Positions 1 to 64,000 of a stretch of DNA of 64,000 bases are shown here, piece by piece. A program made the position numbers and the translations under genes. The stretch is from Pseudomonadota bacterium (GTDB lineage: Bacteria > Pseudomonadota > Gammaproteobacteria > Xanthomonadales > Rhodanobacteraceae), in assembly GCA_018240465.1 (NCBI GenBank), contig JAFEFS010000099.1, positions 1 through 64,000 of the forward strand. Reading direction: 5' to 3'. Position 1 is the stretch's first letter; each line of letters opens with the position of its first letter. Under the pieces are notes generated by a model. It did not search any database and was not told where the DNA came from. It saw only the letters and a list, made by a program, of their open reading frames with translations.

Positions 1-303
1 CGGAAACGGCGTCACCACCCTCTCGCCGCTGACTGCGTCGCGGATCACGAGCGGTTCGCGCTTCTGCACCTCCTCGACGCGCACGATGCACTGGATCGGC
101 AGGTGCAACACGCGCGTGTTGCCGAACTCCTCGCGCAAGCGCACTTCGGTCGGATCGATCACCAAGCCTTCCTGCTGGTCGAAGACGATGTCGCCGACCT
201 CGGTGAAGCCCCACAGGGCGCTCGAGGCGACGTGGCGGGCATAAAGCTCCAGCGTCTTGCCCTGGTCGAGGAAGGTGATCTTGAACAGTTTCTTGTTTTT
301 CAT
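1..303 (-). CDS. DUF1820 family protein, 3' end cut by the window edge
   Basis: The first 101 codons are visible and run off the left edge without a stop. The reading begins MKNKKLFKITFLDQGK and continues through ELYARHV and LHLPIQCIVRVEEV, which matches the DUF1820 family of small soluble proteins of about 105-115 residues in Gammaproteobacteria. Only the last few residues should be missing. No enzymatic motif, membrane segment or signal peptide is visible. The biochemical role of the family is not known to me. It is transcribed in the same direction as the rhomboid gene on its 5' side, 38 bases away, so co-transcription is possible. Confidence 0.8.
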   Translation of the reverse strand, partial: MKNKKLFKITFLDQGKTLELYARHVASSALWGFTEVGDIVFDQQEGLVIDPTEVRLREEFGNTRVLHLPIQCIVRVEEVQKREPLVIRDAVSGERVVTPFP

Positions 304-341
304 GCGCCTATTTTCGCACGCTCGTGAAGCGGCGCAACGCG

Positions 342-1025
342 CTACGAGCGCAGCCTGCGCGCAATCGCCGGCCTGGATACGAGCGCGAACAGCACGCCGC
401 TGACGAAGCCGGCGATGTGCGCCCACCACGCGACCGCGCCGAACGCCGGACCGACGAAGGTGAAAGCGACCTGCAACAGCGCCCAGAATCCAATCAGCAG
501 CGACGCGGGGATGCGCACGAATTCCAGGAACATGCCCAGCGGCAGCACGAGGCCGAGACGCGCGCGCGGAAACAGGCAGAGATAGGCGCCGATGATCGCC
601 GACACCGCACCGCTCGAACCCACGATCGGCGCATTCGCGCTCGACAAGATTGCCGCTTCGGACAAGTTGGCGAGAGCGCCGCCGAGCAGGAACAGCAACA
701 GGAACCGCCCGTGGCCGAGCGCACGCTCGGCCGGAACGCCGAAGATCATCAGGAACAGCAGGTTTCCGGCCAGATGCAGCCAGCCGGCGTGGATGAACAA
801 CGCGGTGACGAGGCCGAGCCAACGCATCCCGACAAATTGCTGTGCCAGCGGCACGCCGGTGTCGAACAGGCGTGCAGGCACCGTGCCCCACTCGCGTCTG
901 AACTGCCAGCGCGCGGCCTCGGGCAAGAGCACGAGCCAGAGAAACAACGCGACGCAGGCGGCGACGAGCGCGAGTGTCACCCAGGGCAGTGCTGGCTTGT
1001 GCTGGCGGTGGACGGTGACGAACAC
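342..1025 (-). CDS. Rhomboid family intramembrane serine protease
   Basis: A 227-residue polytopic membrane protein with the rhomboid signature. It shows the L1-loop/TM2 motif HAGWLHLAGN (79-88), the nucleophile motif GSSG (136-139, Ser138) and the partner histidine in WAHIAGFVSG (His203). About six hydrophobic segments are visible, the usual bacterial rhomboid core, with no extra soluble domain. Rhomboids cut single-pass membrane proteins inside the bilayer; the substrate cannot be told from sequence. The end is 5 bases from gspB upstream on the same strand, so gspA, gspB and this gene may share a transcript. The family is secure; the biological role is open. Confidence 0.9.
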   Translation of the reverse strand: MFVTVHRQHKPALPWVTLALVAACVALFLWLVLLPEAARWQFRREWGTVPARLFDTGVPLAQQFVGMRWLGLVTALFIHAGWLHLAGNLLFLMIFGVPAERALGHGRFLLLFLLGGALANLSEAAILSSANAPIVGSSGAVSAIIGAYLCLFPRARLGLVLPLGMFLEFVRIPASLLIGFWALLQVAFTFVGPAFGAVAWWAHIAGFVSGVLFALVSRPAIARRLRS

Positions 1026-1030
1026 TACGC

Positions 1031-1774
1031 TCAGGACCCCGGCCGCGGCAGCAGCAGTCGATGGCCGTTGAACACGAGAACCAGCCCGGCCGGCCGGATC
1101 TCCTGCACGGTCACGCCGCGCACGCTGTCACCTTCGACCACGCGCGCGCCGTCAATGATGACGAAGCGACGCTTGGGGTCTGGCGAGTACACCTGCATCG
1201 TGATCGGCAGCGCGGGCAGCGCACTGCGCAGGCCTGCCGGCAGATCGTCGAGCGTAGGCACGTCGTTCGCCGCTGGCGCGGCGGCGGGCGGTGCGGGTGG
1301 CGGTGCGGGTGGCAGTGCGGGTGGCAGTGCGGGTGGCGGTGTGGGTGGCGGTGTGGGCGGCGGCGTAGCGAGGGCGGGCGGCGGCGCAGCGATCGGCGAC
1401 TGCGCAGGCTCCTTCCTTGCCGCGGCCGGCGGTACGGACGCAACGACGGCCGGCGGCGGGGTTGCGGCAGACTTCGGCGCGGGCACCCGCTGCACCGGTG
1501 TCGGCGATTGCGCCACACCGTCGGCAGGCATCGCCGCGGCGGCCGGCGCCGTCCGGGGTTGCGCGGGCGACGCCGACGCCGGTGTCGGCGCCGGGCGCGG
1601 ACGCAGGTGGCGCCAGCCACCGATCGCGGCCAGCGCGAACACAACGGCCACCGCCAGCCATGGCAGCGGGCTGCGCCGCCGCCGCGTCGCCGCGATCGGC
1701 GTGCCGAGATCCGGCATCTCGCCGAGCCGGCGCTGCTGTTCGGATTTCTTCAGGGCTTCGAGGATCAGCGACAT
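1031..1774 (-). CDS. gspB: General secretion pathway protein B (GspB/ExeB-like)
   Basis: 247 residues with the classic GspB layout. A short cytoplasmic N-terminus MSLILEALKKSEQQRR is followed by one membrane segment (about 37-55), a long Pro/Ala-rich periplasmic linker (about 57-165) and a conserved C-terminal beta domain (about 170-247, with PDPKRRFVIIDG and GHRLLLP). GspB works with the ATPase GspA to insert the type II secretin through peptidoglycan. gspA lies just upstream on the same strand, so the two form an operon, but no other gsp gene is in the window. The linker contains a perfect-period 12-bp tandem repeat, listed separately. Identification rests on the N- and C-terminal blocks and on the neighbour. 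Confidence 0.88.
   Translation of the reverse strand: MSLILEALKKSEQQRRLGEMPDLGTPIAATRRRRSPLPWLAVAVVFALAAIGGWRHLRPRPAPTPASASPAQPRTAPAAAAMPADGVAQSPTPVQRVPAPKSAATPPPAVVASVPPAAARKEPAQSPIAAPPPALATPPPTPPPTPPPALPPALPPAPPPAPPAAAPAANDVPTLDDLPAGLRSALPALPITMQVYSPDPKRRFVIIDGARVVEGDSVRGVTVQEIRPAGLVLVFNGHRLLLPRPGS
1288..1359. repeat. 12-bp tandem repeat inside the gspB linker
   Basis: Six consecutive 12-bp units close to GCGGTGCGGGTG on the plus strand, differing by one or two bases each. Read on the minus strand they encode Pro-Pro-Ala-Pro / Pro-Pro-Ala-Leu / Pro-Pro-Thr-Pro tetrapeptides in the periplasmic linker of GspB. Because the unit is a multiple of three, slippage would change linker length without a frameshift. 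Confidence 0.9.
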
Positions 1775-1822
1775 GGGCTCGTCATTCGTATGCTGCTATA
1801 CCGTTCTGCGCATGGCGCACGT

Positions 1823-3460
1823 CTACTGCACGCCGCGGATCAGATGCGGACCGGCCGGATCCAGCGCGGACAACGCGAACAACGTCTCCGGACCGACGAT
1901 GCCGTCGGGCTTGATACCGTACGCGGTCTGCAGCTTGCGCACGCGCTCGGCGAGCGCGTCGTCGAAGAATGCCGGTCCGGCATCGGCCGCGCCGCCGTCC
2001 ATGCGTGCCAGCTCGGCCTTCACCCAGGCAACACCCGGGCCGGCATCGCCGTTGTGCAGCTGCGTCGGCACGTCGGCGGGCAGACGCCACAGGGCGAAGA
2101 ACTCGCCGTCCCACACGCTGGAAAGATCGCCCTTGCCGACGCGGAAGCTCTCGCCGGCGAGATTCAGCTGCACCTGATCGCCGCTGACGCCCTGCAACAA
2201 CGCATAGGCACTCGCGTTCCGCCACTTGATCGGCAGGATCAGCGGCCGGTCGAAGCGTACGAGCTGGGCAATCGCACCGTGCCCGCGCAGGCAGTTCATG
2301 CCCGGGAAGACGACGGCACGACAATGCGCGGCGTCGCGCACCGAAGTCTCGGCCGACGTCGCCTGCCAGCGCGCGAGCAATTGGGTCCATGCCGTCAGTT
2401 CGGAATCGGCGGACGTTTCGGCGAGCGCGGCGAGTTTGCGTTGTGCCGGGTTTTCCTCCGGCCTGGCCGCTTCGGCTGCCGCCGTGGTAGGCGCGCTCCC
2501 GGTCGCGGCAGGCGCGGTGGGCAGGGGTGGCGCTATTGCCGGCGGCGGCTTCCACTGCGGAAAGAAATACGCCGCTGCGCCGAACGCGATCACCAGGCAC
2601 GCCGCCGCCGCCCATGGGCCGTAGTGGCGCACGCGATAGCGCGTCGTCCCGGGCAGCGTCTCGTCCGCCGCGCGATCGACCAGGCGCTCGCCGATCGCAG
2701 CCTGTTCGCGAGCGTAGCCGGCCATCAACGCCCGGTCGCCGATGATGTTGATCAGGCGCGGCACGCCGCCGGAGCGCTTGTACAACGCACGCAATCCGAG
2801 ACGTGAAAACGGCGAGCGCAAAGCCCCCGCCACAGCAAGGCGGTGACGCACATAGGCCTCGGTCTCGTCACGGTCGAGGGGAGTCAGGTGATAGCGTGCG
2901 GTGATGCGCTGGGCGAGCTGGCGCAACTCGGGATCGTCGAGCTTGTCGCGCAACTCGGGTTGACCGAGCAGGATGATCTGCAGCAGTTTCTGCGTCGGCG
3001 TTTCGAGATTCGTCAGCAGGCGCACCTGCTCCAGCGAATCGGTCGACAGGTTCTGCGCCTCGTCGATGATCAGCACCACGCGCAGGCCTTGCGCATAGGC
3101 GTCGAGCAGATAGGCGTTGAGCGTGTCGACGAGGCCCTTGAGGCTGCCCTTCCGGTCGCCGATGTCGAGTTTCAGTTCGTCGCAGATCGATTCCAGCAAC
3201 TCGATCGGCGACAGGCGCGGATTGAGCACGAGCGCGACACGCGTGTTTTCCGGCAATTGCTCGAGCAGCAGCCGGCACAGGGTTGTCTTGCCCGTACCGA
3301 CCTCGCCAGTAAGTTGCACGAAGCCGCCACTGCCACCCTTGCCGATGCCGTAGAGCAGATGCGCGAGCGCATCCCGGTGGCGCTCGGACAGGAACACGTA
3401 GCGCGGATCGGGGGTGATCGAGAACGGAGCCTCCTTGAGGCCGTAGAACTCCAGATACAT
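1823..3460 (-). CDS. gspA: GspA/ExeA-type AAA ATPase with peptidoglycan-binding domain
   Basis: 545 residues, the expected size for ExeA/GspA. The N-terminal AAA ATPase shows Walker A GEVGTGKTT (52-60) and Walker B VVLIIDEAQ (128-136). A Pro/Ala-rich stretch follows a single membrane segment near 280-302. The C-terminus carries a peptidoglycan-binding-like fold with RVRKLQTAYGIKPDGIVG. In Aeromonas, ExeA and ExeB couple ATP hydrolysis to secretin assembly across the cell wall; that role is transferred from the family. gspB follows 48 bases downstream on the same strand. The start at 3460, MYLEFYGLKEAPF, is the conserved N-terminus of the family. Confidence 0.93.
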   Translation of the reverse strand: MYLEFYGLKEAPFSITPDPRYVFLSERHRDALAHLLYGIGKGGSGGFVQLTGEVGTGKTTLCRLLLEQLPENTRVALVLNPRLSPIELLESICDELKLDIGDRKGSLKGLVDTLNAYLLDAYAQGLRVVLIIDEAQNLSTDSLEQVRLLTNLETPTQKLLQIILLGQPELRDKLDDPELRQLAQRITARYHLTPLDRDETEAYVRHRLAVAGALRSPFSRLGLRALYKRSGGVPRLINIIGDRALMAGYAREQAAIGERLVDRAADETLPGTTRYRVRHYGPWAAAACLVIAFGAAAYFFPQWKPPPAIAPPLPTAPAATGSAPTTAAAEAARPEENPAQRKLAALAETSADSELTAWTQLLARWQATSAETSVRDAAHCRAVVFPGMNCLRGHGAIAQLVRFDRPLILPIKWRNASAYALLQGVSGDQVQLNLAGESFRVGKGDLSSVWDGEFFALWRLPADVPTQLHNGDAGPGVAWVKAELARMDGGAADAGPAFFDDALAERVRKLQTAYGIKPDGIVGPETLFALSALDPAGPHLIRGVQ

Positions 3461-3525
3461 GCCGGTACTTTACCTTGGGCCGGGGCAAAAATTCGTGATT
3501 TTTCGGCTGCGCTGTCGCTTCGCCA

Positions 3526-4944
3526 TCATCCATACCCGGGCGGGGTCGCTGCCAGGCGCACGCGCACGCACGTGCCGCGTCCGCCGGCGCCGGCGGTGAG
3601 TTCGACCGTCGCGCCGTGCGCGCGCGCGATCTCCTCGACTATGGCAAGGCCAAGCCCGTTGCCCTCGCGCTCGCCGCCGGCGATACGATAGAAACGTTCG
3701 AACACGCGCGCGCGTTCGTTCTCGGGAATGCCGGGGCCGTCGTCCTCGACTTCGAGGACGGCCAGCCCGGATCCCGCTTTCCCCGATCCACGCTCGACCC
3801 CGCAGCGCACGGTGACGTTGCCACCTGCCTGCGTGTAGGCCAACGCATTGTCGATCAGGTTGGCCAGAAGTTCGCGCAACAGCCAATCGCTGGCCTGTAC
3901 CCGCACGGACTCGGCGTCGAGACCCAGATCGATGCGCGCGGCGAGCGCGCGGTCGAAGTGTGCGGCGACAACATCCTTGGCGAGGTCGGCGAGATCCAGT
4001 TCGCGGAAGTCACCGGGCAGGTTCGCCGCAGGCTCCGCGCGCGCAAGGGCAAGGAGCTGGTTCGCCGTGTGGCCGAGACGCTGCATGCCCGCGTGCAGGC
4101 GCGCTACGCGTTCGCGCAGGGCCGGATCGCTCGCGCCTTGCTCGTGCAGGTCATTCGACAGCAATTCGAGCTGTGCCTGCAGGCCGGCAAGGGGCGTGCG
4201 CAGCTGGTGCGCGGCATTGGCGAGAAACCTGTGCTGCGCGTTCGCCGCCTCGGCGACGGTCGCGAACAGGCGATTGAGCGCCCGGGTCAGCGGGCGCACC
4301 TCGCCCGGCACCTGCGATTCGTCGAGTGCGGCGAGATCGCGCGCGGAACGGCGTGCGATCTGGTCGCGCAGCGCGAGCAGCGGGCGCAGCCCCGCACGTA
4401 CACCCACCCAGACCAGCAGCAACGTGCCGAGCAGCTGGGCGAGGTCGCTGGCGACGATGAAACTGAGCATGCTGTGCAGGGCTTCACGGCGTTTGTTGGT
4501 CGTTTCGGCGACGCTGATCGCAATGACCCCGCTCGCATTCGTCAGCCGATACGTGGCTACGCGCACAGGCGCGTCGCGAAATTCCGCGTCGGCGAAGGAG
4601 GGATTGTCGCGCCCCGGCGGCGCGACCGGCAGACCCGCGTCGCCGACGACGAACTCGCCGTCGGCACCAAGCACGAGGTAGTAGATCTCGTCGTGGTTGT
4701 CGGCGCGCAGCACCGCGATCGCCTGATCGGAGAGTTCCGACTTCACCCTGCCGTCGACGCCGATATTCAAATGCGCGGCCACCGCGACGATCGAACTCGC
4801 CAATACCTGATCGTAGGCTGCATGCAGCGGCGACGCGGTCGAGTAGTAGTCGATCAGCACACCGGCGGCGAGGAGCAGCCCGAGCGGTGCCGACAGCAGC
4901 AGCAGCAGGCGACGGCGGACCGAGAACGCGCGGGCGGCGACCAT
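3526..4944 (-). CDS. Sensor histidine kinase, QseC/TctE-like
   Basis: 472 residues. Membrane segments at about 11-31 and 160-184 flank a periplasmic sensor region of about 125 residues (2CSK_N type). They are followed by HAMP-like sequence, a dimerisation box with the phosphoacceptor in ANAAHQLRTPLAG (His246), and a catalytic domain with LANLIDNALAYT (N box), DDGPGIP (G1) and GNGLGLAI (G2). The start at 4944 is chosen because it gives the basic-then-hydrophobic N-terminus and lies 20 bases after the response-regulator stop; the frame stays open upstream but there it only overlaps the regulator. It should phosphorylate the regulator encoded just upstream. The signal is unknown. Confidence 0.92.
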   Translation of the reverse strand: MVAARAFSVRRRLLLLLSAPLGLLLAAGVLIDYYSTASPLHAAYDQVLASSIVAVAAHLNIGVDGRVKSELSDQAIAVLRADNHDEIYYLVLGADGEFVVGDAGLPVAPPGRDNPSFADAEFRDAPVRVATYRLTNASGVIAISVAETTNKRREALHSMLSFIVASDLAQLLGTLLLVWVGVRAGLRPLLALRDQIARRSARDLAALDESQVPGEVRPLTRALNRLFATVAEAANAQHRFLANAAHQLRTPLAGLQAQLELLSNDLHEQGASDPALRERVARLHAGMQRLGHTANQLLALARAEPAANLPGDFRELDLADLAKDVVAAHFDRALAARIDLGLDAESVRVQASDWLLRELLANLIDNALAYTQAGGNVTVRCGVERGSGKAGSGLAVLEVEDDGPGIPENERARVFERFYRIAGGEREGNGLGLAIVEEIARAHGATVELTAGAGGRGTCVRVRLAATPPGYG

Positions 4945-4964
4945 GCGAGTCCCTTGCCCCGGCC

Positions 4965-5627
4965 TCAGGGTTCGTCGAGCCGGTAGCCGAGCCCGCGCAC
5001 GGTGCGGATCGACACCGCGTCGCCGAGCTTGCCGCGCAGGCGCGATACGTAGACCTCGACCGCGTTCGCCGTGATGTCGTCGCTCCAGCTCGACACGGCC
5101 TGTTGCAGGCGCTCCTTGCGCACGACCTGGCCGACATGCAGCGCGAGACATTCGAGCACGGCCCACTCGCGTGGCGTCAGTTCGAGCGACTCGCCGCCGA
5201 CGCGCACCTCGCGCCGTGGCAAATCCATGTACAGGCTGCCCACGGCCAGCTGCGGGTTGCCCGCGGCCTTGCTGCGCCGGATCAACGCGCGGCAGCGCGC
5301 GGCGAGCTCGGGCACGGCAAACGGCTTGACCAGGTAGTCGTCGCCACCGATGTCGAGTGCGTTCACGCGGTCGGCAAGACCATCGCGCGCGGTCACGATC
5401 AGCACCGGCACCGTGCCGTTCGCGCGCCGCACCCGGCGCACGAACTCGAAGCCGTCCATGCCCGGCAGGCCCAGATCGACGAGGAGCAGGTCGAACGTCT
5501 CCTGCTGCATCGCCGCCTCGGCCAGCTCCGCGCGATCGACGCGGTCGACCGCGAAGCCACTCTGCACCAGCCCGCGCACCATGGCATCGGCGACCAGCGC
5601 GTCGTCTTCAATCACGAGTATGCGCAT
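4965..5627 (-). CDS. OmpR-family response regulator, QseB/PhoP-like
   Basis: 220 residues beginning MRILVIEDDALVADAM. The receiver domain has the acidic pocket (Glu7-Asp9), phosphoacceptor Asp51 in LLLVDLGLPG, Thr79 and Lys101 in YLVKPF. The C-terminal winged helix (about 125-220) ends in VRTVRGLGYRL, the OmpR recognition-helix/wing pattern. It is the first gene of a two-gene operon with the kinase. It faces argS divergently, with a shared 159-bp intergenic region. Target genes cannot be inferred, though such regulators often control their own operon. Confidence 0.94.
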   Translation of the reverse strand: MRILVIEDDALVADAMVRGLVQSGFAVDRVDRAELAEAAMQQETFDLLLVDLGLPGMDGFEFVRRVRRANGTVPVLIVTARDGLADRVNALDIGGDDYLVKPFAVPELAARCRALIRRSKAAGNPQLAVGSLYMDLPRREVRVGGESLELTPREWAVLECLALHVGQVVRKERLQQAVSSWSDDITANAVEVYVSRLRGKLGDAVSIRTVRGLGYRLDEP

Positions 5628-5679
5628 GCCTGTCTTTCCGCACCGTGTCCATCCGCTGCCCGATTCTGCCCCGGCCATG

Positions 5680-5685
5680 ACTATA
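5680..5685 (-). promoter_or_regulatory. Candidate -10 box for the two-component operon
   Basis: The minus strand reads TATAGT here, in the context CCCGTATAGTC, about 53 bases upstream of the regulator ATG. No convincing -35 hexamer is seen. Confidence 0.4.
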
Positions 5686-5751
5686 CGGGGCCGAAAGCGC
5701 GAAGCGTTAGTGCCCGGCCGACGCGGGCGCGCGCAAATCGCCGCGGGACCG

Positions 5752-5757
5752 TACAAT
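5752..5757 (+). promoter_or_regulatory. Candidate -10 box for argS
   Basis: TACAAT, 29 bases before the argS GTG start. The implied transcript start near 5764 leaves a short leader of about 23 nt. The GC-rich upstream DNA has no clear -35 element. Confidence 0.5.
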
Positions 5758-5786
5758 AGACGACGCACCGGATATCCCGATTTCAA

Positions 5787-7472
5787 GTGAAAGAACAACT
5801 CCGCACCCTGATCGAGCAGGCGCTGGACCGCCTGCGCAGCGCCGGCACGCTGCCGGCCGACGCCAGCGCCGCCTTCGTCCTCGAACGTACCAAGAGCCGC
5901 GAACATGGCGATTTCGCCACGAACGCGGCGCTCGCCTTGGCGAAACCCGCGCGCACGAATCCGCGCGCGCTCGCGCAGGCGCTGGTGGCGGCGTTGGCGC
6001 CGAACGCGCTGGTGGAAAAGGTCGAGATCGCGGGGCCGGGATTCATCAATTTCTTCCTTGGTCCGGCGGCGTATCACCAGGAAACGCGGCGCGTGCTCGA
6101 TGAAGGGGTGCGCTACGGCTGCAACACGACGGCCGCGGGACGCAGGACCCAGGTCGAGTTCGTCTCGGCCAACCCGACCGGGCCGCTGCACATCGGCCAC
6201 GGCCGTGCGGCTGCGGTCGGCGACTGCCTCGCGCGTGCGCTCGCCGCGAGCGGCGCGGAGGTGACGCGCGAGTTCTACTACAACGATGCGGGCGTGCAGA
6301 TCGAGAATCTCGCGCGCTCCACGCAGGCGCGCGCGAAGGGCAGCAAACCCGGCGCTGCCGACTGGCCGGCGGACGCGTACAACGGCGACTATATCGGCGA
6401 CGTGGCCGAGGCCTATCTGCGCGGCGACCGCGTGGAGTTCGAAAATCACGTCGTCACCGGCGCAAAGAATCCCGACGACATCGATGCGATCCGCCAGTTC
6501 GCGGTCGCCTATCTGCGTCGCGAGCAGAACGCCGATCTCGCCGCGTTCGGCGTGAAGTTCGACGTCTACTTCCTCGAATCCTCGCTGTACGGCGACGGCA
6601 AGGTCGAGGAAACCGTGCGCGAACTGGTCAAGCATGGCCACACCTACGAGGAAGGCGGCGCGCTGTGGCTGCGCACGACCGATTTCGGCGACGACAAGGA
6701 CCGCGTCATGCGCAAGTCCGACGGCACGTTCACCTACTTCCTGCCCGACGTCGCCTACCACCTGTCGAAGTGGCAGCGCGGCTACCAGCGCGCGATCACC
6801 GAGCTCGGCGCCGATCATCACGGTTCGCTCGCGCGCGTGAAGGCGGGCCTGCAGGCGCTGGACATGGGTATTCCGAAGGACTATCCGGAATACGTGCTGC
6901 ACCAGATGGTCACGGTGATGCGCGGCGGCGAGGAAGTGAAGATTTCCAAACGTGCCGGCAGCTACGTCACCCTGCGCGACCTGATCGATGAAGTCGGCCG
7001 CGACGCAACGCGGTTTTTCCTCATCGCGCGCAAGTCCGATTCGCAGATGGTGTTCGACATCGACCTCGCGCGTTCGCAGTCGAACGACAATCCGGTCTAC
7101 TACATCCAGTACGCGCATGCGCGCGTGTGCAGCGTGCTGCGCCAGCTCGACGAGCGCGGGCTGAAATGGAACCGCGACAACGGGCTGGCAAAACTTGCGC
7201 GGCTCGACAACGAACACGAGAGCGCGCTGATGGTGGAGATTTCGCGTTATCCCGAAGTGGTCGAGGCCGCGGCGCTGAATCTCGAGCCGCACCTGATCGC
7301 GAGCTATCTGCGCGAACTGGCCAACGCGCTGCACGCCTACTATCACGCGCATCAATTCATCGTCGACGATGCCGACCTGCGCGACGCGCGCGTTGCGCTG
7401 GCCGTTGCCGCGCAACAGGCTCTCGCGAACGGATTGGATTTGCTGGGCGTTTCCGCCCCGGAGCAGATGTAA
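5787..7472 (+). CDS. argS: Arginyl-tRNA synthetase
   Basis: 561 residues, normal for bacterial ArgRS (class I). The HIGH signature is GPLHIGHG (132-139). The KMSKS equivalent is KISKRAGS, about residues 388-395. The N-terminal Add-1 domain shows the conserved [13 protein letters not shown] block. The C-terminal anticodon-binding domain ends with [15 protein letters not shown], typical of the family. The enzyme charges tRNA-Arg in the cytoplasm. The start codon is GTG at 5787, the only start that yields the conserved N-terminus just after the -10 box. The next gene starts in the overlap TAATG, suggesting translational coupling to the SPOR protein. Confidence 0.97.
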
Positions 7473-8113
7473 TGGCAAAGCGGAATTCACAAGCCTCGCG
7501 CAACGGCGACCGCCGGCAGATACCGGCCTGGGCAATGGTGCTGCTCGGCGTCGCGCTCGGCGTGATCGGCTCGGTTGCCGTGCTCTACGGCGGCAGGATT
7601 CCGACCCTGCGCGGCGGCAAGAACCTGCCGCAACCCAATCCCGAGGCGGTCGCGCCGAAGGAAACGGAAAAGGCGCTGGCCGACGACACCGCCAAGGCGC
7701 CGCCACCCGCGCCGCCGAAAAGCAATTACGACTTCTACACGACACTGCCGGAAAAGGAAGTCGTGATTCCCGATGCCGAACTCTCGGCCAAGGCCAAGGC
7801 CGAACAGCAGCGCGCCAAGCAGCAGACGCAGGCGAATGCGGCGAATCCGAACAACCAGGCGGCACCGGTCGCGGCCGGCGGCCGCTACATGTTGCAGGTC
7901 ACTGCGACGAGCGATGCAGCCGCCGCCGACGCGCTGAAGGCCAAGCTCGCCATGCTCGGCTTCAGCGCCAAGGTCTATACGGGCACGGTCGATGGCAAAA
8001 CTTGGCACCGCGTGCGCCTCGGGCCGTTCGCGTCGCCGAGCGAAACCGAGTCCACGAAGCGCGCGCTGGCCGAGAACAGCATCAACTCCACCGCGGTCAA
8101 GGAAGCGAACTGA
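7472..8113 (+). CDS. SPOR-domain inner-membrane protein (FtsN-like)
   Basis: 213 residues. A basic cytoplasmic N-terminus is followed by one membrane segment (about 18-40), a low-complexity Pro/Lys/Ala linker (about 45-130) and a C-terminal SPOR domain (about 135-212) with YMLQVTA, TWHRVRLGPF and a conserved beta-alpha-beta pattern. SPOR domains bind denuded septal glycan strands, and single-pass SPOR proteins include FtsN and DedD. argS followed by a SPOR protein is a common order in this group. The ATG overlaps the last base of the argS stop. FtsN is a reasonable guess, but the essential FtsN helices cannot be recognised with certainty, so no symbol is given. Confidence 0.88.
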   Translation: MAKRNSQASRNGDRRQIPAWAMVLLGVALGVIGSVAVLYGGRIPTLRGGKNLPQPNPEAVAPKETEKALADDTAKAPPPAPPKSNYDFYTTLPEKEVVIPDAELSAKAKAEQQRAKQQTQANAANPNNQAAPVAAGGRYMLQVTATSDAAAADALKAKLAMLGFSAKVYTGTVDGKTWHRVRLGPFASPSETESTKRALAENSINSTAVKEAN

Positions 8114-8125
8114 CCGCGACGCGTT

Positions 8126-8773
8126 TCAGTTCCCCTCGCTGCGCCCACCCAGACGGAAGCGGCACGCGCCACCACCGCGCACGATGCATTCCAGATGCTG
8201 GACCTTGTGCCCGCTTGCCGCTTCCATGAAAGCCAGGTCGAAGCGGCAGATTTCCGGATGCGCACGTGCCAGCACGTGGAACACGCAGTTGTAGGCCTCG
8301 ATCTGTGTTTCACCGTCGCGCGACACGGCTTGCGCCTCGTAGCCGAGCGCGTCGAGCTGGGCAGCCAGCGCCCGCGCCGTTTCGTCCGCATCGTCGCCAT
8401 GCACGCGCCGCGCGGAGGTCGAACCCAATTCACGCCCCAGGCCGGTCAGCATTGCCTGCACGCCGGACGGCCCCGCACTCGCATACAGGCGATCGAGGAT
8501 GCCGGTGGTGATCAGCGCGTAGTTGCGCGGGAACAGTTCGCGGCCGGCTTCGGTCAGCAGGTAGCGCATCTGCGGCCGGCCGCTGCTTTGCCGCGCTTCG
8601 CCACGCTCGACCCAACCGGCGTGGATCAGCGCGGTAAGATGCTGGCGCACGGCGTTGTGCGTGACTCCGAGCGCCTGACACAGGGTCTCCACGCTCGCGC
8701 CCTGCGCGGAAGCCAGCAGCGTGCGCAACAGCTTGCGCGCGCTAGGTCCGAACCGGCGCAGGGCCTGACTCAT
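8126..8773 (-). CDS. Winged-helix transcriptional regulator with C-terminal cysteines (COG2345/SufR-like)
   Basis: 215 residues from MSQALRRFG. The N-terminal 70 residues form a winged helix-turn-helix (VETLCQALGVTHNAVRQHL, then the wing SSGRPQMRYLLTEAG). The C-terminal half carries four cysteines spaced C-X12-C-X19-C-X7-C (YNCVFHV, PEICRFD, LECIVRG, GACRFRL). This resembles the metal- or Fe-S-binding end of SufR/COG2345 regulators, though canonical SufR spacing (as I recall it, X12, X13, X14) differs after the second Cys. The start at 8773 is preferred because it lies 4 bases after the stop of the upstream gene. The two genes form an operon, and a strong dyad precedes that operon. Redox or metal sensing is inference. 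Confidence 0.82.
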   Translation of the reverse strand: MSQALRRFGPSARKLLRTLLASAQGASVETLCQALGVTHNAVRQHLTALIHAGWVERGEARQSSGRPQMRYLLTEAGRELFPRNYALITTGILDRLYASAGPSGVQAMLTGLGRELGSTSARRVHGDDADETARALAAQLDALGYEAQAVSRDGETQIEAYNCVFHVLARAHPEICRFDLAFMEAASGHKVQHLECIVRGGGACRFRLGGRSEGN

Positions 8774-8777
8774 CGCC

Positions 8778-9416
8778 TCACGCCGCCCTGGCCGGGAACT
8801 GCCGGGCGATGGCATCGGCGAGCGCATCGGCGATCACGTCCATGTGCGCCTGCATCGCGCTCCAGGTTTTCGCTTCGGCCTGCATGTCACCCTGCATGAT
8901 CTCGCGGATCTGCACGGCATGGTGACCGACGTGCGTGGTCAGCAGCGACAGCACCGCATCCTTTTTCAGGTACGGATTCGCCGAGGCGAGAAAACCCGCG
9001 ATCGCATTGCCGTTGGCGACGAGATCGTCCATCGCCTTCTGCTTCGCCGCCGCGTCGCCGCGCTGCTCGGCATCGGTCAGCGCCTTGACCCCGCCCCAGT
9101 GGCCGGCCAGCAGCTGCAGCATCTGTTTGCCGGCCGCCTCGCCGTAGAACCCGCCCACCGCATCGGCGATCTGGGTGGCATTGGCGACGACCCCCCGGGC
9201 GGCCTTGTCCGCCGCTGCGGCATCGTGCGCCTTGACCGCGAAAGCGTAGGCGCGGGTCTGCTGCACGTGGCCCTGCCACAGGCCGCGCAGGGCGGCGTGC
9301 AGTTTGGCCGCCGCCGGCGCTGCGGCAACCGCGGCCGTTTCCGCGGCGAAAACGGGCGCCACCGCGCAGCTCGCGAGAGCCAACGCGATCGCGGATGAAA
9401 TCACGCTCAGTTTCAT
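8778..9416 (-). CDS. Exported helical protein of unknown function
   Basis: 212 residues. The N-terminus MKLSVISSAIALALASCAVAPVFA is a clear signal peptide with cleavage after AFA-like residues near 24. The mature part is almost wholly helical and Ala-rich, and includes LHAALRGLWQGHVQQTRAYA and LLTTHVGHHAVQIREIM, where several histidines line up. The LRxLWxxHVxxTR pattern recalls a poorly described family of Firmicute proteins often left as hypothetical. A periplasmic four-helix bundle that binds a ligand or metal is plausible but not shown. It is the first gene of an operon with the cysteine-rich regulator and has a 28-bp dyad in its leader. Confidence 0.7.
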   Translation of the reverse strand: MKLSVISSAIALALASCAVAPVFAAETAAVAAAPAAAKLHAALRGLWQGHVQQTRAYAFAVKAHDAAAADKAARGVVANATQIADAVGGFYGEAAGKQMLQLLAGHWGGVKALTDAEQRGDAAAKQKAMDDLVANGNAIAGFLASANPYLKKDAVLSLLTTHVGHHAVQIREIMQGDMQAEAKTWSAMQAHMDVIADALADAIARQFPARAA

Positions 9417-9435
9417 GAAACGCTCCGGGTAAACC

Positions 9436-9463
9436 GTCAGGATGACGGCCGGATCATCCTGAC
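9436..9463. promoter_or_regulatory. 28-bp perfect dyad in front of the exported protein/regulator operon
   Basis: GTCAGGATGA at 9436-9445 and TCATCCTGAC at 9454-9463 are exact inverted repeats of 10 bases around an 8-base centre. The dyad begins 19 bases upstream of the minus-strand ATG at 9416. No T-run follows on either strand, so it is not a typical terminator of hemL. A candidate minus-strand promoter (TTTACA, 17 bases, TGAAAA) lies just upstream. An operator for the co-transcribed regulator is the simplest reading. Confidence 0.6.
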
Positions 9464-9506
9464 AGCACCATTTTCACCGTAAAGCGTTCTATGTGTAAAG
9501 CCTGTC

Positions 9507-10787
9507 CTAGCTGGATTTTCGGAATGCCGCGCGCGCCGCCTCGAGCGTGTCGGCGATGTCCTGCTCGCTGTGCGCGACGGACATGAATCCGGCCTCGAAC
9601 GCCGACGGCGCGAGGTAGACGCCGCGCTCGAGCATCGCGTGGAAGAAGCGGTTGAACGCGGCGACGTCGCAGGCCGTGGCCTGGGTATAGGTTTCCACTT
9701 TTTCCGCGCTGAAGAACAGGCCGAACATGCCGCAGACGCGATTGACGCTGAACGGCACGCCGGCATCGCGCGCGACCGCGACGAGGCCGTCGGTGAGCAG
9801 ATTGGTCTTGCGTTCCAGCTCGGCGTAGAAACCGGGCGCCTGGATCACCTCGAGCATCGCCAGACCCGCAGCCATCGCGATCGGATTGCCCGACAGCGTG
9901 CCGGCCTGGTACACCGGGCCGGACGGGGCGATCTTTTCCATGATCTCGCGCTTGCCGCCATACGCCCCGACCGGCATGCCGCCACCGATGATCTTGCCGA
10001 ATGTGGTCAGGTCCGGAGTGACGCCGTACACCGCTTGCGCGCCACCGAGCGCCACGCGGAAACCGGTCATCACCTCGTCGATGATCAGCAGCGCGCCGTA
10101 CTGGGTGCACAACTCGCGCAGGCCCTGCAAATAGCCCGGACGCGGCGGAATGCAGTTCATGTTGCCGGCGACGGGTTCGATGATCAGGCCGGCGATCTGC
10201 TCGCCGACCTGCGCAAACAATTCCTTCGCTGCCTCGATGTCGTTGTACGGCAACGTCAACGTGAGGTCAGCCAGCGCCTTGGGCACGCCGGGCGAGGTCG
10301 GCACGCCCAGAGTCAACGCTCCGGATCCTGCCTTGACCAGAAACGAGTCGGCATGACCGTGATAGCAGCCTTCGAACTTGACGATCTTGTCGCGCCCGGT
10401 CGTGCCACGCGCGAGGCGGATCGCGGACATCGTCGCCTCGGTGCCCGAGTTGACCATGCGCAGCACTTCGACCGAGGGAATCAGGCGCGTGATTTCCTCG
10501 GCCATGCGCACTTCCATCGGGCACGGCGTGCCGAACGACAACCCCGCACGCGCAGCCTCGACCACGGCAGTGCGTACCTTCGGATGATTGTGGCCGGCGA
10601 CCATCGGCCCCCACGAGCCGACATAGTCGATGTAGCGTTTGCCTTCGACGTCCCAGAGGTAGGCGCCGTCGGCGTGGTCGGTGAAGAACGGCTCGCCGCC
10701 GACCGACTTGAACGCGCGCACCGGCGAATTGACGCCGCCAGGCATCAGGGGTTGCGCGCGCTGAAACCAATCGTGATTCGTGATCAT
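9507..10787 (-). CDS. hemL: Glutamate-1-semialdehyde 2,1-aminomutase
   Basis: 426 residues, the standard length. This PLP enzyme of fold type I converts glutamate-1-semialdehyde to 5-aminolevulinate in the C5 heme pathway. The PLP lysine is Lys265 in [31 protein letters not shown] and [12 protein letters not shown] are the phosphate- and ring-binding blocks. The start at 10787 ([12 protein letters not shown]) is supported by homology and lies 13 bases after the thiE stop. thiE and hemL being adjacent is common in Xanthomonadales and other Gammaproteobacteria. No oddities. Confidence 0.97.
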
Positions 10788-10800
10788 GTTTTCCACTTTG

Positions 10801-11421
10801 TCATTTTGTATACATTGCCGCGTAGCGTCGTGCGGCGGCTTCCGGATCGGCCGGCGCGAAGACACCGGAGATCACCGCGAGGAAATCGGCGCCGGCCTCG
10901 ACCAGCGCCGGCGCATTGTCGGGCGTGATGCCGCCGATTGCCACCAGCGGCAGATCCAGCGGTTTCGCCGCGCGCAGCAAATCCGGCGTGGCGCGACGCG
11001 CATTCGGCTTGGTCGGCGACGCGAAGAACGCGCCGAAGGCAAGATAGTCCGCACCGGCTGCGGCAAGTTGTCGCGCGCGCGCCAGCGAGTCGTAGCACGA
11101 GACGCCGATGATCGCTTCCGCACCGAGGCGTGCGCGCGCAGCGGCGATATCGCCATCGTCTTCGCCAAGATGCACGCCGTCGGCGCCGACGGCGAGCGCG
11201 AGATCGACGTCGTCGTTGACGATGAACGGCACCTCGTGACGCGCACACAGCTCGCGCAGCGCGCGCGCCTCGAACGCGCGGCGCGCGGAGTCCGCGGTCT
11301 TGTCGCGATACTGCAGCAGCGCGGCACCGCCACGCAGGGCGGCCTCGACCGCGGCGAGGAAGTCGGGGCGCGGGCCGTCGCTGATGGCGTAGAGGCCGCG
11401 CCGAGTCAGGAGTGGGTGCAT
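10801..11421 (-). CDS. thiE: Thiamine-phosphate synthase
   Basis: 206 residues, a TIM-barrel thiamin phosphate synthase that joins HMP-PP and THZ-P. Family motifs are [57 protein letters not shown] and [10 protein letters not shown]. The start at 11421 is chosen because [15 protein letters not shown] begins the conserved fold and a -10-like TAGACT sits 7 bases upstream, which would give an mRNA with almost no leader. hemL follows 13 bases downstream. No TPP riboswitch is visible in front of it, and no other thi gene is in the window. Confidence 0.95.
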
Positions 11422-11428
11422 GGCGCAT

Positions 11429-11444
11429 AGTCTACCGGTACAAT
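11429..11444. promoter_or_regulatory. Overlapping divergent -10 elements for thiE and rubredoxin
   Basis: On the minus strand TAGACT (11429-11434) ends 7 bases before the thiE ATG. On the plus strand TACAAT (11439-11444) points to the rubredoxin gene, with an implied leader of about 90 nt. Both are single-hexamer calls without strong -35 partners. Confidence 0.4.
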
Positions 11445-11539
11445 CCGCGCTCGCCCGCGCGCATCGTCTCGCGCGAAGCCCGCAGGGCGCCATCCGCGCC
11501 CCGCTCCGCCTTCCCCCCCGACTCCCGTTGATTGTGCCG

Positions 11540-11737
11540 ATGAACGCCGCCCTGCAAACCGACGACACTCCCTTCCGCAAATTCATGTGCGTGGTCTGCG
11601 GATGGATTTACGACGAGGCGCAGGGCTGGCCCGACGACGGCATCGAACCGGGCACGCGCTGGGAAGACATCCCGGAAACCTGGACCTGCCCCGACTGCGG
11701 CGTGACCAAGTCCGATTTCGAGATGACGGAAGTTTGA
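11540..11737 (+). CDS. Rubredoxin
   Basis: 65 residues. Two metal knuckles, [13 protein letters not shown] and [12 protein letters not shown], supply the four cysteines for one Fe(SCys)4 centre. The spacing and the conserved [12 protein letters not shown] block are typical of bacterial rubredoxin, a small cytoplasmic electron carrier. The start MNAALQTDD at 11540 gives a 15-residue N-terminal extension as in related species; an internal Met at residue 16 would give the bare domain. It is divergent from thiE. The electron partner, often an alkane hydroxylase, reductase or peroxidase, is not encoded nearby. Confidence 0.95.
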
Positions 11738-11778
11738 TGCTTTGCTTCCCTTCCCGCGAGGAAGAAGGGCAGCAGGCG

Positions 11779-12615
11779 TCAATTCAGGCGCGGCAGATTC
11801 GTGCCGATCTCGGCAACCTGCAACGCCACCGCGTCGACGTCGTCGGCCTGCGGCACCAGCGAGAGATAGCGGCGTAGATCCTCGCTCGCCGCACGCGTGT
11901 GGCCGAGCTTGAGATAGAACTGGCCGCGGTCGCGGTACTCGCCCGGCTGGTGCGTATCGAGCGTGAGCAGGCGGTCGCAGCAGCGCAGGGCCTTGTCCCA
12001 CTGTTCGCGTTCGGCGTAGACACCTTTCAGGTTGCGCAGCATGCGCGTCAGGATCGCGCGGTGGCTGGCGGGTTCGAGCATGCGCGCCAGACGCGCGTCG
12101 TCGATGTCGTGCGTGTCCAGATGCGTGCGCGCGCGACGACGCAGTTCGGCCGCATCGAGCGAACGGCCCTTCTGGAACGGATCGAGCACGACGATGCCTT
12201 CGTCCAGCGGCAGGCGCACGAGAAAATGACCGGGAAACGAGACGCCTTCGAGCGGCACGTCGAGCCGGCGCGCCAGTTCGATCTGCACGACCGCGAGCGA
12301 AATCGGATTGCCGAGGCGACGGTCGAGCACGTCGTTGAGATAGCTGTTGCGCGGATCGTAGTAATCCTGCTCGTCGCCGGAGAAACCGAGTTCGTCGAAC
12401 AGAAACCCGTTCAGCGTGCGCAGCTGGGTCGCGGCGGATTCGGTGGGATCGAGGATTTTGCGCAGGCGCAGGCCGTAGTCCTGCAGCTGTGCTTCGTAGT
12501 CGGCCGCGGCCAGCGCCGGATACTCGTCCTTGGCGATCAGCAGCGCCGAGGAAAACAGCGGGATGTCTTCGTCCTTGGCGCCGCGCAACGTGATCCAGGG
12601 ATTGTCCCTTTGCAT
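11779..12615 (-). CDS. SirB1/transglutaminase-core family protein with TPR-like tail
   Basis: 278 residues. The central block LGNPISLAVVQIELARRL followed by VSFPGHFLVR is the SirB1 (transglut_core2) signature; catalytic-type Cys is not evident in the usual position, as in other SirB1 proteins. The last 90 residues (ILTRMLRNLKGVYAEREQWDKALRCCDRLL) form tetratricopeptide-like helices. The protein is soluble, without a signal peptide. In enterobacteria sirB1 sits near prmC/kdsA; here it is alone, convergent with rubredoxin. Its function is not established, so it is described by family only. Confidence 0.85.
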   Translation of the reverse strand: MQRDNPWITLRGAKDEDIPLFSSALLIAKDEYPALAAADYEAQLQDYGLRLRKILDPTESAATQLRTLNGFLFDELGFSGDEQDYYDPRNSYLNDVLDRRLGNPISLAVVQIELARRLDVPLEGVSFPGHFLVRLPLDEGIVVLDPFQKGRSLDAAELRRRARTHLDTHDIDDARLARMLEPASHRAILTRMLRNLKGVYAEREQWDKALRCCDRLLTLDTHQPGEYRDRGQFYLKLGHTRAASEDLRRYLSLVPQADDVDAVALQVAEIGTNLPRLN

Positions 12616-12824
12616 GTTCTTGTTCTCCAGGGCAGGAGCCTACTCGATAGTACCTTGAAACCGGTGAATTTGTGCCAACCGCATTCCGCATCGAAGAATG
12701 CGCCGCTTGTCGGTTTTCGCGGTCGGTGACGATTGCAAGAATAAAGTCACAACCTGGCCACGCACGTTCCATCCGCCGTTGATTCACTGTCGCGGAAAGA
12801 TGGTGTCGCAAAGGCAGACTTGCA

Positions 12825-13043
12825 ATGAGCCGATTCGTGCCGATGACTGACGAGATGCTGTACCGCGTGGGCGGCCCGCCCGGCCGGCTCGTGCCGTATC
12901 GCGTCGGACTGGATTGCTGGCACGCGCTGGGCGAAGACGGGGTCTACCATTTCAACGACGATGCGCTCGTCGCGCCGCCCCAGCGCCGGCCCGAGGCAGC
13001 CAGCGGCATGCCGCTCACTTCCGCGCTGGCGCAACCAGCCTGA
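12825..13043 (+). CDS. Small hypothetical protein
   Basis: 72 residues starting MSRFVPMTDEMLYRVGG, soluble, with a hydrophobic-aromatic core (LVPYRVGLDCWHALGEDGVYHF) and a less ordered Pro/Ala tail. I do not recognise a family. The codon use is native (high GC3). Its last 29 bases overlap the convergent end of the glutaminyl cyclotransferase gene. The 209-bp gap before it shows no distinct promoter. A real gene is likely because the first 50 residues look structured and protein-like, but this rests on composition alone. Confidence 0.55.
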   Translation: MSRFVPMTDEMLYRVGGPPGRLVPYRVGLDCWHALGEDGVYHFNDDALVAPPQRRPEAASGMPLTSALAQPA

Positions 13044-13800
13044 TCTCGAACACGTTCGGCCAGTATTTGCCGGTGACGAACAGCCGATCGTGCTTTGCGT
13101 CGTAGGCGATGCCGTTGAGCACGTCGACACGCGCGAACGTGCGGTCGGCGTGTGAAAGCAGGCCGGTGAGGTCGATCCACGCCGTCACGTTGCCCGTCTT
13201 CGGATCGATGCGTGCGATGCGGCTGGTTGGCCAGACGTTGGCGAAGATGTCGCCCTTGACCCATTCCAGTTCGTTGAGCTGGTCGAGCGGGCGGCCCTGC
13301 GCGGTCACGTGGATCGCGCCGGTCTGGCGCAGCGTGTCCGGATCGAGCACGCGGATGGTCGCGCTGCCGTCGCTGAGCAGCAGGTTCCTGTCGTCGCGGG
13401 TCATGCCCCAGCCCTCGCCGGGGTAGCTGAATTTGCGCTTGAAGGCGAACGTGGCCAGATCGAAGACGTAGCCTTCCTGGGTCTTCCAGGTCACGCTGAC
13501 CAGCTCGTTTTTCCAATCGACGATGCCTTCACCGAATACCGCGTTCGACAGGTCGTGTTGCTGCACGACACGGCCGCTTTTCAATTCGACCTTGCGGATC
13601 GACGAGGCGCCGTTCATGCCGGTGCTTTCGTAAAGATAGCCGTCGCGGTAAAACAAGCCCTCGGTGAACGCGCCGCGGTCGTGTGGATAGACGTTGACGA
13701 CTGCGTACGACCAGACCGGAATTTCCGCCGGCGTCGGTGCGGCCGCCATCGCAGACGACAGCGGCAGCACGGCTGCGGTGAACGCAAGAATCCTGCTCAC
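13015..13800 (-). CDS. Glutaminyl-peptide cyclotransferase (plant/bacterial beta-propeller type)
   Basis: 261 residues. The signal peptide [21 protein letters not shown] indicates export. The mature part shows the type I glutaminyl cyclase propeller: [62 protein letters not shown] and [20 protein letters not shown], with the conserved acidic residue after FT. The enzyme converts N-terminal Gln to pyroglutamate, presumably on periplasmic or secreted proteins. The start is GTG at 13800, overlapping the rpiA stop as GTGA, so it is the last gene of the fau-EVE-rpiA operon by translational coupling. Confidence 0.92.
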
Positions 13801-14447
13801 GGCATTTGTTCGCTGCCGATCAGCACGACGTCGGCGCGACGCCGCGCGAACAGACCGACGCAGACGACGCCGACGAGCTGGTTCAGCTCGGACTCGAGCG
13901 CGGGCGGATCGGCGATGCGCAGGCCGTGCACGTCGAGGATCACGTTGCCGTTGTCGGTGACCGTGCCGTCGCGCCACACCGGCTGGCCGCCGAACTTGAC
14001 CAGTTCGCGCGCGACGTAGCTGCGCGCCATCGGCACCACCTCGATCGGCAGCGGAAACTTGCCGAGCACATCGACGCGCTTGGAGACATCGATCATGCAC
14101 ACGAACTTCTTCGACGCCGCAGCGATGATCTTCTCGCGTGTCAACGCCGCGCCGCCGCCCTTGATCAGATTCTTCGCGCCGTCGCACTCGTCGGCGCCGT
14201 CGATGTAGACGCCGAGTTCGCCCGCCGCATTGAGGTCGATCACGTCGATGCCGAGCGCTTTCAGCGCCGCGGTCGATTTCTCCGAGCTGGACACCGCCGC
14301 CTTGATGCGCTCGCGGATCCTGCCCAGCTCGTCGATGAAATGCATCACCGTCGAACCAGTGCCGACGCCGACGATGCTGCCATCCTCGACGTACTTGATC
14401 GCGGCCTGCGCGGCGAGGCGTTTCTGTTGTTCCTGCGGAGTCATCAT
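13797..14447 (-). CDS. rpiA: Ribose-5-phosphate isomerase A
   Basis: 216 residues, matching RpiA length. Key blocks are [14 protein letters not shown] (phosphate loop), [41 protein letters not shown] (active-site Asp, Asp and Lys) and [20 protein letters not shown]. The enzyme interconverts ribose-5-P and ribulose-5-P in the pentose phosphate pathway. The start overlaps the stop of the EVE gene in ATGATG; the first ATG gives a 4-base ATGA overlap. It is preceded by the EVE gene and followed by the cyclotransferase in a tightly overlapped operon. Confidence 0.96.
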
Positions 14448-14896
14448 TGTTCCAGCGAAAGTATGAAATCCCACTGCGCCTTGCTCACCGGCAGCACGGA
14501 CAAACGATTGCCGCGCCGGACCAGGGCGAAATCCTTCATCTCGGCGCGATCCTTCAATTCGGTCAACGTGATCGTGCGCTTGAACTTGCGCTTGAACTTG
14601 ACGTCGACCAGCGACCAGCGCGGCTCGGCACACGGGGATTTCGCGTCGAAATAGTCGCTCTTCGGATCGAACTGGGTCGGATCGGGATACGCCTCGGTCG
14701 CAACGGTCGCGATGCCGACGACGCCGGGCACCTCGCAGCTGGAGTGGTAGAACAACACCCCGTCGCCCTTGCGCATCGCACGCATGTGGTTGCGCGCCTG
14801 GTAGTTGCGCACCCCGCTCCATGGCTCGATCTTGCGCGCACGCAAGTCGTCGATGGAAAACTCGTCGGGCTCGGACTTCATCAGCCAATGATTCAC
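14444..14896 (-). CDS. EVE domain protein (thymocyte nuclear protein 1-like)
   Basis: 150 residues that consist of one EVE domain (PUA-like fold). The N-terminus [18 protein letters not shown], then [16 protein letters not shown] and [20 protein letters not shown], is the canonical family pattern, including the aromatic pocket residues. EVE domains of this branch are thought to bind modified bases in DNA or RNA; the ligand in bacteria is unknown. It overlaps fau upstream and rpiA downstream by 4 bases each. The neighbourhood with fau is conserved in Xanthomonadales, so a housekeeping role is more likely than defence. Confidence 0.93.
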
Positions 14897-15519
14897 GGGC
14901 GGCTCTCCGGCGGGGTGCAGTCGATCAGTTCTTTTTCGGTGGCGATGAAATCGAGCGCGACATCCCAGTCTCGCGCGGGCAGCATTGCGACCTCCTGAAA
15001 AGCGTAGCCGATTCCGACCAGCAGCGGCTGCGCAGGTCGCGCCATGTCGTGCAAAAAAGCAAAGCTGCGGTCGTAGTAGCCGCCGCCCATGCCCAGACGC
15101 CGCCCGCTGCGGTCGAACGCGGTCAGTGGCAGAAGAACGAGATCGATATCCTGTGGCGCGAGCAAATCCGCTGCGTCATGCCGGGGCTCGGGAATGCCGT
15201 AGCGATTCATGCGCAGTTCGGCGTTCGGTCGCAGCGGCGCGAAACGCAGACGACGATCCTCGTCGACAATCGGCAGGCAATACTGCTGCCCACGCGCGTT
15301 GAGTCGCGCCACGGCCGCAAGCAGCGGCACCTCGCCGCCAACGGCCCAGTAGCCGGCGACCCGTTGGTCGACGAGAAATTCGGGAAGCTGCCCGAGGCTG
15401 GCGGCAACGCCGTTCGCCGCGGCGAGGCGCTCGGCGGCGCCCAATCCCGCGCGGCGCTCGCGCATCCGCGCGCGAGTGACGGTCGCGAGGTCCGAGGTAT
15501 CCATAGTCGAAGCCGCCAT
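14893..15519 (-). CDS. fau: 5-formyltetrahydrofolate cyclo-ligase
   Basis: 208 residues. This enzyme (MTHFS, E. coli YgfA/Fau) uses ATP to turn 5-formyl-THF into 5,10-methenyl-THF. The family loop [17 protein letters not shown] is intact, as are [11 protein letters not shown] at the N-terminus and [12 protein letters not shown] near the end. A second Met at residue 6 is an alternative start. It lies downstream of the 6S RNA on the same strand, exactly as ygfA follows ssrS in E. coli, and may be expressed from the same long transcript. The stop overlaps the ATG of the EVE gene. Confidence 0.94.
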
Positions 15520-15589
15520 CGTCTCGCTCTTGAAGTTAAGAGGGACACTTCCTCGGCGGAAGCTTTTGTTTGAGAAATGCGTCCAGGGA

Positions 15590-15631
15590 TGGCCGCTTTT
15601 TGACTTTCGCGATCACGGATGATCGCACAGG
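15590..15631. repeat. Dispersed stem-loop repeat, copy 1
   Basis: GCGATCACGGATGATCGC at 15609-15626 folds into a 7-bp stem with a 4-base loop (TCCG on the minus strand). About 40 bases around it are clearly similar to 61856-61896. In the second copy the seventh base pair is changed on both sides (A-T to G-C), which keeps the stem. This copy lies between the 3' end of 6S RNA and fau, on their shared transcript strand. Confidence 0.7.
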
Positions 15632-15637
15632 TAAAGC

Positions 15638-15822
15638 ACGCCCTCCGCGATGCCGATGCACATCAAACGACCTTGATCCGAAGATCAGGTGGGAGGGCTC
15701 GCTGGTCGTCAGGCTTTCCGCACACGGCGGACATGCACACGGACTTTCGCACCGCCATCCCGGGGTCGTTTATAGGACCAAGGCGATATGTTTGGATGCG
15801 CTGTCGCACACCGCAGGGGACG
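15638..15822 (-). ncRNA. ssrS: 6S RNA
   Basis: The gap between zapA and fau is where ssrS sits across Gammaproteobacteria. On the minus strand the 5' end (CCCUGCGGUGU, around 15808-15818) pairs with the 3' end (GCAUCGCGGAGGG, around 15641-15653) to form the closing stem. The 3' half reads CACCTGATCTTCGGATCAAGG then GGCATCGCGGAGG, which parallels the E. coli 6S 3' half. The implied length of about 185 nt is right. A -10 box TAAAAT at 15830-15835 in the last codons of zapA sets the 5' end near 15822. 6S RNA mimics an open promoter and sequesters sigma-70 RNA polymerase. The ends are estimates. Confidence 0.88.
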
Positions 15823-15827
15823 CGCGG

Positions 15828-16130
15828 CTATTTTACGTGCGTAGCCAAGGCCGTGTCGAGCTTGCCGCGCAGTGTCTGCAATTGCTGCGCCAAGCTTCCG
15901 CCGTCGATGTCGGCGCGTTGTTTGCTTTGCATCAGCTCGTGCGCGATGTTGAGCCCGGCCATCACCGCGATGCGATCTACGCCCTGGGTGCGGGTGTTGC
16001 CACGCACCTCGCGCATCTTGCCGTCGAGGTAGGCGGCGGCGGCGATCAAACCGGGCCGCTCTTCGGCGGTGCACGCAATCAGAAACTCGCGGTCGAGGAT
16101 GCTCACCGCAACAGGCGTTGCCTCGCTCAT
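15828..16130 (-). CDS. zapA: Cell division protein ZapA
   Basis: 100 residues. The N-terminal globular part VAVSILDREFLIACTAEERPGLIAAAAYLDGKMREVR is the ZapA pattern. It is followed by DRIAVMAGLNIAHELM and a C-terminal coiled coil (about 65-98). ZapA cross-links FtsZ filaments at the septum. The gene lies 10 bases downstream of the ZapB-like gene, so both are co-transcribed, and 6S RNA follows immediately. The stop codon overlaps the candidate 6S promoter. Confidence 0.95.
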   Translation of the reverse strand: MSEATPVAVSILDREFLIACTAEERPGLIAAAAYLDGKMREVRGNTRTQGVDRIAVMAGLNIAHELMQSKQRADIDGGSLAQQLQTLRGKLDTALATHVK

Positions 16131-16140
16131 GAAAAGCGCC

Positions 16141-16365
16141 TCATGCGTTGCTCTCCAGCGAGCGCAGCCGCACGATCATCGCCTCGACGCGCGAACGCGC
16201 CTGCTCGTTCTTCGCCATCAGGTTGGCGCGCTCGGTGTTGAGCTGCTCCTGGCTCGCGCGCAGGCTGCGATTCTCCTCGGTCAAACGGCGCACCAGTTCG
16301 ATCAAGCGATCCAGTCGCCCGCCGATTTCGGTGAACTCGTTGACGAAATTGGGCGTTTCGGCCAT
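16141..16365 (-). CDS. ZapB-like small coiled-coil protein (TIGR02449 family)
   Basis: 74 residues, nearly all coiled coil: LDRLIELVRRLTEENRSLRASQEQLNTERANLMAKNEQARSRVEAMIVRLRSLE shows regular heptads. The TIGR02449 family of this size is found directly upstream of zapA in Xanthomonads and Pseudomonads and is generally treated as ZapB-like. ZapB bridges ZapA to MatP in E. coli; the same role here is inference. A -10 hexamer ends 6 bases before the ATG, suggesting a leaderless mRNA. Confidence 0.88.
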   Translation of the reverse strand: MAETPNFVNEFTEIGGRLDRLIELVRRLTEENRSLRASQEQLNTERANLMAKNEQARSRVEAMIVRLRSLESNA

Positions 16366-16371
16366 GCCGGC

Positions 16372-16377
16372 ACTATA
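16372..16377 (-). promoter_or_regulatory. Candidate leaderless promoter of the zapB-like/zapA operon
   Basis: The minus strand reads TATAGT, then GCCGGC, then the ATG at 16365. A -10 box six bases from the start codon places +1 at or next to the A of ATG. Confidence 0.45.
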
Positions 16378-16440
16378 TGCAAGCAGCCGGAGCCGGTCAA
16401 CGCGGCATGGGTGTGCCGATGCCATGGTTTGGTTCTCCGG

Positions 16441-16462
16441 CATTCCGGCCTTCGCCGGGATG
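16441..16462. repeat. Short palindromic repeat (CATTCCGGC family)
   Basis: CATTCCGGC, a CTTC loop and GCCGGGATG form a 9-bp stem with one wobble. This matches the widespread intergenic repeat of the type ATTCCsGC...GCsGGAAT in many proteobacterial genomes. It sits in the divergent zapB-like/ygfB gap. Confidence 0.6.
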
Positions 16463-16479
16463 ACGAGCAAAAAACGATC

Positions 16480-16485
16480 TACAAT
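16480..16485 (+). promoter_or_regulatory. Candidate -10 box for ygfB-pepP
   Basis: TACAAT, 30 bases before the GTG start of the UPF0149 gene; a leader of about 24 nt is implied. It supports the GTG at 16516 as the true start. Confidence 0.5.
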
Positions 16486-16515
16486 AACTCGATTCCAAAA
16501 ACCATCCGGACAGCA

Positions 16516-17079
16516 GTGTCGACCACGGCGATCAGCTACAGCGAACTCGGCGACGCGCTCATTCGCGTCCAGGCCGGCGTCGGCGCGAGCGAATTGCACG
16601 GTTCGCTGGTCGGTTATCTCTGCGGTGGCGGTGGCGGCGGCGCGGATGCACGGCACTGGTTCGACGCGCTCGAATTCGACCACGATGGCGAGATCGCCGG
16701 CGCACTGCCGCCGGGCCTGCTCGAGCAACTGCATCGCGAGTGTTCGAGCTGGCTTGCCGATCCCGAACCCGGTTTCGAGCCCATGTTGCCCGCCACGGAA
16801 ACGCCGATCGAGGTGCGTGCCGATGCATTGGTCGAGTGGTGCCGCGGCTTTCTCGGTGGCTTCGGTCTCGCCGGCGGCGTCCAGCACGGCTCACTGTCGC
16901 ACGACGCGCGGGAAATACTCGGTGATTTCGGCACGATCGCGGCGACGCGCTTCGAATACGCCGGCAACGAGGACGACGAAGCCGCACTCGCCGAAGTGAT
17001 CGAATTCATCCGCGTCGGCGCGTTGCTGCTGCATGCCGAATTGCACGCCGCGCCGCAATCCGGCACGACCTTGCACTGA
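16516..17079 (+). CDS. ygfB: UPF0149 (YgfB/YecA) family protein
   Basis: 187 residues, all-helical UPF0149 fold: ELHGSLVGYLCGG at the N-terminus, ALVEWCRGFLGGFGLAGG in the middle and an acidic NEDDEAALAEVIEFIRVGALLLHAEL at the end. The first ATG in frame would lie well inside the fold, so the GTG at 16516 (MSTTAISYSELGDALI) is chosen. ygfB precedes pepP in E. coli and Pseudomonas, and the same order holds here with an 8-base gap. In Pseudomonas aeruginosa YgfB has been linked to control of ampC; that role is not assumed here. Confidence 0.93.
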   Translation: MSTTAISYSELGDALIRVQAGVGASELHGSLVGYLCGGGGGGADARHWFDALEFDHDGEIAGALPPGLLEQLHRECSSWLADPEPGFEPMLPATETPIEVRADALVEWCRGFLGGFGLAGGVQHGSLSHDAREILGDFGTIAATRFEYAGNEDDEAALAEVIEFIRVGALLLHAELHAAPQSGTTLH

Positions 17080-17087
17080 CCCCCTGC

Positions 17088-18404
17088 ATGATCGAACAGA
17101 AGGAATACGCCCGCCGCCGCAAGCAGTTGATGCGCATCGTCGGCGACGACGCAATCTGCATCGTGGCGGCTGCGCCCGAGCGCGTGCGCAACAACGACTC
17201 GCACTATCCGTATCGGCAGGACAGCGATTTCCAGTACCTGACCGGCTTCGGCGAGCCCGAAGCCGTGCTTGCGCTGATCCCCGGCCGCGAGCACGGCGAA
17301 GAAATCCTGTTCTGCCGCGAACGCGACGCCGAACGCGAAGCCTGGGACGGCGCACGCGCGGGCACCGAGGGCGCGGTCGCGCGCTACGGCATGGACGACG
17401 CGTTCCCGATCGTCGACATCGACGACATCCTGCCCGGCATGATCGAGGGCCGCTCGCGCGTCTACTACCATTTCGGCCGCGACGTCGAGTTCGACACCAA
17501 GCTGATCGGCTGGGTCAACCGCGTGCGCGAGCAGATCCGCCGCGGTGCGCGCGCGCCGCACGAGTTCGTCGCGCTCGGCCACATCCTGCACGATCTGCGC
17601 TTGTACAAGACGCGCAGCGAACTGCGCGTGATGGCGAAATGCGCGAAGATCGCCGCCGACGCCCACCTGCGTGCGATACGTGCCACGCGGCCCGGCATGA
17701 ACGAGCACGAGATCGAAGCCGAGCTGCTGCACGCGTTCCGCAGACACGGCACGGTGCCGAGCTACGAGCCGATCGTCGCCGGCGGCGCGAACGGTTGCGT
17801 GCTGCACTACCGCGCGAACAACGCACCGCTCAGGGACGGTGACCTGCTGCTGATCGACGCCGGCGCGGAGCTCGACTGCTACGCCTCGGACATCACGCGC
17901 ACATTCCCGGTCAACGGCAAATTCACGCCGCCGCAGCGTGCGCTGTACGACATCGTGCTCGCGGCCCAGCGCGCGGCGATCGCCGAGGTGCGCCCGGGCA
18001 GGCCGTTCATCGCCTACCACGACGCCGCGGTGCGTGTGATCACCGCGGGCCTGATCAAGCTCGGCCTGCTCAAGGGCACTGTGCAGAAAAACATCGAAGA
18101 CGGCGCCTACCGGCGTTTCTACATGCACAAGACCGGGCACTGGCTCGGCCTCGACGTGCACGACGTCGGCGACTACCGCATCGACGGCGAATACCGCGAA
18201 CTCGAACCCGGCATGGTCGTCACCGTCGAACCGGGCATCTACATCGCGCCCGACGCCAGAGGCGTCGCCGCGCAATGGCGCGGCATCGGCATCCGCATCG
18301 AGGACGACATCGTGGTTACGCACGACGAACCGGAGATCCTCACCGCACACGTGCCGAACGATGCGGACGAGATCGAGGCATTGATGGCCAAGGCGCGATC
18401 GTGA
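17088..18404 (+). CDS. pepP: Xaa-Pro aminopeptidase (aminopeptidase P)
   Basis: 438 residues with the two-domain AMPP layout. The N-terminal creatinase-like domain has SHYPYRQDSDFQYLTGFGEPEAV. The pita-bread domain supplies the dinuclear metal ligands Asp257 and Asp268 (DAGAELDCYASDITRTF), His351 (HKTGHWLGLDVHD), Glu381 (TVEPGIY) and Glu405 (GIRIEDD), at nearly the same positions as in E. coli PepP. It removes N-terminal residues that precede proline, in the cytoplasm. It is co-transcribed with ygfB. In E. coli ubiH follows; here it does not, and a hairpin repeat ends the unit. Confidence 0.97.
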   Translation: MIEQKEYARRRKQLMRIVGDDAICIVAAAPERVRNNDSHYPYRQDSDFQYLTGFGEPEAVLALIPGREHGEEILFCRERDAEREAWDGARAGTEGAVARYGMDDAFPIVDIDDILPGMIEGRSRVYYHFGRDVEFDTKLIGWVNRVREQIRRGARAPHEFVALGHILHDLRLYKTRSELRVMAKCAKIAADAHLRAIRATRPGMNEHEIEAELLHAFRRHGTVPSYEPIVAGGANGCVLHYRANNAPLRDGDLLLIDAGAELDCYASDITRTFPVNGKFTPPQRALYDIVLAAQRAAIAEVRPGRPFIAYHDAAVRVITAGLIKLGLLKGTVQKNIEDGAYRRFYMHKTGHWLGLDVHDVGDYRIDGEYRELEPGMVVTVEPGIYIAPDARGVAAQWRGIGIRIEDDIVVTHDEPEILTAHVPNDADEIEALMAKARS

Positions 18405-18424
18405 AGCTCCCGGCGAACAACAAG

Positions 18425-18570
18425 CCCTCTCCCCCGACGGCTTCCTGTCGGGGGAGAGGGTTGGGTGAGGGGGTGTTTTTTGTGCGTGCGCGACCGAAAC
18501 GGCAGAATCAAAAGTGCCCCCAACCCCCGGCCCGCCCCCCCGATGATGGAACCATCGAGGGAGAGGGAGC
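18425..18570. repeat. REP-like CCCTCTCCC palindrome region
   Basis: A perfect 14-bp stem, CCCTCTCCCCCGAC (18425-18438) with GTCGGGGGAGAGGG (18447-18460), is followed by TTGGGTGAGGGGG and a T6 run. The second part (18520-18570) has more C-rich sequence and GAGGGAGAGGGAG just before the acvB ATG. Related CTCTCCC/GGGAGAG hairpins occur at 26850-26968 and 43726-43864. The element fills the 167-bp pepP-acvB gap. Confidence 0.7.
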
Positions 18571-18571
18571 C

Positions 18572-19978
18572 ATGTTGCGACGCGCACCGTCGCGGCTCGC
18601 CGCGTGGTTGGTGGCGATCGCTTTCACGCCCGCCGCATTCGCGGCCACCGTTCCGGTCCACTACGGTCTCTTCGGCAACGTCCACGTCGCTTCACCCGTC
18701 GGCGAGCCCAGGCACACCATCGTCTTCCTCTCGGACAAGGACGGCTGGAACGCGCGTGCCGAGTCGCTGGCAACGGCATTGAGCGCCGACGGCGCACTCG
18801 TGTTCGGCATCGACTATCCCGCATACCGGAAGGAAATGGAGTCGATCAAGAACGACGCCTGCCATTTCCCCTCCGCCCACATTCAGGAAATGAGCGACTG
18901 GATGCAGAGGGACCGCAAGCTGAAGAATTTTTCCTATCCGCTGCTGATCGGCGACGGCGCTGGCGCCGCGTTTGCGTACGCGGTCGATGCGCAGGCACCG
19001 AAGGGCACGTTCCGCGGGCTCGTCACCCTGGGCTGGGACTTCTCGCTGCGCTTTCCCAAGCCGCTGTGCAAGGGCGATGCCGGCGAGATGTCCGCAGCCG
19101 ACGGCAACGGCAGGTTCCGCATCGTCGCGGTGGGTGCCCTGCCGAACCGCTGGCTGCCGCTGCCGTTCGCCGATGGTGCGCGCGCGGATGGCGCGCTGTC
19201 GGCGCTGGAAGCGCTTTGGCGCAGGCTGCCGCGACCATTGCGCGCGGACACGCACGAAGACGCCGGGGCGCAGTTGAATGCAGACGTCGCCTGGTTGACC
19301 GCACCGGCCGCGATTGCGAAACCGTTGCCCGCCGACGTTGCCGACTTGCCGCTGGTCGAGGTTGCCGCGCAGGGGACGTTCGCCGAACGCATCGCGATCA
19401 TGCTTACCGGCGACGGCGGCTGGGCGGGCCTCGATGTCGCCGTGGCGGATCAGTTGGCCGCTCGAGGTATCGCCGTCGTCGGCCTCAACACGCTGAAATT
19501 CTTCTGGCAGACGCGCACGCCGGCGGAAGCGGCCGATGCGGTGGCGCGCATCATCGGCCACTACGGCAACGAGCACCCGGCGGCGGATTTCGTCGTGATC
19601 GGCTATTCGTTCGGCGCGAGTCTCGCGCCTGTCGTCGTCAACCGCGTGCCTGACAACACGCGCGCCTTGATCGCCGCGCAGGTGCTGATCTCGCCCGACC
19701 CCGAAGCCGTGTTTGAAATCCACGTCGGCGACTGGTTCGGCTCCACCCGGCACGACGGCGCGCTGGCGATCGCCCCCGAGATCGCGCGCACCACGGTGCC
19801 GGTGATCTGCGTGCATGGCGCCGAAGAAGGCGCCGACAGCTTCTGCGCGACGCTGACCGGCAAGCCGAATGTCACCGACGTTGCGCTGCCCGGCGGCCAT
19901 CACTACGACGGCGACTACGACGCGCTCGGCGCGCGCATCGCCGCAAGCTTGCCGGCACGCGGCGCCGATCGCCACTGA
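18572..19978 (+). CDS. acvB: AcvB/VirJ family protein (periplasmic alpha/beta hydrolase)
   Basis: 468 residues with a signal peptide (about 1-25, AFTPAAFA). Two alpha/beta-hydrolase-like halves are visible. The first (about 30-240) lacks an obvious nucleophile. The second (about 270-465) has the elbow VIGYSFGAS (Ser346) and a late GGHHYDGDYDAL with His443/His444. AcvB of Agrobacterium is a periplasmic lysyl-phosphatidylglycerol hydrolase, and VirJ is its Ti-plasmid paralogue; the reaction here is transferred from that family. The ribosome site GGGAGAGGG comes from the adjoining repeat. Its last 96 codons are duplicated 1,014 bp downstream, beyond vapBC. Confidence 0.9.
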   Translation: MLRRAPSRLAAWLVAIAFTPAAFAATVPVHYGLFGNVHVASPVGEPRHTIVFLSDKDGWNARAESLATALSADGALVFGIDYPAYRKEMESIKNDACHFPSAHIQEMSDWMQRDRKLKNFSYPLLIGDGAGAAFAYAVDAQAPKGTFRGLVTLGWDFSLRFPKPLCKGDAGEMSAADGNGRFRIVAVGALPNRWLPLPFADGARADGALSALEALWRRLPRPLRADTHEDAGAQLNADVAWLTAPAAIAKPLPADVADLPLVEVAAQGTFAERIAIMLTGDGGWAGLDVAVADQLAARGIAVVGLNTLKFFWQTRTPAEAADAVARIIGHYGNEHPAADFVVIGYSFGASLAPVVVNRVPDNTRALIAAQVLISPDPEAVFEIHVGDWFGSTRHDGALAIAPEIARTTVPVICVHGAEEGADSFCATLTGKPNVTDVALPGGHHYDGDYDALGARIAASLPARGADRH

Positions 19979-20009
19979 CCCACGGCCCCTGATGCGCTGG
20001 CGGGCTGTC

Positions 20010-20038
20010 TTGATACACCACCGTGTAAGACGTATCAT
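20010..20038 (+). promoter_or_regulatory. vapBC promoter with embedded inverted repeat
   Basis: TTGATA (20010-20015), a 17-base spacer and TATCAT (20033-20038) form a good sigma-70 promoter about 30 bases before vapB. The arms TGATAC (20011-20016) and GTATCA (20032-20037) are exact inverted repeats that cover both hexamers, as expected for an operator bound by the VapBC complex. Confidence 0.6.
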
Positions 20039-20069
20039 GGAAACCAGCTTACATTAGTTAGGGCCTTCC

Positions 20070-20303
20070 ATGGAAACCGTGGTTCTTTCCTCCAAGGGGC
20101 AGCTCGTCATTCCTGCCAGCGTGCGCGGCGCCTTGCGCTTGAAGGCGGGCAACCGCTTGGGAGTGACCATCGAAGGCGGCAGCATCGTGCTCAAGCCGGA
20201 CAGCGGGCCGGCGTGGAAGCCGTTGAATCCGACGGGAGCGAGCCTGAGCGCCGTCGAATTGTCGCACCCGGTGGACTTGAAGCATGAAGCCCGTCGCCGT
20301 TGA
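20070..20303 (+). CDS. vapB: AbrB/MazE-type antitoxin (VapB-like)
   Basis: 77 residues. The N-terminal 45 residues METVVLSSKGQLVIPASVRGALRLKAGNRLGVTIEGGSIVLKP are a swapped-hairpin AbrB DNA-binding domain. The rest (WKPLNPTGASLSAVELSHPVDLKHEARRR) is the extended toxin-binding tail. It neutralises the PIN toxin encoded by the overlapping downstream gene and should repress the operon through the dyad in its promoter. The stop lies 20 bases inside vapC. The base composition is lower in GC than the neighbours, which fits acquisition by transfer. Confidence 0.9.
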   Translation: METVVLSSKGQLVIPASVRGALRLKAGNRLGVTIEGGSIVLKPDSGPAWKPLNPTGASLSAVELSHPVDLKHEARRR

Positions 20304-20682
20304 TACGAATATTCTCGTACGTCTGGCGACCGGCGACGATGCACGGGAATATCGCGTTGTTTCCGAATCGCTGGCAACTCGCCCCTGGCGAGTTTTCCCC
20401 ACCGTGATTCTGGAAACGGAATGGGTACTTCGTTCCGTCTACGGCTACTCGCCAGCACAATTCTCCGACTTCGTTGAATGGATGGACGCCAGTGGACGCA
20501 TCGTCCTGATGGACACCGACACTGTACGTGCGGCCGTGTCGCATCATCGCGCAGGTCTGGATTTTGCTGATGCACTGCATATCGCACAGACCAACGGGGA
20601 ACCCTTCCTGACCTTGGACAAGGCGCTGCGGCGCAAAGCGGCCAAACGCGGCTTGCGCGCCAAAGGCGTGGCGATTGCCTGA
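20284..20682 (+). CDS. vapC: PIN-domain ribonuclease toxin (VapC-like)
   Basis: 132 residues with a complete PIN domain. Acidic metal ligands are visible in VAVDTNILVRLATGDD (Asp7), ILETEWVLR (Glu), and GLDFADALHIA (Asp), and the last block is PFLTLDKALRRKAAKRGL. PIN toxins cut tRNA or rRNA; the target is not predictable. It overlaps vapB by 20 bases, the normal arrangement. GC content is visibly lower than in the flanking genes. The pair is inserted between acvB and a copy of the acvB 3' end. Confidence 0.92.
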   Translation: MKPVAVDTNILVRLATGDDAREYRVVSESLATRPWRVFPTVILETEWVLRSVYGYSPAQFSDFVEWMDASGRIVLMDTDTVRAAVSHHRAGLDFADALHIAQTNGEPFLTLDKALRRKAAKRGLRAKGVAIA

Positions 20683-20698
20683 GAGCGCCGTACAAATG

Positions 20699-20992
20699 GT
20701 GTTTTCCCCCGACCCCGAAGCCGTGTTCGAGATCCACGTCGGCGACTGGTTCGGCTCCACCCATCACGACGGCGCGATTCCCATTGCACCCGAGATCGCG
20801 GATACGAAAGTGCCGGTGATCTGCGTGCATGGCGCCGAAGAAGGCGCCGACAGCTTCTGCGCGACGCTGACCGGCAAGCCGAATGTCACCGACGTTGCGC
20901 TGCCCGGCGGCCATCACTATGACGGCGACTACGACGCGCTCGGCGCGCGCATTGCCGCGAGCCAGCCACCGCGAACCGACGGCACGCACTGA
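20699..20992 (+). pseudogene. Duplicated 3' fragment of acvB
   Basis: From about 20704 to 20992 the DNA repeats the last 289 bases of acvB (19690-19978). The stretch 20810-20919 is identical to 19796-19905 over 110 bases by my reading; the flanks are more diverged. The reading frame SPDPEAVFEIHVGDWFG through GGHHYDGDYDALGARIAAS is still open, ending in TDGTH, but it lacks the signal peptide, the first domain and the nucleophile elbow. No good start with a ribosome site is present. It is a remnant rather than a functional gene, although a short product cannot be excluded. Confidence 0.85.
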
Positions 20993-20994
20993 TC

Positions 20995-22560
20995 ATGCAT
21001 CTGACCGATTCACTCTGGCAGGACGCACAGCGCGCGCTCGTGCGCGGCGACCAGCGTTCCGCCGCCGCCGCGCTCGAAGCCCTGGTCAAGCTGATGCCGG
21101 CATTCACGCCGGCGCACCTGACCCTGGGCGGCATCGCGCATGCGCAAGGCAGGTTGCGCGACGCGACGCGGCATGCTCTCGATGCTGCGACGAAACTGCC
21201 CGACGACGCCGACATGATCGGCAATGTCGTCAACGCGCTGCTGATGGTCGGCGAAGTCGTCATGGCGCGCGCCTGCCTTGCGCATCCGGCCATCGCGCGC
21301 TGCCGCATCGGCGCGGTGCTTGCGCGGCTTGCCGGCATGCAGCAGATGCTCGGCGAGCACGCCGCGGCACTCGCCCTGCTCGATCGTGCGCGCGCGGCGG
21401 GGTTGAACGATGCGGACCTGAGCTATCTGCGCGGCGTGCAGCTCACCTTCAATGGCCGCATCGACGAAGCCGTCGTCGAACTCGAGCGCTGCCTCAGGCT
21501 CGGCCCGAGCTACGGCCGCGCCGTGGTCACCCTCGCACGCCTGTCGAAGCAGACCGCCGAACGCAACCACCTCGACTACATCCGCGCGCAGTTGTCGCAC
21601 GTGCCGCGCGGCAGCGAGGACCATGCGGCATTTGAATTCGCGCAATACAAGGAACTGGAGGATCTCGGCGACTACGACGAGGCCTGGCGAGCGCTCGAAC
21701 GCGGCAACGCGGTCATGTACGCGCGGCTCGGCCACGACATTGCGCGTGAGCGGGCACGCATCGACGCGCTGATCGCGCGCTGCCCGGCCGAATTCGTGAA
21801 CGCACCCGGCACGGTCGCGCACGCGGGTCCGCAACCGATCTTCATCGTCGGCATGCCGCGCTCGGGCACGACCCTGCTCGATCGCATCCTCGGCAACCAC
21901 AGCCAGGTGATTTCGGCCGGCGAACTGGGCGATTTCGCCCGTCAGATGCGCTGGGCGGCGGACCATGTGACCGTGCAGCCGATCGATGAGACGATGCTGG
22001 AGCGCGCGCCCCGGCTGGACTATGCCGAGATCGGCCGGCGCTACCTCGCGCAGACGCAATGGCGCGCGCGCGGCAAGGCGTGGTTCATCGACAAACTGCC
22101 GATCAACTACGTGCAGGCCGGATTCGTCGCGCGCGCGCTGCCGCAGGCGCGCATCCTGCACATGACGCGCGCGCCGATGGACGTCTGTTTCTCGAACTGG
22201 CGCGCGTTCTTCGGCGGCGGCTACGCCTACAGCTACGATCTCGGCGCGTTGGCCGCACAGTACGCGGACTACCGGCGCGTGATGGCGCACTGGCACGCGG
22301 TCATGCCGGAGCGCATCCTCGATGTGTCGTACGAGTCGTTGACCCGCGATCCGGCACAAGTGGCGCGCGCAGCATTCGATTTCTGCGGACTGCCGTTCGA
22401 GGCTGCGGCGCTCGATATCGGCCGCAACACCACCCCGGTCGCGACCTTGAGCGCGATGCAGGTGCGCGGCGGGATACGCAGGCGCGAGGATGCCGAATGG
22501 GCGCCGTATGCCTCGCAACTGAATCCGCTCGCGGCCGGCATAGAAGCACTGCCACGCTGA
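20995..22560 (+). CDS. TPR-repeat sulfotransferase family protein
   Basis: 521 residues. The first 270 residues are TPR-like helices (AHLTLGGIAHAQGRLRDATRHALDAATKLP and similar units). The C-terminal half is a sulfotransferase_3-type domain with the PAPS 5'-phosphate loop IFIVGMPRSGTTLLDRIL (about 282-299), the 3'-phosphate region ARILHMTRAPMDVCFSNW and YESLTRDP. Such genes are frequent in Xanthomonads and Sphingomonads, often beside TonB-dependent receptors, as here (convergent, 106 bases apart). The acceptor substrate is unknown. The ATG at 20995 follows the acvB remnant by 2 bases, so the upstream promoter arrangement was probably altered by the duplication. Confidence 0.9.
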   Translation: MHLTDSLWQDAQRALVRGDQRSAAAALEALVKLMPAFTPAHLTLGGIAHAQGRLRDATRHALDAATKLPDDADMIGNVVNALLMVGEVVMARACLAHPAIARCRIGAVLARLAGMQQMLGEHAAALALLDRARAAGLNDADLSYLRGVQLTFNGRIDEAVVELERCLRLGPSYGRAVVTLARLSKQTAERNHLDYIRAQLSHVPRGSEDHAAFEFAQYKELEDLGDYDEAWRALERGNAVMYARLGHDIARERARIDALIARCPAEFVNAPGTVAHAGPQPIFIVGMPRSGTTLLDRILGNHSQVISAGELGDFARQMRWAADHVTVQPIDETMLERAPRLDYAEIGRRYLAQTQWRARGKAWFIDKLPINYVQAGFVARALPQARILHMTRAPMDVCFSNWRAFFGGGYAYSYDLGALAAQYADYRRVMAHWHAVMPERILDVSYESLTRDPAQVARAAFDFCGLPFEAAALDIGRNTTPVATLSAMQVRGGIRRREDAEWAPYASQLNPLAAGIEALPR

Positions 22561-22611
22561 AACTCCGCTCGGCGAAACGCAGCCATCGGCGTTCCCCCGA
22601 AACCCAATGAA

Positions 22612-22639
22612 AAAGGGCCGGCGAAAACGCCGGCCCTTT
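22612..22639. terminator. Bidirectional terminator
   Basis: A perfect 12-bp stem AAAGGGCCGGCG / CGCCGGCCCTTT with an AAAA loop lies between the convergent sulfotransferase and TonB-receptor genes. A-runs and T-runs on the outside make it plausible on both strands. Confidence 0.85.
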
Positions 22640-22666
22640 GTAAACGCGGATCGCGTGTTCGCCTGC

Positions 22667-25471
22667 TTACTTCTTGCTGCCGCCGAAGTGCACGTCCATT
22701 TGCAGCCAGACGATGCGACCGAGGCCGTTGTAGCTGTAGAAGTCGAAGTACGGCCATGCAGAGAACGTGTTGTCCCGCGGCGGACGTGAGTCGAAGATGT
22801 TGTTGGCAAGCAATGTCATCGAAGCATCATCGCTGAAGTTGTACTGGATCGATCCGTTGTAAGTCATCCACGGACCAACGGTGCCGGTGCCCTTGTAGTT
22901 GAAGGTCTTGCCGGTACGCGTTCCGATGGCGGAGAAGCTCCACGCACCGATATCCCATTCAACCGAAGCATTGCCGATGTTCTTGAACTGATTGCCGTAG
23001 CCGTTGTAGCGCAGCACATCGGTGGGTGGATCCAATGGCGAATCCTGCTGGCTGTGTGTGAACTGGTTCGAATAGCTCGCGCCGAGCTTCACGTCGCCAA
23101 ACCGTCCAAGCTCGACCTTGTAGGCGAGGCTTCCGAGCAGGCTGGCGATGTGCTCGCTTGCTACGTTGATCGGGAACGTGGTCACGCTGATCAACGTGCC
23201 CGCACCCAGATTCGCAGTCAATGGCACACGGTCTACACGACCGGTGAAGTCCTTGCACCGGGCGGAATTCGGATCGACCACCGTACCGTCGCTCTGATGA
23301 CCGATAAGACAGTCCGCCTCGATGCGCGAAATCGTATCGGCATCGTACAGATTGACCTTGTTCTTCAGACGAACATCGATGTAGTCCAGCTTGATGTTGA
23401 AGTTGCTGGTCGGAGACCAAACGAAACCATAGCCCCAGGATTTCGAAGTGATGTACTTCAGGTTGCGATCACCGCCGTTGAACAATTCGATCTGTGTACT
23501 TTGGTATTGCGCGGGGCACGTCGTACTGTCGAAGTTGTCGCCGCCAATCTTTCGGCAGTTGTAGTAATCCGTGACGCTCGTGTACGCCTTGCCGTTCGAG
23601 GCAAATACCTGGCCGATGTCCGGAGCCTTGAACGCGGTTGCGTAGTTGCCACGCACCAGCAGCGTGTCGATCGGACGGAATTCCAAACCGAGCTTGTAGG
23701 TGAACTTCCCTTGCGAGCTGTAGCCGGTGTCGTAGCGGTCGTAGCGACCGGAGAGGTCTGCCGTCAACTTGCTGAACAGCGGCACGTTGAATTCGAAGCC
23801 TGCACCCTGGTGGTCACGCGTACCGTGCGAGGAAGTGCCGCCCAATCCGAAAAAGTCTCCATTTACGATGCGTGGATCCAGCGGGTTGTCGATCGCCTGA
23901 TCGCCGAATTCGACGAGGCCTGCGAAACCGACCGAACCGGCCGGCAGGCTGAACAGGTCGGTATTCGTCACCGTCAGATTCGCAGTTTGCGAGTGCGTGC
24001 TCGAATTGCTCGTGTTGTCGGCCGAGAAAGCCTGGAAATCGGCCGGGGTGATTGCTCCCCAGAAATGCCCTTGCTTGCTCAAGTGATAGGCGGGGTAGCC
24101 ATAGCCATACGGATCAGTACCATCTTGCGGGCCGAGGAAGAAGGCGTTGACCTTCGCGGTCAGCGGACGGCGCTGACGGTAGTAGGTGTCGTTTTCCGAG
24201 CGATGGAAGTAGGCGTCGTAGTTCCAGTTCGACGAACCGAACGTGCCGCGCGCGCCGAAATTGACGACATAGGAGTGTGTGAGGAATATCGGGTTGGCGA
24301 CGCTGCCAATTTCTTCCGGCGCGAAAATATGCTGGGCGAGATTGAGCAAGTGCTTGCTGTCGATGTCGTAGAAATAGCTGCCGCCGCCTGAGCCGACGCC
24401 ATAGCTCCAGAACGGAGAGGCATTGCCGCCCACGGCGTAACTCGTCTTGCTGAACCCGTACAGGAAATCGCCATACAGTTGCGTCGTATCGTTCAGCTCA
24501 TAGGTGGCATTCAGATAGCCGTTGGCGTTTTTGTTCTGAGGCCAAAGGGTGCCGAGACCGATACTGGTCAAACTGCCGCAGTAGTTGCCGGAACCCGGAC
24601 GCGTACGATACTTCTCGTCGCCGTAGAAGAGGTTGCTGATCGCAGCGCAAGTCGCCGCGCCGGGATCCACATATTTGTTGGTGAAGGCGTCCCGGACCAC
24701 GCGGTCACGCGAAGCCAGCGGAGGCTTGCCCTTCAGGGTGGGATCATCGGCCAGACTGTCGAGATAGTCGCGCTGTTTCGCATAGACGGCATTCGAGTTC
24801 TCTAGCTGCAATGCAAAGAGAACATTGAGCGCACCCCAGTTCTTGCCTCCCGACAATTCGAGCTTCTGCTGCTGTCCACCACCTTGGGTGTAGCCGCCGA
24901 CGCGGAAGCGCAGGTCCACGCCCTCGATGTGCTGCTTGGTGATGACGTTGACAACACCCGCGATAGCGGAGGACCCGTAAATTGCTGATTGGTTGCCGGG
25001 CAGGATATCAATGTGGTCGACCAGCATCGTCGGAATATTGCTCAGATCCACGAAGTTGTTCGTGAATCCGTAGCTGAAGGGATATTCCGAGATCGGCCTG
25101 CCATTGAGCAAGACCAGGGTAAAGCTCGGGTCGAGGCCGAGAATGCTGACGGTATTCGCCGCCGGGGAAAAGCCGTTGGTCACCTGGCTATTCAGCACCG
25201 CACCGTTTGCTACGGGCATGGAACGCAGGGCGTCGTACACGCTCTTGAAGCCTTGGCGGTTCATCTCATCGGATGTGATGGAGATCGTCGGAGAGGCCGT
25301 TTCTATCTGCGCGCGCGGAATCAGTGAACCAGTGACCACGACGCCCTTCAACTCCGTGGTTTCCTTCTTCTTTTCCTGCTGGTCGTCGGCGCTCTGCGCC
25401 ATGGCGCTGCCGACCGCAAGGCTTGCATACAAGCCCATGATGATGGACGAGACGAGTACACGCTGCTTCAT
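22667..25471 (-). CDS. TonB-dependent outer-membrane receptor
   Basis: 934 residues. The signal peptide is about 1-26 (GLYASLAVGSAMAQ). The plug domain (about 45-165) has ELKGVVVTGSLIPRA, a TonB-box-like region, and NQSAIYGSSAIAGVVNVITK. The remainder is a 22-strand-type barrel with YATAFKAPDIGQVF and a final aromatic-rich strand LGRIVWLQMDVHF followed by GGSKK. Two cysteine pairs in loops (CAAISNLFYGDEKYRTRPG... and CRKIGGDNFD...) suggest large structured external loops. It imports an unknown ligand with TonB energy; similarity is to the large Xanthomonad TBDRs, not to a siderophore class I can name. The start at 25471 follows GGGGAAC. Confidence 0.93.
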   Translation of the reverse strand: MKQRVLVSSIIMGLYASLAVGSAMAQSADDQQEKKKETTELKGVVVTGSLIPRAQIETASPTISITSDEMNRQGFKSVYDALRSMPVANGAVLNSQVTNGFSPAANTVSILGLDPSFTLVLLNGRPISEYPFSYGFTNNFVDLSNIPTMLVDHIDILPGNQSAIYGSSAIAGVVNVITKQHIEGVDLRFRVGGYTQGGGQQQKLELSGGKNWGALNVLFALQLENSNAVYAKQRDYLDSLADDPTLKGKPPLASRDRVVRDAFTNKYVDPGAATCAAISNLFYGDEKYRTRPGSGNYCGSLTSIGLGTLWPQNKNANGYLNATYELNDTTQLYGDFLYGFSKTSYAVGGNASPFWSYGVGSGGGSYFYDIDSKHLLNLAQHIFAPEEIGSVANPIFLTHSYVVNFGARGTFGSSNWNYDAYFHRSENDTYYRQRRPLTAKVNAFFLGPQDGTDPYGYGYPAYHLSKQGHFWGAITPADFQAFSADNTSNSSTHSQTANLTVTNTDLFSLPAGSVGFAGLVEFGDQAIDNPLDPRIVNGDFFGLGGTSSHGTRDHQGAGFEFNVPLFSKLTADLSGRYDRYDTGYSSQGKFTYKLGLEFRPIDTLLVRGNYATAFKAPDIGQVFASNGKAYTSVTDYYNCRKIGGDNFDSTTCPAQYQSTQIELFNGGDRNLKYITSKSWGYGFVWSPTSNFNIKLDYIDVRLKNKVNLYDADTISRIEADCLIGHQSDGTVVDPNSARCKDFTGRVDRVPLTANLGAGTLISVTTFPINVASEHIASLLGSLAYKVELGRFGDVKLGASYSNQFTHSQQDSPLDPPTDVLRYNGYGNQFKNIGNASVEWDIGAWSFSAIGTRTGKTFNYKGTGTVGPWMTYNGSIQYNFSDDASMTLLANNIFDSRPPRDNTFSAWPYFDFYSYNGLGRIVWLQMDVHFGGSKK

Positions 25472-25926
25472 GTTGTTCCCCAACAGAAATGGTACGAAGC
25501 CGGGCATTTATCTTGCCGACCCGGCGCATTGAGTGGGGGCGCGGCTATTTTTGCAGGCATCGCCGCAACCCGCGGCCAATCGGCGAGACGCCGATCTGCC
25601 CGGCAAGAAACGACGCTGGATGGCCGGCACCCGTGGCCCGACCATAACAAATGGTTAACTTTACTGTCAATTTCGTGAAGCAAACTTCATCCTTGTAAAT
25701 TCCTTGCCGCTTCTCGAGGAAAAGGCGACGTCGCGAACCCGCCGCCATATCTGTGCAGCACGCGTCTGCGCGGCTAGAATCGGAGTCGATCCATATGTGG
25801 GCGGATGTCGGCACGGCCCAGGGAAGGCTTGAAAAACTCCGTAGCGGAATTTTTCGCGGGCGCTGGCGGGTGCTGCACGAAAGGGTGATGCTCGTTCCAT
25901 TTTCAGTTTTCCAAAGAGGGTTAGCC
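25472..25926. other. 455-bp gap between the TonB receptor and a lipoprotein gene
   Basis: The left part is a long (about 160-nt) leader of the receptor, with GC-rich imperfect hairpins and no recognised riboswitch. An AT-rich promoter follows at 25641-25670. The right part (25700-25926) precedes the lipoprotein gene; the frame of that gene stays open through it, but nothing there resembles a coding start. A GAGG ribosome site lies just before 25927. Confidence 0.6.
25641..25670 (-). promoter_or_regulatory. Sigma-70 promoter of the TonB receptor
   Basis: On the minus strand TTGACA (25665-25670), 18 bases, then TATGGT (25641-25646), embedded in AT-rich DNA that stands out from the GC-rich surroundings. 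It predicts a leader of about 160 nt. Confidence 0.6.
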
Positions 25927-26826
25927 ATGCGAATTCTTCTTGCCACGACCGTCCTTTCTTCGGCGCTGCTCGCCGCCTGCGGTTCGTCCGCCCCGCCGCC
26001 GCCCGCCCCGGTGGTCGCCCCGATCGCGAATGCGGTGACCGGCACGGTCAGCCTGATCGAGCCGCGCGAGCTCAGCGACGCGGCCAAGGTCGATGTCAAG
26101 GTGTACGACGTCTCCCATCCCGAGATCGTGCTCGCGCAGACGACGATTCCGAATGCGAACAAGTTGCCGTTGTCGTTCAGCCTGCCGATCGACACGGCCA
26201 AGGTCGATCCCAAGGGCATTTACGCGCTCGACGCGATCCTGACCGACGGCGACCGGCGCTTCCTGAAGAAGCTCGAATACCAGGTCCTTACCGACAAGGC
26301 GCGCACAGCCAAGGTCGACGTGCAGCTCGCGCCCGAGCCGACACCGGCGGAAAAACTGTTCGAAGAATACAAAAAGGCCGCCGCGCAGACCGGCAACCTC
26401 AAGCAGGTCAGCGGCAAGTACTCGAACGACAACTTCGGCACCGCGTGGGATGCGTTCCTGTCCAACGGCAAGGTGAAGTTCGTGCGCGAAGTCACCGACG
26501 CCTACGACGACAGCGGCCGCACGACCTACAAGGCCGCCTACAAGGACGACAAACCGTGGGCGATCGTGCGCGAATCCTCGCCGGTCGGCTCACGCCAGGT
26601 GTTGTCGAGCACGCGGGTGGGCTGGGGCGACGACGGCAGCCTGGTGCTGCACGAAAAAGTTGTCAACGGCCAGACCAGCGACGTCTCCGAGGCCGACGCC
26701 AAGGCAATGAAGGCGCATGCCGAGGCCGCACTCGACGTGGCCCAGGGTCATGCGCCGAAGCCGCAGACCGGCGCGCAGACCGACGAAAAGGCAAAGAAAG
26801 GCGCGCCGGCGAAGAAGCACCGCTGA
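25927..26826 (+). CDS. YbaY-family lipoprotein
   Basis: 299 residues. The lipobox LLAAC puts the lipidated Cys at 18, so it is a membrane-anchored lipoprotein; the residues after Cys (GSS) do not signal inner-membrane retention. Residues about 34-125 (TGTVSLIEPRELSDAAKVDVKVYDVS...) match the YbaY/YscW-like beta domain. A second region (about 140-240) contains WDAFLSNGKVKFVREVTDAYDDSGRTTYKAAYKD, and the tail is Lys/Ala-rich (KAKKGAPAKKHR). Function of YbaY is unknown; the fold resembles a secretin pilotin, which is only a structural hint. It stands alone and is followed by REP-like repeats. Confidence 0.82.
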   Translation: MRILLATTVLSSALLAACGSSAPPPPAPVVAPIANAVTGTVSLIEPRELSDAAKVDVKVYDVSHPEIVLAQTTIPNANKLPLSFSLPIDTAKVDPKGIYALDAILTDGDRRFLKKLEYQVLTDKARTAKVDVQLAPEPTPAEKLFEEYKKAAAQTGNLKQVSGKYSNDNFGTAWDAFLSNGKVKFVREVTDAYDDSGRTTYKAAYKDDKPWAIVRESSPVGSRQVLSSTRVGWGDDGSLVLHEKVVNGQTSDVSEADAKAMKAHAEAALDVAQGHAPKPQTGAQTDEKAKKGAPAKKHR

Positions 26827-26849
26827 CACGGCACCCAAACTGCAATTCA

Positions 26850-26968
26850 AACCCCTCTCCCTCGATGGGAGAGGGGTTGGCAAGGGGTGAGTCGAAGCCG
26901 ACGGCATCTGCGACGCCCTCTCCCTCTCCCGGTACGCTGCGCGCGCTGCCCCTCCCGCAAGGGGAGAG
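26850..26968. repeat. REP-like CTCTCCC palindromes
   Basis: AACCCCTCTCCC and GGGAGAGGGGTT (26850-26878) form a perfect 12-bp stem, followed by a second GC-rich hairpin with CCCCTCCCGCAAGGGGAG (to about 26968). The pair lies between two convergent genes, the lipoprotein and tex, where such repeats often sit. Confidence 0.7.
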
Positions 26969-26996
26969 GTAGCTCAGGCCGGCCATCGCTGTCCCG

Positions 26997-29333
26997 CTAC
27001 GATCTCCGCGCCTTTGCGAACGCGTCGGCAAACGCGTTGTTCGCCGGTGTGGCGGCAACCGGTTTCGCAAGACCACCGCGATTGTTGGGTATCGGTCTCG
27101 CGCCGCGCGGATCGCGTGCCGCGCCGGTATCACGCGCCGATGCGCGCCCCTGCGCGTCGGCGCCGACAGGATCGTCGAGCCGCATCGTCAGCGCGATGCG
27201 CTTGCGCGGCAGATCGATCTCGAGCACCTTGACCTTGACGATGTCGCCGGCCTTGACCGCCTCGCGCGGATCCTTGACGAACCTGGTCGACAGCGCCGAG
27301 ATGTGGACCAGGCCGTCCTGGTGCACGCCGATGTCGACGAAGGCGCCGAACGCGGCGACGTTGGAGACGCGGCCCTCCAGGATCATTCCGGGTTTCAAGT
27401 CCCTCATGTCCTCGATACCGTCGGCGAACTCCGGCATGTGGAACGCGGGGCGCGGATCGCGGCCCGGCTTTTCCAGTTCCTTGAGAATGTCGCGCACGGT
27501 CGGCAGGCCGAATTTCTCGTCGGTATACTTTTCCGCCTTGAGCGCGCGCAGGAAGGCGATGTCGCCGACGATCTGTTTCACCTCGCGACCGCTGTCGCCG
27601 ACTATGCGCTCGACCACCGGATAGGCTTCCGGGTGCACGCTCGACGCATCGAGCGGATTGTCGCCGTTGGTCACGCGCAGAAAGCCGGCGCATTGCTCGA
27701 ACGCCTTGTCGCCGAGGCGCGGCACTTTCCTGATCGCCGCGCGCGTGCGGAATGCGCCGTGCTCGTCGCGGTACTTGACCACATTCTCGGCGACGCTCGC
27801 GGAGAGGCCGGCGACGCGCGACAGCAGCGCGCTCGACGCGGTGTTGACGTCGACGCCGACGCCGTTGACGCAGTCTTCGACCACGGCGTCGAGCGAACGC
27901 GCCAGCTTCACCTGGTTGACGTCGTGCTGGTACTGGCCAACGCCAATGGCCTTCGGTTCGATCTTGACCAGTTCGGCGAGTGGGTCCTGCAGGCGGCGCG
28001 CGATCGACACGGCGCCGCGCAGCGACACGTCCATGTCGGGGAACTCGTTGGCCGCGGTTTCCGAAGCGGAGTACACCGACGCGCCCGCTTCGCTGACCAC
28101 GATCTTTGCGAGCTTCAGGTCGGCATGCTTCTTCATCAACTCGCCGGCGAGCTTGTCGGTCTCGCGCGAAGCCGTACCGTTGCCGATCGAGATCAGGTCG
28201 ATCTTGAACTGCTTGCACGCGGCAGCGAGGTAGGCGATGGACTTGTCCCATTCGTTGCGCGGCTCGTGCGGATAGATCGTGCCGGTGCCGAGTACCTTGC
28301 CGGTGGTCTCGACGATGGCGACCTTGACCCCGGTGCGGATGCCGGGATCCAGGCCCATGACGACCTTGTGCCCGGCCGGCGCGGCCATCATCAGGTCTTT
28401 CAGATTGCTGCCGAACACGCGGATCGCCTCGTCCTCGGCGGCCTCGCGCGCGCGGCCGAACAGGTCGAGCGTGAGCTGCAGCATCAGCTTGATGCGCCAG
28501 AGCTGGCGGCAGGTTTCGCGCAGCCAGGCATCCGCGGGACGGCCGCGGTCGATGATGTTGAAGTGTGCGGCAATGCGGCCCTCGCCTTCGGCGTGACCTT
28601 GTTCGACCTCGACGCCAGGTTCGAGATCAAGATCCAGAAAGCCTTCGTTGCGCGCGCGGAACAGCGCAAGCAGACGATGCGAGGGAATCGTCTGGATCGA
28701 TTCGACGTGATCGAAGTAGTCGCGGTACTTCACACCTTCGACTTCCTTGCCGGCGACGACCCTGGCGCGGATCTGCCCTCGCGACCACAACCACTCGCGC
28801 AGCTCGCCGATCAACGCCGCGTCTTCGCTCATCTCTTCGAGCACGATCGCGCGCGCACCATCGAGCGCGGCCTTGGCGTCGGCCACGCCCTTCTCCGCGT
28901 CGATGTAGACGGCAGCGAGCGCCTCGGGTGTCTCGGCCGGATTGGCGCGCAGCGCATCCGCCAGCGGCTGCAGGCCCGCGTCGCGCGCGATCTGCGCCTT
29001 GGTGCGGCGCTTCGGCTTGTACGGCAGATACAGGTCTTCGAGGCGCGCCTTGGTGTCGGCATCGAGGATCTGCGCCTTCAACTCGTCGCTCAACTTGTTC
29101 TGTTCGGCGATGCTCGCGAGCACCGTTGCGCGGCGCTCCTCCAGTTCGCGCAGATAGCGCAGGCGCTCTTCGAGCAGGCGCAGCTGCGTGTCGTCCAGAC
29201 CACCGGTGACTTCCTTGCGGTAGCGCGCGATGAACGGCACGGTCGCGCCTTCGTCGAGCAGTTGCACGGCCGCATTGACCTGTTCGGGCCGAGCGGCGAT
29301 TTCCTGGGCAATCCTGGTTTCGATATTCGACAT
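26997..29333 (-). CDS. tex: Transcription accessory protein Tex
   Basis: 778 residues, full length. The order is an N-terminal helical domain ([41 protein letters not shown]), a YqgF-homologous nuclease-like domain ([19 protein letters not shown]), helix-hairpin-helix repeats ([31 protein letters not shown]) and a C-terminal S1 domain ([31 protein letters not shown]) with a basic, low-complexity tail. Tex binds nucleic acids and is linked to transcript processing and stress survival. The start at 29333 gives the conserved N-terminus. It is transcribed alone, divergent from the beta-barrel gene. Confidence 0.97.
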
Positions 29334-29372
29334 ACGCTGTTGCTGCAACGACTTTCCATACGAAGGGATGCC

Positions 29373-29378
29373 ATTGTA
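29373..29378 (-). promoter_or_regulatory. Candidate -10 box for tex
   Basis: The minus strand reads CCTACAATGGC here; TACAAT is the hexamer, about 40 bases before the tex ATG. The same 11-base string occurs on the plus strand at 29434-29444 for the divergent gene. Confidence 0.5.
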
Positions 29379-29435
29379 GGCGCGCGCGCAGGCTTGCAAT
29401 CCAGCGCAGTTTTGTGAATCGGATCGTGCTTCTCT

Positions 29436-29441
29436 CCTACA
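29436..29441 (+). promoter_or_regulatory. Candidate -10 box that decides the start of the beta-barrel gene
   Basis: TACAAT at 29436-29441 implies a transcript start near 29448. The first in-frame ATG at 29442 would lie upstream of +1, so the next ATG at 29478, which begins a signal peptide, is taken as the start. Confidence 0.5.
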
Positions 29442-29477
29442 ATGGCAGCTTCGAAGGGACGCGCGGAAACTGCCGAA

Positions 29478-30227
29478 ATGTTCGAATTTCGCCCAAGACA
29501 GAATGGACACGCGACGATCCTGGCGACGGCTTCCCTGCTCGCCTGCACGGCGCTTCACGCCGACGATGGCGCCGATCGCCGCCTGCAATGGAAGCTGACG
29601 CCGTCGTACTACGACAATTCCGACGGCACGCATGCCTACGATGTGAACCTGCGCGCCGACTTCGGCGACCAGCGCGTGTGGATCGGAGACTACCGCGACT
29701 CGCAGGGCTATCACCAGTCGCGTGCGGGCTTCGATGCGGTGACCCAGGTCGGCTTCGTCAACCTCGATTTCTCCGGGCAGTACGCGACCGGCGGCTTCTG
29801 GGGCGGCTCGGTCACCACGCAGATTGGCAGCGACGACAACTACGCCATCGTCGGCTGGGGCCGTACCAACCTGCACGCCTACTACAACCTCAACTTCGAT
29901 CCGAACGACGCGATCACCGCGGGTTTCGGCACGAAGGTGCTTGCGCGCGGTCTCGAAGCGCAGCTCTACCACATCTGGGACGACCGCCTGACCACGCGTC
30001 AGCACGTCACGCATCTGCTGCTGCGCTACGCGATCGACGATGGTTCGCGCTGCTCGCTCGATTTTTCATACAAGCATGGCCTCGCCGATCCTGAGACCTA
30101 TGTGCATGGCTATGCGATCGCAGCGACCTATGCCTGGCATCACGCGTTCGCGCGACTCGCTTACGACCAGCACGCGAATTTCAATCTGCCGAACCAGAAG
30201 CGCCTGTCGGTCGGTTTGTTCTTCTGA
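29478..30227 (+). CDS. Predicted outer-membrane beta-barrel protein of unknown function
   Basis: 249 residues. The N-terminus [29 protein letters not shown] is a signal peptide with an unusually long n-region. The mature part alternates polar and aromatic residues as in beta-barrel strands ([66 protein letters not shown]) and ends in RLSVGLFF, the terminal-Phe signature of outer-membrane proteins. I do not recognise a named family. It is convergent with the metal-efflux operon 18 bases away, which need not mean a shared role. Confidence 0.72.
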
Positions 30228-30245
30228 TTTTTCGTGCGGGAGCGA

Positions 30246-33200
30246 TCAGGTTTCTGCGCCCACCACGGCTTCGTACAGCAGCGGCAACAGGTTGAGCGCG
30301 ATCAGTGTCGCCGAAACGATGCCGCCGACAATGACGACGGCAAACGGCCTTTGCGTCTCCGAGCCGATGCCGTGCGAGAGTGCCGCCGGCAACAAACCGA
30401 GTCCGGCCATCAGCGCCGTCATCAGAATGGCGCGCAGGCGACTTGCCGCGCCTTCGAGCACCGCGTCTTCCATCGCGTGACCTTGCGCGCGCAAGGCGAC
30501 GATCTGCTCGACCATGATCACGCCGTTCTGCACCGAAATGCCGGCGACGGCGATGAACCCGACCGCCGCGGAAATTGATAGATGCAAACCGGCCAGCGCG
30601 AGCCCGGCGAGGCCGCCGATCAGCGTGAACGGCACCGTGGCCAGGATCAGCAACGCCTTGCGGATCGAACGGAATGCCCAGAACAGCAGAATGAAGATGC
30701 CGACCAGCGACAGCGGCACGATGATCATCAGTCGCGCCGTCGCACGCCTCTGGTTCTCGAACTGTCCGCCCCAGGCAATGCGGTAACCGCCCGGCAATTT
30801 CACTTCGTCGGCGACGCGGCGCATCGCCTCGGCGACGAAGCTGCCCTGGTCGCGACCGAGCACGTTGACCTTGATCGCGACGATGCGGCTGCCCGACTCG
30901 CGCAGCACCTTCGCGGCGCCCTGGCGCTCCTCGATGTGTGCGAGCTGGCCCAGCGGCACCGTGCCCGCCCCGCCGGGCAACGACACCGGCAACTCGGAAA
31001 CCTTTTCCACCGAGTTGCGGTAAGCCTCATCGAGGCGCAGGGTCACATTGAAGATGCGGTTGCCTTCGTAGAAGTTGCCGGCGACGGCGCTGCCGAGGGC
31101 GGTTGCAACCGTTGTCGCCGCGTCGTTGACGTTGATGCCGTAGCGCGAAAGCGCGGCGCGATCCAGGGTGATGTCGAGCTCGGTCTGGCCGCCGATCTGG
31201 ATTTCCTCGACGTCGGCCGAACCTGGCACCTGGCGCAGCACGGAAGCAATTTCCCCGCCCTTGGCTTGCAACACGTCGAGGCTGGGGCCGGACACCTTGA
31301 CCGCGATCTCGCCTTTCACGCCCGACAGCGCTTCCTCGACGTTGTCCTCGATGTATTGCGAGAAGTTCGTCGGCACGCCGGGCATGGCGTGGATTTTTTT
31401 CTCCATATCGCGGATCAGCGCGTCCTTGTCCGCACAGCATCTATCGACATCGGGCCATTCGCCGCGCGGCTTGAGGTCGGCCATGATCTCGATGTTGTTC
31501 GGACCCTTCGGATCGGTGCCATCGTCCGGCCGGCCGGTCTGGGTGATGACCTGGGTCACCTCGGGATACGAGAGCAAAATCTTGCGCACATGGCGCTCGA
31601 CTTCCTTGGTCTTGGCCAGCGCGGTCGACGGCGGCAGATCGATGGTGAGCCAGATGTTGCCCTCGTCGAGCTTGGGCAGGAACTCGCTGCCGAGCAACGG
31701 CGCCAGCGCGAGGGCGACGAGCAGCAGGCCAATCGCGGTGCCGATCACGAGCCGGGGGTGGTGCGCCCAGCGGCCGAGATCGCGACGATACCTGTCGCGC
31801 AAGCGTTCCATCCACGCGTCGTGCTTTTCCTCGAGTCCCGGTCCACGCGTGGCCCACGACAGCAGCGCCGGCACCAGCGTCAACGTGAAGATCACCGCGC
31901 CGGCGAGCGCGAACGTCAGGGTCAGCGCCATCGGCGCGAAAATTTTTCCTTCGACACGCTGGAAGGTGAAGATCGGCAGGAAGGCGAGGATGATGATCGC
32001 TTTCGAGAACAGGATCGGCGAGCCGAGCTGGGTCGCAGTTTGCGCGAGCACGGCATGGCGTGATTCGGCCGTGGCCTCGCCGCGCACCGCATCGAACGCG
32101 AGCCGCACCATCAGCGCCTCGACCAGCACGACGGCGCTGTCGATCATGATGCCGAAGTCGACCGAGCCGAGCGAGATCAGGTTTGCGTCGATGCCGCGCA
32201 GGCGCATGAGCAGGAACGCGGTCAGCAACGCGAGCGGAATCACGCTCGCCACGATCAGCGCCGCACGCCAGTTGTGCAGGAAGATCAGCAACACGGCGAT
32301 GACCAGCGCGGCGCCGACGCAGAGGTTCTCGCTGACCGTGTCGACCGTGTGGTTGACCAGCGTGGTGCGGTCGTAGATCGGGCGGATGCTGACGCCGGGC
32401 GGCAGCTGTTTCTGCACTTCGGCGATGCGCGCCTTCAGCGTCGTGATGACCTTGGCCGGGTCTTCGCCCTTGGTCATCACGACGATACCTTCGACCACGT
32501 CGTCCTGGCGGTTGTAGCCGACGATGCCGTAGCGCATCTGCGTGCCTATCGTCGCTTCGCCGATGTCGCGCACGAGCACGGGCTGGCCACCGAACACGGC
32601 CACCGGTACGCGGCCGACGTCGTCGATCGTCTGGTACAGGCCGATCGCGCGCACGACGAGGTCTTCATCGCCGCGCTTGAGCAAACCACCGCCGGTGTTG
32701 ACCGAGTTCGCCTGCAATGCCGCGCCGACCTGTTCCAGCGAAAGGTTGTACTTGCGCAGCAGGTCGGGGTGCACGTGCACCTGGTATTCGCGGATCGCAC
32801 CGCCGAAGCCGTTGATGTCGGCGACGCCGGGCACCTGACGCAAGGCAGGTTCGATCGTCCAGTCCTGGATCGCGCGCACCTCGTCGAGCGGCATGTCGGC
32901 CGGTGCCTCGACGATGTAGCGGTAGATCTCGCCGACCGCGGTCGACAGCGGCGCGAGCTGTGGCTGGATGCCGGTCGGCAGGGTGATCTCCGAAAGCTTT
33001 TCGAGCACCTGCGCGCGCGCGAAGTAGTCGTCGGTGCCGTCGGCGAAGGTCATCGTGACGACCGACAGGCCGGTCATCGAGATCGAACGCAACTGGGTCA
33101 GCTTCGGCACGCCGTACTCGGTGCGCTCGATCGGCAGGGTCACCGCGCGCTCGACCTCCTCCGGAGCCTGCCCCGGCACGAGCGTGATGATCTGCACCTG

Positions 33201-33335
33201 CACGTCCTGCACGTCGGGGAAGGCCTGGACGGGCAATCCACTGAACGCGTACATGCCCGCGATCGCGACCATCAGCGTGATCGCGGCGACGAAGACGCGC
33301 TGCTTCAGGGCAAAGTCGACGACTGCTTTCAGCAT
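30246..33335 (-). CDS. czcA: CzcA-type heavy-metal RND efflux pump
   Basis: 1,029 residues with 12 membrane segments and two large periplasmic loops, the HME-RND pattern. In TM4 the sequence SVDFGIMIDSAVVLVEALM carries Asp393, Asp399 and Glu406 with the +6/+7 spacing of the CzcA proton relay (Asp402, Asp408, Glu415). This argues for a divalent-cation pump (Co/Zn/Cd/Ni) rather than a CusA copper pump. The start at 33335 gives MLKAVVDFALKQRVFV, the family N-terminus, 10 bases after czcB. A Cys-Cys pair sits in the second periplasmic loop (DVDRCCADKDAL), which is not a usual family feature. The exact metal is inference. Confidence 0.93.
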   Translation of the reverse strand: MLKAVVDFALKQRVFVAAITLMVAIAGMYAFSGLPVQAFPDVQDVQVQIITLVPGQAPEEVERAVTLPIERTEYGVPKLTQLRSISMTGLSVVTMTFADGTDDYFARAQVLEKLSEITLPTGIQPQLAPLSTAVGEIYRYIVEAPADMPLDEVRAIQDWTIEPALRQVPGVADINGFGGAIREYQVHVHPDLLRKYNLSLEQVGAALQANSVNTGGGLLKRGDEDLVVRAIGLYQTIDDVGRVPVAVFGGQPVLVRDIGEATIGTQMRYGIVGYNRQDDVVEGIVVMTKGEDPAKVITTLKARIAEVQKQLPPGVSIRPIYDRTTLVNHTVDTVSENLCVGAALVIAVLLIFLHNWRAALIVASVIPLALLTAFLLMRLRGIDANLISLGSVDFGIMIDSAVVLVEALMVRLAFDAVRGEATAESRHAVLAQTATQLGSPILFSKAIIILAFLPIFTFQRVEGKIFAPMALTLTFALAGAVIFTLTLVPALLSWATRGPGLEEKHDAWMERLRDRYRRDLGRWAHHPRLVIGTAIGLLLVALALAPLLGSEFLPKLDEGNIWLTIDLPPSTALAKTKEVERHVRKILLSYPEVTQVITQTGRPDDGTDPKGPNNIEIMADLKPRGEWPDVDRCCADKDALIRDMEKKIHAMPGVPTNFSQYIEDNVEEALSGVKGEIAVKVSGPSLDVLQAKGGEIASVLRQVPGSADVEEIQIGGQTELDITLDRAALSRYGINVNDAATTVATALGSAVAGNFYEGNRIFNVTLRLDEAYRNSVEKVSELPVSLPGGAGTVPLGQLAHIEERQGAAKVLRESGSRIVAIKVNVLGRDQGSFVAEAMRRVADEVKLPGGYRIAWGGQFENQRRATARLMIIVPLSLVGIFILLFWAFRSIRKALLILATVPFTLIGGLAGLALAGLHLSISAAVGFIAVAGISVQNGVIMVEQIVALRAQGHAMEDAVLEGAASRLRAILMTALMAGLGLLPAALSHGIGSETQRPFAVVIVGGIVSATLIALNLLPLLYEAVVGAET

Positions 33336-33345
33336 GACGGCGCGA

Positions 33346-34500
33346 TCACTCGGCCTGACCCAGCTCGGCATTGAGCAGCACCGCGCCGCGCGTGACCACG
33401 CGCTCGCCGGCCTGCAAGCCGGCCGTGACGTAGGCGACGCGCTCGCCGATCACGCCGAGCCGCACTGCTCGGCGCTTGAGCGTGCCCGGCGCCTCCTCGA
33501 CAAAGACATAGTGGTGCAGACCGATGCTGACCAGCGCCGAGTCCGGCACCGCGATCTCCTTGCGCGCGTCGTCTTCGAGCGGGCTGATGCGCGCGAACAT
33601 CTCCGGCTTGAGGCGCGGATCCGGCTGCTCGACCTGGGCGCGCACGGCGATGCGGCGCGTCGCCGGATCGAGCGCGGCGCCGACGTAGATGACGCGCCCG
33701 GCGAAATGCTGGTCCGCGATCGCATCGACATCGATGCGGATGTTCTGGCCATTGTGGACCTTCGCCATATCCTGCTCGGACAACTCGAAGTTCACCCACA
33801 GCTTCGACGGATCGGTGAGGATGAACAGCGGATTTGCCGCACCAGGCTGCACTTCTTGGCCGGGATTGATCGTGCGGTCGACGACGATGCCGGCGATCGG
33901 CGCACGCAGCGCGTAGCGCGTGTCGTTGCCGGTCGGATCCAGGTTCTTCAACACACTCTGCGCGCGATCGAGCTCGGCCTGTGCCTGGCCCAGATCGGCT
34001 TCGGCGCCTTCGAGATCCTTGCGTGCGAGCACGCCGAGACCGGCGAGTTCCTTCGTCCGCGACAGCGCCTTCTGTTTCATCGCAAGGTCGGCCTGCGCCT
34101 TGCGCGCGTCGGCGCGCGCCTGGGCGAAGTCGGGCGAATTGAGCCAGGCGAGCACGTCCTTCGCCTTCACCGCGGCACCGGCCTTGGCAACAAGTTCGGT
34201 GACGCGGCCCGTCACCGGCGAGAACACGCGCACGGTCACGTCTTCGTCAAAGGCTAGCTTGCCCGGCAATGCCTGCGTCGTCGGTGCGGCGAGTTCCTCG
34301 ACCGGCGCGATGTCGAGATAGCTGAGCTGCTCTGCGCCTACCTTGTAGTGCAAGGTGTCGTTCGCGACTGCTGGTTTCGGCGCATCGACCCGCGTCTGCG
34401 GCTTCGAGCGGAACAGCCAGAGCGCGCCGAGCAGGAGCGCAAGCGCGAGCACCGTCGCGCCGGCAATCTCGATCGGAGTTTTCGCAAACGGTTTCTTCAC
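33346..34500 (-). CDS. czcB: Membrane fusion protein of the Czc efflux system
   Basis: 384 residues. One N-terminal membrane anchor (about 12-31) is followed by a barrel-sandwich/lipoyl half (FSPVTGRVTELVAKAGAAVKAKDVLA), an alpha-hairpin (about 120-190, DARKAQADLAMKQKALSRTKELAGLGVLARKDLEGAEADL), the second lipoyl half (LRAPIAGIVVDRTINPGQEV) and beta domains. It links the inner-membrane pump to the outer-membrane channel. The start codon is GTG, overlapping the czcC stop as GTGA. No His/Met-rich metal-binding N-terminal extension is present. Confidence 0.92.
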   Translation of the reverse strand: MKKPFAKTPIEIAGATVLALALLLGALWLFRSKPQTRVDAPKPAVANDTLHYKVGAEQLSYLDIAPVEELAAPTTQALPGKLAFDEDVTVRVFSPVTGRVTELVAKAGAAVKAKDVLAWLNSPDFAQARADARKAQADLAMKQKALSRTKELAGLGVLARKDLEGAEADLGQAQAELDRAQSVLKNLDPTGNDTRYALRAPIAGIVVDRTINPGQEVQPGAANPLFILTDPSKLWVNFELSEQDMAKVHNGQNIRIDVDAIADQHFAGRVIYVGAALDPATRRIAVRAQVEQPDPRLKPEMFARISPLEDDARKEIAVPDSALVSIGLHHYVFVEEAPGTLKRRAVRLGVIGERVAYVTAGLQAGERVVTRGAVLLNAELGQAE

Positions 34501-35831
34501 GGTGTCGTTCCCTGATTTTCGTCGGGCACGGCCGCAGCCAATGCGGCGAGCGCCTCGGCAAAGTCGGCATGCGCGTCGGTGGCGTCGTCCTGCGTTGTCT
34601 TGAGCGAGCGCCGTGCATCGAGCAGGTCGGCAAGTGCGAGGCCGCCACGCGCGTAGGCGGTCTCGACCGTCTTCTCGGTGGAAAGCGCGCGCTGGATCAG
34701 ATCGCTGTCGTAGCGGTGCGCCCGCCGTGCCGCAGCGCGCAGTTCGGCGCGCGCACGGTGCACGTCGGCGAGCGCGGCCACGCGCACGCGTGCGAGATTC
34801 GCTTTTGCCGCATCGATGTCGGCGCTCGCACGCGCGATCTCGCCCTTGTATTGGCTGCCGGTGAAGATCGGCACCGACAGGCCGACACCGAGCAGGGTAT
34901 GCCCGACGGTGGGCGCCGCCGGCGGTACCGGATTGTGCTCATACTGGCCGCTGATCGTGATGTCGCGCGCCGTTTGCGCGTGCGCGAGCCGCAGCGCCGC
35001 GTCCGCACCGTTCACGCGTTTCAGCGCGGCAAGCATGTCGGGGCGGCGCGCGAGCACGGTTTCGGCGGGTTCGCTCGCGCCATCGAGGTCCAGCCTGGGG
35101 TCGAGTGCTCCGGCCGCGCGCGGCCAATCGTCGCGCGCCGACAGCTCGCCCGATTGCGCGGTGACATCGATCAGCGCAGCGAGCGCAACCTGCGCGTCGC
35201 GCAGGGCACCGAGCGTCGAATCCACCGCGTTGTCGGCGGCTGCGGCATCGATACGCATGCGTTCGACATCAAGCCGCGGCATGTCGCCGACACGCAGGCG
35301 TTGCTCCGAAGCTTCGATCGAACGATGCTCGATCGTTGCAAGCGTCTGCGCATTTTTATACTTTTCCTCCGCACGCTTGAGTTCCCAGTACGCCTGGGTC
35401 ACGGCAAGACGCTCGCCGCGCACGCTGTCGGCGTAGTCCGCGTGCGCCGCATCGGCGTTCGCCTCGGCCTGGTCCAGCCTGTACCTGCGCTTGCCGCCAC
35501 GCTCGAACGGCTGCGACAGGCTGACGACCGTGTCGTAGCTCTTGTTCCAGAAGTCGCCGGAGCCGTTGTGCCCGGCCGGGTTGATCTTGCCCGTCGACCA
35601 GGACAGTGTCGCGTTCGGCCGCTCGCCCGCGCTGATCTTGTCGGCCAACGCCTGGTCGACCGCAGCTTGCGCCGACTGCAGGTTCGGGTCGCGCGCGCGC
35701 ATGAGCTCAAGCGCGCGCTTGAGGCTCAGGTTCGCCTCGACGACGGGTTGCGCAACCACCGCACTGGCGACGGCAAGCAGTGAGCCGAGCGGGAAGAGGC
35801 GAAGCGCAAGGAGGATCGTGCTTCGGCGCAT
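34497..35831 (-). CDS. czcC: TolC-family outer-membrane channel of the Czc system
   Basis: 444 residues. Signal peptide about 1-26 (SLLAVASAVVAQ). Two repeats of the OEP fold follow: LSLKRALELMRARDPNLQSAQAAVDQALADK and a second with RPDMLAALKRVNGADAALRLAHAQ, each with long coiled-coil helices and beta strands such as TVVSLSQPFERGGKRRYR and LLGVGLSVPIFTGSQYKGEI. It is the first gene of the operon czcC-czcB-czcA. The start at 35831 (MRRSTILLALRLF) is selected for the signal peptide. No regulator gene adjoins the operon. Confidence 0.9.
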   Translation of the reverse strand: MRRSTILLALRLFPLGSLLAVASAVVAQPVVEANLSLKRALELMRARDPNLQSAQAAVDQALADKISAGERPNATLSWSTGKINPAGHNGSGDFWNKSYDTVVSLSQPFERGGKRRYRLDQAEANADAAHADYADSVRGERLAVTQAYWELKRAEEKYKNAQTLATIEHRSIEASEQRLRVGDMPRLDVERMRIDAAAADNAVDSTLGALRDAQVALAALIDVTAQSGELSARDDWPRAAGALDPRLDLDGASEPAETVLARRPDMLAALKRVNGADAALRLAHAQTARDITISGQYEHNPVPPAAPTVGHTLLGVGLSVPIFTGSQYKGEIARASADIDAAKANLARVRVAALADVHRARAELRAAARRAHRYDSDLIQRALSTEKTVETAYARGGLALADLLDARRSLKTTQDDATDAHADFAEALAALAAAVPDENQGTTP

Positions 35832-35969
35832 GGTGGATGGGTAACCGCGATTTCGGCCCGATGCACTGCCGTACGCGGGAATGCCTAGCCTCGGGGCGCG
35901 CACGATACCGGATCAAGCTTGCAACAGCCTGACGGTGGCGCGGGGACGAAAGGCGAAGTGCGGCCGAAC

Positions 35970-37853
35970 CTAGGCGACGCGACGCTGACCGCGTTTCAGA
36001 TGCACGAGCAGCAGCGAGATCGCCGCAGGCGTGACGCCGGCGATGCGCATCGCCTGACCGACCGTCTGCGGCTGCACCGAGCGGAGTTTGTGCATGACTT
36101 CGGCGGACAGGCCATGCACCTGCGTGTAGTCGAACGCCGCCGGAATCGCGGTGTCTTCGTGCCGGCGCTGGCGTTCGATTTCCTCGTTCTGACGCTCGAG
36201 GTAGCCCGAGTATTTCGCCGTGATCTGCACCTGTTCGGCGACGCCGGCGTCGGCGACGCCGGGCCCGAGCGCCGGCACGTGCATCAACCGCGCGTAGTCG
36301 AGCTCGGGGCGGCGCAGCAGATCGAGAGCGTGCGTTTCGCGCGAAAGTTCGATGCCCAGCGTCGCATGGATTTCGCGGCCGAGCGCGTTGCCCGGCGACG
36401 CCCAGACCGCTTTCAACCGTGCGCTTTCGTTCTCGATCGCCTCGCGCTTGCGCCGGAACGCATCGTAGCGCCGCGCGTCGAGACTGCCGAGTTCGAAACC
36501 CTTGTCGCACAGGCGCAGGTCGGCGTTGTCCTCGCGCAGGTTGAGACGATACTCGGCGCGCGAGGTGAACATGCGGTACGGCTCGCGCGTACCGTTGGTG
36601 ATCAGGTCGTCGATCAGCACGCCGATGTAGGCCTCGTCGCGGCGCGGCGTCCACGACTCCCTGCCCTGCGTCGAGCGCGCGGCGTTCAGACCCGCGATCA
36701 GGCCTTGCGCGGCGGCCTCCTCGTAGCCGGTCGTGCCGTTGATCTGGCCGGCGAAGTACAGCCCCTCTATCGCCTTGGTCTCCAGCGAGGCCTTGAGGCC
36801 GCGCGGGTCGAAGTAGTCGTATTCGATCGCATAGCCAGGCCGTGTGACATGCGCGTTCTCGAGCCCCTTCATCGACCGGACCAGTTCAATCTGCACATCG
36901 AACGGCAGCGAGGTGGAAATGCCGTTCGGGTAGAACTCGGTGGTGCCCAGGCCTTCGGGTTCGAGGAAAATCTGGTGCGAAGCCTTCTCGGCGAAGCGCA
37001 CGACCTTGTCCTCGATCGACGGACAATAGCGCGGGCCGATGCCCTCGATCCTGCCTGTATACAAAGGTGAACGGTCGAGGCCGGCGCGGATGATCTCGTG
37101 CGTGCGCTCGCAGGTGTGCGTGATCCAGCAGGCCAGCTGGCGCGGATGATCCGCGGCTTCGCCCCAGAACGAGAACACCGGCATCGGCGTGTCGCCCGGC
37201 TGCTCCTGCAGCTCGGAGAAGTCGATGCTGCGGCCGTCGAGGCGCGGCGGTGTGCCGGTTTTGAGCCGGTCGACCGCGAGCGGCAGCTCGCGCATGCGCG
37301 CGGCGAGACGTTGCGCCGGCGGGTCCCCCGCGCGGCCGCCCGCGTAGTTTTCAAAACCGATGTGGATCTTGCCGGCGAGGAAGGTGCCCGCCGTCAACAC
37401 GACGCAGCGCGCACGGAAAGTCAGGCCCATCTGGGTGACCACGCCAGTCACTTTCTGCCCTTCCAGGGTCAGGTCGTCCACGGCCTGCTGGAAGATGGCC
37501 AGGTTCGGCTGGACTTCGAGGCGTTCGCGGATATCGGCCTTGTACAACGCGCGATCGGCCTGGCAGCGCGTCGCGCGCACGGCCGGACCCTTGGAAGCGT
37601 TGAGCGTGCGCCACTGGATGCCGGCGCGGTCCGCGGCCTGCGCCATCGCACCGCCGAGCGCGTCGATTTCCTTGACCAGATGTCCCTTGCCGATGCCGCC
37701 GATCGCGGGATTGCAGCTCATCTGGCCGAGCGTCTCGATGTTGTGCGTGAGCAATAGCGTGCGCGCGCCAAGGCGCGCGGAAGCCAGCGCTGCCTCGGTG
37801 CCGGCGTGACCGCCGCCAATCACGATGACGTCGAATTGCGGGTCGAAATTCAT
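35970..37853 (-). CDS. mnmG: tRNA uridine-5-carboxymethylaminomethyl modification enzyme MnmG (GidA)
   Basis: 627 residues, full length. The FAD-binding Rossmann motif [19 protein letters not shown] is at 11-29. Conserved blocks include [45 protein letters not shown] and [22 protein letters not shown], with a C-terminal helical domain ending near [37 protein letters not shown]. With MnmE it installs the cmnm5 group on wobble U34 of several tRNAs. Transcribed alone from a strong extended -10 promoter. No rsmG or parAB follows, unlike the origin-proximal layout of many bacteria. Confidence 0.98.
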
Positions 37854-37900
37854 GCGGATCGGGCGCGGGGCGCGCTCTTTCTTCCGTTGATCAAAAAGGA

Positions 37901-37906
37901 ATTATA
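37901..37906 (-). promoter_or_regulatory. Extended -10 promoter of mnmG
   Basis: The minus strand reads TGATATAAT: a perfect TATAAT with the TGn extension. It predicts a start near 37894 and a leader of about 40 nt. Confidence 0.7.
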
Positions 37907-38325
37907 TCAGTGGCCAATTGGCATGATCCCTGCTTCTACTCGCGAGCACTTCGAAAGACCGCACAGCCGCCGCTTCAAGCGCGCTGACAATTGGGCTCAG
38001 GGGCCGATTCGCGAAAACTCGAAGGACGCAGCAAGGAGTAGCGAAGGGCTTTCAGGAAGAAAGGCTGGCGCCCGGCGGTCTTAGGAACAGGGGGAATCCA
38101 AGAGGACCGTATGCCGGGCGCCAGTAACCCTATATTCTGCAGCGGGATTTCCGCCTCAAACCTCTGGGAGCAAAGCCCAGCGACCCCACTGTGCCCGTAG
38201 CATAGCTCGGGACATGCTATAAAAACGTGAAGACTTCCACAGCGTGGCGAATCGGCTCGCGCCGCCCCTGCCCCCTTCGCAATTCGTCCAATCCTGACCT
38301 TCCACGTCACCTTTGGCGGAATCTT
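37907..38325. other. Unexplained intergenic region with a large hairpin
   Basis: No gene is supported here. The strongest element is a stem at 38065-38124: CTGGCGCCCGGC pairs exactly with GCCGGGCGCCAG (12 bp), followed inward by GGTC/GACC (4 bp) after a GTAT bulge, closing a 24-base loop. There is no T-run on either strand, so it is not a simple terminator. A minus-strand frame of 121 codons (37975-38340) spans it but is Pro/Arg/Ser-rich without family resemblance. The stretch could be a non-coding RNA, a repeat, or a remnant. Confidence 0.5.
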
Positions 38326-38351
38326 CGCGGTTCCCGACACGTGGAACCGCG
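38326..38351. promoter_or_regulatory. Candidate enhancer (activator) site: 9-bp perfect dyad
   Basis: CGCGGTTCC (38326-38334) and GGAACCGCG (38343-38351) are exact inverted repeats with an 8-base centre. The dyad lies about 125-150 bases upstream of the predicted sigma-54 start, the usual distance for a bacterial enhancer-binding protein. It matches no activator consensus that I know well. Confidence 0.55.
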
Positions 38352-38389
38352 GAAATTGTACCTTGGCGCGTTCAAAACAGAAAATTCCG

Positions 38390-38403
38390 TGACGCAGGCG
38401 TCA
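38390..38403. promoter_or_regulatory. Second dyad between enhancer and promoter
   Basis: TGACGC-AG-GCGTCA is a 6-bp perfect inverted repeat about 70-85 bases upstream of the predicted +1. It could be a second protein site. Confidence 0.35.
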
Positions 38404-38446
38404 GAACGGATTGGTGCCGGCGTCATTTCCCCAGAAAGGCGTTCAG

Positions 38447-38464
38447 TTGGCACGGTGATTGCTT
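38447..38464 (+). promoter_or_regulatory. Sigma-54 (RpoN) promoter
   Basis: TTGGCACGGTGATTGCTT matches the -24/-12 consensus (TGGCAC, N5, TTGCW) completely. The invariant GG (38449-38450) and GC (38461-38462) are separated by exactly 10 bases. The predicted start near 38474 leaves a 40-nt leader before the small gene at 38514. Confidence 0.85.
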
Positions 38465-38513
38465 CTCACCAATGCACCCGATTCCGGGGCCGAAGAACTC
38501 GCAGGGGGATGTC

Positions 38514-38717
38514 ATGTTGAACGAACAACACGCCAGCATCAGCAGTGTGCAATATCTGCGGCACGACCTGATGATCGAATTGGGACGCCTGGAAATGGTG
38601 ATGGAAGACTACGACCAGTACGCGACCGACAACGACAGGCAGATCACGATCGAGAATCTGCAGAACAAGTACACACACGTCAGCGCCGCATTGAACAAGC
38701 TGCCGCTGGACCGCTGA
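38514..38717 (+). CDS. Small protein under a sigma-54 promoter, unknown function
   Basis: 67 residues, no signal peptide and no membrane segment. It is strongly helical and acidic: MLNEQHASISSVQYLRHDLMIELGRLEMVMEDYDQYATDNDRQITIENLQNKYTHVSAALNKLPLDR is best read as one or two amphipathic helices joined by a DND turn. The ribosome site AGGGGG lies 5 bases before the ATG. I do not recognise a family. The clean sigma-54 promoter and upstream dyad show it is under control of an enhancer-binding protein, as for flagellar, pilus, nitrogen or phage-shock genes, but which one is unknown. It is monocistronic: the next gene has its own -10 element. Confidence 0.75.
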   Translation: MLNEQHASISSVQYLRHDLMIELGRLEMVMEDYDQYATDNDRQITIENLQNKYTHVSAALNKLPLDR

Positions 38718-38785
38718 AACTGCGCCAGCCGCGAGCGTCCCGTCACGCTTGCGGCGCAGCGCACGAGGCTGCCGCGCGATCAGGT

Positions 38786-38791
38786 TATGAT
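38786..38791 (+). promoter_or_regulatory. Candidate leaderless promoter of the Thr/Ser dehydratase gene
   Basis: TATGAT ends 7 bases before the ATG at 38799, which would place +1 at the start codon. It argues against the ATG at 38787, which overlaps the hexamer. Confidence 0.45.
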
Positions 38792-38798
38792 CGCGCCC

Positions 38799-39782
38799 AT
38801 GCCAGAATCAATCCAATCGCCGCCGTCCGCAATTGCGGCTTTTCCCGGCTTCGCCGACATCGAACACGCCGCGCAGCGCATCGCCATGCATGCGGCGCGC
38901 ACTCCCATCGTCGGCGCGCGCAGCATCGATGCACTCGCTCGAACATCGCTCGCGTTCAAGTGCGAGAACTTTCAGCGCACCGGCGCGTTCAAGTTTCGCG
39001 GCGCGTGCAATGCGGTCTGGTCGTTGACCGACGCCGACGCCAAGCGCGGTGTGGTCACGCACTCCTCGGGCAATCACGGCGCCGCGCTCGCGCTCGCCGC
39101 ACACACACGCGGCATCCACGCGCACGTCGTCGTGCCCGAAGGTGCGGTGAAGTCCAAGCTTGCCGCGATCGCGGCCTACGGCGCGACCCTGCACTATTGC
39201 GCGCCGACGATCGCCGCACGCGAAGCCGCGGCGGCGAAGGTGCAGGCGGAAACCGGCGCCGAACTCGTGCATCCCTATACCGACGTGCGCGTCATCGCCG
39301 GCCAGGGCACGGCCGCACTCGAGCTGCTGCGTGAAGTCGGCGACCTCGATGCGCTGGTCGCGCCGGTCGGCGGCGGCGGCCTGATCGGCGGCAGCGCGAT
39401 CGCGGCCAAGGCCCTCAACCCCGGCATCGAAATCTACGCAGCCGAACCCGCGGGCGCCGCCGATGCCTGCGAGTCCCTGCGCCGCGGCACACGCGTCACC
39501 GACATGGTGCCGGACACCGTCTGCGACGGCCTGCGCGGCATGATCGGCGAAATCAACCTCGCCTTGCTGCGCGATAACGGTGTGCGCGTGCTGACGGTCG
39601 AGGATGCGCAGACGATCGCGGCGATGCGCCTGATCCTTGAGCGCATGAAGATCGTCGTCGAGCCCTCATCGGCGACCGCGCTTGCCGCCGTGCTCGCCCA
39701 TCCCGGGATTTTTCACGGGCGCCGCGTCGGCATCATCCTCTCCGGCGGCAACGTCGATCTGGATCGACTGCCTTGGCCCTGA
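38799..39782 (+). CDS. Threonine/serine dehydratase-like PLP enzyme
   Basis: 327 residues, fold type II PLP enzyme. The PLP lysine lies in RTGAFKFRGACNAV; THSSGNHGAALALAA binds substrate and PVGGGGLIGGSAIAAKAL is the phosphate loop. The last block LSGGNVDLDRL is also conserved. There is no C-terminal ACT regulatory domain, so it corresponds to the catabolic (TdcB-like) or serine-racemase/dehydratase size class rather than to IlvA. The likely reaction is Thr (or Ser) to 2-oxobutyrate (or pyruvate) and ammonia. The metal-site pattern of serine racemase could not be judged. The gene is followed by a KSI-like protein 20 bases later. Confidence 0.9.
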   Translation: MPESIQSPPSAIAAFPGFADIEHAAQRIAMHAARTPIVGARSIDALARTSLAFKCENFQRTGAFKFRGACNAVWSLTDADAKRGVVTHSSGNHGAALALAAHTRGIHAHVVVPEGAVKSKLAAIAAYGATLHYCAPTIAAREAAAAKVQAETGAELVHPYTDVRVIAGQGTAALELLREVGDLDALVAPVGGGGLIGGSAIAAKALNPGIEIYAAEPAGAADACESLRRGTRVTDMVPDTVCDGLRGMIGEINLALLRDNGVRVLTVEDAQTIAAMRLILERMKIVVEPSSATALAAVLAHPGIFHGRRVGIILSGGNVDLDRLPWP

Positions 39783-39802
39783 AGCACCATTCGGAGGACA
39801 CA

Positions 39803-40231
39803 ATGAGCGAACTGCTGGAACGCAAGACCGATACCAGCGCAACGCTGATCCAGCGCTACTACGCCGCGTTCAACGCCGGCGACTGGCGCGGCATGCTCGG
39901 TTGCCTGGACGAGGAGATCGTGCACGACATCAACCAGGGTCGGCGCGAAGTCGGCAAGCCGGCGTTCACCACCTTTCTCGCGCACATGGAACGATGCTAC
40001 CGCGAACAGCTGCACGACATCGTCGTGATGGTCAGCGCCGACGGCACGCGGGCAAGCGCGGAGTTCGTGGTGCACGGCGAATATCTCGCTACCGACGAGG
40101 GCCTGCCGCCCGCGCACGGGCAGAAATATGTTTTGCCCGCGGGTGCATTCTTCGAGGTGCGCGACGGCAGGATCGCGCGCGTGACCAACTACTACAACCT
40201 GCCGGACTGGACCGCTCAGGTGGCCGGATGA
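39803..40231 (+). CDS. Ketosteroid isomerase-like (SnoaL/NTF2 fold) protein
   Basis: 142 residues from MSELLERKTDTSATLIQRYYAAFNAGDWRGMLGCLDEEIVHDINQG, the NTF2-fold start with the helical cone followed by strands. The rest (YREQLHDIVVMVSADGTRASAEFVVHGEYLATDEGLPPAHGQKYVLPAGAFFEVRDGRIARVTNYYNL) is typical of the KSI-related family TIGR02096. GGAGGA precedes the ATG. The family covers isomerases, hydratases and proteins with no catalysis, so no reaction is proposed. It ends in ATGA overlap with tag. Confidence 0.85.
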   Translation: MSELLERKTDTSATLIQRYYAAFNAGDWRGMLGCLDEEIVHDINQGRREVGKPAFTTFLAHMERCYREQLHDIVVMVSADGTRASAEFVVHGEYLATDEGLPPAHGQKYVLPAGAFFEVRDGRIARVTNYYNLPDWTAQVAG

Positions 40232-40809
40232 CCATGGAACCCGGGCCCCTTACCCGCTGCCGCTGGGTCGAAGGCGGCAACGATCTCTACGTGCGCTACC
40301 ACGACGAAGAATGGGGCGTGCCACTGCACGACGACGCCAGGCTGTTCGAGTTCCTCGTGCTCGAAGGTGCGCAGGCCGGGCTGTCGTGGGCCACGGTGCT
40401 GAACAAGCGCGAGGCGTATCGCCGCGCGTTCCATGATTTCGATATCGCCAAAGTCGCGCGCATGACCGACGCGGCGCTGGAAAAGCGCCTGCTCGATCCC
40501 GGCATCATCCGCAACCGGCAGAAGATCTGGTCGGCACGCAACAACGCGCGCGCAACGCTCAAGGTGGTCGGAGAATTCGGCAGCCTCGATGCGTACTTCT
40601 GGTCATTCGTCGACGGCAAACCGATCCGCAACCGCCGGCGCGGCCACGGCGAGGTGCCGTCGCGCACCGAGCTGTCCGACCGGCTCAGCCGCGACCTGCA
40701 AAAGCGCGGCTTCAACTTCGTCGGCTCGACGATCGTCTACGCGCACATGCAGGCGACCGGGATGGTCAACGACCACCTCGTCTCCTGCTTCCGCGAAAGC
40801 GAAGTTTGA
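40228..40809 (+). CDS. tag: DNA-3-methyladenine glycosylase I
   Basis: 193 residues. The Zn-binding snap is intact: Cys11 (RCRWV), His25 (RYHDEEWG), His183 and Cys187 (NDHLVSCF), the same H-X3-C pair spacing as E. coli Tag. The catalytic-pocket regions FEFLVLEGAQAGLSWATVLNKREAYRRAFHDFD and RGFNFVGSTIVYAHMQATGMVNDH are conserved. The enzyme removes 3-methyladenine from alkylated DNA. The ATG overlaps the KSI-like stop (ATGA), suggesting co-expression. It is convergent with bioC. Confidence 0.96.
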   Translation: MTMEPGPLTRCRWVEGGNDLYVRYHDEEWGVPLHDDARLFEFLVLEGAQAGLSWATVLNKREAYRRAFHDFDIAKVARMTDAALEKRLLDPGIIRNRQKIWSARNNARATLKVVGEFGSLDAYFWSFVDGKPIRNRRRGHGEVPSRTELSDRLSRDLQKRGFNFVGSTIVYAHMQATGMVNDHLVSCFRESEV

Positions 40810-40875
40810 GTCGCGGATTGCGCACGCGGATGTGCGACCCTGATCTGCCCTTCGCGCAGGAGTCCGCGCGATGCA

Positions 40876-41745
40876 CTACCTTCGCGAACCGCGCAGGCGC
40901 TCGATCGGAAAACTCGCGATTTCACCGCCGCCGCGTCCGCGGCGCGGCTGGCCGGAGTCCGGCGCCCACGCGTGCGCGTAGATGACTTCGTAGGTGGCGG
41001 GCAGCAGACCATCGCTGCGGAAAGCCTCGTACGCCGCGACCGCCCGGCGATGACGCGAACGCCCGGTGAGGCCGCGCGCGCGCTGCGGATCGGCATTGGT
41101 CGCACCGATCGCCTTGAGTTCGCGCATCAGCGTCGTCGCATCATGGTAGGTCAGCGTGAAGTGCTCGCCGTCAAGCACCGGATCGCGGAAGCCGGCATGC
41201 ATCAGCGCATCGCCGATGCGGGCGATGTCGGCGAACACGTTCACACGCGGCGCGCGGTCGACTTGCGCCCATGCGGCGCGCAGCTCGCGCAAGGTGTCGG
41301 GGCCGAACGTCGATACGGCGAGATAGCCACCCGGACGCAGCACGCGGCGGAACTCCTCGAACAGTGCCGGCAGATCATCGATCCACTGGATGCACAGGTT
41401 TGAGAACAGTACATCGACGCTCGCCTCGGCCAGCGGCAGCGCGCGCGCGTCGGCGTTCACGCGCGCGAGCGGACGCAGCCAGTTGGGCTTCACGCGATCC
41501 AGCATCGGCAAGGCGACATCGAGCGCGATCACCTGCGCGCCTTTCCAGCGCGCGCGCATCGCCTGCGCCGCATGACCCGGACCGCAGCCGAGGTCGAGCA
41601 CGCGCGCGGGCACCGCGGCCACGTAGTCGAGGCGTTCGAGCAGGCGTTGCCCGACTTCGCGCTGGAGCACGGCGTTCGCCTCGTAACTCGCCGCGGCACG
41701 GCCAAAGGCATGACGCACCTGGCGCGCATCGAACGGCGGCGTCAT
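40876..41745 (-). CDS. bioC: Malonyl-ACP O-methyltransferase
   Basis: 289 residues from MTPPFDARQVRHAFGRAAASYEANAVLQREVGQRLLERL, the BioC N-terminus. The SAM-binding motif is VLDLGCGPGHAAQAM (49-63), followed by the acidic strand end VIALDVALPMLD and VDVLFSNLCIQWIDDLPALFEEFRRVLRPGGYLAVSTFG. BioC methylates malonyl-ACP to disguise it for fatty-acid synthesis, the first committed step to pimelate. It overlaps bioH by 4 bases (ATGA), and BioH removes the same methyl group later. The final 20 residues (RRGRGGGEIASFPIERLRGSRR) are basic and poorly conserved. Confidence 0.92.
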   Translation of the reverse strand: MTPPFDARQVRHAFGRAAASYEANAVLQREVGQRLLERLDYVAAVPARVLDLGCGPGHAAQAMRARWKGAQVIALDVALPMLDRVKPNWLRPLARVNADARALPLAEASVDVLFSNLCIQWIDDLPALFEEFRRVLRPGGYLAVSTFGPDTLRELRAAWAQVDRAPRVNVFADIARIGDALMHAGFRDPVLDGEHFTLTYHDATTLMRELKAIGATNADPQRARGLTGRSRHRRAVAAYEAFRSDGLLPATYEVIYAHAWAPDSGQPRRGRGGGEIASFPIERLRGSRR

Positions 41746-42512
41746 GGCCTCGGCAACCTCTGCGCGAAGTCGCCGATGGCTTGCGCGACGTTCGTGGCGT
41801 GACTGAGGAACGGCGCGTGCCCCGACGCAATTTCCACAAATCCACTTTGCGCACTTTGTGTCGATGCCCAGCGCATTGCCGCGGACGGCACGAGCCGGTC
41901 GCGGCGCCCGCCGATCCACAGGCTTGGCATCGCCAATTGCGCAAGCGCGGCACGCAAGTCGCTGGTCTCGAGCATGTTCAGACCGCGTTCGAGCACGTCA
42001 AGATCCGGCTCGCCGTGCGCGAACACGAGCGTCTTCAATTCGCGCAGTTCGGCCTGCGCATTCGCCGAACCCAGGGTTTCCAGCGCAAGGAAGCGTTCGA
42101 TCGCGTCACGATAGTTTTCGCGCAACCCGAGCGCGAACTGGGCGAACACGGCGAGATCGACGCCGAACTTCCAATCCTCCGCGTTGACAAAACAAGGTGA
42201 AGCAGCGATCTCGACCAGCCCACGCACTTGCGCGGGCCGCGCTCGCGCGGCCTGCAGCGCGACGAGACCACCCAACGACCAGCCAACCCAGATCGCCGCC
42301 GGCGTCGCATCGAGCACACGTTCGGCCCAGATGGCGAGATCGCACGTACCCGCATCGCCGCGGCTGAAGCCGTGGCCCGGCAGGTCGACCAGATGCACGC
42401 GGAAGTGTTCGGCGAGCAACGGCGTCAATGGCGCGAAGATGCCGCCGTGCATGGCCCAACCGTGGATCAGGACGAGGTCGGGACCCGAGCCGACCGTTTC
42501 GATATGCAGCAT
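41742..42512 (-). CDS. bioH: Pimeloyl-ACP methyl ester carboxylesterase
   Basis: 256 residues, alpha/beta hydrolase. The oxyanion block is LVLIHGWAMHGGIF, the nucleophile elbow GWSLGG (Ser79), with a late Asp in WIGGRRDRLVPSA and His in ASGHAPFLSH. BioH hydrolyses pimeloyl-ACP methyl ester, releasing pimeloyl-ACP for BioF. The start at 42512 (ATG, MLHIETVGSG) is preferred over an upstream TTG at 42521; the ribosome site GGAT is 12-14 bases away. It begins 5 bases after the bioF stop and overlaps bioC. Confidence 0.93.
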   Translation of the reverse strand: MLHIETVGSGPDLVLIHGWAMHGGIFAPLTPLLAEHFRVHLVDLPGHGFSRGDAGTCDLAIWAERVLDATPAAIWVGWSLGGLVALQAARARPAQVRGLVEIAASPCFVNAEDWKFGVDLAVFAQFALGLRENYRDAIERFLALETLGSANAQAELRELKTLVFAHGEPDLDVLERGLNMLETSDLRAALAQLAMPSLWIGGRRDRLVPSAAMRWASTQSAQSGFVEIASGHAPFLSHATNVAQAIGDFAQRLPRP

Positions 42513-42517
42513 GTTTT

Positions 42518-43717
42518 TCAACGATCCTTCTTCATCGCGCGCCGCGCATGCGTGATCGCGCGCGCGAGGGCATTCAACAGTCTTTCCACGTCGGCTTCCT
42601 CGTGCAGCGCAGAAAACGTCGCGCGCAGCCGCGCCTTGCCCTGCGCCACGGTCGGCGGGCGGATCGCCGGCACGAAATAGCCGTCGGCCTCCAGTCGCTG
42701 CGCGGCGATCAGCGCCGCGCGGCTCGCGCCGACCAGCACGGGCTGGATCGGCGTGCGCGAATCGAGCAGCTCGATGCCGCGCTCGCCCGCGCCGTGGCGG
42801 AAATGCGCGACGAGCCGATGCAATTTGGCGCGACGCCAGTCCTCGAAACGCGCGATGTCGACCGCGGCGCTGGCCGCGGCCGCCAACGCCGGCGGCATCG
42901 CCGTGGTGTAGATGTGCGTGCGCGCGAATTGCACGAGGCCATCGATCAGCGCCTTGCTGCCGGCGACGAACGCGCCGCCGACGCCGAGTGCCTTGCCGAG
43001 CGTCGCCATCAACACCGGCGCGTCGTCCTGCTTCAGCTTCGCCTCGACGAGGCTGCCCGCGCCTTCGTCACCGAGTACGCCAAGGCCATGCGCATCGTCG
43101 ACCATCAGCGTTGCCTGCTGCGCCTTGCCCAGGGCAGCAAGGTCGGCCAGCGGCGCGACGTCGCCGTCCATGCTGAATACGCCGTCGGTGGCGAGCAGTG
43201 CCGCGCTGTCCGCGCTCGCTTCGAGCTGGCGTTTCGCACTGGCGAGATCGGCGTGCACGTAGCGCTTGAGCGTCGCACCGGATAGGCGTACTCCGTCGAT
43301 CAGGCTGGCGTGGTTGAGTTTGTCCTGCACGCAGACATCGCCTTCCGCGAGCAGCGCCTGCTGCACGCCGAGATTGGCCATGTAGCCGGTCGAAAACAAT
43401 AGCGCGCACTTGCGCCGCGTCCACGCGGCAAGCTTGTCTTCGAGTGCCTCGTGCTCTTCGCGATGGCCGCCGAGCAGATGCGCCGCGGTCGCGCCGACGC
43501 CCCACTGCTTCGCCGCGCAGATCAGCGCTTCCTGCAAGGCTGGATGCTGGGCGAGGCCGAGATAGTCGTTGCTGGCGAAATTGAGTAGCGTCTTGCCATC
43601 GATCTGGATGCGCACGCCGTCGACCGCCTCGACCTTGCGCAGGCGACGCAACAGGTCTTGTCGGGCACGTTCGACTTGCGCCGCGGCGAGACGCTCGATG
43701 ATACCGGGGCGAGTCAT
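42518..43717 (-). CDS. bioF: 8-amino-7-oxononanoate synthase
   Basis: 399 residues, fold type I PLP enzyme of the alpha-oxoamine synthase group. The PLP lysine is Lys242 (MATLGKALGVGGAF). Conserved blocks are LNFASNDYLGLAQHP, LLGGHREEHEALEDKLA, LFSTGYMANLG and TLMVDDAHGLGVLGDEGAG. It joins pimeloyl-ACP with alanine, releasing CO2, to make KAPA. It is preceded by bioB with a 148-bp gap completely filled by a long inverted repeat, and followed by bioH 5 bases on. Confidence 0.96.
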   Translation of the reverse strand: MTRPGIIERLAAAQVERARQDLLRRLRKVEAVDGVRIQIDGKTLLNFASNDYLGLAQHPALQEALICAAKQWGVGATAAHLLGGHREEHEALEDKLAAWTRRKCALLFSTGYMANLGVQQALLAEGDVCVQDKLNHASLIDGVRLSGATLKRYVHADLASAKRQLEASADSAALLATDGVFSMDGDVAPLADLAALGKAQQATLMVDDAHGLGVLGDEGAGSLVEAKLKQDDAPVLMATLGKALGVGGAFVAGSKALIDGLVQFARTHIYTTAMPPALAAAASAAVDIARFEDWRRAKLHRLVAHFRHGAGERGIELLDSRTPIQPVLVGASRAALIAAQRLEADGYFVPAIRPPTVAQGKARLRATFSALHEEADVERLLNALARAITHARRAMKKDR

Positions 43718-43725
43718 GCCTCTAT

Positions 43726-43864
43726 CTTCCCTTCTCCCATCGGGAGAGGGTACCCGGAGGGCGGATGAGGGAGGGGCTCTGCAATTTGTGGCGCCGTAGG
43801 ATGCTGCAAGGCTCTTCCCTCATCCGGAGCTTCGCGCCATCTTCTGCCGATGGGGGAAGGGAAG
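43726..43864. repeat. Nested inverted repeat filling the bioB-bioF gap
   Basis: Outer arms 43726-43743 (CTTCCCTTCTCCCATCGG) and 43847-43864 match at 17 of 18 positions. Inner arms CGGATGAGGGA (43762-43772) and TCCCTCATCCG (43816-43826) are perfect. Together they form a cruciform or long hairpin of about 139 bases that occupies the whole gap. It belongs to the same CTCTCCC family as the elements at 18425 and 26850. Confidence 0.8.
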
Positions 43865-43865
43865 C

Positions 43866-44879
43866 TTACGCGGCCTCGATGATGTCCGCATGCACCGTAC
43901 CCGGCTCGAGTTCCACCCGCATCGGCGCAATGCCGAGCCGCGCGAACAGCGCCTGGTCGTGCTCGACGTCGGGGTTGCCGGTGGTCAACAGTTTTTCGCC
44001 GTAGAAGATCGAGTTCGCGCCGGCGAAGAAACACAAGGCCTGCAACTCGTCGCTCATTTCGGCGCGACCGGCGGAGAGGCGTACCATCGAGCGCGGCATC
44101 AGGATGCGTGCCACCGCAATCGTGCGCACGAACTCGAACGGATCGAGCAACGTCGTGCCATTCAACGGCGTGCCCGCGACCTGAACCAGATGATTGATCG
44201 GCACCGACTGCGGTGGCTCGGGCAAGTTCGCCAGCGTGTGCAACAGGCCCGCGCGCTGCTCGCGCGATTCGCCCATGCCGACGATGCCGCCGCAGCAGGT
44301 CTTCATGCCCGCCGTGCGCACGTTTTCCAGCGTGTCGAGGCGATCCTGGAATTCGCGCGTGTGGATGATCTCGCCATAGAACTCGGGCGCGGTATCGAGA
44401 TTGTGGTTGTAGTAGTCGAGCCCGGCCGATTTCAGTTTCGATGCCTGCGGCGCGCTGAGCATGCCGAGCGTGGCGCAGGTTTCCATGCCGAGCGCACGCA
44501 CGGCGCCGATCATTTCGGCGACCTTGTCCACGTCGCGATCCTTGGGCGAACGCCAGGCTGCGCCCATGCAGAAGCGGGTCGCACCGGCGGCCTTGGCTTG
44601 CCTGGCCTTCTCCAGCACCGCATCGAGCGACATGAGTTTCTCGGCCTTCACCCCGGTGGCGTAGCGTGCGCTCTGCGGGCAATAGGCGCAGTCTTCCGGG
44701 CAGCCGCCGGTCTTGATCGACAGCAGGGTCGAGACCTGCACCGCGTTCGCGTCGTGATGCGCGCGATGCACCTCGTGCGCGCGCGCAAGCAGGTCGTTGA
44801 ACGGCAGGGCGAACAGGGCAAGCGCTTCACCGCGGCTGACGCGCTCGCCGGCCGGCAGGGTTTGGATCGTGGCTGACAT
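43866..44879 (-). CDS. bioB: Biotin synthase
   Basis: 337 residues. The radical-SAM cluster motif is Cys60, Cys64 and Cys67 ([16 protein letters not shown]). Further motifs are [47 protein letters not shown] and [15 protein letters not shown], including the residues around the auxiliary 2Fe-2S cluster and the C-terminal barrel closure. It inserts sulfur into dethiobiotin in the last step of biotin synthesis. It is the first gene of bioBFHC; bioA and bioD are not in the window. Its promoter overlaps a BirA-like operator. Confidence 0.97.
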
Positions 44880-44911
44880 CGGGAATATCGGTTTGGGCGT
44901 AGACTTTCGGC

Positions 44912-44966
44912 AGTGTGATCAGCCCCCCCGCCCCTGTCAACCTGAAACAGCCAACCGAAGTTGACG
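44912..44966 (-). promoter_or_regulatory. bioB promoter with BirA-like operator
   Basis: On the minus strand TTGACA (44935-44940), 17 bases, then CACACT (44912-44917). The -35 is part of an inverted repeat: TGTCAACC (44935-44942) and AGTTGACG (44959-44966) with 16 bases between them, the same 16-base spacing as the E. coli operator TGTAAACC-N16-GGTTTACA. The left half-site overlaps the -35 hexamer. The region lies inside the first codons of comF. Confidence 0.6.
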
Positions 44967-45679
44967 GATTTTGGCAACGGCTGCAGTTCGCCCTGCTGCC
45001 GCCGCACTGCCTGCTGTGTGGCGCGCGCGGCGAAAGTTCGCGCGATCTGTGCGCCGCGTGCGCAGCCGATCTGACCCCGAACCGCACCTCCTGCGCCCGT
45101 TGCGCCTTGCCCCTGCCCACCCCTGCCGCGTTGTGCGGTGAATGCCTGCGCAGTGAACCTGCATTCGACGCGGCGTTCGCACCGTATCTCTACGGCCACC
45201 CGCTCGACCTGCTGCTGACCAAACTCAAGTTCGGCCACAGCCTCGCCGCGGGACGCGTGCTCGCCGAGTTGTGGATCGCAGCACTGGCCAACGGCGCGCG
45301 CGCCACGCTGCCCAATGCGATCGTGCCCGTGCCGCTGCACGCCACGCGCCTGCGCGAACGCGGTTACAACCAGGCTCTCGAACTGGCCAAGCCGCTCGCG
45401 CGCGAGTTCGACGTCGCACTCGCACCGGACCTGCTGTGCCGCGCGCGTGCCACCGCCGCACAGTCGGATCTCGACGCGGCGACGCGGCGCAGGAACCTGC
45501 GTGGCGCGTTCGAGGTCGACGCGAGTCGACTCGCGACAACCCGGCCTGCCCATGTTGTCCTGCTCGACGACGTGATGACGACCGGCGCGACCCTGCGCGA
45601 ATGTGCGCGCACGCTCAAGCGCGCCGGCGTCGCACGCGTGGATGTCTGGGCTCTGGCGCGCGCGCCGCACCGACGCTGA
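44915..45679 (+). CDS. comF: ComF family phosphoribosyltransferase-like protein
   Basis: 254 residues. The N-terminal zinc ribbon has paired cysteines ([35 protein letters not shown]). The PRTase domain shows the PRPP loop [14 protein letters not shown] (about 212-225) and [19 protein letters not shown]. ComF is needed for uptake of transforming DNA in several bacteria, and its PRTase activity is not characterised. GTG at 44915 is the only conventional start before the Cys ribbon. It is divergent from bioB, and the operator of bioB lies in its 5' coding DNA. Confidence 0.9.
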
Positions 45680-45689
45680 CAGCGATACC

Positions 45690-45709
45690 ACGCCGCGCGA
45701 ACGCGGCGT
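45690..45709. terminator. Possible comF terminator
   Basis: An 8-bp stem ACGCCGCG/CGCGGCGT with a CGAA loop, followed by TTTG, lies 10 bases after the comF stop. The T-run is short, so this is tentative. Confidence 0.4.
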
Positions 45710-45745
45710 TTGCGCAGCGCAGCTACCCATCGCGTCGTGGCTGGG

Positions 45746-45751
45746 TATACT
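45746..45751 (+). promoter_or_regulatory. Candidate -10 box for hppA
   Basis: TATACT in GGGTATACTCG, 68 bases before the hppA ATG. A strong purine-rich ribosome site (AAGGGAGAAAGG) precedes the start. Confidence 0.5.
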
Positions 45752-45819
45752 CGCAGAAAGCTTTTCCGTACCGCCCCATCGTTGTTTCCTTCCATCAGCC
45801 TGTTCCAAGGGAGAAAGGC

Positions 45820-47871
45820 ATGTTGCAACAATACGGTTACTGGATCGCGCCCATCTGCGCCCTGCTCGCGATCGTCTACGGCATCTGGTCGCGCGCCTGG
45901 ATCATGGCCAAACCCGCCGGCAACGAGCGCATGCAGCAGATCGCCGCGGCGATCCAGGAAGGCGCCAAGGCCTATCTGAATCGGCAGTACACGACGATCG
46001 GCATCGTCGGCGCAGTGTTGTTCGTCGTCATCGGCTTCGCCCTGAACTGGCCGACCGCGATCGGCTTCGCGGTCGGCGCGATCCTCTCCGGTGCGGCCGG
46101 CTTCATCGGCATGAACGTCTCGGTCGCTGCCAACGTGCGCACGGCGGAAGCAGCGCGCTCGGGCCTCGCCGCCGCGCTCGACGTCGCCTTTCGCGGTGGT
46201 GCGATCACCGGCATGCTCGTCGTCGGCCTCGGCCTGCTCGGTGTCGCCGGCTACTACATGGCGCTGCTGCATTTCGGCTTGCCGACCGAAAAGGCGCTGC
46301 ACGCGCTGGTCGGCCTCGCCTTCGGCTCGTCGCTGATCTCGATCTTCGCGCGTCTGGGCGGCGGCATCTTCACCAAGGGCGCCGACGTCGGCGCGGACTT
46401 GGTCGGCAAAGTCGAAGCCGGCATCCCCGAGGACGATCCGCGCAACCCGGCGGTGATCGCGGACAACGTCGGCGACAACGTCGGCGACTGCGCCGGCATG
46501 GCCGCCGACCTGTTCGAGACCTACGCGGTCACACTGGTCGCAACGATGCTGCTCGGCGGCATCAGCGCTGCCACGGTGGGGGCCAACGGCGTGCTGTATC
46601 CGCTGGTCCTCGGCGGCGTGTCGATCGTCGCCTCGATCATCGGCACGTTCTTCGTCAAGACCAAGCCCGGCGCGAGGATCATGAATGCGCTCTACGTCGG
46701 CGTCGCCGTTTCGGCGGTGATCGCGGCGATCGCGTTCTACTTCATCACCAACTCGCTGATGGCAGGCACGCCGATCGGCGCGACGAACCTGTTCTTCTGC
46801 GCGCTGATCGGCCTCGCCCTGACCGCGGCGATGGTCGTGATCACCGAGTACTACACCGCGACCGAATACGCGCCGGTGCGCCACGTGGCGCAGGCCTCGA
46901 CGACGGGTCATGCGACCAACATCATCGCCGGCATCGGCATCTCGATGAAGTCGACCGCGTACCCCGTGCTCGCGGTGTGCGCATCGATCTGGGGCGCCTA
47001 CGCGCTCGGCGGCCTCTACGGCATCGCCATCGCCGCCACGGCCATGCTGTCGATGACCGGCATGATCGTCGCGCTCGACGCCTACGGCCCGATCACCGAC
47101 AACGCCGGCGGCATCGCGGAAATGGCCGAACTGCCATCGGGCGTGCGCGCCGTGACTGATCCGCTCGACGCGGTCGGCAACACGACCAAGGCGGTGACCA
47201 AGGGCTATGCGATCGGCTCGGCCGGCTTGGCCGCGCTCGTGCTGTTCGCCGACTACACCCACAACCTCTCGGGCCAGCCGGGCCTTGCGAACGTCACGTT
47301 CGATCTGTCGAACCACTACGTCATCATCGGCCTGTTGATCGGCGGCCTGATCCCGTACCTGTTCGCCTCGATGGCGATGGAAGCGGTCGGCCGCTCGGCC
47401 GGCGCCGTGGTCGAAGAAGTGCGCCGCCAGTTCCGCGAGATCAAGGGCATCATGGAGGGCAAGACCAAGCCCGACTACTCGCGCGCGGTGGACATGCTCA
47501 CGCGTGCGGCGATCAAGGAGATGATGATTCCCTCGCTGCTGCCCGTGCTCGTGCCCGTGCTCGTCGTGTTCGGCTTCAAGTGGCTCGGTGGTTCCGTCGC
47601 CGGCGCGCAGGCGCTCGGCGGCGTGCTCATCGGCACCATCGTCACCGGCCTGTTCGTCGCCATCTCGATGACCACCGGCGGCGGCGCCTGGGACAACGCG
47701 AAGAAGTACATCGAGGACGGCAACTTCGGCGGCAAGGGCTCGGACGCGCACAAGGCCGCGGTCACCGGCGACACGGTCGGCGATCCTTACAAAGACACCG
47801 CGGGCCCGGCGGTCAATCCGCTGATCAAGATCATCAACATCGTGGCGCTGCTGTTGATTCCGTTGCTGTAA
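45820..47871 (+). CDS. hppA: Membrane-bound proton-translocating pyrophosphatase
   Basis: 683 residues with about 16 membrane segments. The catalytic loop [45 protein letters not shown] (about 188-232) holds the PPi and Mg ligands. The gating region [17 protein letters not shown] carries Lys457 (and Thr460), the residue pair that marks the K+-independent H+-PPase subfamily. A final block [51 protein letters not shown] is conserved. It couples PPi hydrolysis to proton export. With the PPi-dependent phosphofructokinase at 56.4-57.7 kb it suggests a PPi-based energy economy. The strong ribosome site fits high expression. Confidence 0.97.
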
Positions 47872-47892
47872 GCGAAATCGAATGCCCCGGAA

Positions 47893-47918
47893 AAGCCCCC
47901 GTCGCCGGACGGGGGCTT
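47893..47918 (+). terminator. hppA terminator
   Basis: AAGCCCCCGTC and GACGGGGGCTT form an 11-bp perfect stem with a GCCG loop, 22 bases after the hppA stop. It lacks a long U-tract, but the stem is very stable. Confidence 0.7.
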
Positions 47919-47959
47919 GAAAGGGTACGCTTTCGCAATCCTTCGCCGTTGTGACCGCC

Positions 47960-49180
47960 ATGCGCCAGCCAACCCGCTCGATTTCCCGCCGCGTCCTCGT
48001 CGCTCCGTTCGCGGCCACCGCGCGCCGCGTCGGCGAAGTCGTCGACGCCACCGACAATCTGCTCCATCGCAGCGGCGATCTGCGCAAAGGCAGGGCGTTG
48101 ATCACGACGGTGATCGCGCTGCTGCTCGGCATCTTGAGCCTGCTCGCGGTACTCGCGTTCCATTTCCCGCAGTACCTGACGATGCCCGAGCTGCGCCACA
48201 AGTACTCGGTGGACGTGCTGCGCCAGCTGCTGTTCGCCGGCCTGCTCGTCGCCGGCGCGCTGGCGCTGACCAACCTGATCTTCAACCGCCGGCGCAACCT
48301 CAACCTGGTCGCGTTCGCCTGCGTCATCGTCGCGGTCGCGCTCGGCGGCTCGCGCGTGCCGGTCGGCGAGTTCCCGGACAACACGCCCTACATCGGCCTC
48401 GACTGGTTCATCCTCGACCTGCTCGGCTCGACCGTGATCTTCGTCGTGCTCGAGAAACTGTTCCCGCTCTACAAGGGCCAGCCGATCTTCCGCCGCGAAT
48501 GGCAGACCGATCTCAAGCATTTCGCCGTCAACCACTTCCTCGTCGGCCTGATCCTGCTCACGGTCAATTTTCTCATCCATCACGTGTTCGGCTGGCTGGT
48601 CAACCACGACTTCCAGCTAGCCGTGCAGCGCATCTGGTTCGTGCCGCAGTTGCTACTCTGCATCCTCGTTGCTGACCTTGCCCAGTACTTCACCCACCGC
48701 GCGTACCACGAGGTGCCGCTGCTGTGGAAATTCCACTCGGTGCACCACTCGGCCAAGACCATGGACTGGCTCGCCGGATCGCGCCAGCACATGCTCGAGA
48801 TCGTCGCCACGCGCGTGCTCGTGCTCGCGCCGCTGTTCGTGATCGGCTTCGCCGAAGGCGTGATCAACGCCTATATCATCATCGTCGGCTTCCAGGCCGT
48901 GTTCAATCACGCCAATGTGCACCTGCCGTGGGGGCCGCTGAAATACCTGATCGTGACCCCCGACTTCCATCACTGGCACCACTCGCAGGACGACGAGGCG
49001 ATCGACAGGAACTACGCCGCGCACTATTCGTTCCTCGACTACCTGTTCGGCACCGCGGTGAAGTCGGAGAAGAAGTTTCCGGAACGCTACGGCGTGGTCG
49101 GCGACTACATGCCCGACGGCTTCGTCAACCAGCAGACGTTCCCGTTCAGGGCCATGGTCAAGCCCGACACGCAGGCCTGA
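47960..49180 (+). CDS. Sterol desaturase/fatty acid hydroxylase family protein
   Basis: 406 residues, integral membrane with about seven hydrophobic segments. The di-iron histidine boxes are HRAYHE (HX3H), FHSVHH (HX2HH) and HHWHH, with FNHANVHLPWGPLKYLIVTPDFHHWHH containing the last set. The family includes C-4 sterol oxidases, carotenoid hydroxylases and alkylglycerol monooxygenase; the substrate here is not deducible. A GTG at 47951 is an alternative start that adds three residues. It is alone on its transcript, after the hppA terminator. The C-terminus (MPDGFVNQQTFPFRAMV) is family-typical. Confidence 0.88.
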   Translation: MRQPTRSISRRVLVAPFAATARRVGEVVDATDNLLHRSGDLRKGRALITTVIALLLGILSLLAVLAFHFPQYLTMPELRHKYSVDVLRQLLFAGLLVAGALALTNLIFNRRRNLNLVAFACVIVAVALGGSRVPVGEFPDNTPYIGLDWFILDLLGSTVIFVVLEKLFPLYKGQPIFRREWQTDLKHFAVNHFLVGLILLTVNFLIHHVFGWLVNHDFQLAVQRIWFVPQLLLCILVADLAQYFTHRAYHEVPLLWKFHSVHHSAKTMDWLAGSRQHMLEIVATRVLVLAPLFVIGFAEGVINAYIIIVGFQAVFNHANVHLPWGPLKYLIVTPDFHHWHHSQDDEAIDRNYAAHYSFLDYLFGTAVKSEKKFPERYGVVGDYMPDGFVNQQTFPFRAMVKPDTQA

Positions 49181-49267
49181 GCGCGGTCGCAAAACCGCGG
49201 CGGACTGCCCGGTTTTGCCCGCCGCACTCGTCTACACTCGCACGTGTCCGTCTGGGGAGGTTTTGCC

Positions 49268-50077
49268 ATGCGTTGGCGGTGGGTGATCCTGGTTCTCGGC
49301 GCGACCACTTTCTGTGGCGCCGCGTACGGTTCGGGCGATTCCGCATCGCCGGCCAGCGCCGCGCGCAGCCCGGCGCAGCCGGCCTCGAGCCCCGCAGACG
49401 GAACCGAGCCGGCGCGCCGTGCCACGCCCGCGGAGTTGCGCCGGCTCGCCGACCACGCCGCCTTCCTGCGCGGCCGCTACGTGCGCGAAGCGATCGGCAT
49501 GCGCCTGGACATTCCGCGTGGCCAGCATCTGCTCGCCGGTGCCGAGGCACGCCGCGTCGATACCGCCCTGCGCGGCGTGGACGACGCGCATTTGATCGGC
49601 TGGATGATCGACGAAAACAAGAACGTCACCGATGCGAACCTGCGTATCGTTCGCCTGCGCTGGCGCCACGACGGCTTCGTCGCCAGCGACGCTGCGGCGC
49701 TCGAGCCCGCCATGCTGCTCGATGCCGCGCGCGCACGGCCACGCGTGCCGCGGCTCGCCGGCAGCGGCGGTGCCTTGCTGCGCTATGCCGATGTTCCGGA
49801 GCGCGACGGCCCGACTGTGGTCTGGAGCGAGGAGCGTCAGCCGGACGACGCCAGCACCAGCGTATTCGACTGCCACGCCCTGCGCCTTGCGCGCAAGGGC
49901 GTGCTCGAGATCAGCATCGTCGGAGTCGACGCGAAGGCGGCGAAATCCTGCGTCGGCCGATTGCGCGAAATGGCCGCGTCGGTGCATTTCGAGGCCGAGG
50001 CGGACTATTCCGCATGGGCCAGGGGTGAGCGCCTTGCCGCCTATTCCCTCAGCGGAATGATCACGCAAACGCAATAG
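49268..50077 (+). CDS. Exported protein of unknown function
   Basis: 269 residues. The N-terminus MRWRWVILVLGATTFCGAAYGSG is a signal peptide; a GGGGAGG site precedes the ATG, and a GTG 24 bases upstream is less likely. The mature protein begins with a Ser/Ala/Pro-rich stretch (24-50) and then a globular region with LRRLADHAAFLRGRYVREAIGMRLDIPRGQHLLAG, LIGWMIDENKNVTDANLRIVRLRWRHDGFV and DCHALRLARKGVLEISIVGVDAKAAKSC (a Cys pair 50 residues apart). No membrane anchor besides the signal. I do not recognise the family, and the flanking genes give no functional hint. Confidence 0.7.
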   Translation: MRWRWVILVLGATTFCGAAYGSGDSASPASAARSPAQPASSPADGTEPARRATPAELRRLADHAAFLRGRYVREAIGMRLDIPRGQHLLAGAEARRVDTALRGVDDAHLIGWMIDENKNVTDANLRIVRLRWRHDGFVASDAAALEPAMLLDAARARPRVPRLAGSGGALLRYADVPERDGPTVVWSEERQPDDASTSVFDCHALRLARKGVLEISIVGVDAKAAKSCVGRLREMAASVHFEAEADYSAWARGERLAAYSLSGMITQTQ

Positions 50078-50221
50078 GTCCGCCCTTGCGGACAATGGGC
50101 CACGAAAAACCGGGCCGGGCGATACGAGGATTCCGCGGCCGCCGGCGCGCAAATCGGCGGGCGCGGTCGACTTTCGGGGTGTCTTGCACCACATTCGCGC
50201 AGCCGTACGCGGTGCCGATGC

Positions 50222-50227
50222 TAAAAT
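50222..50227 (+). promoter_or_regulatory. Extended -10 promoter of the oxidoreductase gene
   Basis: TGCTAAAAT: TAAAAT with a TGn extension, 23 bases before the ATG at 50251. It makes an upstream in-frame ATG at 50218 unlikely as a start, since that lies before +1. Confidence 0.5.
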
Positions 50228-50250
50228 CGAGCATTGACTCTAACGCGAGC

Positions 50251-53200
50251 ATGGCCGTCATGTCTGTTCCCGCAACCCAGTTGGACCTCGGCTACACGCT
50301 CGAGGACAAGTACACGCGCACCCAGGGCCGTATCTATCTTTCCGGCGTGCAGGCTCTGGTCCGCCTGCCGCTGATGCAGCAGATGCGCGACCGCGCCGCC
50401 GGCCTCAACACGGCGGGCTTCATTTCCGGATATCGCGGCTCGCCGCTCGGCGGATTCGACCTCGAACTGTGGAAGGCGAAGAAGCATCTGCAAGCCTCGG
50501 CCATCGAATTCCAGCCCGGCCTCAACGAGGACCTCGGCGCGACGATGGTCTGGGGTACGCAGCAAACCAACCTGTTCCCGGGCGCGAGGTACGACGGCGT
50601 GTTCGCGATGTGGTACGGCAAGGGTCCGGGCGTCGACCGTTCGGGCGACGTGTTCAAGCACGGCAACGCCGCGGGCACCTCGGCGAGGGGCGGCGTGCTC
50701 GCGCTCGCGGCCGACGACCACGCCTGCCGCTCCTCGACGCTGCCGCACGGTTCGGAACTCGAGTTCGTCAGCGCGATGATGCCGATCCTCAATCCGGCCG
50801 GCGTGCAGGACATCCTCGACATGGGCATGCTCGGCTGGGCGATGAGCCGCTTCACCGGGCGCTGGGTCGGTTTCAAGACGATTGCGGAAACCGTCGAATC
50901 CTCGGCCAGCGTCAACGTCAATCCGCATCAGCTCGACATCGTCGTGCCGACCGACTTCATCATGCCGGCCGGCGGCCTCAACATCCGCTGGCCCGATCCG
51001 CCGCTCAATCAGGAAATGCGCCTGCACCAGTACGCCGTGCAGGCCTCGCAGGCGTTTGCGCGCGCGAACCGGATCGACCGCATCGTCATCGACTCGCCGA
51101 AGGCGCGCCTCGGCATCGTCACCACGGGCAAGAGCTACCTCGACGTACTGCAGGCACTCGAATATCTCGGCATCGACGACAAGATGGCCGCCGACATCGG
51201 CATCCGCGTGTACAAGATCGGCATGACCTGGCCACTCGAGCCGGTCGGCATCCGCGAATTCGCCAACGGCCTCGAGGACATCATCGTCGCCGAAGAGAAG
51301 CGCTCCTTCATCGAGTCGCAGATGAAGGAATACATGTACAACTGGCCGACGCGCCCAAGCGTGGTCGGCAAATACGACGAGCAAGGCAACTGGATTCTGC
51401 CGTCGACGTCGGAACTGACCCCGGCGATGATCGCGCTCGTGATCGCCAAGCGCCTGTCGCGCTTCTTCTCCAACGACACGATCAAGGCACGCGTCGCCTG
51501 GATCGAGGCGAAGGAGAAGGAACTGACCCTGCCGCGCGCGAACTTCCCGCGCGCCGCGCACTATTGCTCCGGCTGCCCGCACAACACCTCCACCGCCGTG
51601 CCCGAAGGCTCGCGCGCGCTCGGCGGCATCGGCTGCCACTACATGGTCACCTGGATGGACCGGCGTACCGACACGTTCACCCAGATGGGCGGCGAAGGCG
51701 CGACCTGGTGCGGGCAGGCGCCGTTCACCGAAACCCAGCACGTGTTCCAGAACCTCGGCGACGGCACCTATTTCCATTCCGGTTCGCTGGCGATCCGTCA
51801 GGCGATCGCGGCCAAGGTCAATATCACGTACAAGATTTTGTACAACGATGCGGTCGCGATGACCGGCGGTCAGCCTGTCGACGGCAAGCTTTCCGTGCCC
51901 GACATCGCCAACCAGATGCGCGCCGAAGGCGTGCAGACCATCGTCGTGATGAGCGACGAGATCGAAAAGTGGTCGAAACGCGAGCTGTTCCCGCGCGACG
52001 TCGAGTTCGTCGACCGCGCCGAGTTCGACGCGGTGTCCAAGCGCCTGCGCGAAGTGCCCGGCGTGTCGGTACTGATCTACGACCAGACCTGTGCCACCGA
52101 AAAGCGCCGCCGGCGCAAGCGCGGCAAGCTCGAAGACCCGAAGAAGCGCGTGTTCATCAACTCGTTGGTCTGCGAAGGTTGCGGCGATTGCGGCGAGAAA
52201 TCGTTCTGCGTCTCGGTGCTGCCGAAGGAAACCGAGTACGGGCGCAAGCGCGAAATCGACCAGTCGAACTGCAACAAGGATTTTTCCTGCGTCAAGGGCT
52301 TCTGCCCGAGCTTCGTCACCATTCACGGCGGCGGCCTCAAAAAGCGCAAGCCGGGCAGCGGAAAAGTGGATTTCGCCAGCTTGCCGCAGCCCACGTTTGC
52401 CAGCGATCTGAGTCAACCGTGGAACATCCTCGTCACCGGCATCGGCGGCACCGGCGTGGTAACGATCGGCGCACTGATCGGCATGGCCGCGCATCTGGAG
52501 TCCAAGGGTGCCACCGTGCTCGACCAGACCGGCCTCGCGCAGAAGGGCGGCGCGGTGACCTGCCACCTGCGCATCGCGAAGACACCGGCCGACATCCACG
52601 CCGTGCGCATCGCCGCCGGCGAAGCCGATCTCGTGCTCGGCTGCGACATGGTCGTGGTCAACGACTACTGGGCACTGTCGAAGATTCGTGCGAAACGCTC
52701 GCATGTCGTCCTCAACACCTACGAAGCGATGCCCGGCACGTTCACGACCAAGCCCGACATGCAGTTTCCTGCGCTGCAGATCGTCAACGCGGTCGGCACC
52801 GCGCTCGACGGCGACCGGCCCGAACTCGTCGATGCGACCGACCTCGCGACCAGGCTGCTCGGCGATTCGATCGCGAGCAACCTGTTCATGCTCGGCTATG
52901 CCTGGCAGAAGGGCTGGGTGCCGATCTCCGCAGCCGCGCTGATGCGCGCGATCGAGCTCAACGGCGCGGCGATCGAGATGAACAAGTCGGCGTTCCACTG
53001 GGGCCGCCTCGCCGCGGTCGACATGGCCAGGGTCAAGGAAGCGGCCAACGGTGCCGCGGCGCCTGCGGCGGCGACATCCATTGCAGCGCCGCTGGACGAC
53101 GTGAAGATCAGCCGGACGCTGGACGAAGAGATCGCGCGTCGCATCGCATTCCTCACCGACTACCAGGACGCCGCCTACGCGGCGAAATACCAGGCACTGG

Positions 53201-53772
53201 TCGGCAAGGTGCGCAGCGTCGAACAGACGAGGGTGCCCGGCCAGACCGCGCTGACCGAAGCCGTCGCGCGCTACGCGTTCAAGCTCATGGCGTACAAGGA
53301 CGAATACGAAGTCGCGCGCCTGTACACGAGCGGCGAGTTCGAGCGGCAGATCAAGAATGTCTTCGACGGCGACTACAAGATCCATTTCAACCTCGCCCCG
53401 CCGACGTTCGCGAAGAAAGACGCCGATGGCCATCTGATCAAGCGCGAATTCGGCCCTTGGATGTTCCGCGCGTTCAAACTGCTGGCCAAGTTCAAGGGCC
53501 TGCGTGGCGGCAGGTTCGACTTCTTCGGCCGGACCGAAGAGCGCAGGATGGAACGTCAGCTGATCGCCGACTACTTCACCACGATCGACGAGTTGCTCTC
53601 GAAATTGGGTCGCGATAACCTCAAGCTCGCCGTCGATATCGCTTCGATCCCGGAGCAGATTCGCGGCTACGGCCATATCAAGGAAGCGAACTTTGCCAGG
53701 GCGGCGGCGGCGCGCAAGCAGCTTCTGGGCGAATGGCGCGCCGCAAATCCGGAGACTCGCGCGGCCGCATGA
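50251..53772 (+). CDS. Indolepyruvate ferredoxin oxidoreductase family protein (fused IorA/IorB type)
   Basis: 1,173 residues, the usual size of the fused proteobacterial enzyme. The N-terminal pyrimidine-binding part has SGYRGSPLGGFDLELW. The TPP domain contains GGEGATWCGQAPFTE and NLGDGTYFHSGSLAIRQA with NDAVAMTGGQ. A cysteine-rich segment (about 640-690) reads CEGCGDCGEKSFC and CNKDFSCVKGFC, consistent with bound Fe-S. The C-terminal gamma-like domain starts GIGGTGVVTIGALIG. It should oxidise aryl (indole/phenyl) pyruvates to acyl-CoA with reduction of ferredoxin. The substrate range is inferred from the family. The ATG at 50260 is an alternative start. It has its own promoter. Confidence 0.92.
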   Translation: MAVMSVPATQLDLGYTLEDKYTRTQGRIYLSGVQALVRLPLMQQMRDRAAGLNTAGFISGYRGSPLGGFDLELWKAKKHLQASAIEFQPGLNEDLGATMVWGTQQTNLFPGARYDGVFAMWYGKGPGVDRSGDVFKHGNAAGTSARGGVLALAADDHACRSSTLPHGSELEFVSAMMPILNPAGVQDILDMGMLGWAMSRFTGRWVGFKTIAETVESSASVNVNPHQLDIVVPTDFIMPAGGLNIRWPDPPLNQEMRLHQYAVQASQAFARANRIDRIVIDSPKARLGIVTTGKSYLDVLQALEYLGIDDKMAADIGIRVYKIGMTWPLEPVGIREFANGLEDIIVAEEKRSFIESQMKEYMYNWPTRPSVVGKYDEQGNWILPSTSELTPAMIALVIAKRLSRFFSNDTIKARVAWIEAKEKELTLPRANFPRAAHYCSGCPHNTSTAVPEGSRALGGIGCHYMVTWMDRRTDTFTQMGGEGATWCGQAPFTETQHVFQNLGDGTYFHSGSLAIRQAIAAKVNITYKILYNDAVAMTGGQPVDGKLSVPDIANQMRAEGVQTIVVMSDEIEKWSKRELFPRDVEFVDRAEFDAVSKRLREVPGVSVLIYDQTCATEKRRRRKRGKLEDPKKRVFINSLVCEGCGDCGEKSFCVSVLPKETEYGRKREIDQSNCNKDFSCVKGFCPSFVTIHGGGLKKRKPGSGKVDFASLPQPTFASDLSQPWNILVTGIGGTGVVTIGALIGMAAHLESKGATVLDQTGLAQKGGAVTCHLRIAKTPADIHAVRIAAGEADLVLGCDMVVVNDYWALSKIRAKRSHVVLNTYEAMPGTFTTKPDMQFPALQIVNAVGTALDGDRPELVDATDLATRLLGDSIASNLFMLGYAWQKGWVPISAAALMRAIELNGAAIEMNKSAFHWGRLAAVDMARVKEAANGAAAPAAATSIAAPLDDVKISRTLDEEIARRIAFLTDYQDAAYAAKYQALVGKVRSVEQTRVPGQTALTEAVARYAFKLMAYKDEYEVARLYTSGEFERQIKNVFDGDYKIHFNLAPPTFAKKDADGHLIKREFGPWMFRAFKLLAKFKGLRGGRFDFFGRTEERRMERQLIADYFTTIDELLSKLGRDNLKLAVDIASIPEQIRGYGHIKEANFARAAAARKQLLGEWRAANPETRAAA

Positions 53773-53995
53773 TTCAGATTGGAGGAGTTCGTCGAGGGGT
53801 TTCTGCGGGCGTTGAAGGGGGTTTCTTGAGTTTCCGTCGGGGGCCGATTTCGCCATTTTCCAGCGGCTTTGCGACCGTAGCCGGGCTTCGCCCCGGACTG
53901 CGGCGCGGCGGTGCGCCTGTCGCCCTGAACTTTTGTTGTTGCCGCCATCCCCAATATTTGGCCCGCACACAGCGTGACGCATCCGTGGACCGGCC

Positions 53996-55348
53996 ATGAA
54001 TTTATCGTTCAGTTTCGATACCGGCCTGCAGCAACGCGACATCCTGCATCGGGCAGCCGCGCTGTTGCAGATGGGCGAAGGCGGCAAGGCGAGGGAAGCC
54101 CTGCTTGGCGTGCGCGCGCATCGCATCTTCGACCTTCAGGAAGCGGTCATTGCGGTCGAGATGCTGCTCGACGTGAATCTGGTCGATGCGGCGCTGGCGA
54201 TGGCCGAACGGGTACGCGAAATCGATCCACTGCATCCGGAATGCGCCGACCTGCTGACGGAATGCCGCTTCCTGATCGACCGACCTGCCAACTGGCGCAG
54301 GGAGGGCAGTGACATCCGCGCCGCGCTGGAACACGTCAACGCGCTTGCCCGCGCCCACCCTCGCCTCGCCGCGGATCGGCATGTGCATATAGTCTGCAAT
54401 CTCGACAGCCTCGGCGGCACCGAACGCCGCGCGCTCAACCTGCATCGCATGCTCTGCACGCACATGCCGACGACGCTGTGGTCGACCGCACCGCCGCATG
54501 CGGCATATCGCGACGAGGCGCCGATCCGCCTGATCGAGGGCAGGGCAGAGGCCCCGTCGGGCGGTACGCTTGCATTGATCGGCACCTACTACGACTGCAA
54601 TGACCTGCTCGAACGCGGCCGCTTCGAACGCATGATCATTTGCCACAACCTGATGGAACAGAACCAGAAACTGCTCTCGTACCTGAAGCGGATCGAGAAC
54701 AACCCGGCGCACCCGCCGGTGGAGCTGACGTTCCCCTCGACGATGTTCGGCGATCTGCTTGGTCTGCCCGGAACGGCCGAATACTCGGCGGTTGATCTCG
54801 TCCGCTTCCAGCGCAGACGCGAGCATACGGCGACGACGGATCTGGCGATTGGGCGACATGGCCGTGCGTACGCCTACAAGTATCATTTCAACGACGGCGC
54901 TTTCTTCCGCGATCTCGTCGCACGCGGATACCGCATCAGGCTGCTCGGCGGCAGCGCAATCGAACGCGTGTTCTCGCACGACGCGGGTGCGCGCCCGGAA
55001 CTGATCGCCGAGGGTGCAGTCGATGCGCGCGACTTTCTCGACAGTCTCGACCTGTTCGTCTTCCGCAAGCATCCGCAATGGGTTGAAACCGGCGGCGCGG
55101 TCATCCTAGAAGCGATGGCGATGGAGTTGCCGGTGATCGTGTTCCCCGAGCTCTGCGGTTGCGCCGAGCTGATCGTGCACGGCGAAAACGGATTCCTCGT
55201 TTCCAGCGAGGCCGAGGCCTTCGAAACCATCGAACGCCTGCGCGCCGCTCCCGATTTGCGCAGGCGCATCGGCGGCGCGGCGCGGCAGACCCTGATCGAG
55301 TTGCAGCGACGCCAGCAACCGGAACTACTGGCCCGCTATCGCGGCTGA
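53996..55348 (+). CDS. Glycosyltransferase family 4-type protein with TPR-like N-terminus
   Basis: 450 residues. The first 130 residues are short helices resembling a TPR array (DILHRAAALLQMGEGGKAREALLGV). The first Rossmann half begins VHIVCNLDSLGGTERRALNLHRML (134-157), the GT4 loop pattern GGTERRAL. The second half ends with the donor-binding ETGGAVILEAMAMELPVIVFPELCGCAELIVHGENGFLV (about 365-402). Membrane segments are absent, so it is likely peripheral or cytoplasmic. Donor and acceptor are unknown. It stands alone, 223 bases after the oxidoreductase. Confidence 0.85.
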   Translation: MNLSFSFDTGLQQRDILHRAAALLQMGEGGKAREALLGVRAHRIFDLQEAVIAVEMLLDVNLVDAALAMAERVREIDPLHPECADLLTECRFLIDRPANWRREGSDIRAALEHVNALARAHPRLAADRHVHIVCNLDSLGGTERRALNLHRMLCTHMPTTLWSTAPPHAAYRDEAPIRLIEGRAEAPSGGTLALIGTYYDCNDLLERGRFERMIICHNLMEQNQKLLSYLKRIENNPAHPPVELTFPSTMFGDLLGLPGTAEYSAVDLVRFQRRREHTATTDLAIGRHGRAYAYKYHFNDGAFFRDLVARGYRIRLLGGSAIERVFSHDAGARPELIAEGAVDARDFLDSLDLFVFRKHPQWVETGGAVILEAMAMELPVIVFPELCGCAELIVHGENGFLVSSEAEAFETIERLRAAPDLRRRIGGAARQTLIELQRRQQPELLARYRG

Positions 55349-55370
55349 TCCTCGCCCGGCGAGCCGCAGA

Positions 55371-55976
55371 TCAAACCGTGCCGCGATTCCTGCCCTGGAA
55401 CGGCACGTAGTACGCGCGGATGCGCGCCATGTCGGCGTCGAGGTCGTCAGAGAGCTCGATCAACGGGCCGAGCCCGATCGTCCTGTCCGGGTAGTGGAAG
55501 TAGAGCAATTGCACCGGCACGTGCGCCGCGCGCGCGATGTGCCAGAATCCACTTTTCCACTTCTTCACTTTCTTGCGCGTGCCTTCGGGCGTGATGCCGA
55601 GCCAGAGCTTGTCGCGCCTGGCGAACTGCTGGCGCATTTGCGTGACGACGTCGTGCGCGGCGTTGCGGTCGATGCCGATGCCGCCGAGGCCGCGCACGAG
55701 CGGGCCGAGCACGCCCTTCGTGTAGTCGTTCTTGATGATGAAACGGACGTCCAGGCGCAGCGCGACCTTGAACGCAAGTGACCAGACGCCGTCCCAATTC
55801 GACGAATGCGGCGCGCCGATGATGACGAGCTTGGGTACGTCCGGCAGTTCGCCGGTGATGCGCCAGCCGGTCAGGCGCAGCAGTGCGCGGCACAATGCAC
55901 CGCGCAGCGACGGCGGAAACTGCGGCGCCTGTGGCGGCACGCTCGGGAAAGCCGGCGCAGGCGTCTTCGCGTTCAA
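55371..55976 (-). CDS. 1-acylglycerol-3-phosphate acyltransferase-like protein (PlsC fold)
   Basis: 201 residues. The catalytic H-X4-D motif is APHSSNWDG, with the EGTR-type motif in GITPEGTRKKVKKWKSGFWHIARAAHVPVQLL. A KNDYTKGVLGPLVRGLGGIGIDR block is also characteristic. It lacks clear long membrane segments, as in the short lysophospholipid acyltransferase branch. The natural acceptor could be a lysophospholipid, ornithine lipid or other glycerolipid, and cannot be told. It follows arfB with an ATGA overlap. The N-terminus is Pro-rich (MNAKTPAPAFPSVPPQAPQFPPS). Confidence 0.88.
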   Translation of the reverse strand: MNAKTPAPAFPSVPPQAPQFPPSLRGALCRALLRLTGWRITGELPDVPKLVIIGAPHSSNWDGVWSLAFKVALRLDVRFIIKNDYTKGVLGPLVRGLGGIGIDRNAAHDVVTQMRQQFARRDKLWLGITPEGTRKKVKKWKSGFWHIARAAHVPVQLLYFHYPDRTIGLGPLIELSDDLDADMARIRAYYVPFQGRNRGTV

Positions 55977-56380
55977 TCGTCGCTCCAGTTGCGCTTCGAC
56001 CGCTGCTGCTTGTGGGTACTGCGCAGTCGCTTGGCATCGAGACGGCGCTCTTTCGATGCGCGCGTCGGCCGGGTCGCGATGCGTTTTTTCGGCACGCGTG
56101 CGGCCGCCTGCAGGATTTCGGCAAGGCGCGCGCGCGCGTCCTCGCGGTTCTTCGCCTGGTCGCGAAAGCGGTTGGCCTGGATCACGAGCACGCCGGCGGC
56201 GGTCAGGCGCCGGTCGCGCAGCGCCAGTACGCGCGCGCGTAACGCCTCGGACAACGACGGCGAATTCGCTGCGTCGAAGCGCAACTCCACCGCCGAGGCA
56301 ACCTTGTTGACGTTCTGCCCGCCGGGCCCGGAGGCGCGCACGAAGCTTTCGATCAGTTCGCTTTCGGGAATCTGCGGCAC
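55973..56380 (-). CDS. arfB: Alternative ribosome-rescue factor B (ArfB/YaeJ, RF-like)
   Basis: 135 residues. The GGQ motif is intact in RASGPGGQNVNKVASAVELRFD, and the C-terminal tail is strongly basic (PKKRIATRPTRASKERRLDAKRLRSTHKQQRSKRNWSDD). ArfB inserts its tail into the empty mRNA channel of stalled ribosomes and hydrolyses peptidyl-tRNA. The start codon is GTG at 56380 (MPQIPESELIESFV), 14 bases after the PPi-PFK stop; no ATG is available before the conserved sequence. It overlaps the acyltransferase gene downstream. Confidence 0.93.
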   Translation of the reverse strand: MPQIPESELIESFVRASGPGGQNVNKVASAVELRFDAANSPSLSEALRARVLALRDRRLTAAGVLVIQANRFRDQAKNREDARARLAEILQAAARVPKKRIATRPTRASKERRLDAKRLRSTHKQQRSKRNWSDD

Positions 56381-56394
56381 GAATCGTCGCCCCG

Positions 56395-57684
56395 TTATTT
56401 GTCGGCGATCTCGTACTTCGGCAGTTTCTTCTTCAGCAGCACACGCTTCAGGCGCGCGTATTTCGGCAGGCCGGTCCTTGCATCGTAGGGCGGCGCAGCC
56501 TCGCCGCGGATCAGCGGCTCGAAATAGGTGCGCGCGGCCGCGGTGATGTGGAAACCATCCTTGCTGATGTAGTTCGCCGGCAGCTTTTTCTCGATGTTCG
56601 CGATCTTCGTTATCGGCGCGGCCTCGATCTTCCACTTGAACGGCGTCGACGACACGCGCTTGATCACCGGCATCACCGCATTCTTGCCGGCGAGCGCGTA
56701 TTCGACCGCCGCCTTGCCGACCGCGTAGGCCTGCTCGACGTCGGATTTCGACGCCAGATGCCGCGCCGAGCGCTGCAGATAGTCCGGCACCGCCCAGTGG
56801 ATCTTGAAACCGAGGTTTTCCTTGACCAGGCCCGCGATGATCGGCGCCGCGCCGCCGCCGAGCTGGGCATGGCCGAACGCATCGACCACGCCCGAGTCGG
56901 TGAGGAATCGGCCATCCGGCGTCTTCACGCCCTCGGAGACGATGACCGAGCAGTAGCCGACTTTGGCCACGACTTCCTTCACGCGCGCGAGGAACTTGTC
57001 CTGCTCGAACGGCACCTCGGGGAACAGGATCACCTGCGGCGGTGCATCCTTGCCCTGCGCGGCGAGACCGGCGGCGGCCGCAATCCAGCCCGCGTGGCGA
57101 CCCATCACCTCCATGACGAAGACCTTGGTCGAGGACTCGCTCATCGATTCGACGTCGAGACTGGCCTCGGCGATCGACACCGCCGTGTACTTCGCCACCG
57201 AACCGAAGCCGGGGCACGAATCCGTCACCGGCAGGTCGTTGTCCACCGTCTTCGGCACGCCGACGACTTTCAGGTCATAGCCCAATTCGGCGCTGAGTTT
57301 GGAGATCTTCAGGCTGGTGTCGGCCGAGTCGTTGCCGCCGTTGTAAAGGAAATAGCGGATGTCGTGCGCACGGCAGACCTCGATCAGGCGCTCGTAGCGC
57401 GAGCGGTCGGCCTCGATCGATTTGAGCTTGAACCGGCACGAGCCGAACGCGCCGCCCGGGGTGTGGCGTAATGCCGCAACCGCGCGGCGGTCCTCCTTCG
57501 ATACGTCGATCAGTTCCTCGCGCAGTGCGCCGAGGATGCCGTTGCGGCCCGCGTACACCGGAACGCCCCGGGATCGGCACGTTTCGATCACGCCGCAGGC
57601 GCTGGCGTTGATCACCGCGGTCACCCCGCCCGACTGCGCGTAGAACAGCGCGCCCTTGCCCGACTTGCCCTGCCTCTTGCTCAT
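56395..57684 (-). CDS. pfp: Pyrophosphate-dependent 6-phosphofructokinase
   Basis: 429 residues. The phosphoryl-donor loop reads YNGGNDSAD (114-122), with Asp in place of the Gly of ATP-PFK (GGDGT), and PKTVDND has Lys145 where ATP enzymes have Gly. Both features mark the PPi-dependent class. The F6P-binding MGRHAGWIA (194-202) and SEGVKTPDG are present. It converts F6P and PPi to F1,6BP and Pi, reversibly. Xanthomonads are known to use PPi-PFK. It is divergent from adk, and arfB follows 14 bases downstream. Confidence 0.95.
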   Translation of the reverse strand: MSKRQGKSGKGALFYAQSGGVTAVINASACGVIETCRSRGVPVYAGRNGILGALREELIDVSKEDRRAVAALRHTPGGAFGSCRFKLKSIEADRSRYERLIEVCRAHDIRYFLYNGGNDSADTSLKISKLSAELGYDLKVVGVPKTVDNDLPVTDSCPGFGSVAKYTAVSIAEASLDVESMSESSTKVFVMEVMGRHAGWIAAAAGLAAQGKDAPPQVILFPEVPFEQDKFLARVKEVVAKVGYCSVIVSEGVKTPDGRFLTDSGVVDAFGHAQLGGGAAPIIAGLVKENLGFKIHWAVPDYLQRSARHLASKSDVEQAYAVGKAAVEYALAGKNAVMPVIKRVSSTPFKWKIEAAPITKIANIEKKLPANYISKDGFHITAAARTYFEPLIRGEAAPPYDARTGLPKYARLKRVLLKKKLPKYEIADK

Positions 57685-57744
57685 GCCATCCTCACTGGAT
57701 TCGGAATAAGGAAACTCCGCGATGCGCGTAGTTTCATGGTCTCG

Positions 57745-57773
57745 TTGACTCGGCTCCGCACTGCCGCTAGGTT
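57745..57773 (+). promoter_or_regulatory. Promoter of adk
   Basis: TTGACT (57745-57750), a 17-base spacer and TAGGTT (57768-57773). The predicted leader is about 46 nt. Confidence 0.5.
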
Positions 57774-57825
57774 AGCCTGTCGCACTTCGCATTGCATCCA
57801 CCACCGCGTCCTCACGGAACCAGAT

Positions 57826-58389
57826 ATGCGCATCGTTTTCTTCGGCCCGAACGGCTCTGGCAAGGGCACCCAGGCCACCCTGCTCAAGAACGAACTGAAC
57901 ATTCCGCATATCTCGACCGGCGACCTGCTGCGCGCCGCGGTCAAGGCCGGCACGCCGCTCGGCCTCAAGGCCAGGGCGGTCATGGAGGCGGGTCAGCTCG
58001 TCTCCGACGACATCGTGCTCGGCATGCTCGAAGAGCGCATCACCCAGGCCGACGCGAAAGGCGGCTTCATTCTCGACGGCTATCCGCGCAACCTCGCCCA
58101 GTGCGCCGCACTCGAAGGCCTGCTCGCGCGCATCGGCCAGCCGCTCGACGTCGCGATCAAGCTCGATGTGCCCGACAGCGCCATCCTCGCGCGCTGCGAA
58201 ATCCGCTTCGCCGCCGAGCACCGCGCCGACGACGATCCCGCCGTCGTACGCAAGCGCCTCGAGGTTTATCGCGCCCAGACCGCGCCGGTCGCCGACCACT
58301 TCGGCCAGATCGGCAAGCTCAAGACCGTCGACGGCGTGGGCGAGGTCAACCAAGTGTTCCAGCGGATTCTGGCGGTGTTGCCACGCTGA
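57826..58389 (+). CDS. adk: Adenylate kinase (short type)
   Basis: 187 residues. The P-loop is FFGPNGSGKGTQ (5-16), then IPHISTGDLLRAAVKAGTPLG, GFILDGYPRNLAQCAALE, LDVPDSAILARCEIRFAAEHRADDDPAVVRKRLEVYRAQTAPV and VNQVFQRILAVL. There is no long Zn-binding LID, so it is the short form. It balances ATP, ADP and AMP. The start at 57826 is chosen because it begins directly with the fold, although the frame is open further upstream. It is divergent from the PPi-PFK gene. Confidence 0.96.
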   Translation: MRIVFFGPNGSGKGTQATLLKNELNIPHISTGDLLRAAVKAGTPLGLKARAVMEAGQLVSDDIVLGMLEERITQADAKGGFILDGYPRNLAQCAALEGLLARIGQPLDVAIKLDVPDSAILARCEIRFAAEHRADDDPAVVRKRLEVYRAQTAPVADHFGQIGKLKTVDGVGEVNQVFQRILAVLPR

Positions 58390-58483
58390 AACTCTTGCTT
58401 GATCCCGGCGCGAGCCGGGTGACGGACAAGGACAAGCTGATACACTGGCAAGCCGCGTCAAAATCACGCTTGCGCCCGCTCCC

Positions 58484-59023
58484 ATGCCTCCTGTTGTAGC
58501 AATTTTCCGCGACCTGGTGCTGCTGCGCCGCGGCCCCCAGGACCTGCCGTATTCGCCGCAACTGCTCGCGGCGATGGCCGTCGCCTGCATCATCGTGCAG
58601 GCCGTCGCGCGCACGATCCCGGCGCCGGCCGGCCTCGGCGAATCGTTCCTTTCGACGCTGCTCGAAACCTTGCTCGTACTCGCCGCGCTGCGCCTGGTCC
58701 TGCGCCTGCGCGACCTCGGCAGCCGCTTCGTGCAGGCGGCGACTGCCCTGGTCGGTTGCAACCTGATCTTCACCCTGATCAACCTTCCAGTCGTGCTCGC
58801 GTTCGGCAAGATTCCGCTCGAAGCGGGGCGCCTCGTGCCCGAGCAGGTCACGCCGACGCAGATGCTGCTCAGCCCGTTGATCCTCGCCCTCGGCATCTGG
58901 CAACTTGCGGCGATCGCGAACGTGTTGCGCCACAGCCTCAACCTGAGTTTCGCCGGCGGCATCGCGGTGATCTTCGCCTGGATCGCGCTGCTGTCGCTGC
59001 TGCTGAGCCTGTTCGCCGGATGA
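58484..59023 (+). CDS. Integral membrane protein of unknown function
   Basis: 179 residues with about five membrane segments (about 28-45, 55-75, 85-105, 125-148, 155-178) and no signal peptide. The first segment begins after MPPVVAIFRDLVLLRRGPQDLPYSP. A TACACT -10 element lies at 58441-58446. It overlaps mpl as ATGA, so the two are co-translated, and this pairing suggests a cell-envelope role, but no family is recognised. A hairpin (58405-58420) separates it from adk. Confidence 0.75.
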   Translation: MPPVVAIFRDLVLLRRGPQDLPYSPQLLAAMAVACIIVQAVARTIPAPAGLGESFLSTLLETLLVLAALRLVLRLRDLGSRFVQAATALVGCNLIFTLINLPVVLAFGKIPLEAGRLVPEQVTPTQMLLSPLILALGIWQLAAIANVLRHSLNLSFAGGIAVIFAWIALLSLLLSLFAG

Positions 59024-60396
59024 AACTGCACATCCTCGGCATCGCCGGCACGTTCATGGGCGGCGTCGCCGCGCTCGCGCGCGAACTCGGCTTCGAGGTC
59101 GAGGGCTCGGATGCGAACATCTACCCGCCGATGAGCGACCAGCTCGCCGCGCTCGGCATCACGCTCAAGCAGGGTTATCGCGCCGAGCACCTCGGCAGCG
59201 AAAATGCTGCGCAGAAACCGGATCTCGTCATCGTCGGCAACGCGCTGTCGCGCGGCAATCCGGCCGTCGAACACCTGTTGAACGCACGCCTGCCCTACGT
59301 GTCCGGACCGCAGTGGATCGGCGATGCGCTGCTGCGCGAACGCCGCGTGTTCGCCGTCGCCGGCACCCACGGCAAGACGACGACGACGGCGATGCTGGCC
59401 TGGATCCTCGACGCCTGCGGTCGCGCGCCCGGCTTTCTCGTCGGCGGCGTGCCGGAAAATTTCGGTGTTTCCGCGCGCCTCGGCGCGAGCGCGGACTTCG
59501 TCATCGAAGCCGACGAGTACGACACCGCGTTCTTCGACAAGCGCTCGAAGTTCGTCCACTACCACGCGCGGATCGCGATCCTCAACAACCTCGAATTCGA
59601 CCACGCCGACATCTTCGCCGACGTGGCCGCGATCCAGCGCCAGTTCCATCATCTCGTGCGCACCGTGCCTTCAAACGGTCACCTGATCGTGAACGCGGAA
59701 GACGAACACCTGGCCGAAGTGCTGGCAATGGGCACGTGGTCTCCGGTCACGACGTTCGGCATCGATAGCGGCGACTGGCGCGCCCGATTGATCGCGGCCG
59801 ACGGCAGCGCGTTCGCCGTATCACGCGACGGCGCGGAAGTCGGCGTTGTGCGCTGGAACCTGATTGGCCGGCATAACGTGGGCAATGCACTCGCCGCACT
59901 GGCGGCGGCCGATGCGGGCGGCATCGATGTCGTCCATGCCATCGCCAGTTTGGCAGCATTCCGCAGTGCCAAGCGGCGCATGGAGCTGGTCGGCGAAGCC
60001 AACAGCATCAAGATCTACGATGACTTTGCCCACCATCCGACCGCGATTGCGACCACGCTCGCCGGCCTGCGCGCAAAGATCGGCAAGGCACGCATCCTCG
60101 TCGGCATGGAGCCGCGCTCGAACTCGATGCGTCTTGGCGCCCACGCCGACGCGCTCGCGCCGAGCCTCGCCGACGCCGACGCGGTGGTCTTTCTGCAACG
60201 CGCCGAACTGCCGTGGGATGCAGCGAAAGTTACCGACGCACTCGGCGGCCGCGGACGCACCGCGCCGACCGTCGATGCGCTGATCGCCGCGCTGCGCGCG
60301 CAGGCACGACCCGGCGACCACGTCGTCTTCATGTCGAACGGCGGCTTCGAGAATGCGCCGCGGCGATTCGTGGCGGCGCTGGCCCGGACAGGCTGA
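59020..60396 (+). CDS. mpl: UDP-N-acetylmuramate:L-alanyl-gamma-D-glutamyl-meso-diaminopimelate ligase
   Basis: 458 residues of the Mur ligase family. It begins MKLHILGIAGTFMGGVAALA with the Rossmann-like UDP site. The ATP loop is AGTHGKTTTTAML (114-126). The central domain has EADEYDTAFFDKRSKFVHY and ILNNLEFDHADIF, and the C-terminus has IYDDFAHHPTAIATTLAGLR (Mpl-type, no DNPR motif). It reattaches recycled tripeptide to UDP-MurNAc in peptidoglycan recycling. It overlaps the upstream membrane protein and precedes a LON-domain protein 17 bases on. Confidence 0.96.
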   Translation: MKLHILGIAGTFMGGVAALARELGFEVEGSDANIYPPMSDQLAALGITLKQGYRAEHLGSENAAQKPDLVIVGNALSRGNPAVEHLLNARLPYVSGPQWIGDALLRERRVFAVAGTHGKTTTTAMLAWILDACGRAPGFLVGGVPENFGVSARLGASADFVIEADEYDTAFFDKRSKFVHYHARIAILNNLEFDHADIFADVAAIQRQFHHLVRTVPSNGHLIVNAEDEHLAEVLAMGTWSPVTTFGIDSGDWRARLIAADGSAFAVSRDGAEVGVVRWNLIGRHNVGNALAALAAADAGGIDVVHAIASLAAFRSAKRRMELVGEANSIKIYDDFAHHPTAIATTLAGLRAKIGKARILVGMEPRSNSMRLGAHADALAPSLADADAVVFLQRAELPWDAAKVTDALGGRGRTAPTVDALIAALRAQARPGDHVVFMSNGGFENAPRRFVAALARTG

Positions 60397-60413
60397 CGAG
60401 GCGCGCGGTGGCA

Positions 60414-60998
60414 ATGCTCGACGTGCCGCTGTTCCCGCTGCACACCGTGCTGTTTCCGGGCGGCGAGATCGCGCTGCGCATCTTCGAGCCGCGCTATCTG
60501 GACATGGTGCGCGAGTGCACACGTGGCGACTCGCCGTTTGGCGTGTGCCTGATCCTCGACGGCAGCGAGGTTGGCGAGCCGGCCACGCCGGCCGCGGTCG
60601 GCACGCTCGCACGCATCGTCGACTTCGCAACCACGTCCGACGGCTTGCTCGGCATCCGCGCACAAGGCGCACAGCGCTTCCGCCTCGCGCGCTCGCGCGT
60701 GCGCGACTCCGGCCTCGCCCATGGCGACGTCGAGCCGTGGGCGGACGAGATACGTACCGAGGTGCCAGTCGAGTTCCATCTGCTCGCGACCATCCTCGAA
60801 CGCCTGCTGGAAAAAACCGGCGGCCCGCACGCCAAGGCGCCGCGCGCAGCATTCGACGACGCAAGCTGGGTCGGCTTCCGCCTCGCCGAACTGCTTCCGC
60901 TCGACCACCGCGAACGGCAGGCGCTGCTGCAGATGACCGCCCCGCTCGAAAGGTTGACGCAGTTGATGCACACTCTGTCCCGATTCCAATCCGGCTGA
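60414..60998 (+). CDS. LON peptidase substrate-binding domain protein
   Basis: 194 residues. It consists only of the N-terminal LON (PUA-like) domain: MLDVPLFPLHTVLFPGGEIALRIFEPRYLDMVREC, GTLARIVDF and FRLARSRVRD. There is no AAA or protease domain, so it is not Lon itself. The substrate is unknown; such stand-alone domains are widespread and may bind small ligands or other proteins. A GTG at 60408 is a possible alternative start. It is in line with mpl and followed 17 bases later by an SDR. Confidence 0.9.
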   Translation: MLDVPLFPLHTVLFPGGEIALRIFEPRYLDMVRECTRGDSPFGVCLILDGSEVGEPATPAAVGTLARIVDFATTSDGLLGIRAQGAQRFRLARSRVRDSGLAHGDVEPWADEIRTEVPVEFHLLATILERLLEKTGGPHAKAPRAAFDDASWVGFRLAELLPLDHRERQALLQMTAPLERLTQLMHTLSRFQSG

Positions 60999-61015
60999 CA
61001 CAAAGAGGCAGGCAC

Positions 61016-61834
61016 ATGAGTTCGTTGAAAGGAAAAACCCTGTTCATCACCGGCGCATCGCGCGGCATCGGTCTTGCGATCGCGCTGCGCGCCGCGCGCG
61101 ACGGAGCGAACGTGGCCATCGCCGCGAAGTCGGACGTGGCGAACCCGAAGCTGCCCGGCACGATCCACAGCGCCGCGGCCGCGGTCGAGGCGGCCGGCGG
61201 CAAGGGACTCGCGATCCGCTGCGACATCCGCGAGGAGAACGAAGTACATGCCGCGGTCGATACCACGGTTGCCCGCTTCGGCGGCATCGACGTGCTGGTC
61301 AACAACGCCAGTGCGATCTGGCTGCGCGGCGCGCTCGATACGCCGATGAAGCGCTACGATCTGATGACTCAGGTAAATTCTCGCGGCACTTTCCTCTGCG
61401 CGCAGGTCTGCCTGCCGCATCTGCTGAAAGCCGCGAATCCGCACGTCCTCACCCTGGCACCGCCGCCCTCGCTCGATCCGAAATGGTGGGCACCGCATAC
61501 CGGCTACACGCTGGCCAAGATGGGCATGAGCTTCGTCACCCTCGGCCTCGCCGCCGAATTCGCCGAAAAGGGCATCGCGATCAATGCGCTGTGGCCGCGC
61601 ACGCTGATCGCCACCGACGCGCTCAACATGATTCCCGGCGTCGACGCCGGCAACGGGCGCAAACCGGAAATCATGGCCGACGCGGCGCACGCGATCCTGA
61701 CCCGTCCGGCGCGCGAGGCGAGCGGCCGGTTCTTCATCGACGACGAAGTATTGCGCGCGGCAGGCGTCAGCGATTTTTCCGCCTACGCGGTCGATCCGTC
61801 GAAGCCGCTGCTGGCGGACTTGTTTCTGGATTGA
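61016..61834 (+). CDS. SDR family oxidoreductase (HSDL2-like)
   Basis: 272 residues, classical short-chain dehydrogenase. The cofactor motif TGASRGIGLAIA is at 13-24, the NNAG equivalent is NNASA, and the catalytic Tyr-X3-Lys is YTLAK (in TGYTLAKMG). The Ser of the triad is replaced by the LAPPPS sequence, as in other HSDL2-type proteins. The likely cofactor is NADP(H), because Ala/Lys follow the second strand. The substrate is unknown. The C-terminal extension (RAAGVSDFSAYAVDPSKPLLADLFLD) is typical of this subgroup, which lacks the SCP2 domain here. Confidence 0.9.
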   Translation: MSSLKGKTLFITGASRGIGLAIALRAARDGANVAIAAKSDVANPKLPGTIHSAAAAVEAAGGKGLAIRCDIREENEVHAAVDTTVARFGGIDVLVNNASAIWLRGALDTPMKRYDLMTQVNSRGTFLCAQVCLPHLLKAANPHVLTLAPPPSLDPKWWAPHTGYTLAKMGMSFVTLGLAAEFAEKGIAINALWPRTLIATDALNMIPGVDAGNGRKPEIMADAAHAILTRPAREASGRFFIDDEVLRAAGVSDFSAYAVDPSKPLLADLFLD

Positions 61835-61855
61835 GTTGAACGGCGCGGGCCGGAC

Positions 61856-61896
61856 GCCCGCTTCTTGATCTTCGCGATCGCGGACGATCGCAAAGG
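61856..61896. repeat. Dispersed stem-loop repeat, copy 2
   Basis: GCGATCGCGGACGATCGC at 61874-61891 has the same 7-bp stem and CGGA centre as the element at 15609-15626, within about 40 bases of similarity (CCGCTT, TTGA, TTCGCGATC, GATCGCA, AGG shared). The seventh pair is G-C here and A-T in the first copy. It ends 13 bases before the gloA ATG, next to the AAAGGAAAC ribosome site. Confidence 0.7.
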
Positions 61897-61904
61897 AAAC
61901 AAAT

Positions 61905-62336
61905 ATGAAATACCTGCATACCATGATCCGCGTCCGCGACCTCGATGCCTCGCTGAAATTCTTCTGTGGGGGACTCGGCCTCATCGAAACTCGACGCATC
62001 GACAACGAGAAAGGCCGCTTCACTCTCGTGTTCCTCGCCGCGACGGATACGCCAGACGCGGAGATCGAACTGACCTACAACTGGCCCGATGCCGAAGGCA
62101 GGACCGAAGGCTACGGCAGCGCGCGCAACTTCGGTCACCTCGCCTTCCGCGTCGCCGATATCTACGCCACCTGCGCGCACCTGCAGGCGATGGGGGTGAC
62201 GATCAACCGTCCGCCGCGCGACGGCCACATGGCCTTCGTGCGCTCGCCTGATTTGATTTCAATCGAGTTGCTGCAGGACGGTCACCTGCCGCCGCAGGAG
62301 CCGTGGGCGTCGATGCCGAATACGGGGACGTGGTGA
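61905..62336 (+). CDS. gloA: Lactoylglutathione lyase (glyoxalase I)
   Basis: 143 residues, VOC fold. Metal ligands match E. coli GloA by position: His5 (LHTMIRV), Glu55 (AEIELTYNW), His78 (FGHLAFRV) and Glu121 (SIELLQ). GLGLIETRR and the YGSARNFGH loop are conserved. It isomerises the methylglyoxal-glutathione hemithioacetal to lactoylglutathione. The ATG is preceded by AAAGGAAAC and by the stem-loop repeat. HIT and argD-type genes follow at 1 and 7 bases, so an operon is likely. Confidence 0.94.
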
Positions 62337-62337
62337 T

Positions 62338-62757
62338 ATGAGCGGTTGCATCTTCTGCGGAATCATTGCGCAGAGGCTTTCTGCAAGTTTCGTTGCAGAG
62401 GATGAATCGACCGTCGCTTTCATGAGCTTGCGTCAACCCGTCCCCGGACATGTGCTCGTTGTGCCGCGCCGGCATGCACCGACGATCTACGATCTGACGC
62501 CGGACGAAGGCAGCGCAGTGATGAATCTCGCGCTGCGCGTCGCGCACGGATTGCGCCGCGCCTATTCGCCGGCTGGATTGAACCTGTGGCAATGCAATGG
62601 TGAAATCGCGGGGCAGGAGATCGATCATTTCCATCTGCACCTGCAGCCCCGCCAAATCGGCGACGGCATGTGGAATGTCTATCCGAACGGCGTGCCCGAT
62701 GATTGTCCGCGGGCATATCTCGATGAACTGGCTGCGCAATTGCTGCCGCACCTTTGA
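62338..62757 (+). CDS. HIT family protein (histidine-triad nucleotide-binding)
   Basis: 139 residues. The HIT motif is DHFHLHLQPR (the usual HXHXHXX with Leu/Phe as spacers), preceded by GHVLVVPRRHAPTIYDL. The N-terminus CIFCGII carries a CX2C pair that may bind zinc. It is most like bacterial Hint/HinT-type or Fhit-like hydrolases acting on AMP-linked substrates. The start lies 1 base after the gloA stop. No partner can be assigned. Confidence 0.9.
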   Translation: MSGCIFCGIIAQRLSASFVAEDESTVAFMSLRQPVPGHVLVVPRRHAPTIYDLTPDEGSAVMNLALRVAHGLRRAYSPAGLNLWQCNGEIAGQEIDHFHLHLQPRQIGDGMWNVYPNGVPDDCPRAYLDELAAQLLPHL

Positions 62758-62764
62758 GGAATCG

Positions 62765-63994
62765 ATGAGCAACACCACCACCGCCGACCTGCTTGCCGCC
62801 GGCAAGCGCTACTACGTCCCGATCTACAAGCCGCGCGAGACGATACTCGAACGCGGGCAGGGTTCGCGCGTGTGGGACCGCGACGGCAAGGAGTACGTCG
62901 ATTTCGGCTCCGGCATCGCGGTGTGCGGGTTGGGCCACTGCGATCCCGACCTCGTCGCCGCACTGACCGAACAGGCGCACACGCTCTGGCACACGAGCAA
63001 CGTGTTCTATTCGGAGCCGCCGATCCGGCTGGCCGAGGAACTCGTCGAAGCTTCGCGCTTTGCCACGCGGGCGTTCCTGTGCAATTCGGGCGCGGAAGCG
63101 AACGAAGCCGCGATCAAGCTCGTGCGCAAATGGGCCGCAGCGCAGGGCAGGCCGCCCGAGAAGCGCGTGATGCTCACGTTCCGTGGCAGCTTCCACGGCC
63201 GCACGCTGGCCGCGGTCACCGCGACCGCGCAGCCGAAGTACCAGGACGGCTACGAGCCGCTGCCGGGTGGTTTCCGCTACGTCGACTTCAACGACCTGGC
63301 GCAGGTCGAGGCCGAGTTCGCGACGGGCGCTGTCGCCGCGGTGCTGGTCGAGCCGATCCAGGGCGAAGGCGGCGTGATGCCTGCCGCACCGGGTTTCTTG
63401 CGCGGCCTGCGCACACTCTGCGACCAACACGATGCGCTGCTCGTGCTCGACGAGATCCAGTGCGGCATGGGCCGCACCGGAGCGCTGTTTGCGCACTGGC
63501 ACGACGGTGTCCGGCCCGACGTCGTCACTCTGGCCAAGGCGCTCGGCGGCGGCTTCCCGATCGGCGCGATGCTGGCCGGCGCGAAGGTCGCCGAGGTGAT
63601 GCAGTTCGGCGCGCACGGCACCACGTTCGGCGGCAACCCGCTCGCCGCAGCCGTCGCGCGCGTAGCCTTGCGCAAGCTGTCATCACCACAGGTCGCCGCG
63701 AACGTCGAACGTCAGTCGGCCGCACTGATTGCCGGCCTGCAATCGATCAATGCCGAACTGAAGGTGTTTGACGGCGTGCGCGGCCGCGGCCTGATGCTCG
63801 GCGCAGTGCTGACCGATGCGCACAAGGGCAAGGCAGGCGCGATTCTCGATCACGCCGCGCAGCAAGGCTTGCTGCTGCTGCAAGCCGGCCCTGATGTACT
63901 GCGCTTCGTGCCGGCGCTCAACATCACTGATCGCGATGTGAGCGAGGGACTTACGCGTCTCGCGCTCGCATTGCGTGCCTTCCTTGTCGCATAG
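62765..63994 (+). CDS. argD: Acetylornithine/succinyldiaminopimelate-type aminotransferase
   Basis: 409 residues, class III aminotransferase. The PLP lysine is Lys258 (TLAKALGGGFPIGAM). FLCNSGAEANEAAIKLVRK (104-122) binds the cofactor phosphate, and LLVLDEIQCGMGRTG (225-239) is typical of ArgD/AstC. It transfers the amino group between glutamate and N-acetylornithine or succinylornithine; which pathway dominates cannot be told from one gene. The start at 62765 follows a GAGGAA site 7 bases after the HIT stop. The stop (TAG) is at 63992-63994, just inside the window end. Confidence 0.9.
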   Translation: MSNTTTADLLAAGKRYYVPIYKPRETILERGQGSRVWDRDGKEYVDFGSGIAVCGLGHCDPDLVAALTEQAHTLWHTSNVFYSEPPIRLAEELVEASRFATRAFLCNSGAEANEAAIKLVRKWAAAQGRPPEKRVMLTFRGSFHGRTLAAVTATAQPKYQDGYEPLPGGFRYVDFNDLAQVEAEFATGAVAAVLVEPIQGEGGVMPAAPGFLRGLRTLCDQHDALLVLDEIQCGMGRTGALFAHWHDGVRPDVVTLAKALGGGFPIGAMLAGAKVAEVMQFGAHGTTFGGNPLAAAVARVALRKLSSPQVAANVERQSAALIAGLQSINAELKVFDGVRGRGLMLGAVLTDAHKGKAGAILDHAAQQGLLLLQAGPDVLRFVPALNITDRDVSEGLTRLALALRAFLVA

Positions 63995-64000
63995 AGGCGT

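Follow-up and report, generated by a model that had tools for sequence, protein, structure and literature searches.

Closest described systems and organization of the locus

Sigma-54 promoters require a site for an activator, which for pilA is known to be PilR. Several sRNAs are likewise sigma-54 dependent, including CrcZ and CrcY (with CbrB as activator), GlmY and GlmZ (GlrR), and Qrr (LuxO), and some of these act as decoys. CrcZ is covered in PMC8657755. In P. aeruginosa, PilS-PilR responds to pilin levels, and the PilR site of that organism has been described differently from the TGAC-N7-GTCA sequence discussed below (PMC6058289). The sRNA sX13 (RF02232) of Xanthomonas represses pilus mRNAs with 4G motifs through C-rich loops (PMC3771888). 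A further Xanthomonadaceae sRNA of unknown function, asX1 (RF02235), is listed among Xanthomonas sRNAs and is expressed in Xylella (PMC12189769, PMC4652430); the accessible sections of these two papers give neither a promoter nor a function for it, and no promoter class, activator or function was found in the accessible portions of the literature searched.

The window, i.e., the whole stretch of 64,000 nucleotides analyzed, contains a locus with partial likeness to each of these systems. Homologies and conserved motifs make it probable that two sigma-54 promoters controlled by PilS-PilR yield an asX1-family sRNA together with a small helical protein, in parallel with pilin. Both promoters (P1 and P2), the protein, the RNA structure and a palindromic box are conserved among relatives, and the box is common to the locus and pilA promoters. 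The mnmG cluster lies directly upstream of the locus, in divergent orientation, in most relatives examined and forms its conserved left border. The features are as follows.

35970..37853, minus strand: mnmG (gidA), from the ORF table, divergent neighbor of the locus
37918..37934, plus strand: P1, second putative sigma-54 promoter, TTGGCATGATCCCTGCT, with the -24 GG at 37920-37921 and the -12 GC at 37932-37933
37943..38031, plus strand: diverged asX1-family sRNA, located by covariance model, with a three-way junction and a CAGGGG loop
38065..38124, no strand assigned: RNA-B, a near-invariant hairpin with loop GGAACAGGGGGAATCC and compensatory stem changes across relatives
38295..38309, no strand assigned: proposed PilR box, perfect TGAC-N7-GTCA (TGACCTTCCACGTCA), a conserved palindrome also found at pilA promoters
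38326..38351, no strand assigned: 9-bp dyad CGCGGTTCC-N8-GGAACCGCG, private to the window
38390..38403, no strand assigned: TGACGC-AG-GCGTCA (TGAC-N6-GTCA), probable second PilR site, read directly from the sequence
38447..38463, plus strand: P2, putative sigma-54 promoter of the small gene, TTGGCACGGTGATTGCT, with GG at 38449-38450 and GC at 38461-38462 separated by ten bases
38503..38509, plus strand: Shine-Dalgarno-like AGGGGGA upstream of the 67-codon ORF
38514..38717, plus strand: 67-codon ORF for a helical-hairpin protein of a conserved family, core LRHDLMIELGRLEMAMED

The locus resembles PilS-PilR/sigma-54 control of pilA in that a sigma-54 promoter is preceded by TGAC-N7-GTCA, as in the pilA genes of relatives, but what is controlled here is an sRNA and a small protein in place of pilin, and a single box apparently serves both promoters, acting on P1 from the downstream side. 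With CrcZ/CrcY, GlmY/GlmZ and Qrr it shares the production of a regulatory RNA from a -24/-12 promoter with one dedicated activator, whereas the RNA family, activator, enhancer and neighboring genes all differ. The likeness to asX1 comprises the locus at the side of mnmG, a sigma-54 element just before the RNA, the three-way-junction fold, the CAGGGG loop, and RNA-B and the box downstream. Unlike asX1, the window RNA falls below the Rfam gathering score, has no terminator directly after it and precedes P2 and the small-protein gene, a gene missing from most genomes with asX1 in the sister family (f2). The fourth system, sX13, is also a structured Xanthomonadales sRNA tied to pilus genes, and its C-rich loops complement the G-rich loop of asX1; its separate locus and opposite loop chemistry mark it as a proposed partner rather than a relative.

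Two conserved -24/-12 elements

As a bare pattern, P2 is unexceptional, with 24 occurrences of TGGCAYGNNNNNTGC in the 3.67-Mb genome versus 43 for the reversed control, so the case for it had to rest on conservation. An earlier note on this DNA had placed a -24/-12 promoter with the GG-N10-GC arrangement ahead of the small gene. The element is present as proposed, and its counterpart precedes the homologous gene by 46 to 74 bp in every one of the 42 related loci aligned for promoter counts (families f1 and f4), compared with 0.13 expected in shuffled sequences. A P2-type element is also retained in remote families in which the gene sits away from mnmG. This conservation supports the assignment of P2 as a sigma-54 promoter. 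The interval of the earlier note, 38326-38717, was correct but covered only half of the locus, as P1, which lies between mnmG and P2 in the same orientation as P2, was missed.

P1 is weaker than P2, with CATG in place of CACG. A -24/-12 element at the P1 position (score of at least 10) is found 400 to 780 bp upstream of the small gene in 34 of the 42 relatives, against an expectation of 0.9.

A diverged asX1-family sRNA

The sRNA begins at the predicted start site of P1. Its fold is a three-way junction of 24 pairs, 16 of which show compensatory two-sided changes, and covariation reaches 0.379, compared with 0.207 ± 0.014 in shuffled alignments (none of 500 shuffles attained the observed value) and at most 0.171 when pairing partners were slid. 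A covariance model (R1) built from relatives, with window-like members left out, has its best window match at 37943-38031 (26.3 bits, E = 7e-4) and also retrieves genuine f2 asX1 loci absent from its training set. The Rfam model (RF02235) has no match above its gathering threshold of 70 bits in the window or its genome; it weakly matches the sRNA locus in several relatives (e.g., 40.3 bits in G108), and f1 members other than the window score about 34 to 49 bits at the sRNA position.

Homology by both sequence and structure to asX1 was found with R1, and the position beside mnmG with RNA-B downstream is also that of asX1. In the f2 sister family, each of the 12 asX1 genes inspected is preceded by a -24/-12 element ~30 bp upstream of the RNA, the end of the element lying ~15 nt before it. 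Given the R1 matches and these f2 elements, the window RNA is, as judged by homology, a diverged asX1, and sigma-54 dependence is probable for asX1 as a whole. The loop is G-rich (CAGGGG) in nearly all members. asX1 would thus gain a likely promoter (sigma-54), a likely activator (PilR) and, in the family sister to f2, a conserved small-protein partner.

Two variations in layout were seen. A sub-clade of the window's genus (L011, L013, L021, L024 and L028) has lost asX1 and P1 and has kept RNA-B, P2 and the small gene. Loci L054 to L063 of f2 have another strong inverted repeat, flanked by T-rich sequence, between asX1 and RNA-B, which suggests a terminator serving a converging transcript.

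The RNA-B hairpin

RNA-B occurs with asX1, persists where asX1 has been lost and has no family in Rfam. Its loop, GGAACAGGGGGAATCC, is nearly invariant and is one G shorter in the sub-clade without asX1, and most f2 loci have an entirely different stem in which pairing is preserved. Pairs that wobble on one strand only favor the minus strand by 13 to 2 (p = 0.004), mainly in f2, whereas several f1 genera have a plus-strand terminator after RNA-B and the plus-strand fold is slightly more stable. Read on the minus strand, RNA-B has a C-rich loop that matches the complement of the asX1 loop along ~9 nt in most f2 genomes and usually along 6 to 7 nt in f1. The idea that RNA-B is, in every genome, simply a segment of the P1 transcript was rejected, as many loci have a terminator directly after asX1, RNA-B persists without asX1, and the f2 wobble pairs favor the minus strand.

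The conserved box and its position

The earlier note had proposed as enhancer the 9-bp dyad CGCGGTTCC-N8-GGAACCGCG, which is found in the window only: in every relative, the best match has at least 4 mismatches out of 18, and the dyad is not considered functional. A dyad scan upstream of P2 instead gave TGACG-N5-CGTCA, and no second conserved palindrome came close to it in strength. With up to one mismatch, TGAC-N7-GTCA is present in 32/42 f1/f4 loci (3.6 expected) and, downstream of asX1, in 11 of 12 f2 loci (0.8 expected). In other genera a perfect box lies 60 to 70 bp before P2, and the window has a dyad near there, TGACGC-AG-GCGTCA, about 45 bp before the P2 start. This second, 6-bp dyad of the earlier note does exist, and it is reread here as a one-base-short version of the conserved box at the usual promoter distance.

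The box also stands at pilA. Among eight pilA-type sigma-54 promoters, six have a perfect TGAC-N7-GTCA 116 to 170 bp upstream (0.02 expected), and three of these six belong to the window's own genus. In three remote f5 genomes, the homologue is not beside mnmG and is without asX1 and RNA-B and yet has both the -24/-12 element and a perfect box, so the link between protein, sigma-54 and box is independent of the locus. The box alone is common in the window's genome, with about 40 TGACS-N5-CGTCA sites, and none of the others inspected has a good sigma-54 site. In the sub-clade that has lost asX1, P2 is kept and the box is degenerate.

Probable activator of the locus

The activators encoded in the genome are NtrC, PilR, one further response regulator, two AcoR-like proteins and an NtrX-like protein without a recognizable GAFTGA motif. 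A candidate site common to pilA and the locus was found, with a perfect copy at 38295, and because the box also precedes pilA sigma-54 promoters, TGAC-N7-GTCA is most likely a PilR site. As the earlier note had suggested, the locus appears to belong to the regulon of a single activator. The note's remark that none is encoded close by holds for the window; PilS-PilR, the best candidate, is encoded elsewhere in the genome, on contig C86. Xylella, which carries and expresses asX1 (PMC12189769), is reported to have NtrC and PilR as its only activators (PMC3224663), and this combination fits the assignment to PilR. Counting against the assignment are the abundance of the box in the window's genome, the degenerate box of the sub-clade, the failure to detect PilR in one relative with the small gene (G013) and the lack of any pilin matching PF00114 in the window's draft genome.

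A two-promoter locus served by a different activator, either NtrC or the response regulator whose gene follows ppc (contig C62), and responding to nitrogen or another signal, is an improbable alternative. NtrC occurs in nearly all genomes with the locus, a co-occurrence that first favored it; the C62 regulator is also widespread; and G013, which has the small gene and is 94% complete, shows only NtrC and an NtrX-like protein, no PilR having been detected there. However, a classical NtrC-type site, GCACCATCAAGGTGC (GCACC-N5-GGTGC), sits before the sigma-54 promoter of glnK in a relative (G083, L149). The TGCACC-N5-GGTGCA sequence of the NtrC regulon was not found at the locus, where the conserved box is TGAC-N7-GTCA, the sequence present at pilA promoters. 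NtrC is unlikely as the activator because its classical site differs, and the glnK site of G083 can serve as a reference for NtrC sites within the order. The C62 regulator was likewise rejected: next to its gene, no box accompanied by a good sigma-54 site was found.

Still less likely is that the palindrome belongs to a regulator outside the sigma-54 system that acts on pilA, the small gene and a promoter for RNA-B on the minus strand, the sites serving sigma-54 at P1 and P2 being elsewhere. The f2 box does lie 66 to 81 bp beyond RNA-B with no P2 nearby, and the f2 wobble pairs favor a minus-strand RNA-B. Against this, box and -24/-12 element occur together in the three remote genomes without RNA-B or asX1, and P2, as a sigma-54 promoter, needs an activator site, for which the dyad scan upstream found no comparable alternative among conserved palindromes.

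The 67-residue protein

Homologues of the small protein were found in 67 of 197 related genomes with a single-sequence search and in 115 of 398 genomes of the order with a profile of 22 sequences, which places them mostly in family f1 and also in f4, f5, f11 and two f2 genomes. Conservation is at the residue level across about 30 genera and several families, length varies by whole codons, and dN/dS between the window protein and its nearest homologue is ~0.23. AlphaFold2 predicts a two-helix hairpin (residues 3-36 and 39-62; pLDDT of 84.7). The earlier note could not place the protein in any family, and this holds for Pfam, in which the best match (Enkurin, 17 bits) is below its cutoff of 23.6, and for NCBIfam, with no match. 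The protein is real, conserved and outside curated families. A fold search of the PDB returned generic helical hairpins only, none with an E value below 1, and assignment of a function from the fold was abandoned. That the frame is untranslated and the conserved unit is RNA alone is extremely improbable. The frame is small and without family or solved-fold match, but its conservation by residue, whole-codon length variation, dN/dS, confidently predicted hairpin and ribosome-binding site all argue for translation.

The remote genomes G131 and G147 (L222 to L225) each encode the small protein twice; in each, one copy has a sigma-54 element and a perfect box and the other has neither.

Proposed mechanism and implications

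With PilR as activator, we infer that PilR phosphorylated by PilS would bind TGAC-N7-GTCA between the two transcripts and that transcription would depend on RpoN and PilR. P2, to the right of the box, would be activated at an ordinary distance, giving the 67-residue protein, and P1, to the left, would be activated from a box roughly 200 to 350 bp downstream of its start, giving the asX1-family sRNA. Use of a downstream box by P1, which would be unusual, is suggested because f2 keeps the box without P2 and mostly without the small gene. If PilR drives both promoters, both products should rise with pilin (PilA).

An sX13 homologue is present in the window's genome (contig C74; 55.9 bits, above the Rfam cutoff), with CCCC and UCCCCCU in its loops. 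The asX1 CAGGGG loop could pair with such C-rich-loop RNAs, whether sX13 or, if it is read from the minus strand, RNA-B, and pairing would relieve the repression of pilus genes. The complementarity between the asX1 loop and its partner RNAs extends over 4 to 10 nt, and that with sX13 over only 4 to 6 nt. The simplest idea suggested by these loops is that PilR-induced asX1 acts as a sponge and takes up C-rich-loop RNAs; it is speculative, as is the role of the small protein, which may act in the PilR response as an adaptor or feedback factor. The proposal in full, a single PilR enhancer between two sigma-54 promoters with asX1 sequestering both sX13 and a convergent RNA-B and so extending the sensing of pilin by PilS to post-transcriptional regulation of the entire pilus machinery, is tentative and, taken as a whole, rather doubtful.

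If PilS-PilR does act at this locus, it controls a regulatory RNA in addition to pilin, and the proposed PilR box would permit regulon prediction across the order, plant pathogens included. The pair of asX1 and sX13 offers a testable idea for the post-transcriptional tuning of pilus genes.

Directly 3' of the small gene lies a serine/threonine dehydratase gene (window positions 38787-39782, plus strand), which is near asX1 in f2 as well; a threonine dehydratase gene of Xylella, XF1819, is RpoN dependent (PMC3224663). Elsewhere in the window, 6S RNA (RF00013, 77.6 bits) is encoded at 15638-15822 on the minus strand and is the sole Rfam match at the gathering threshold.
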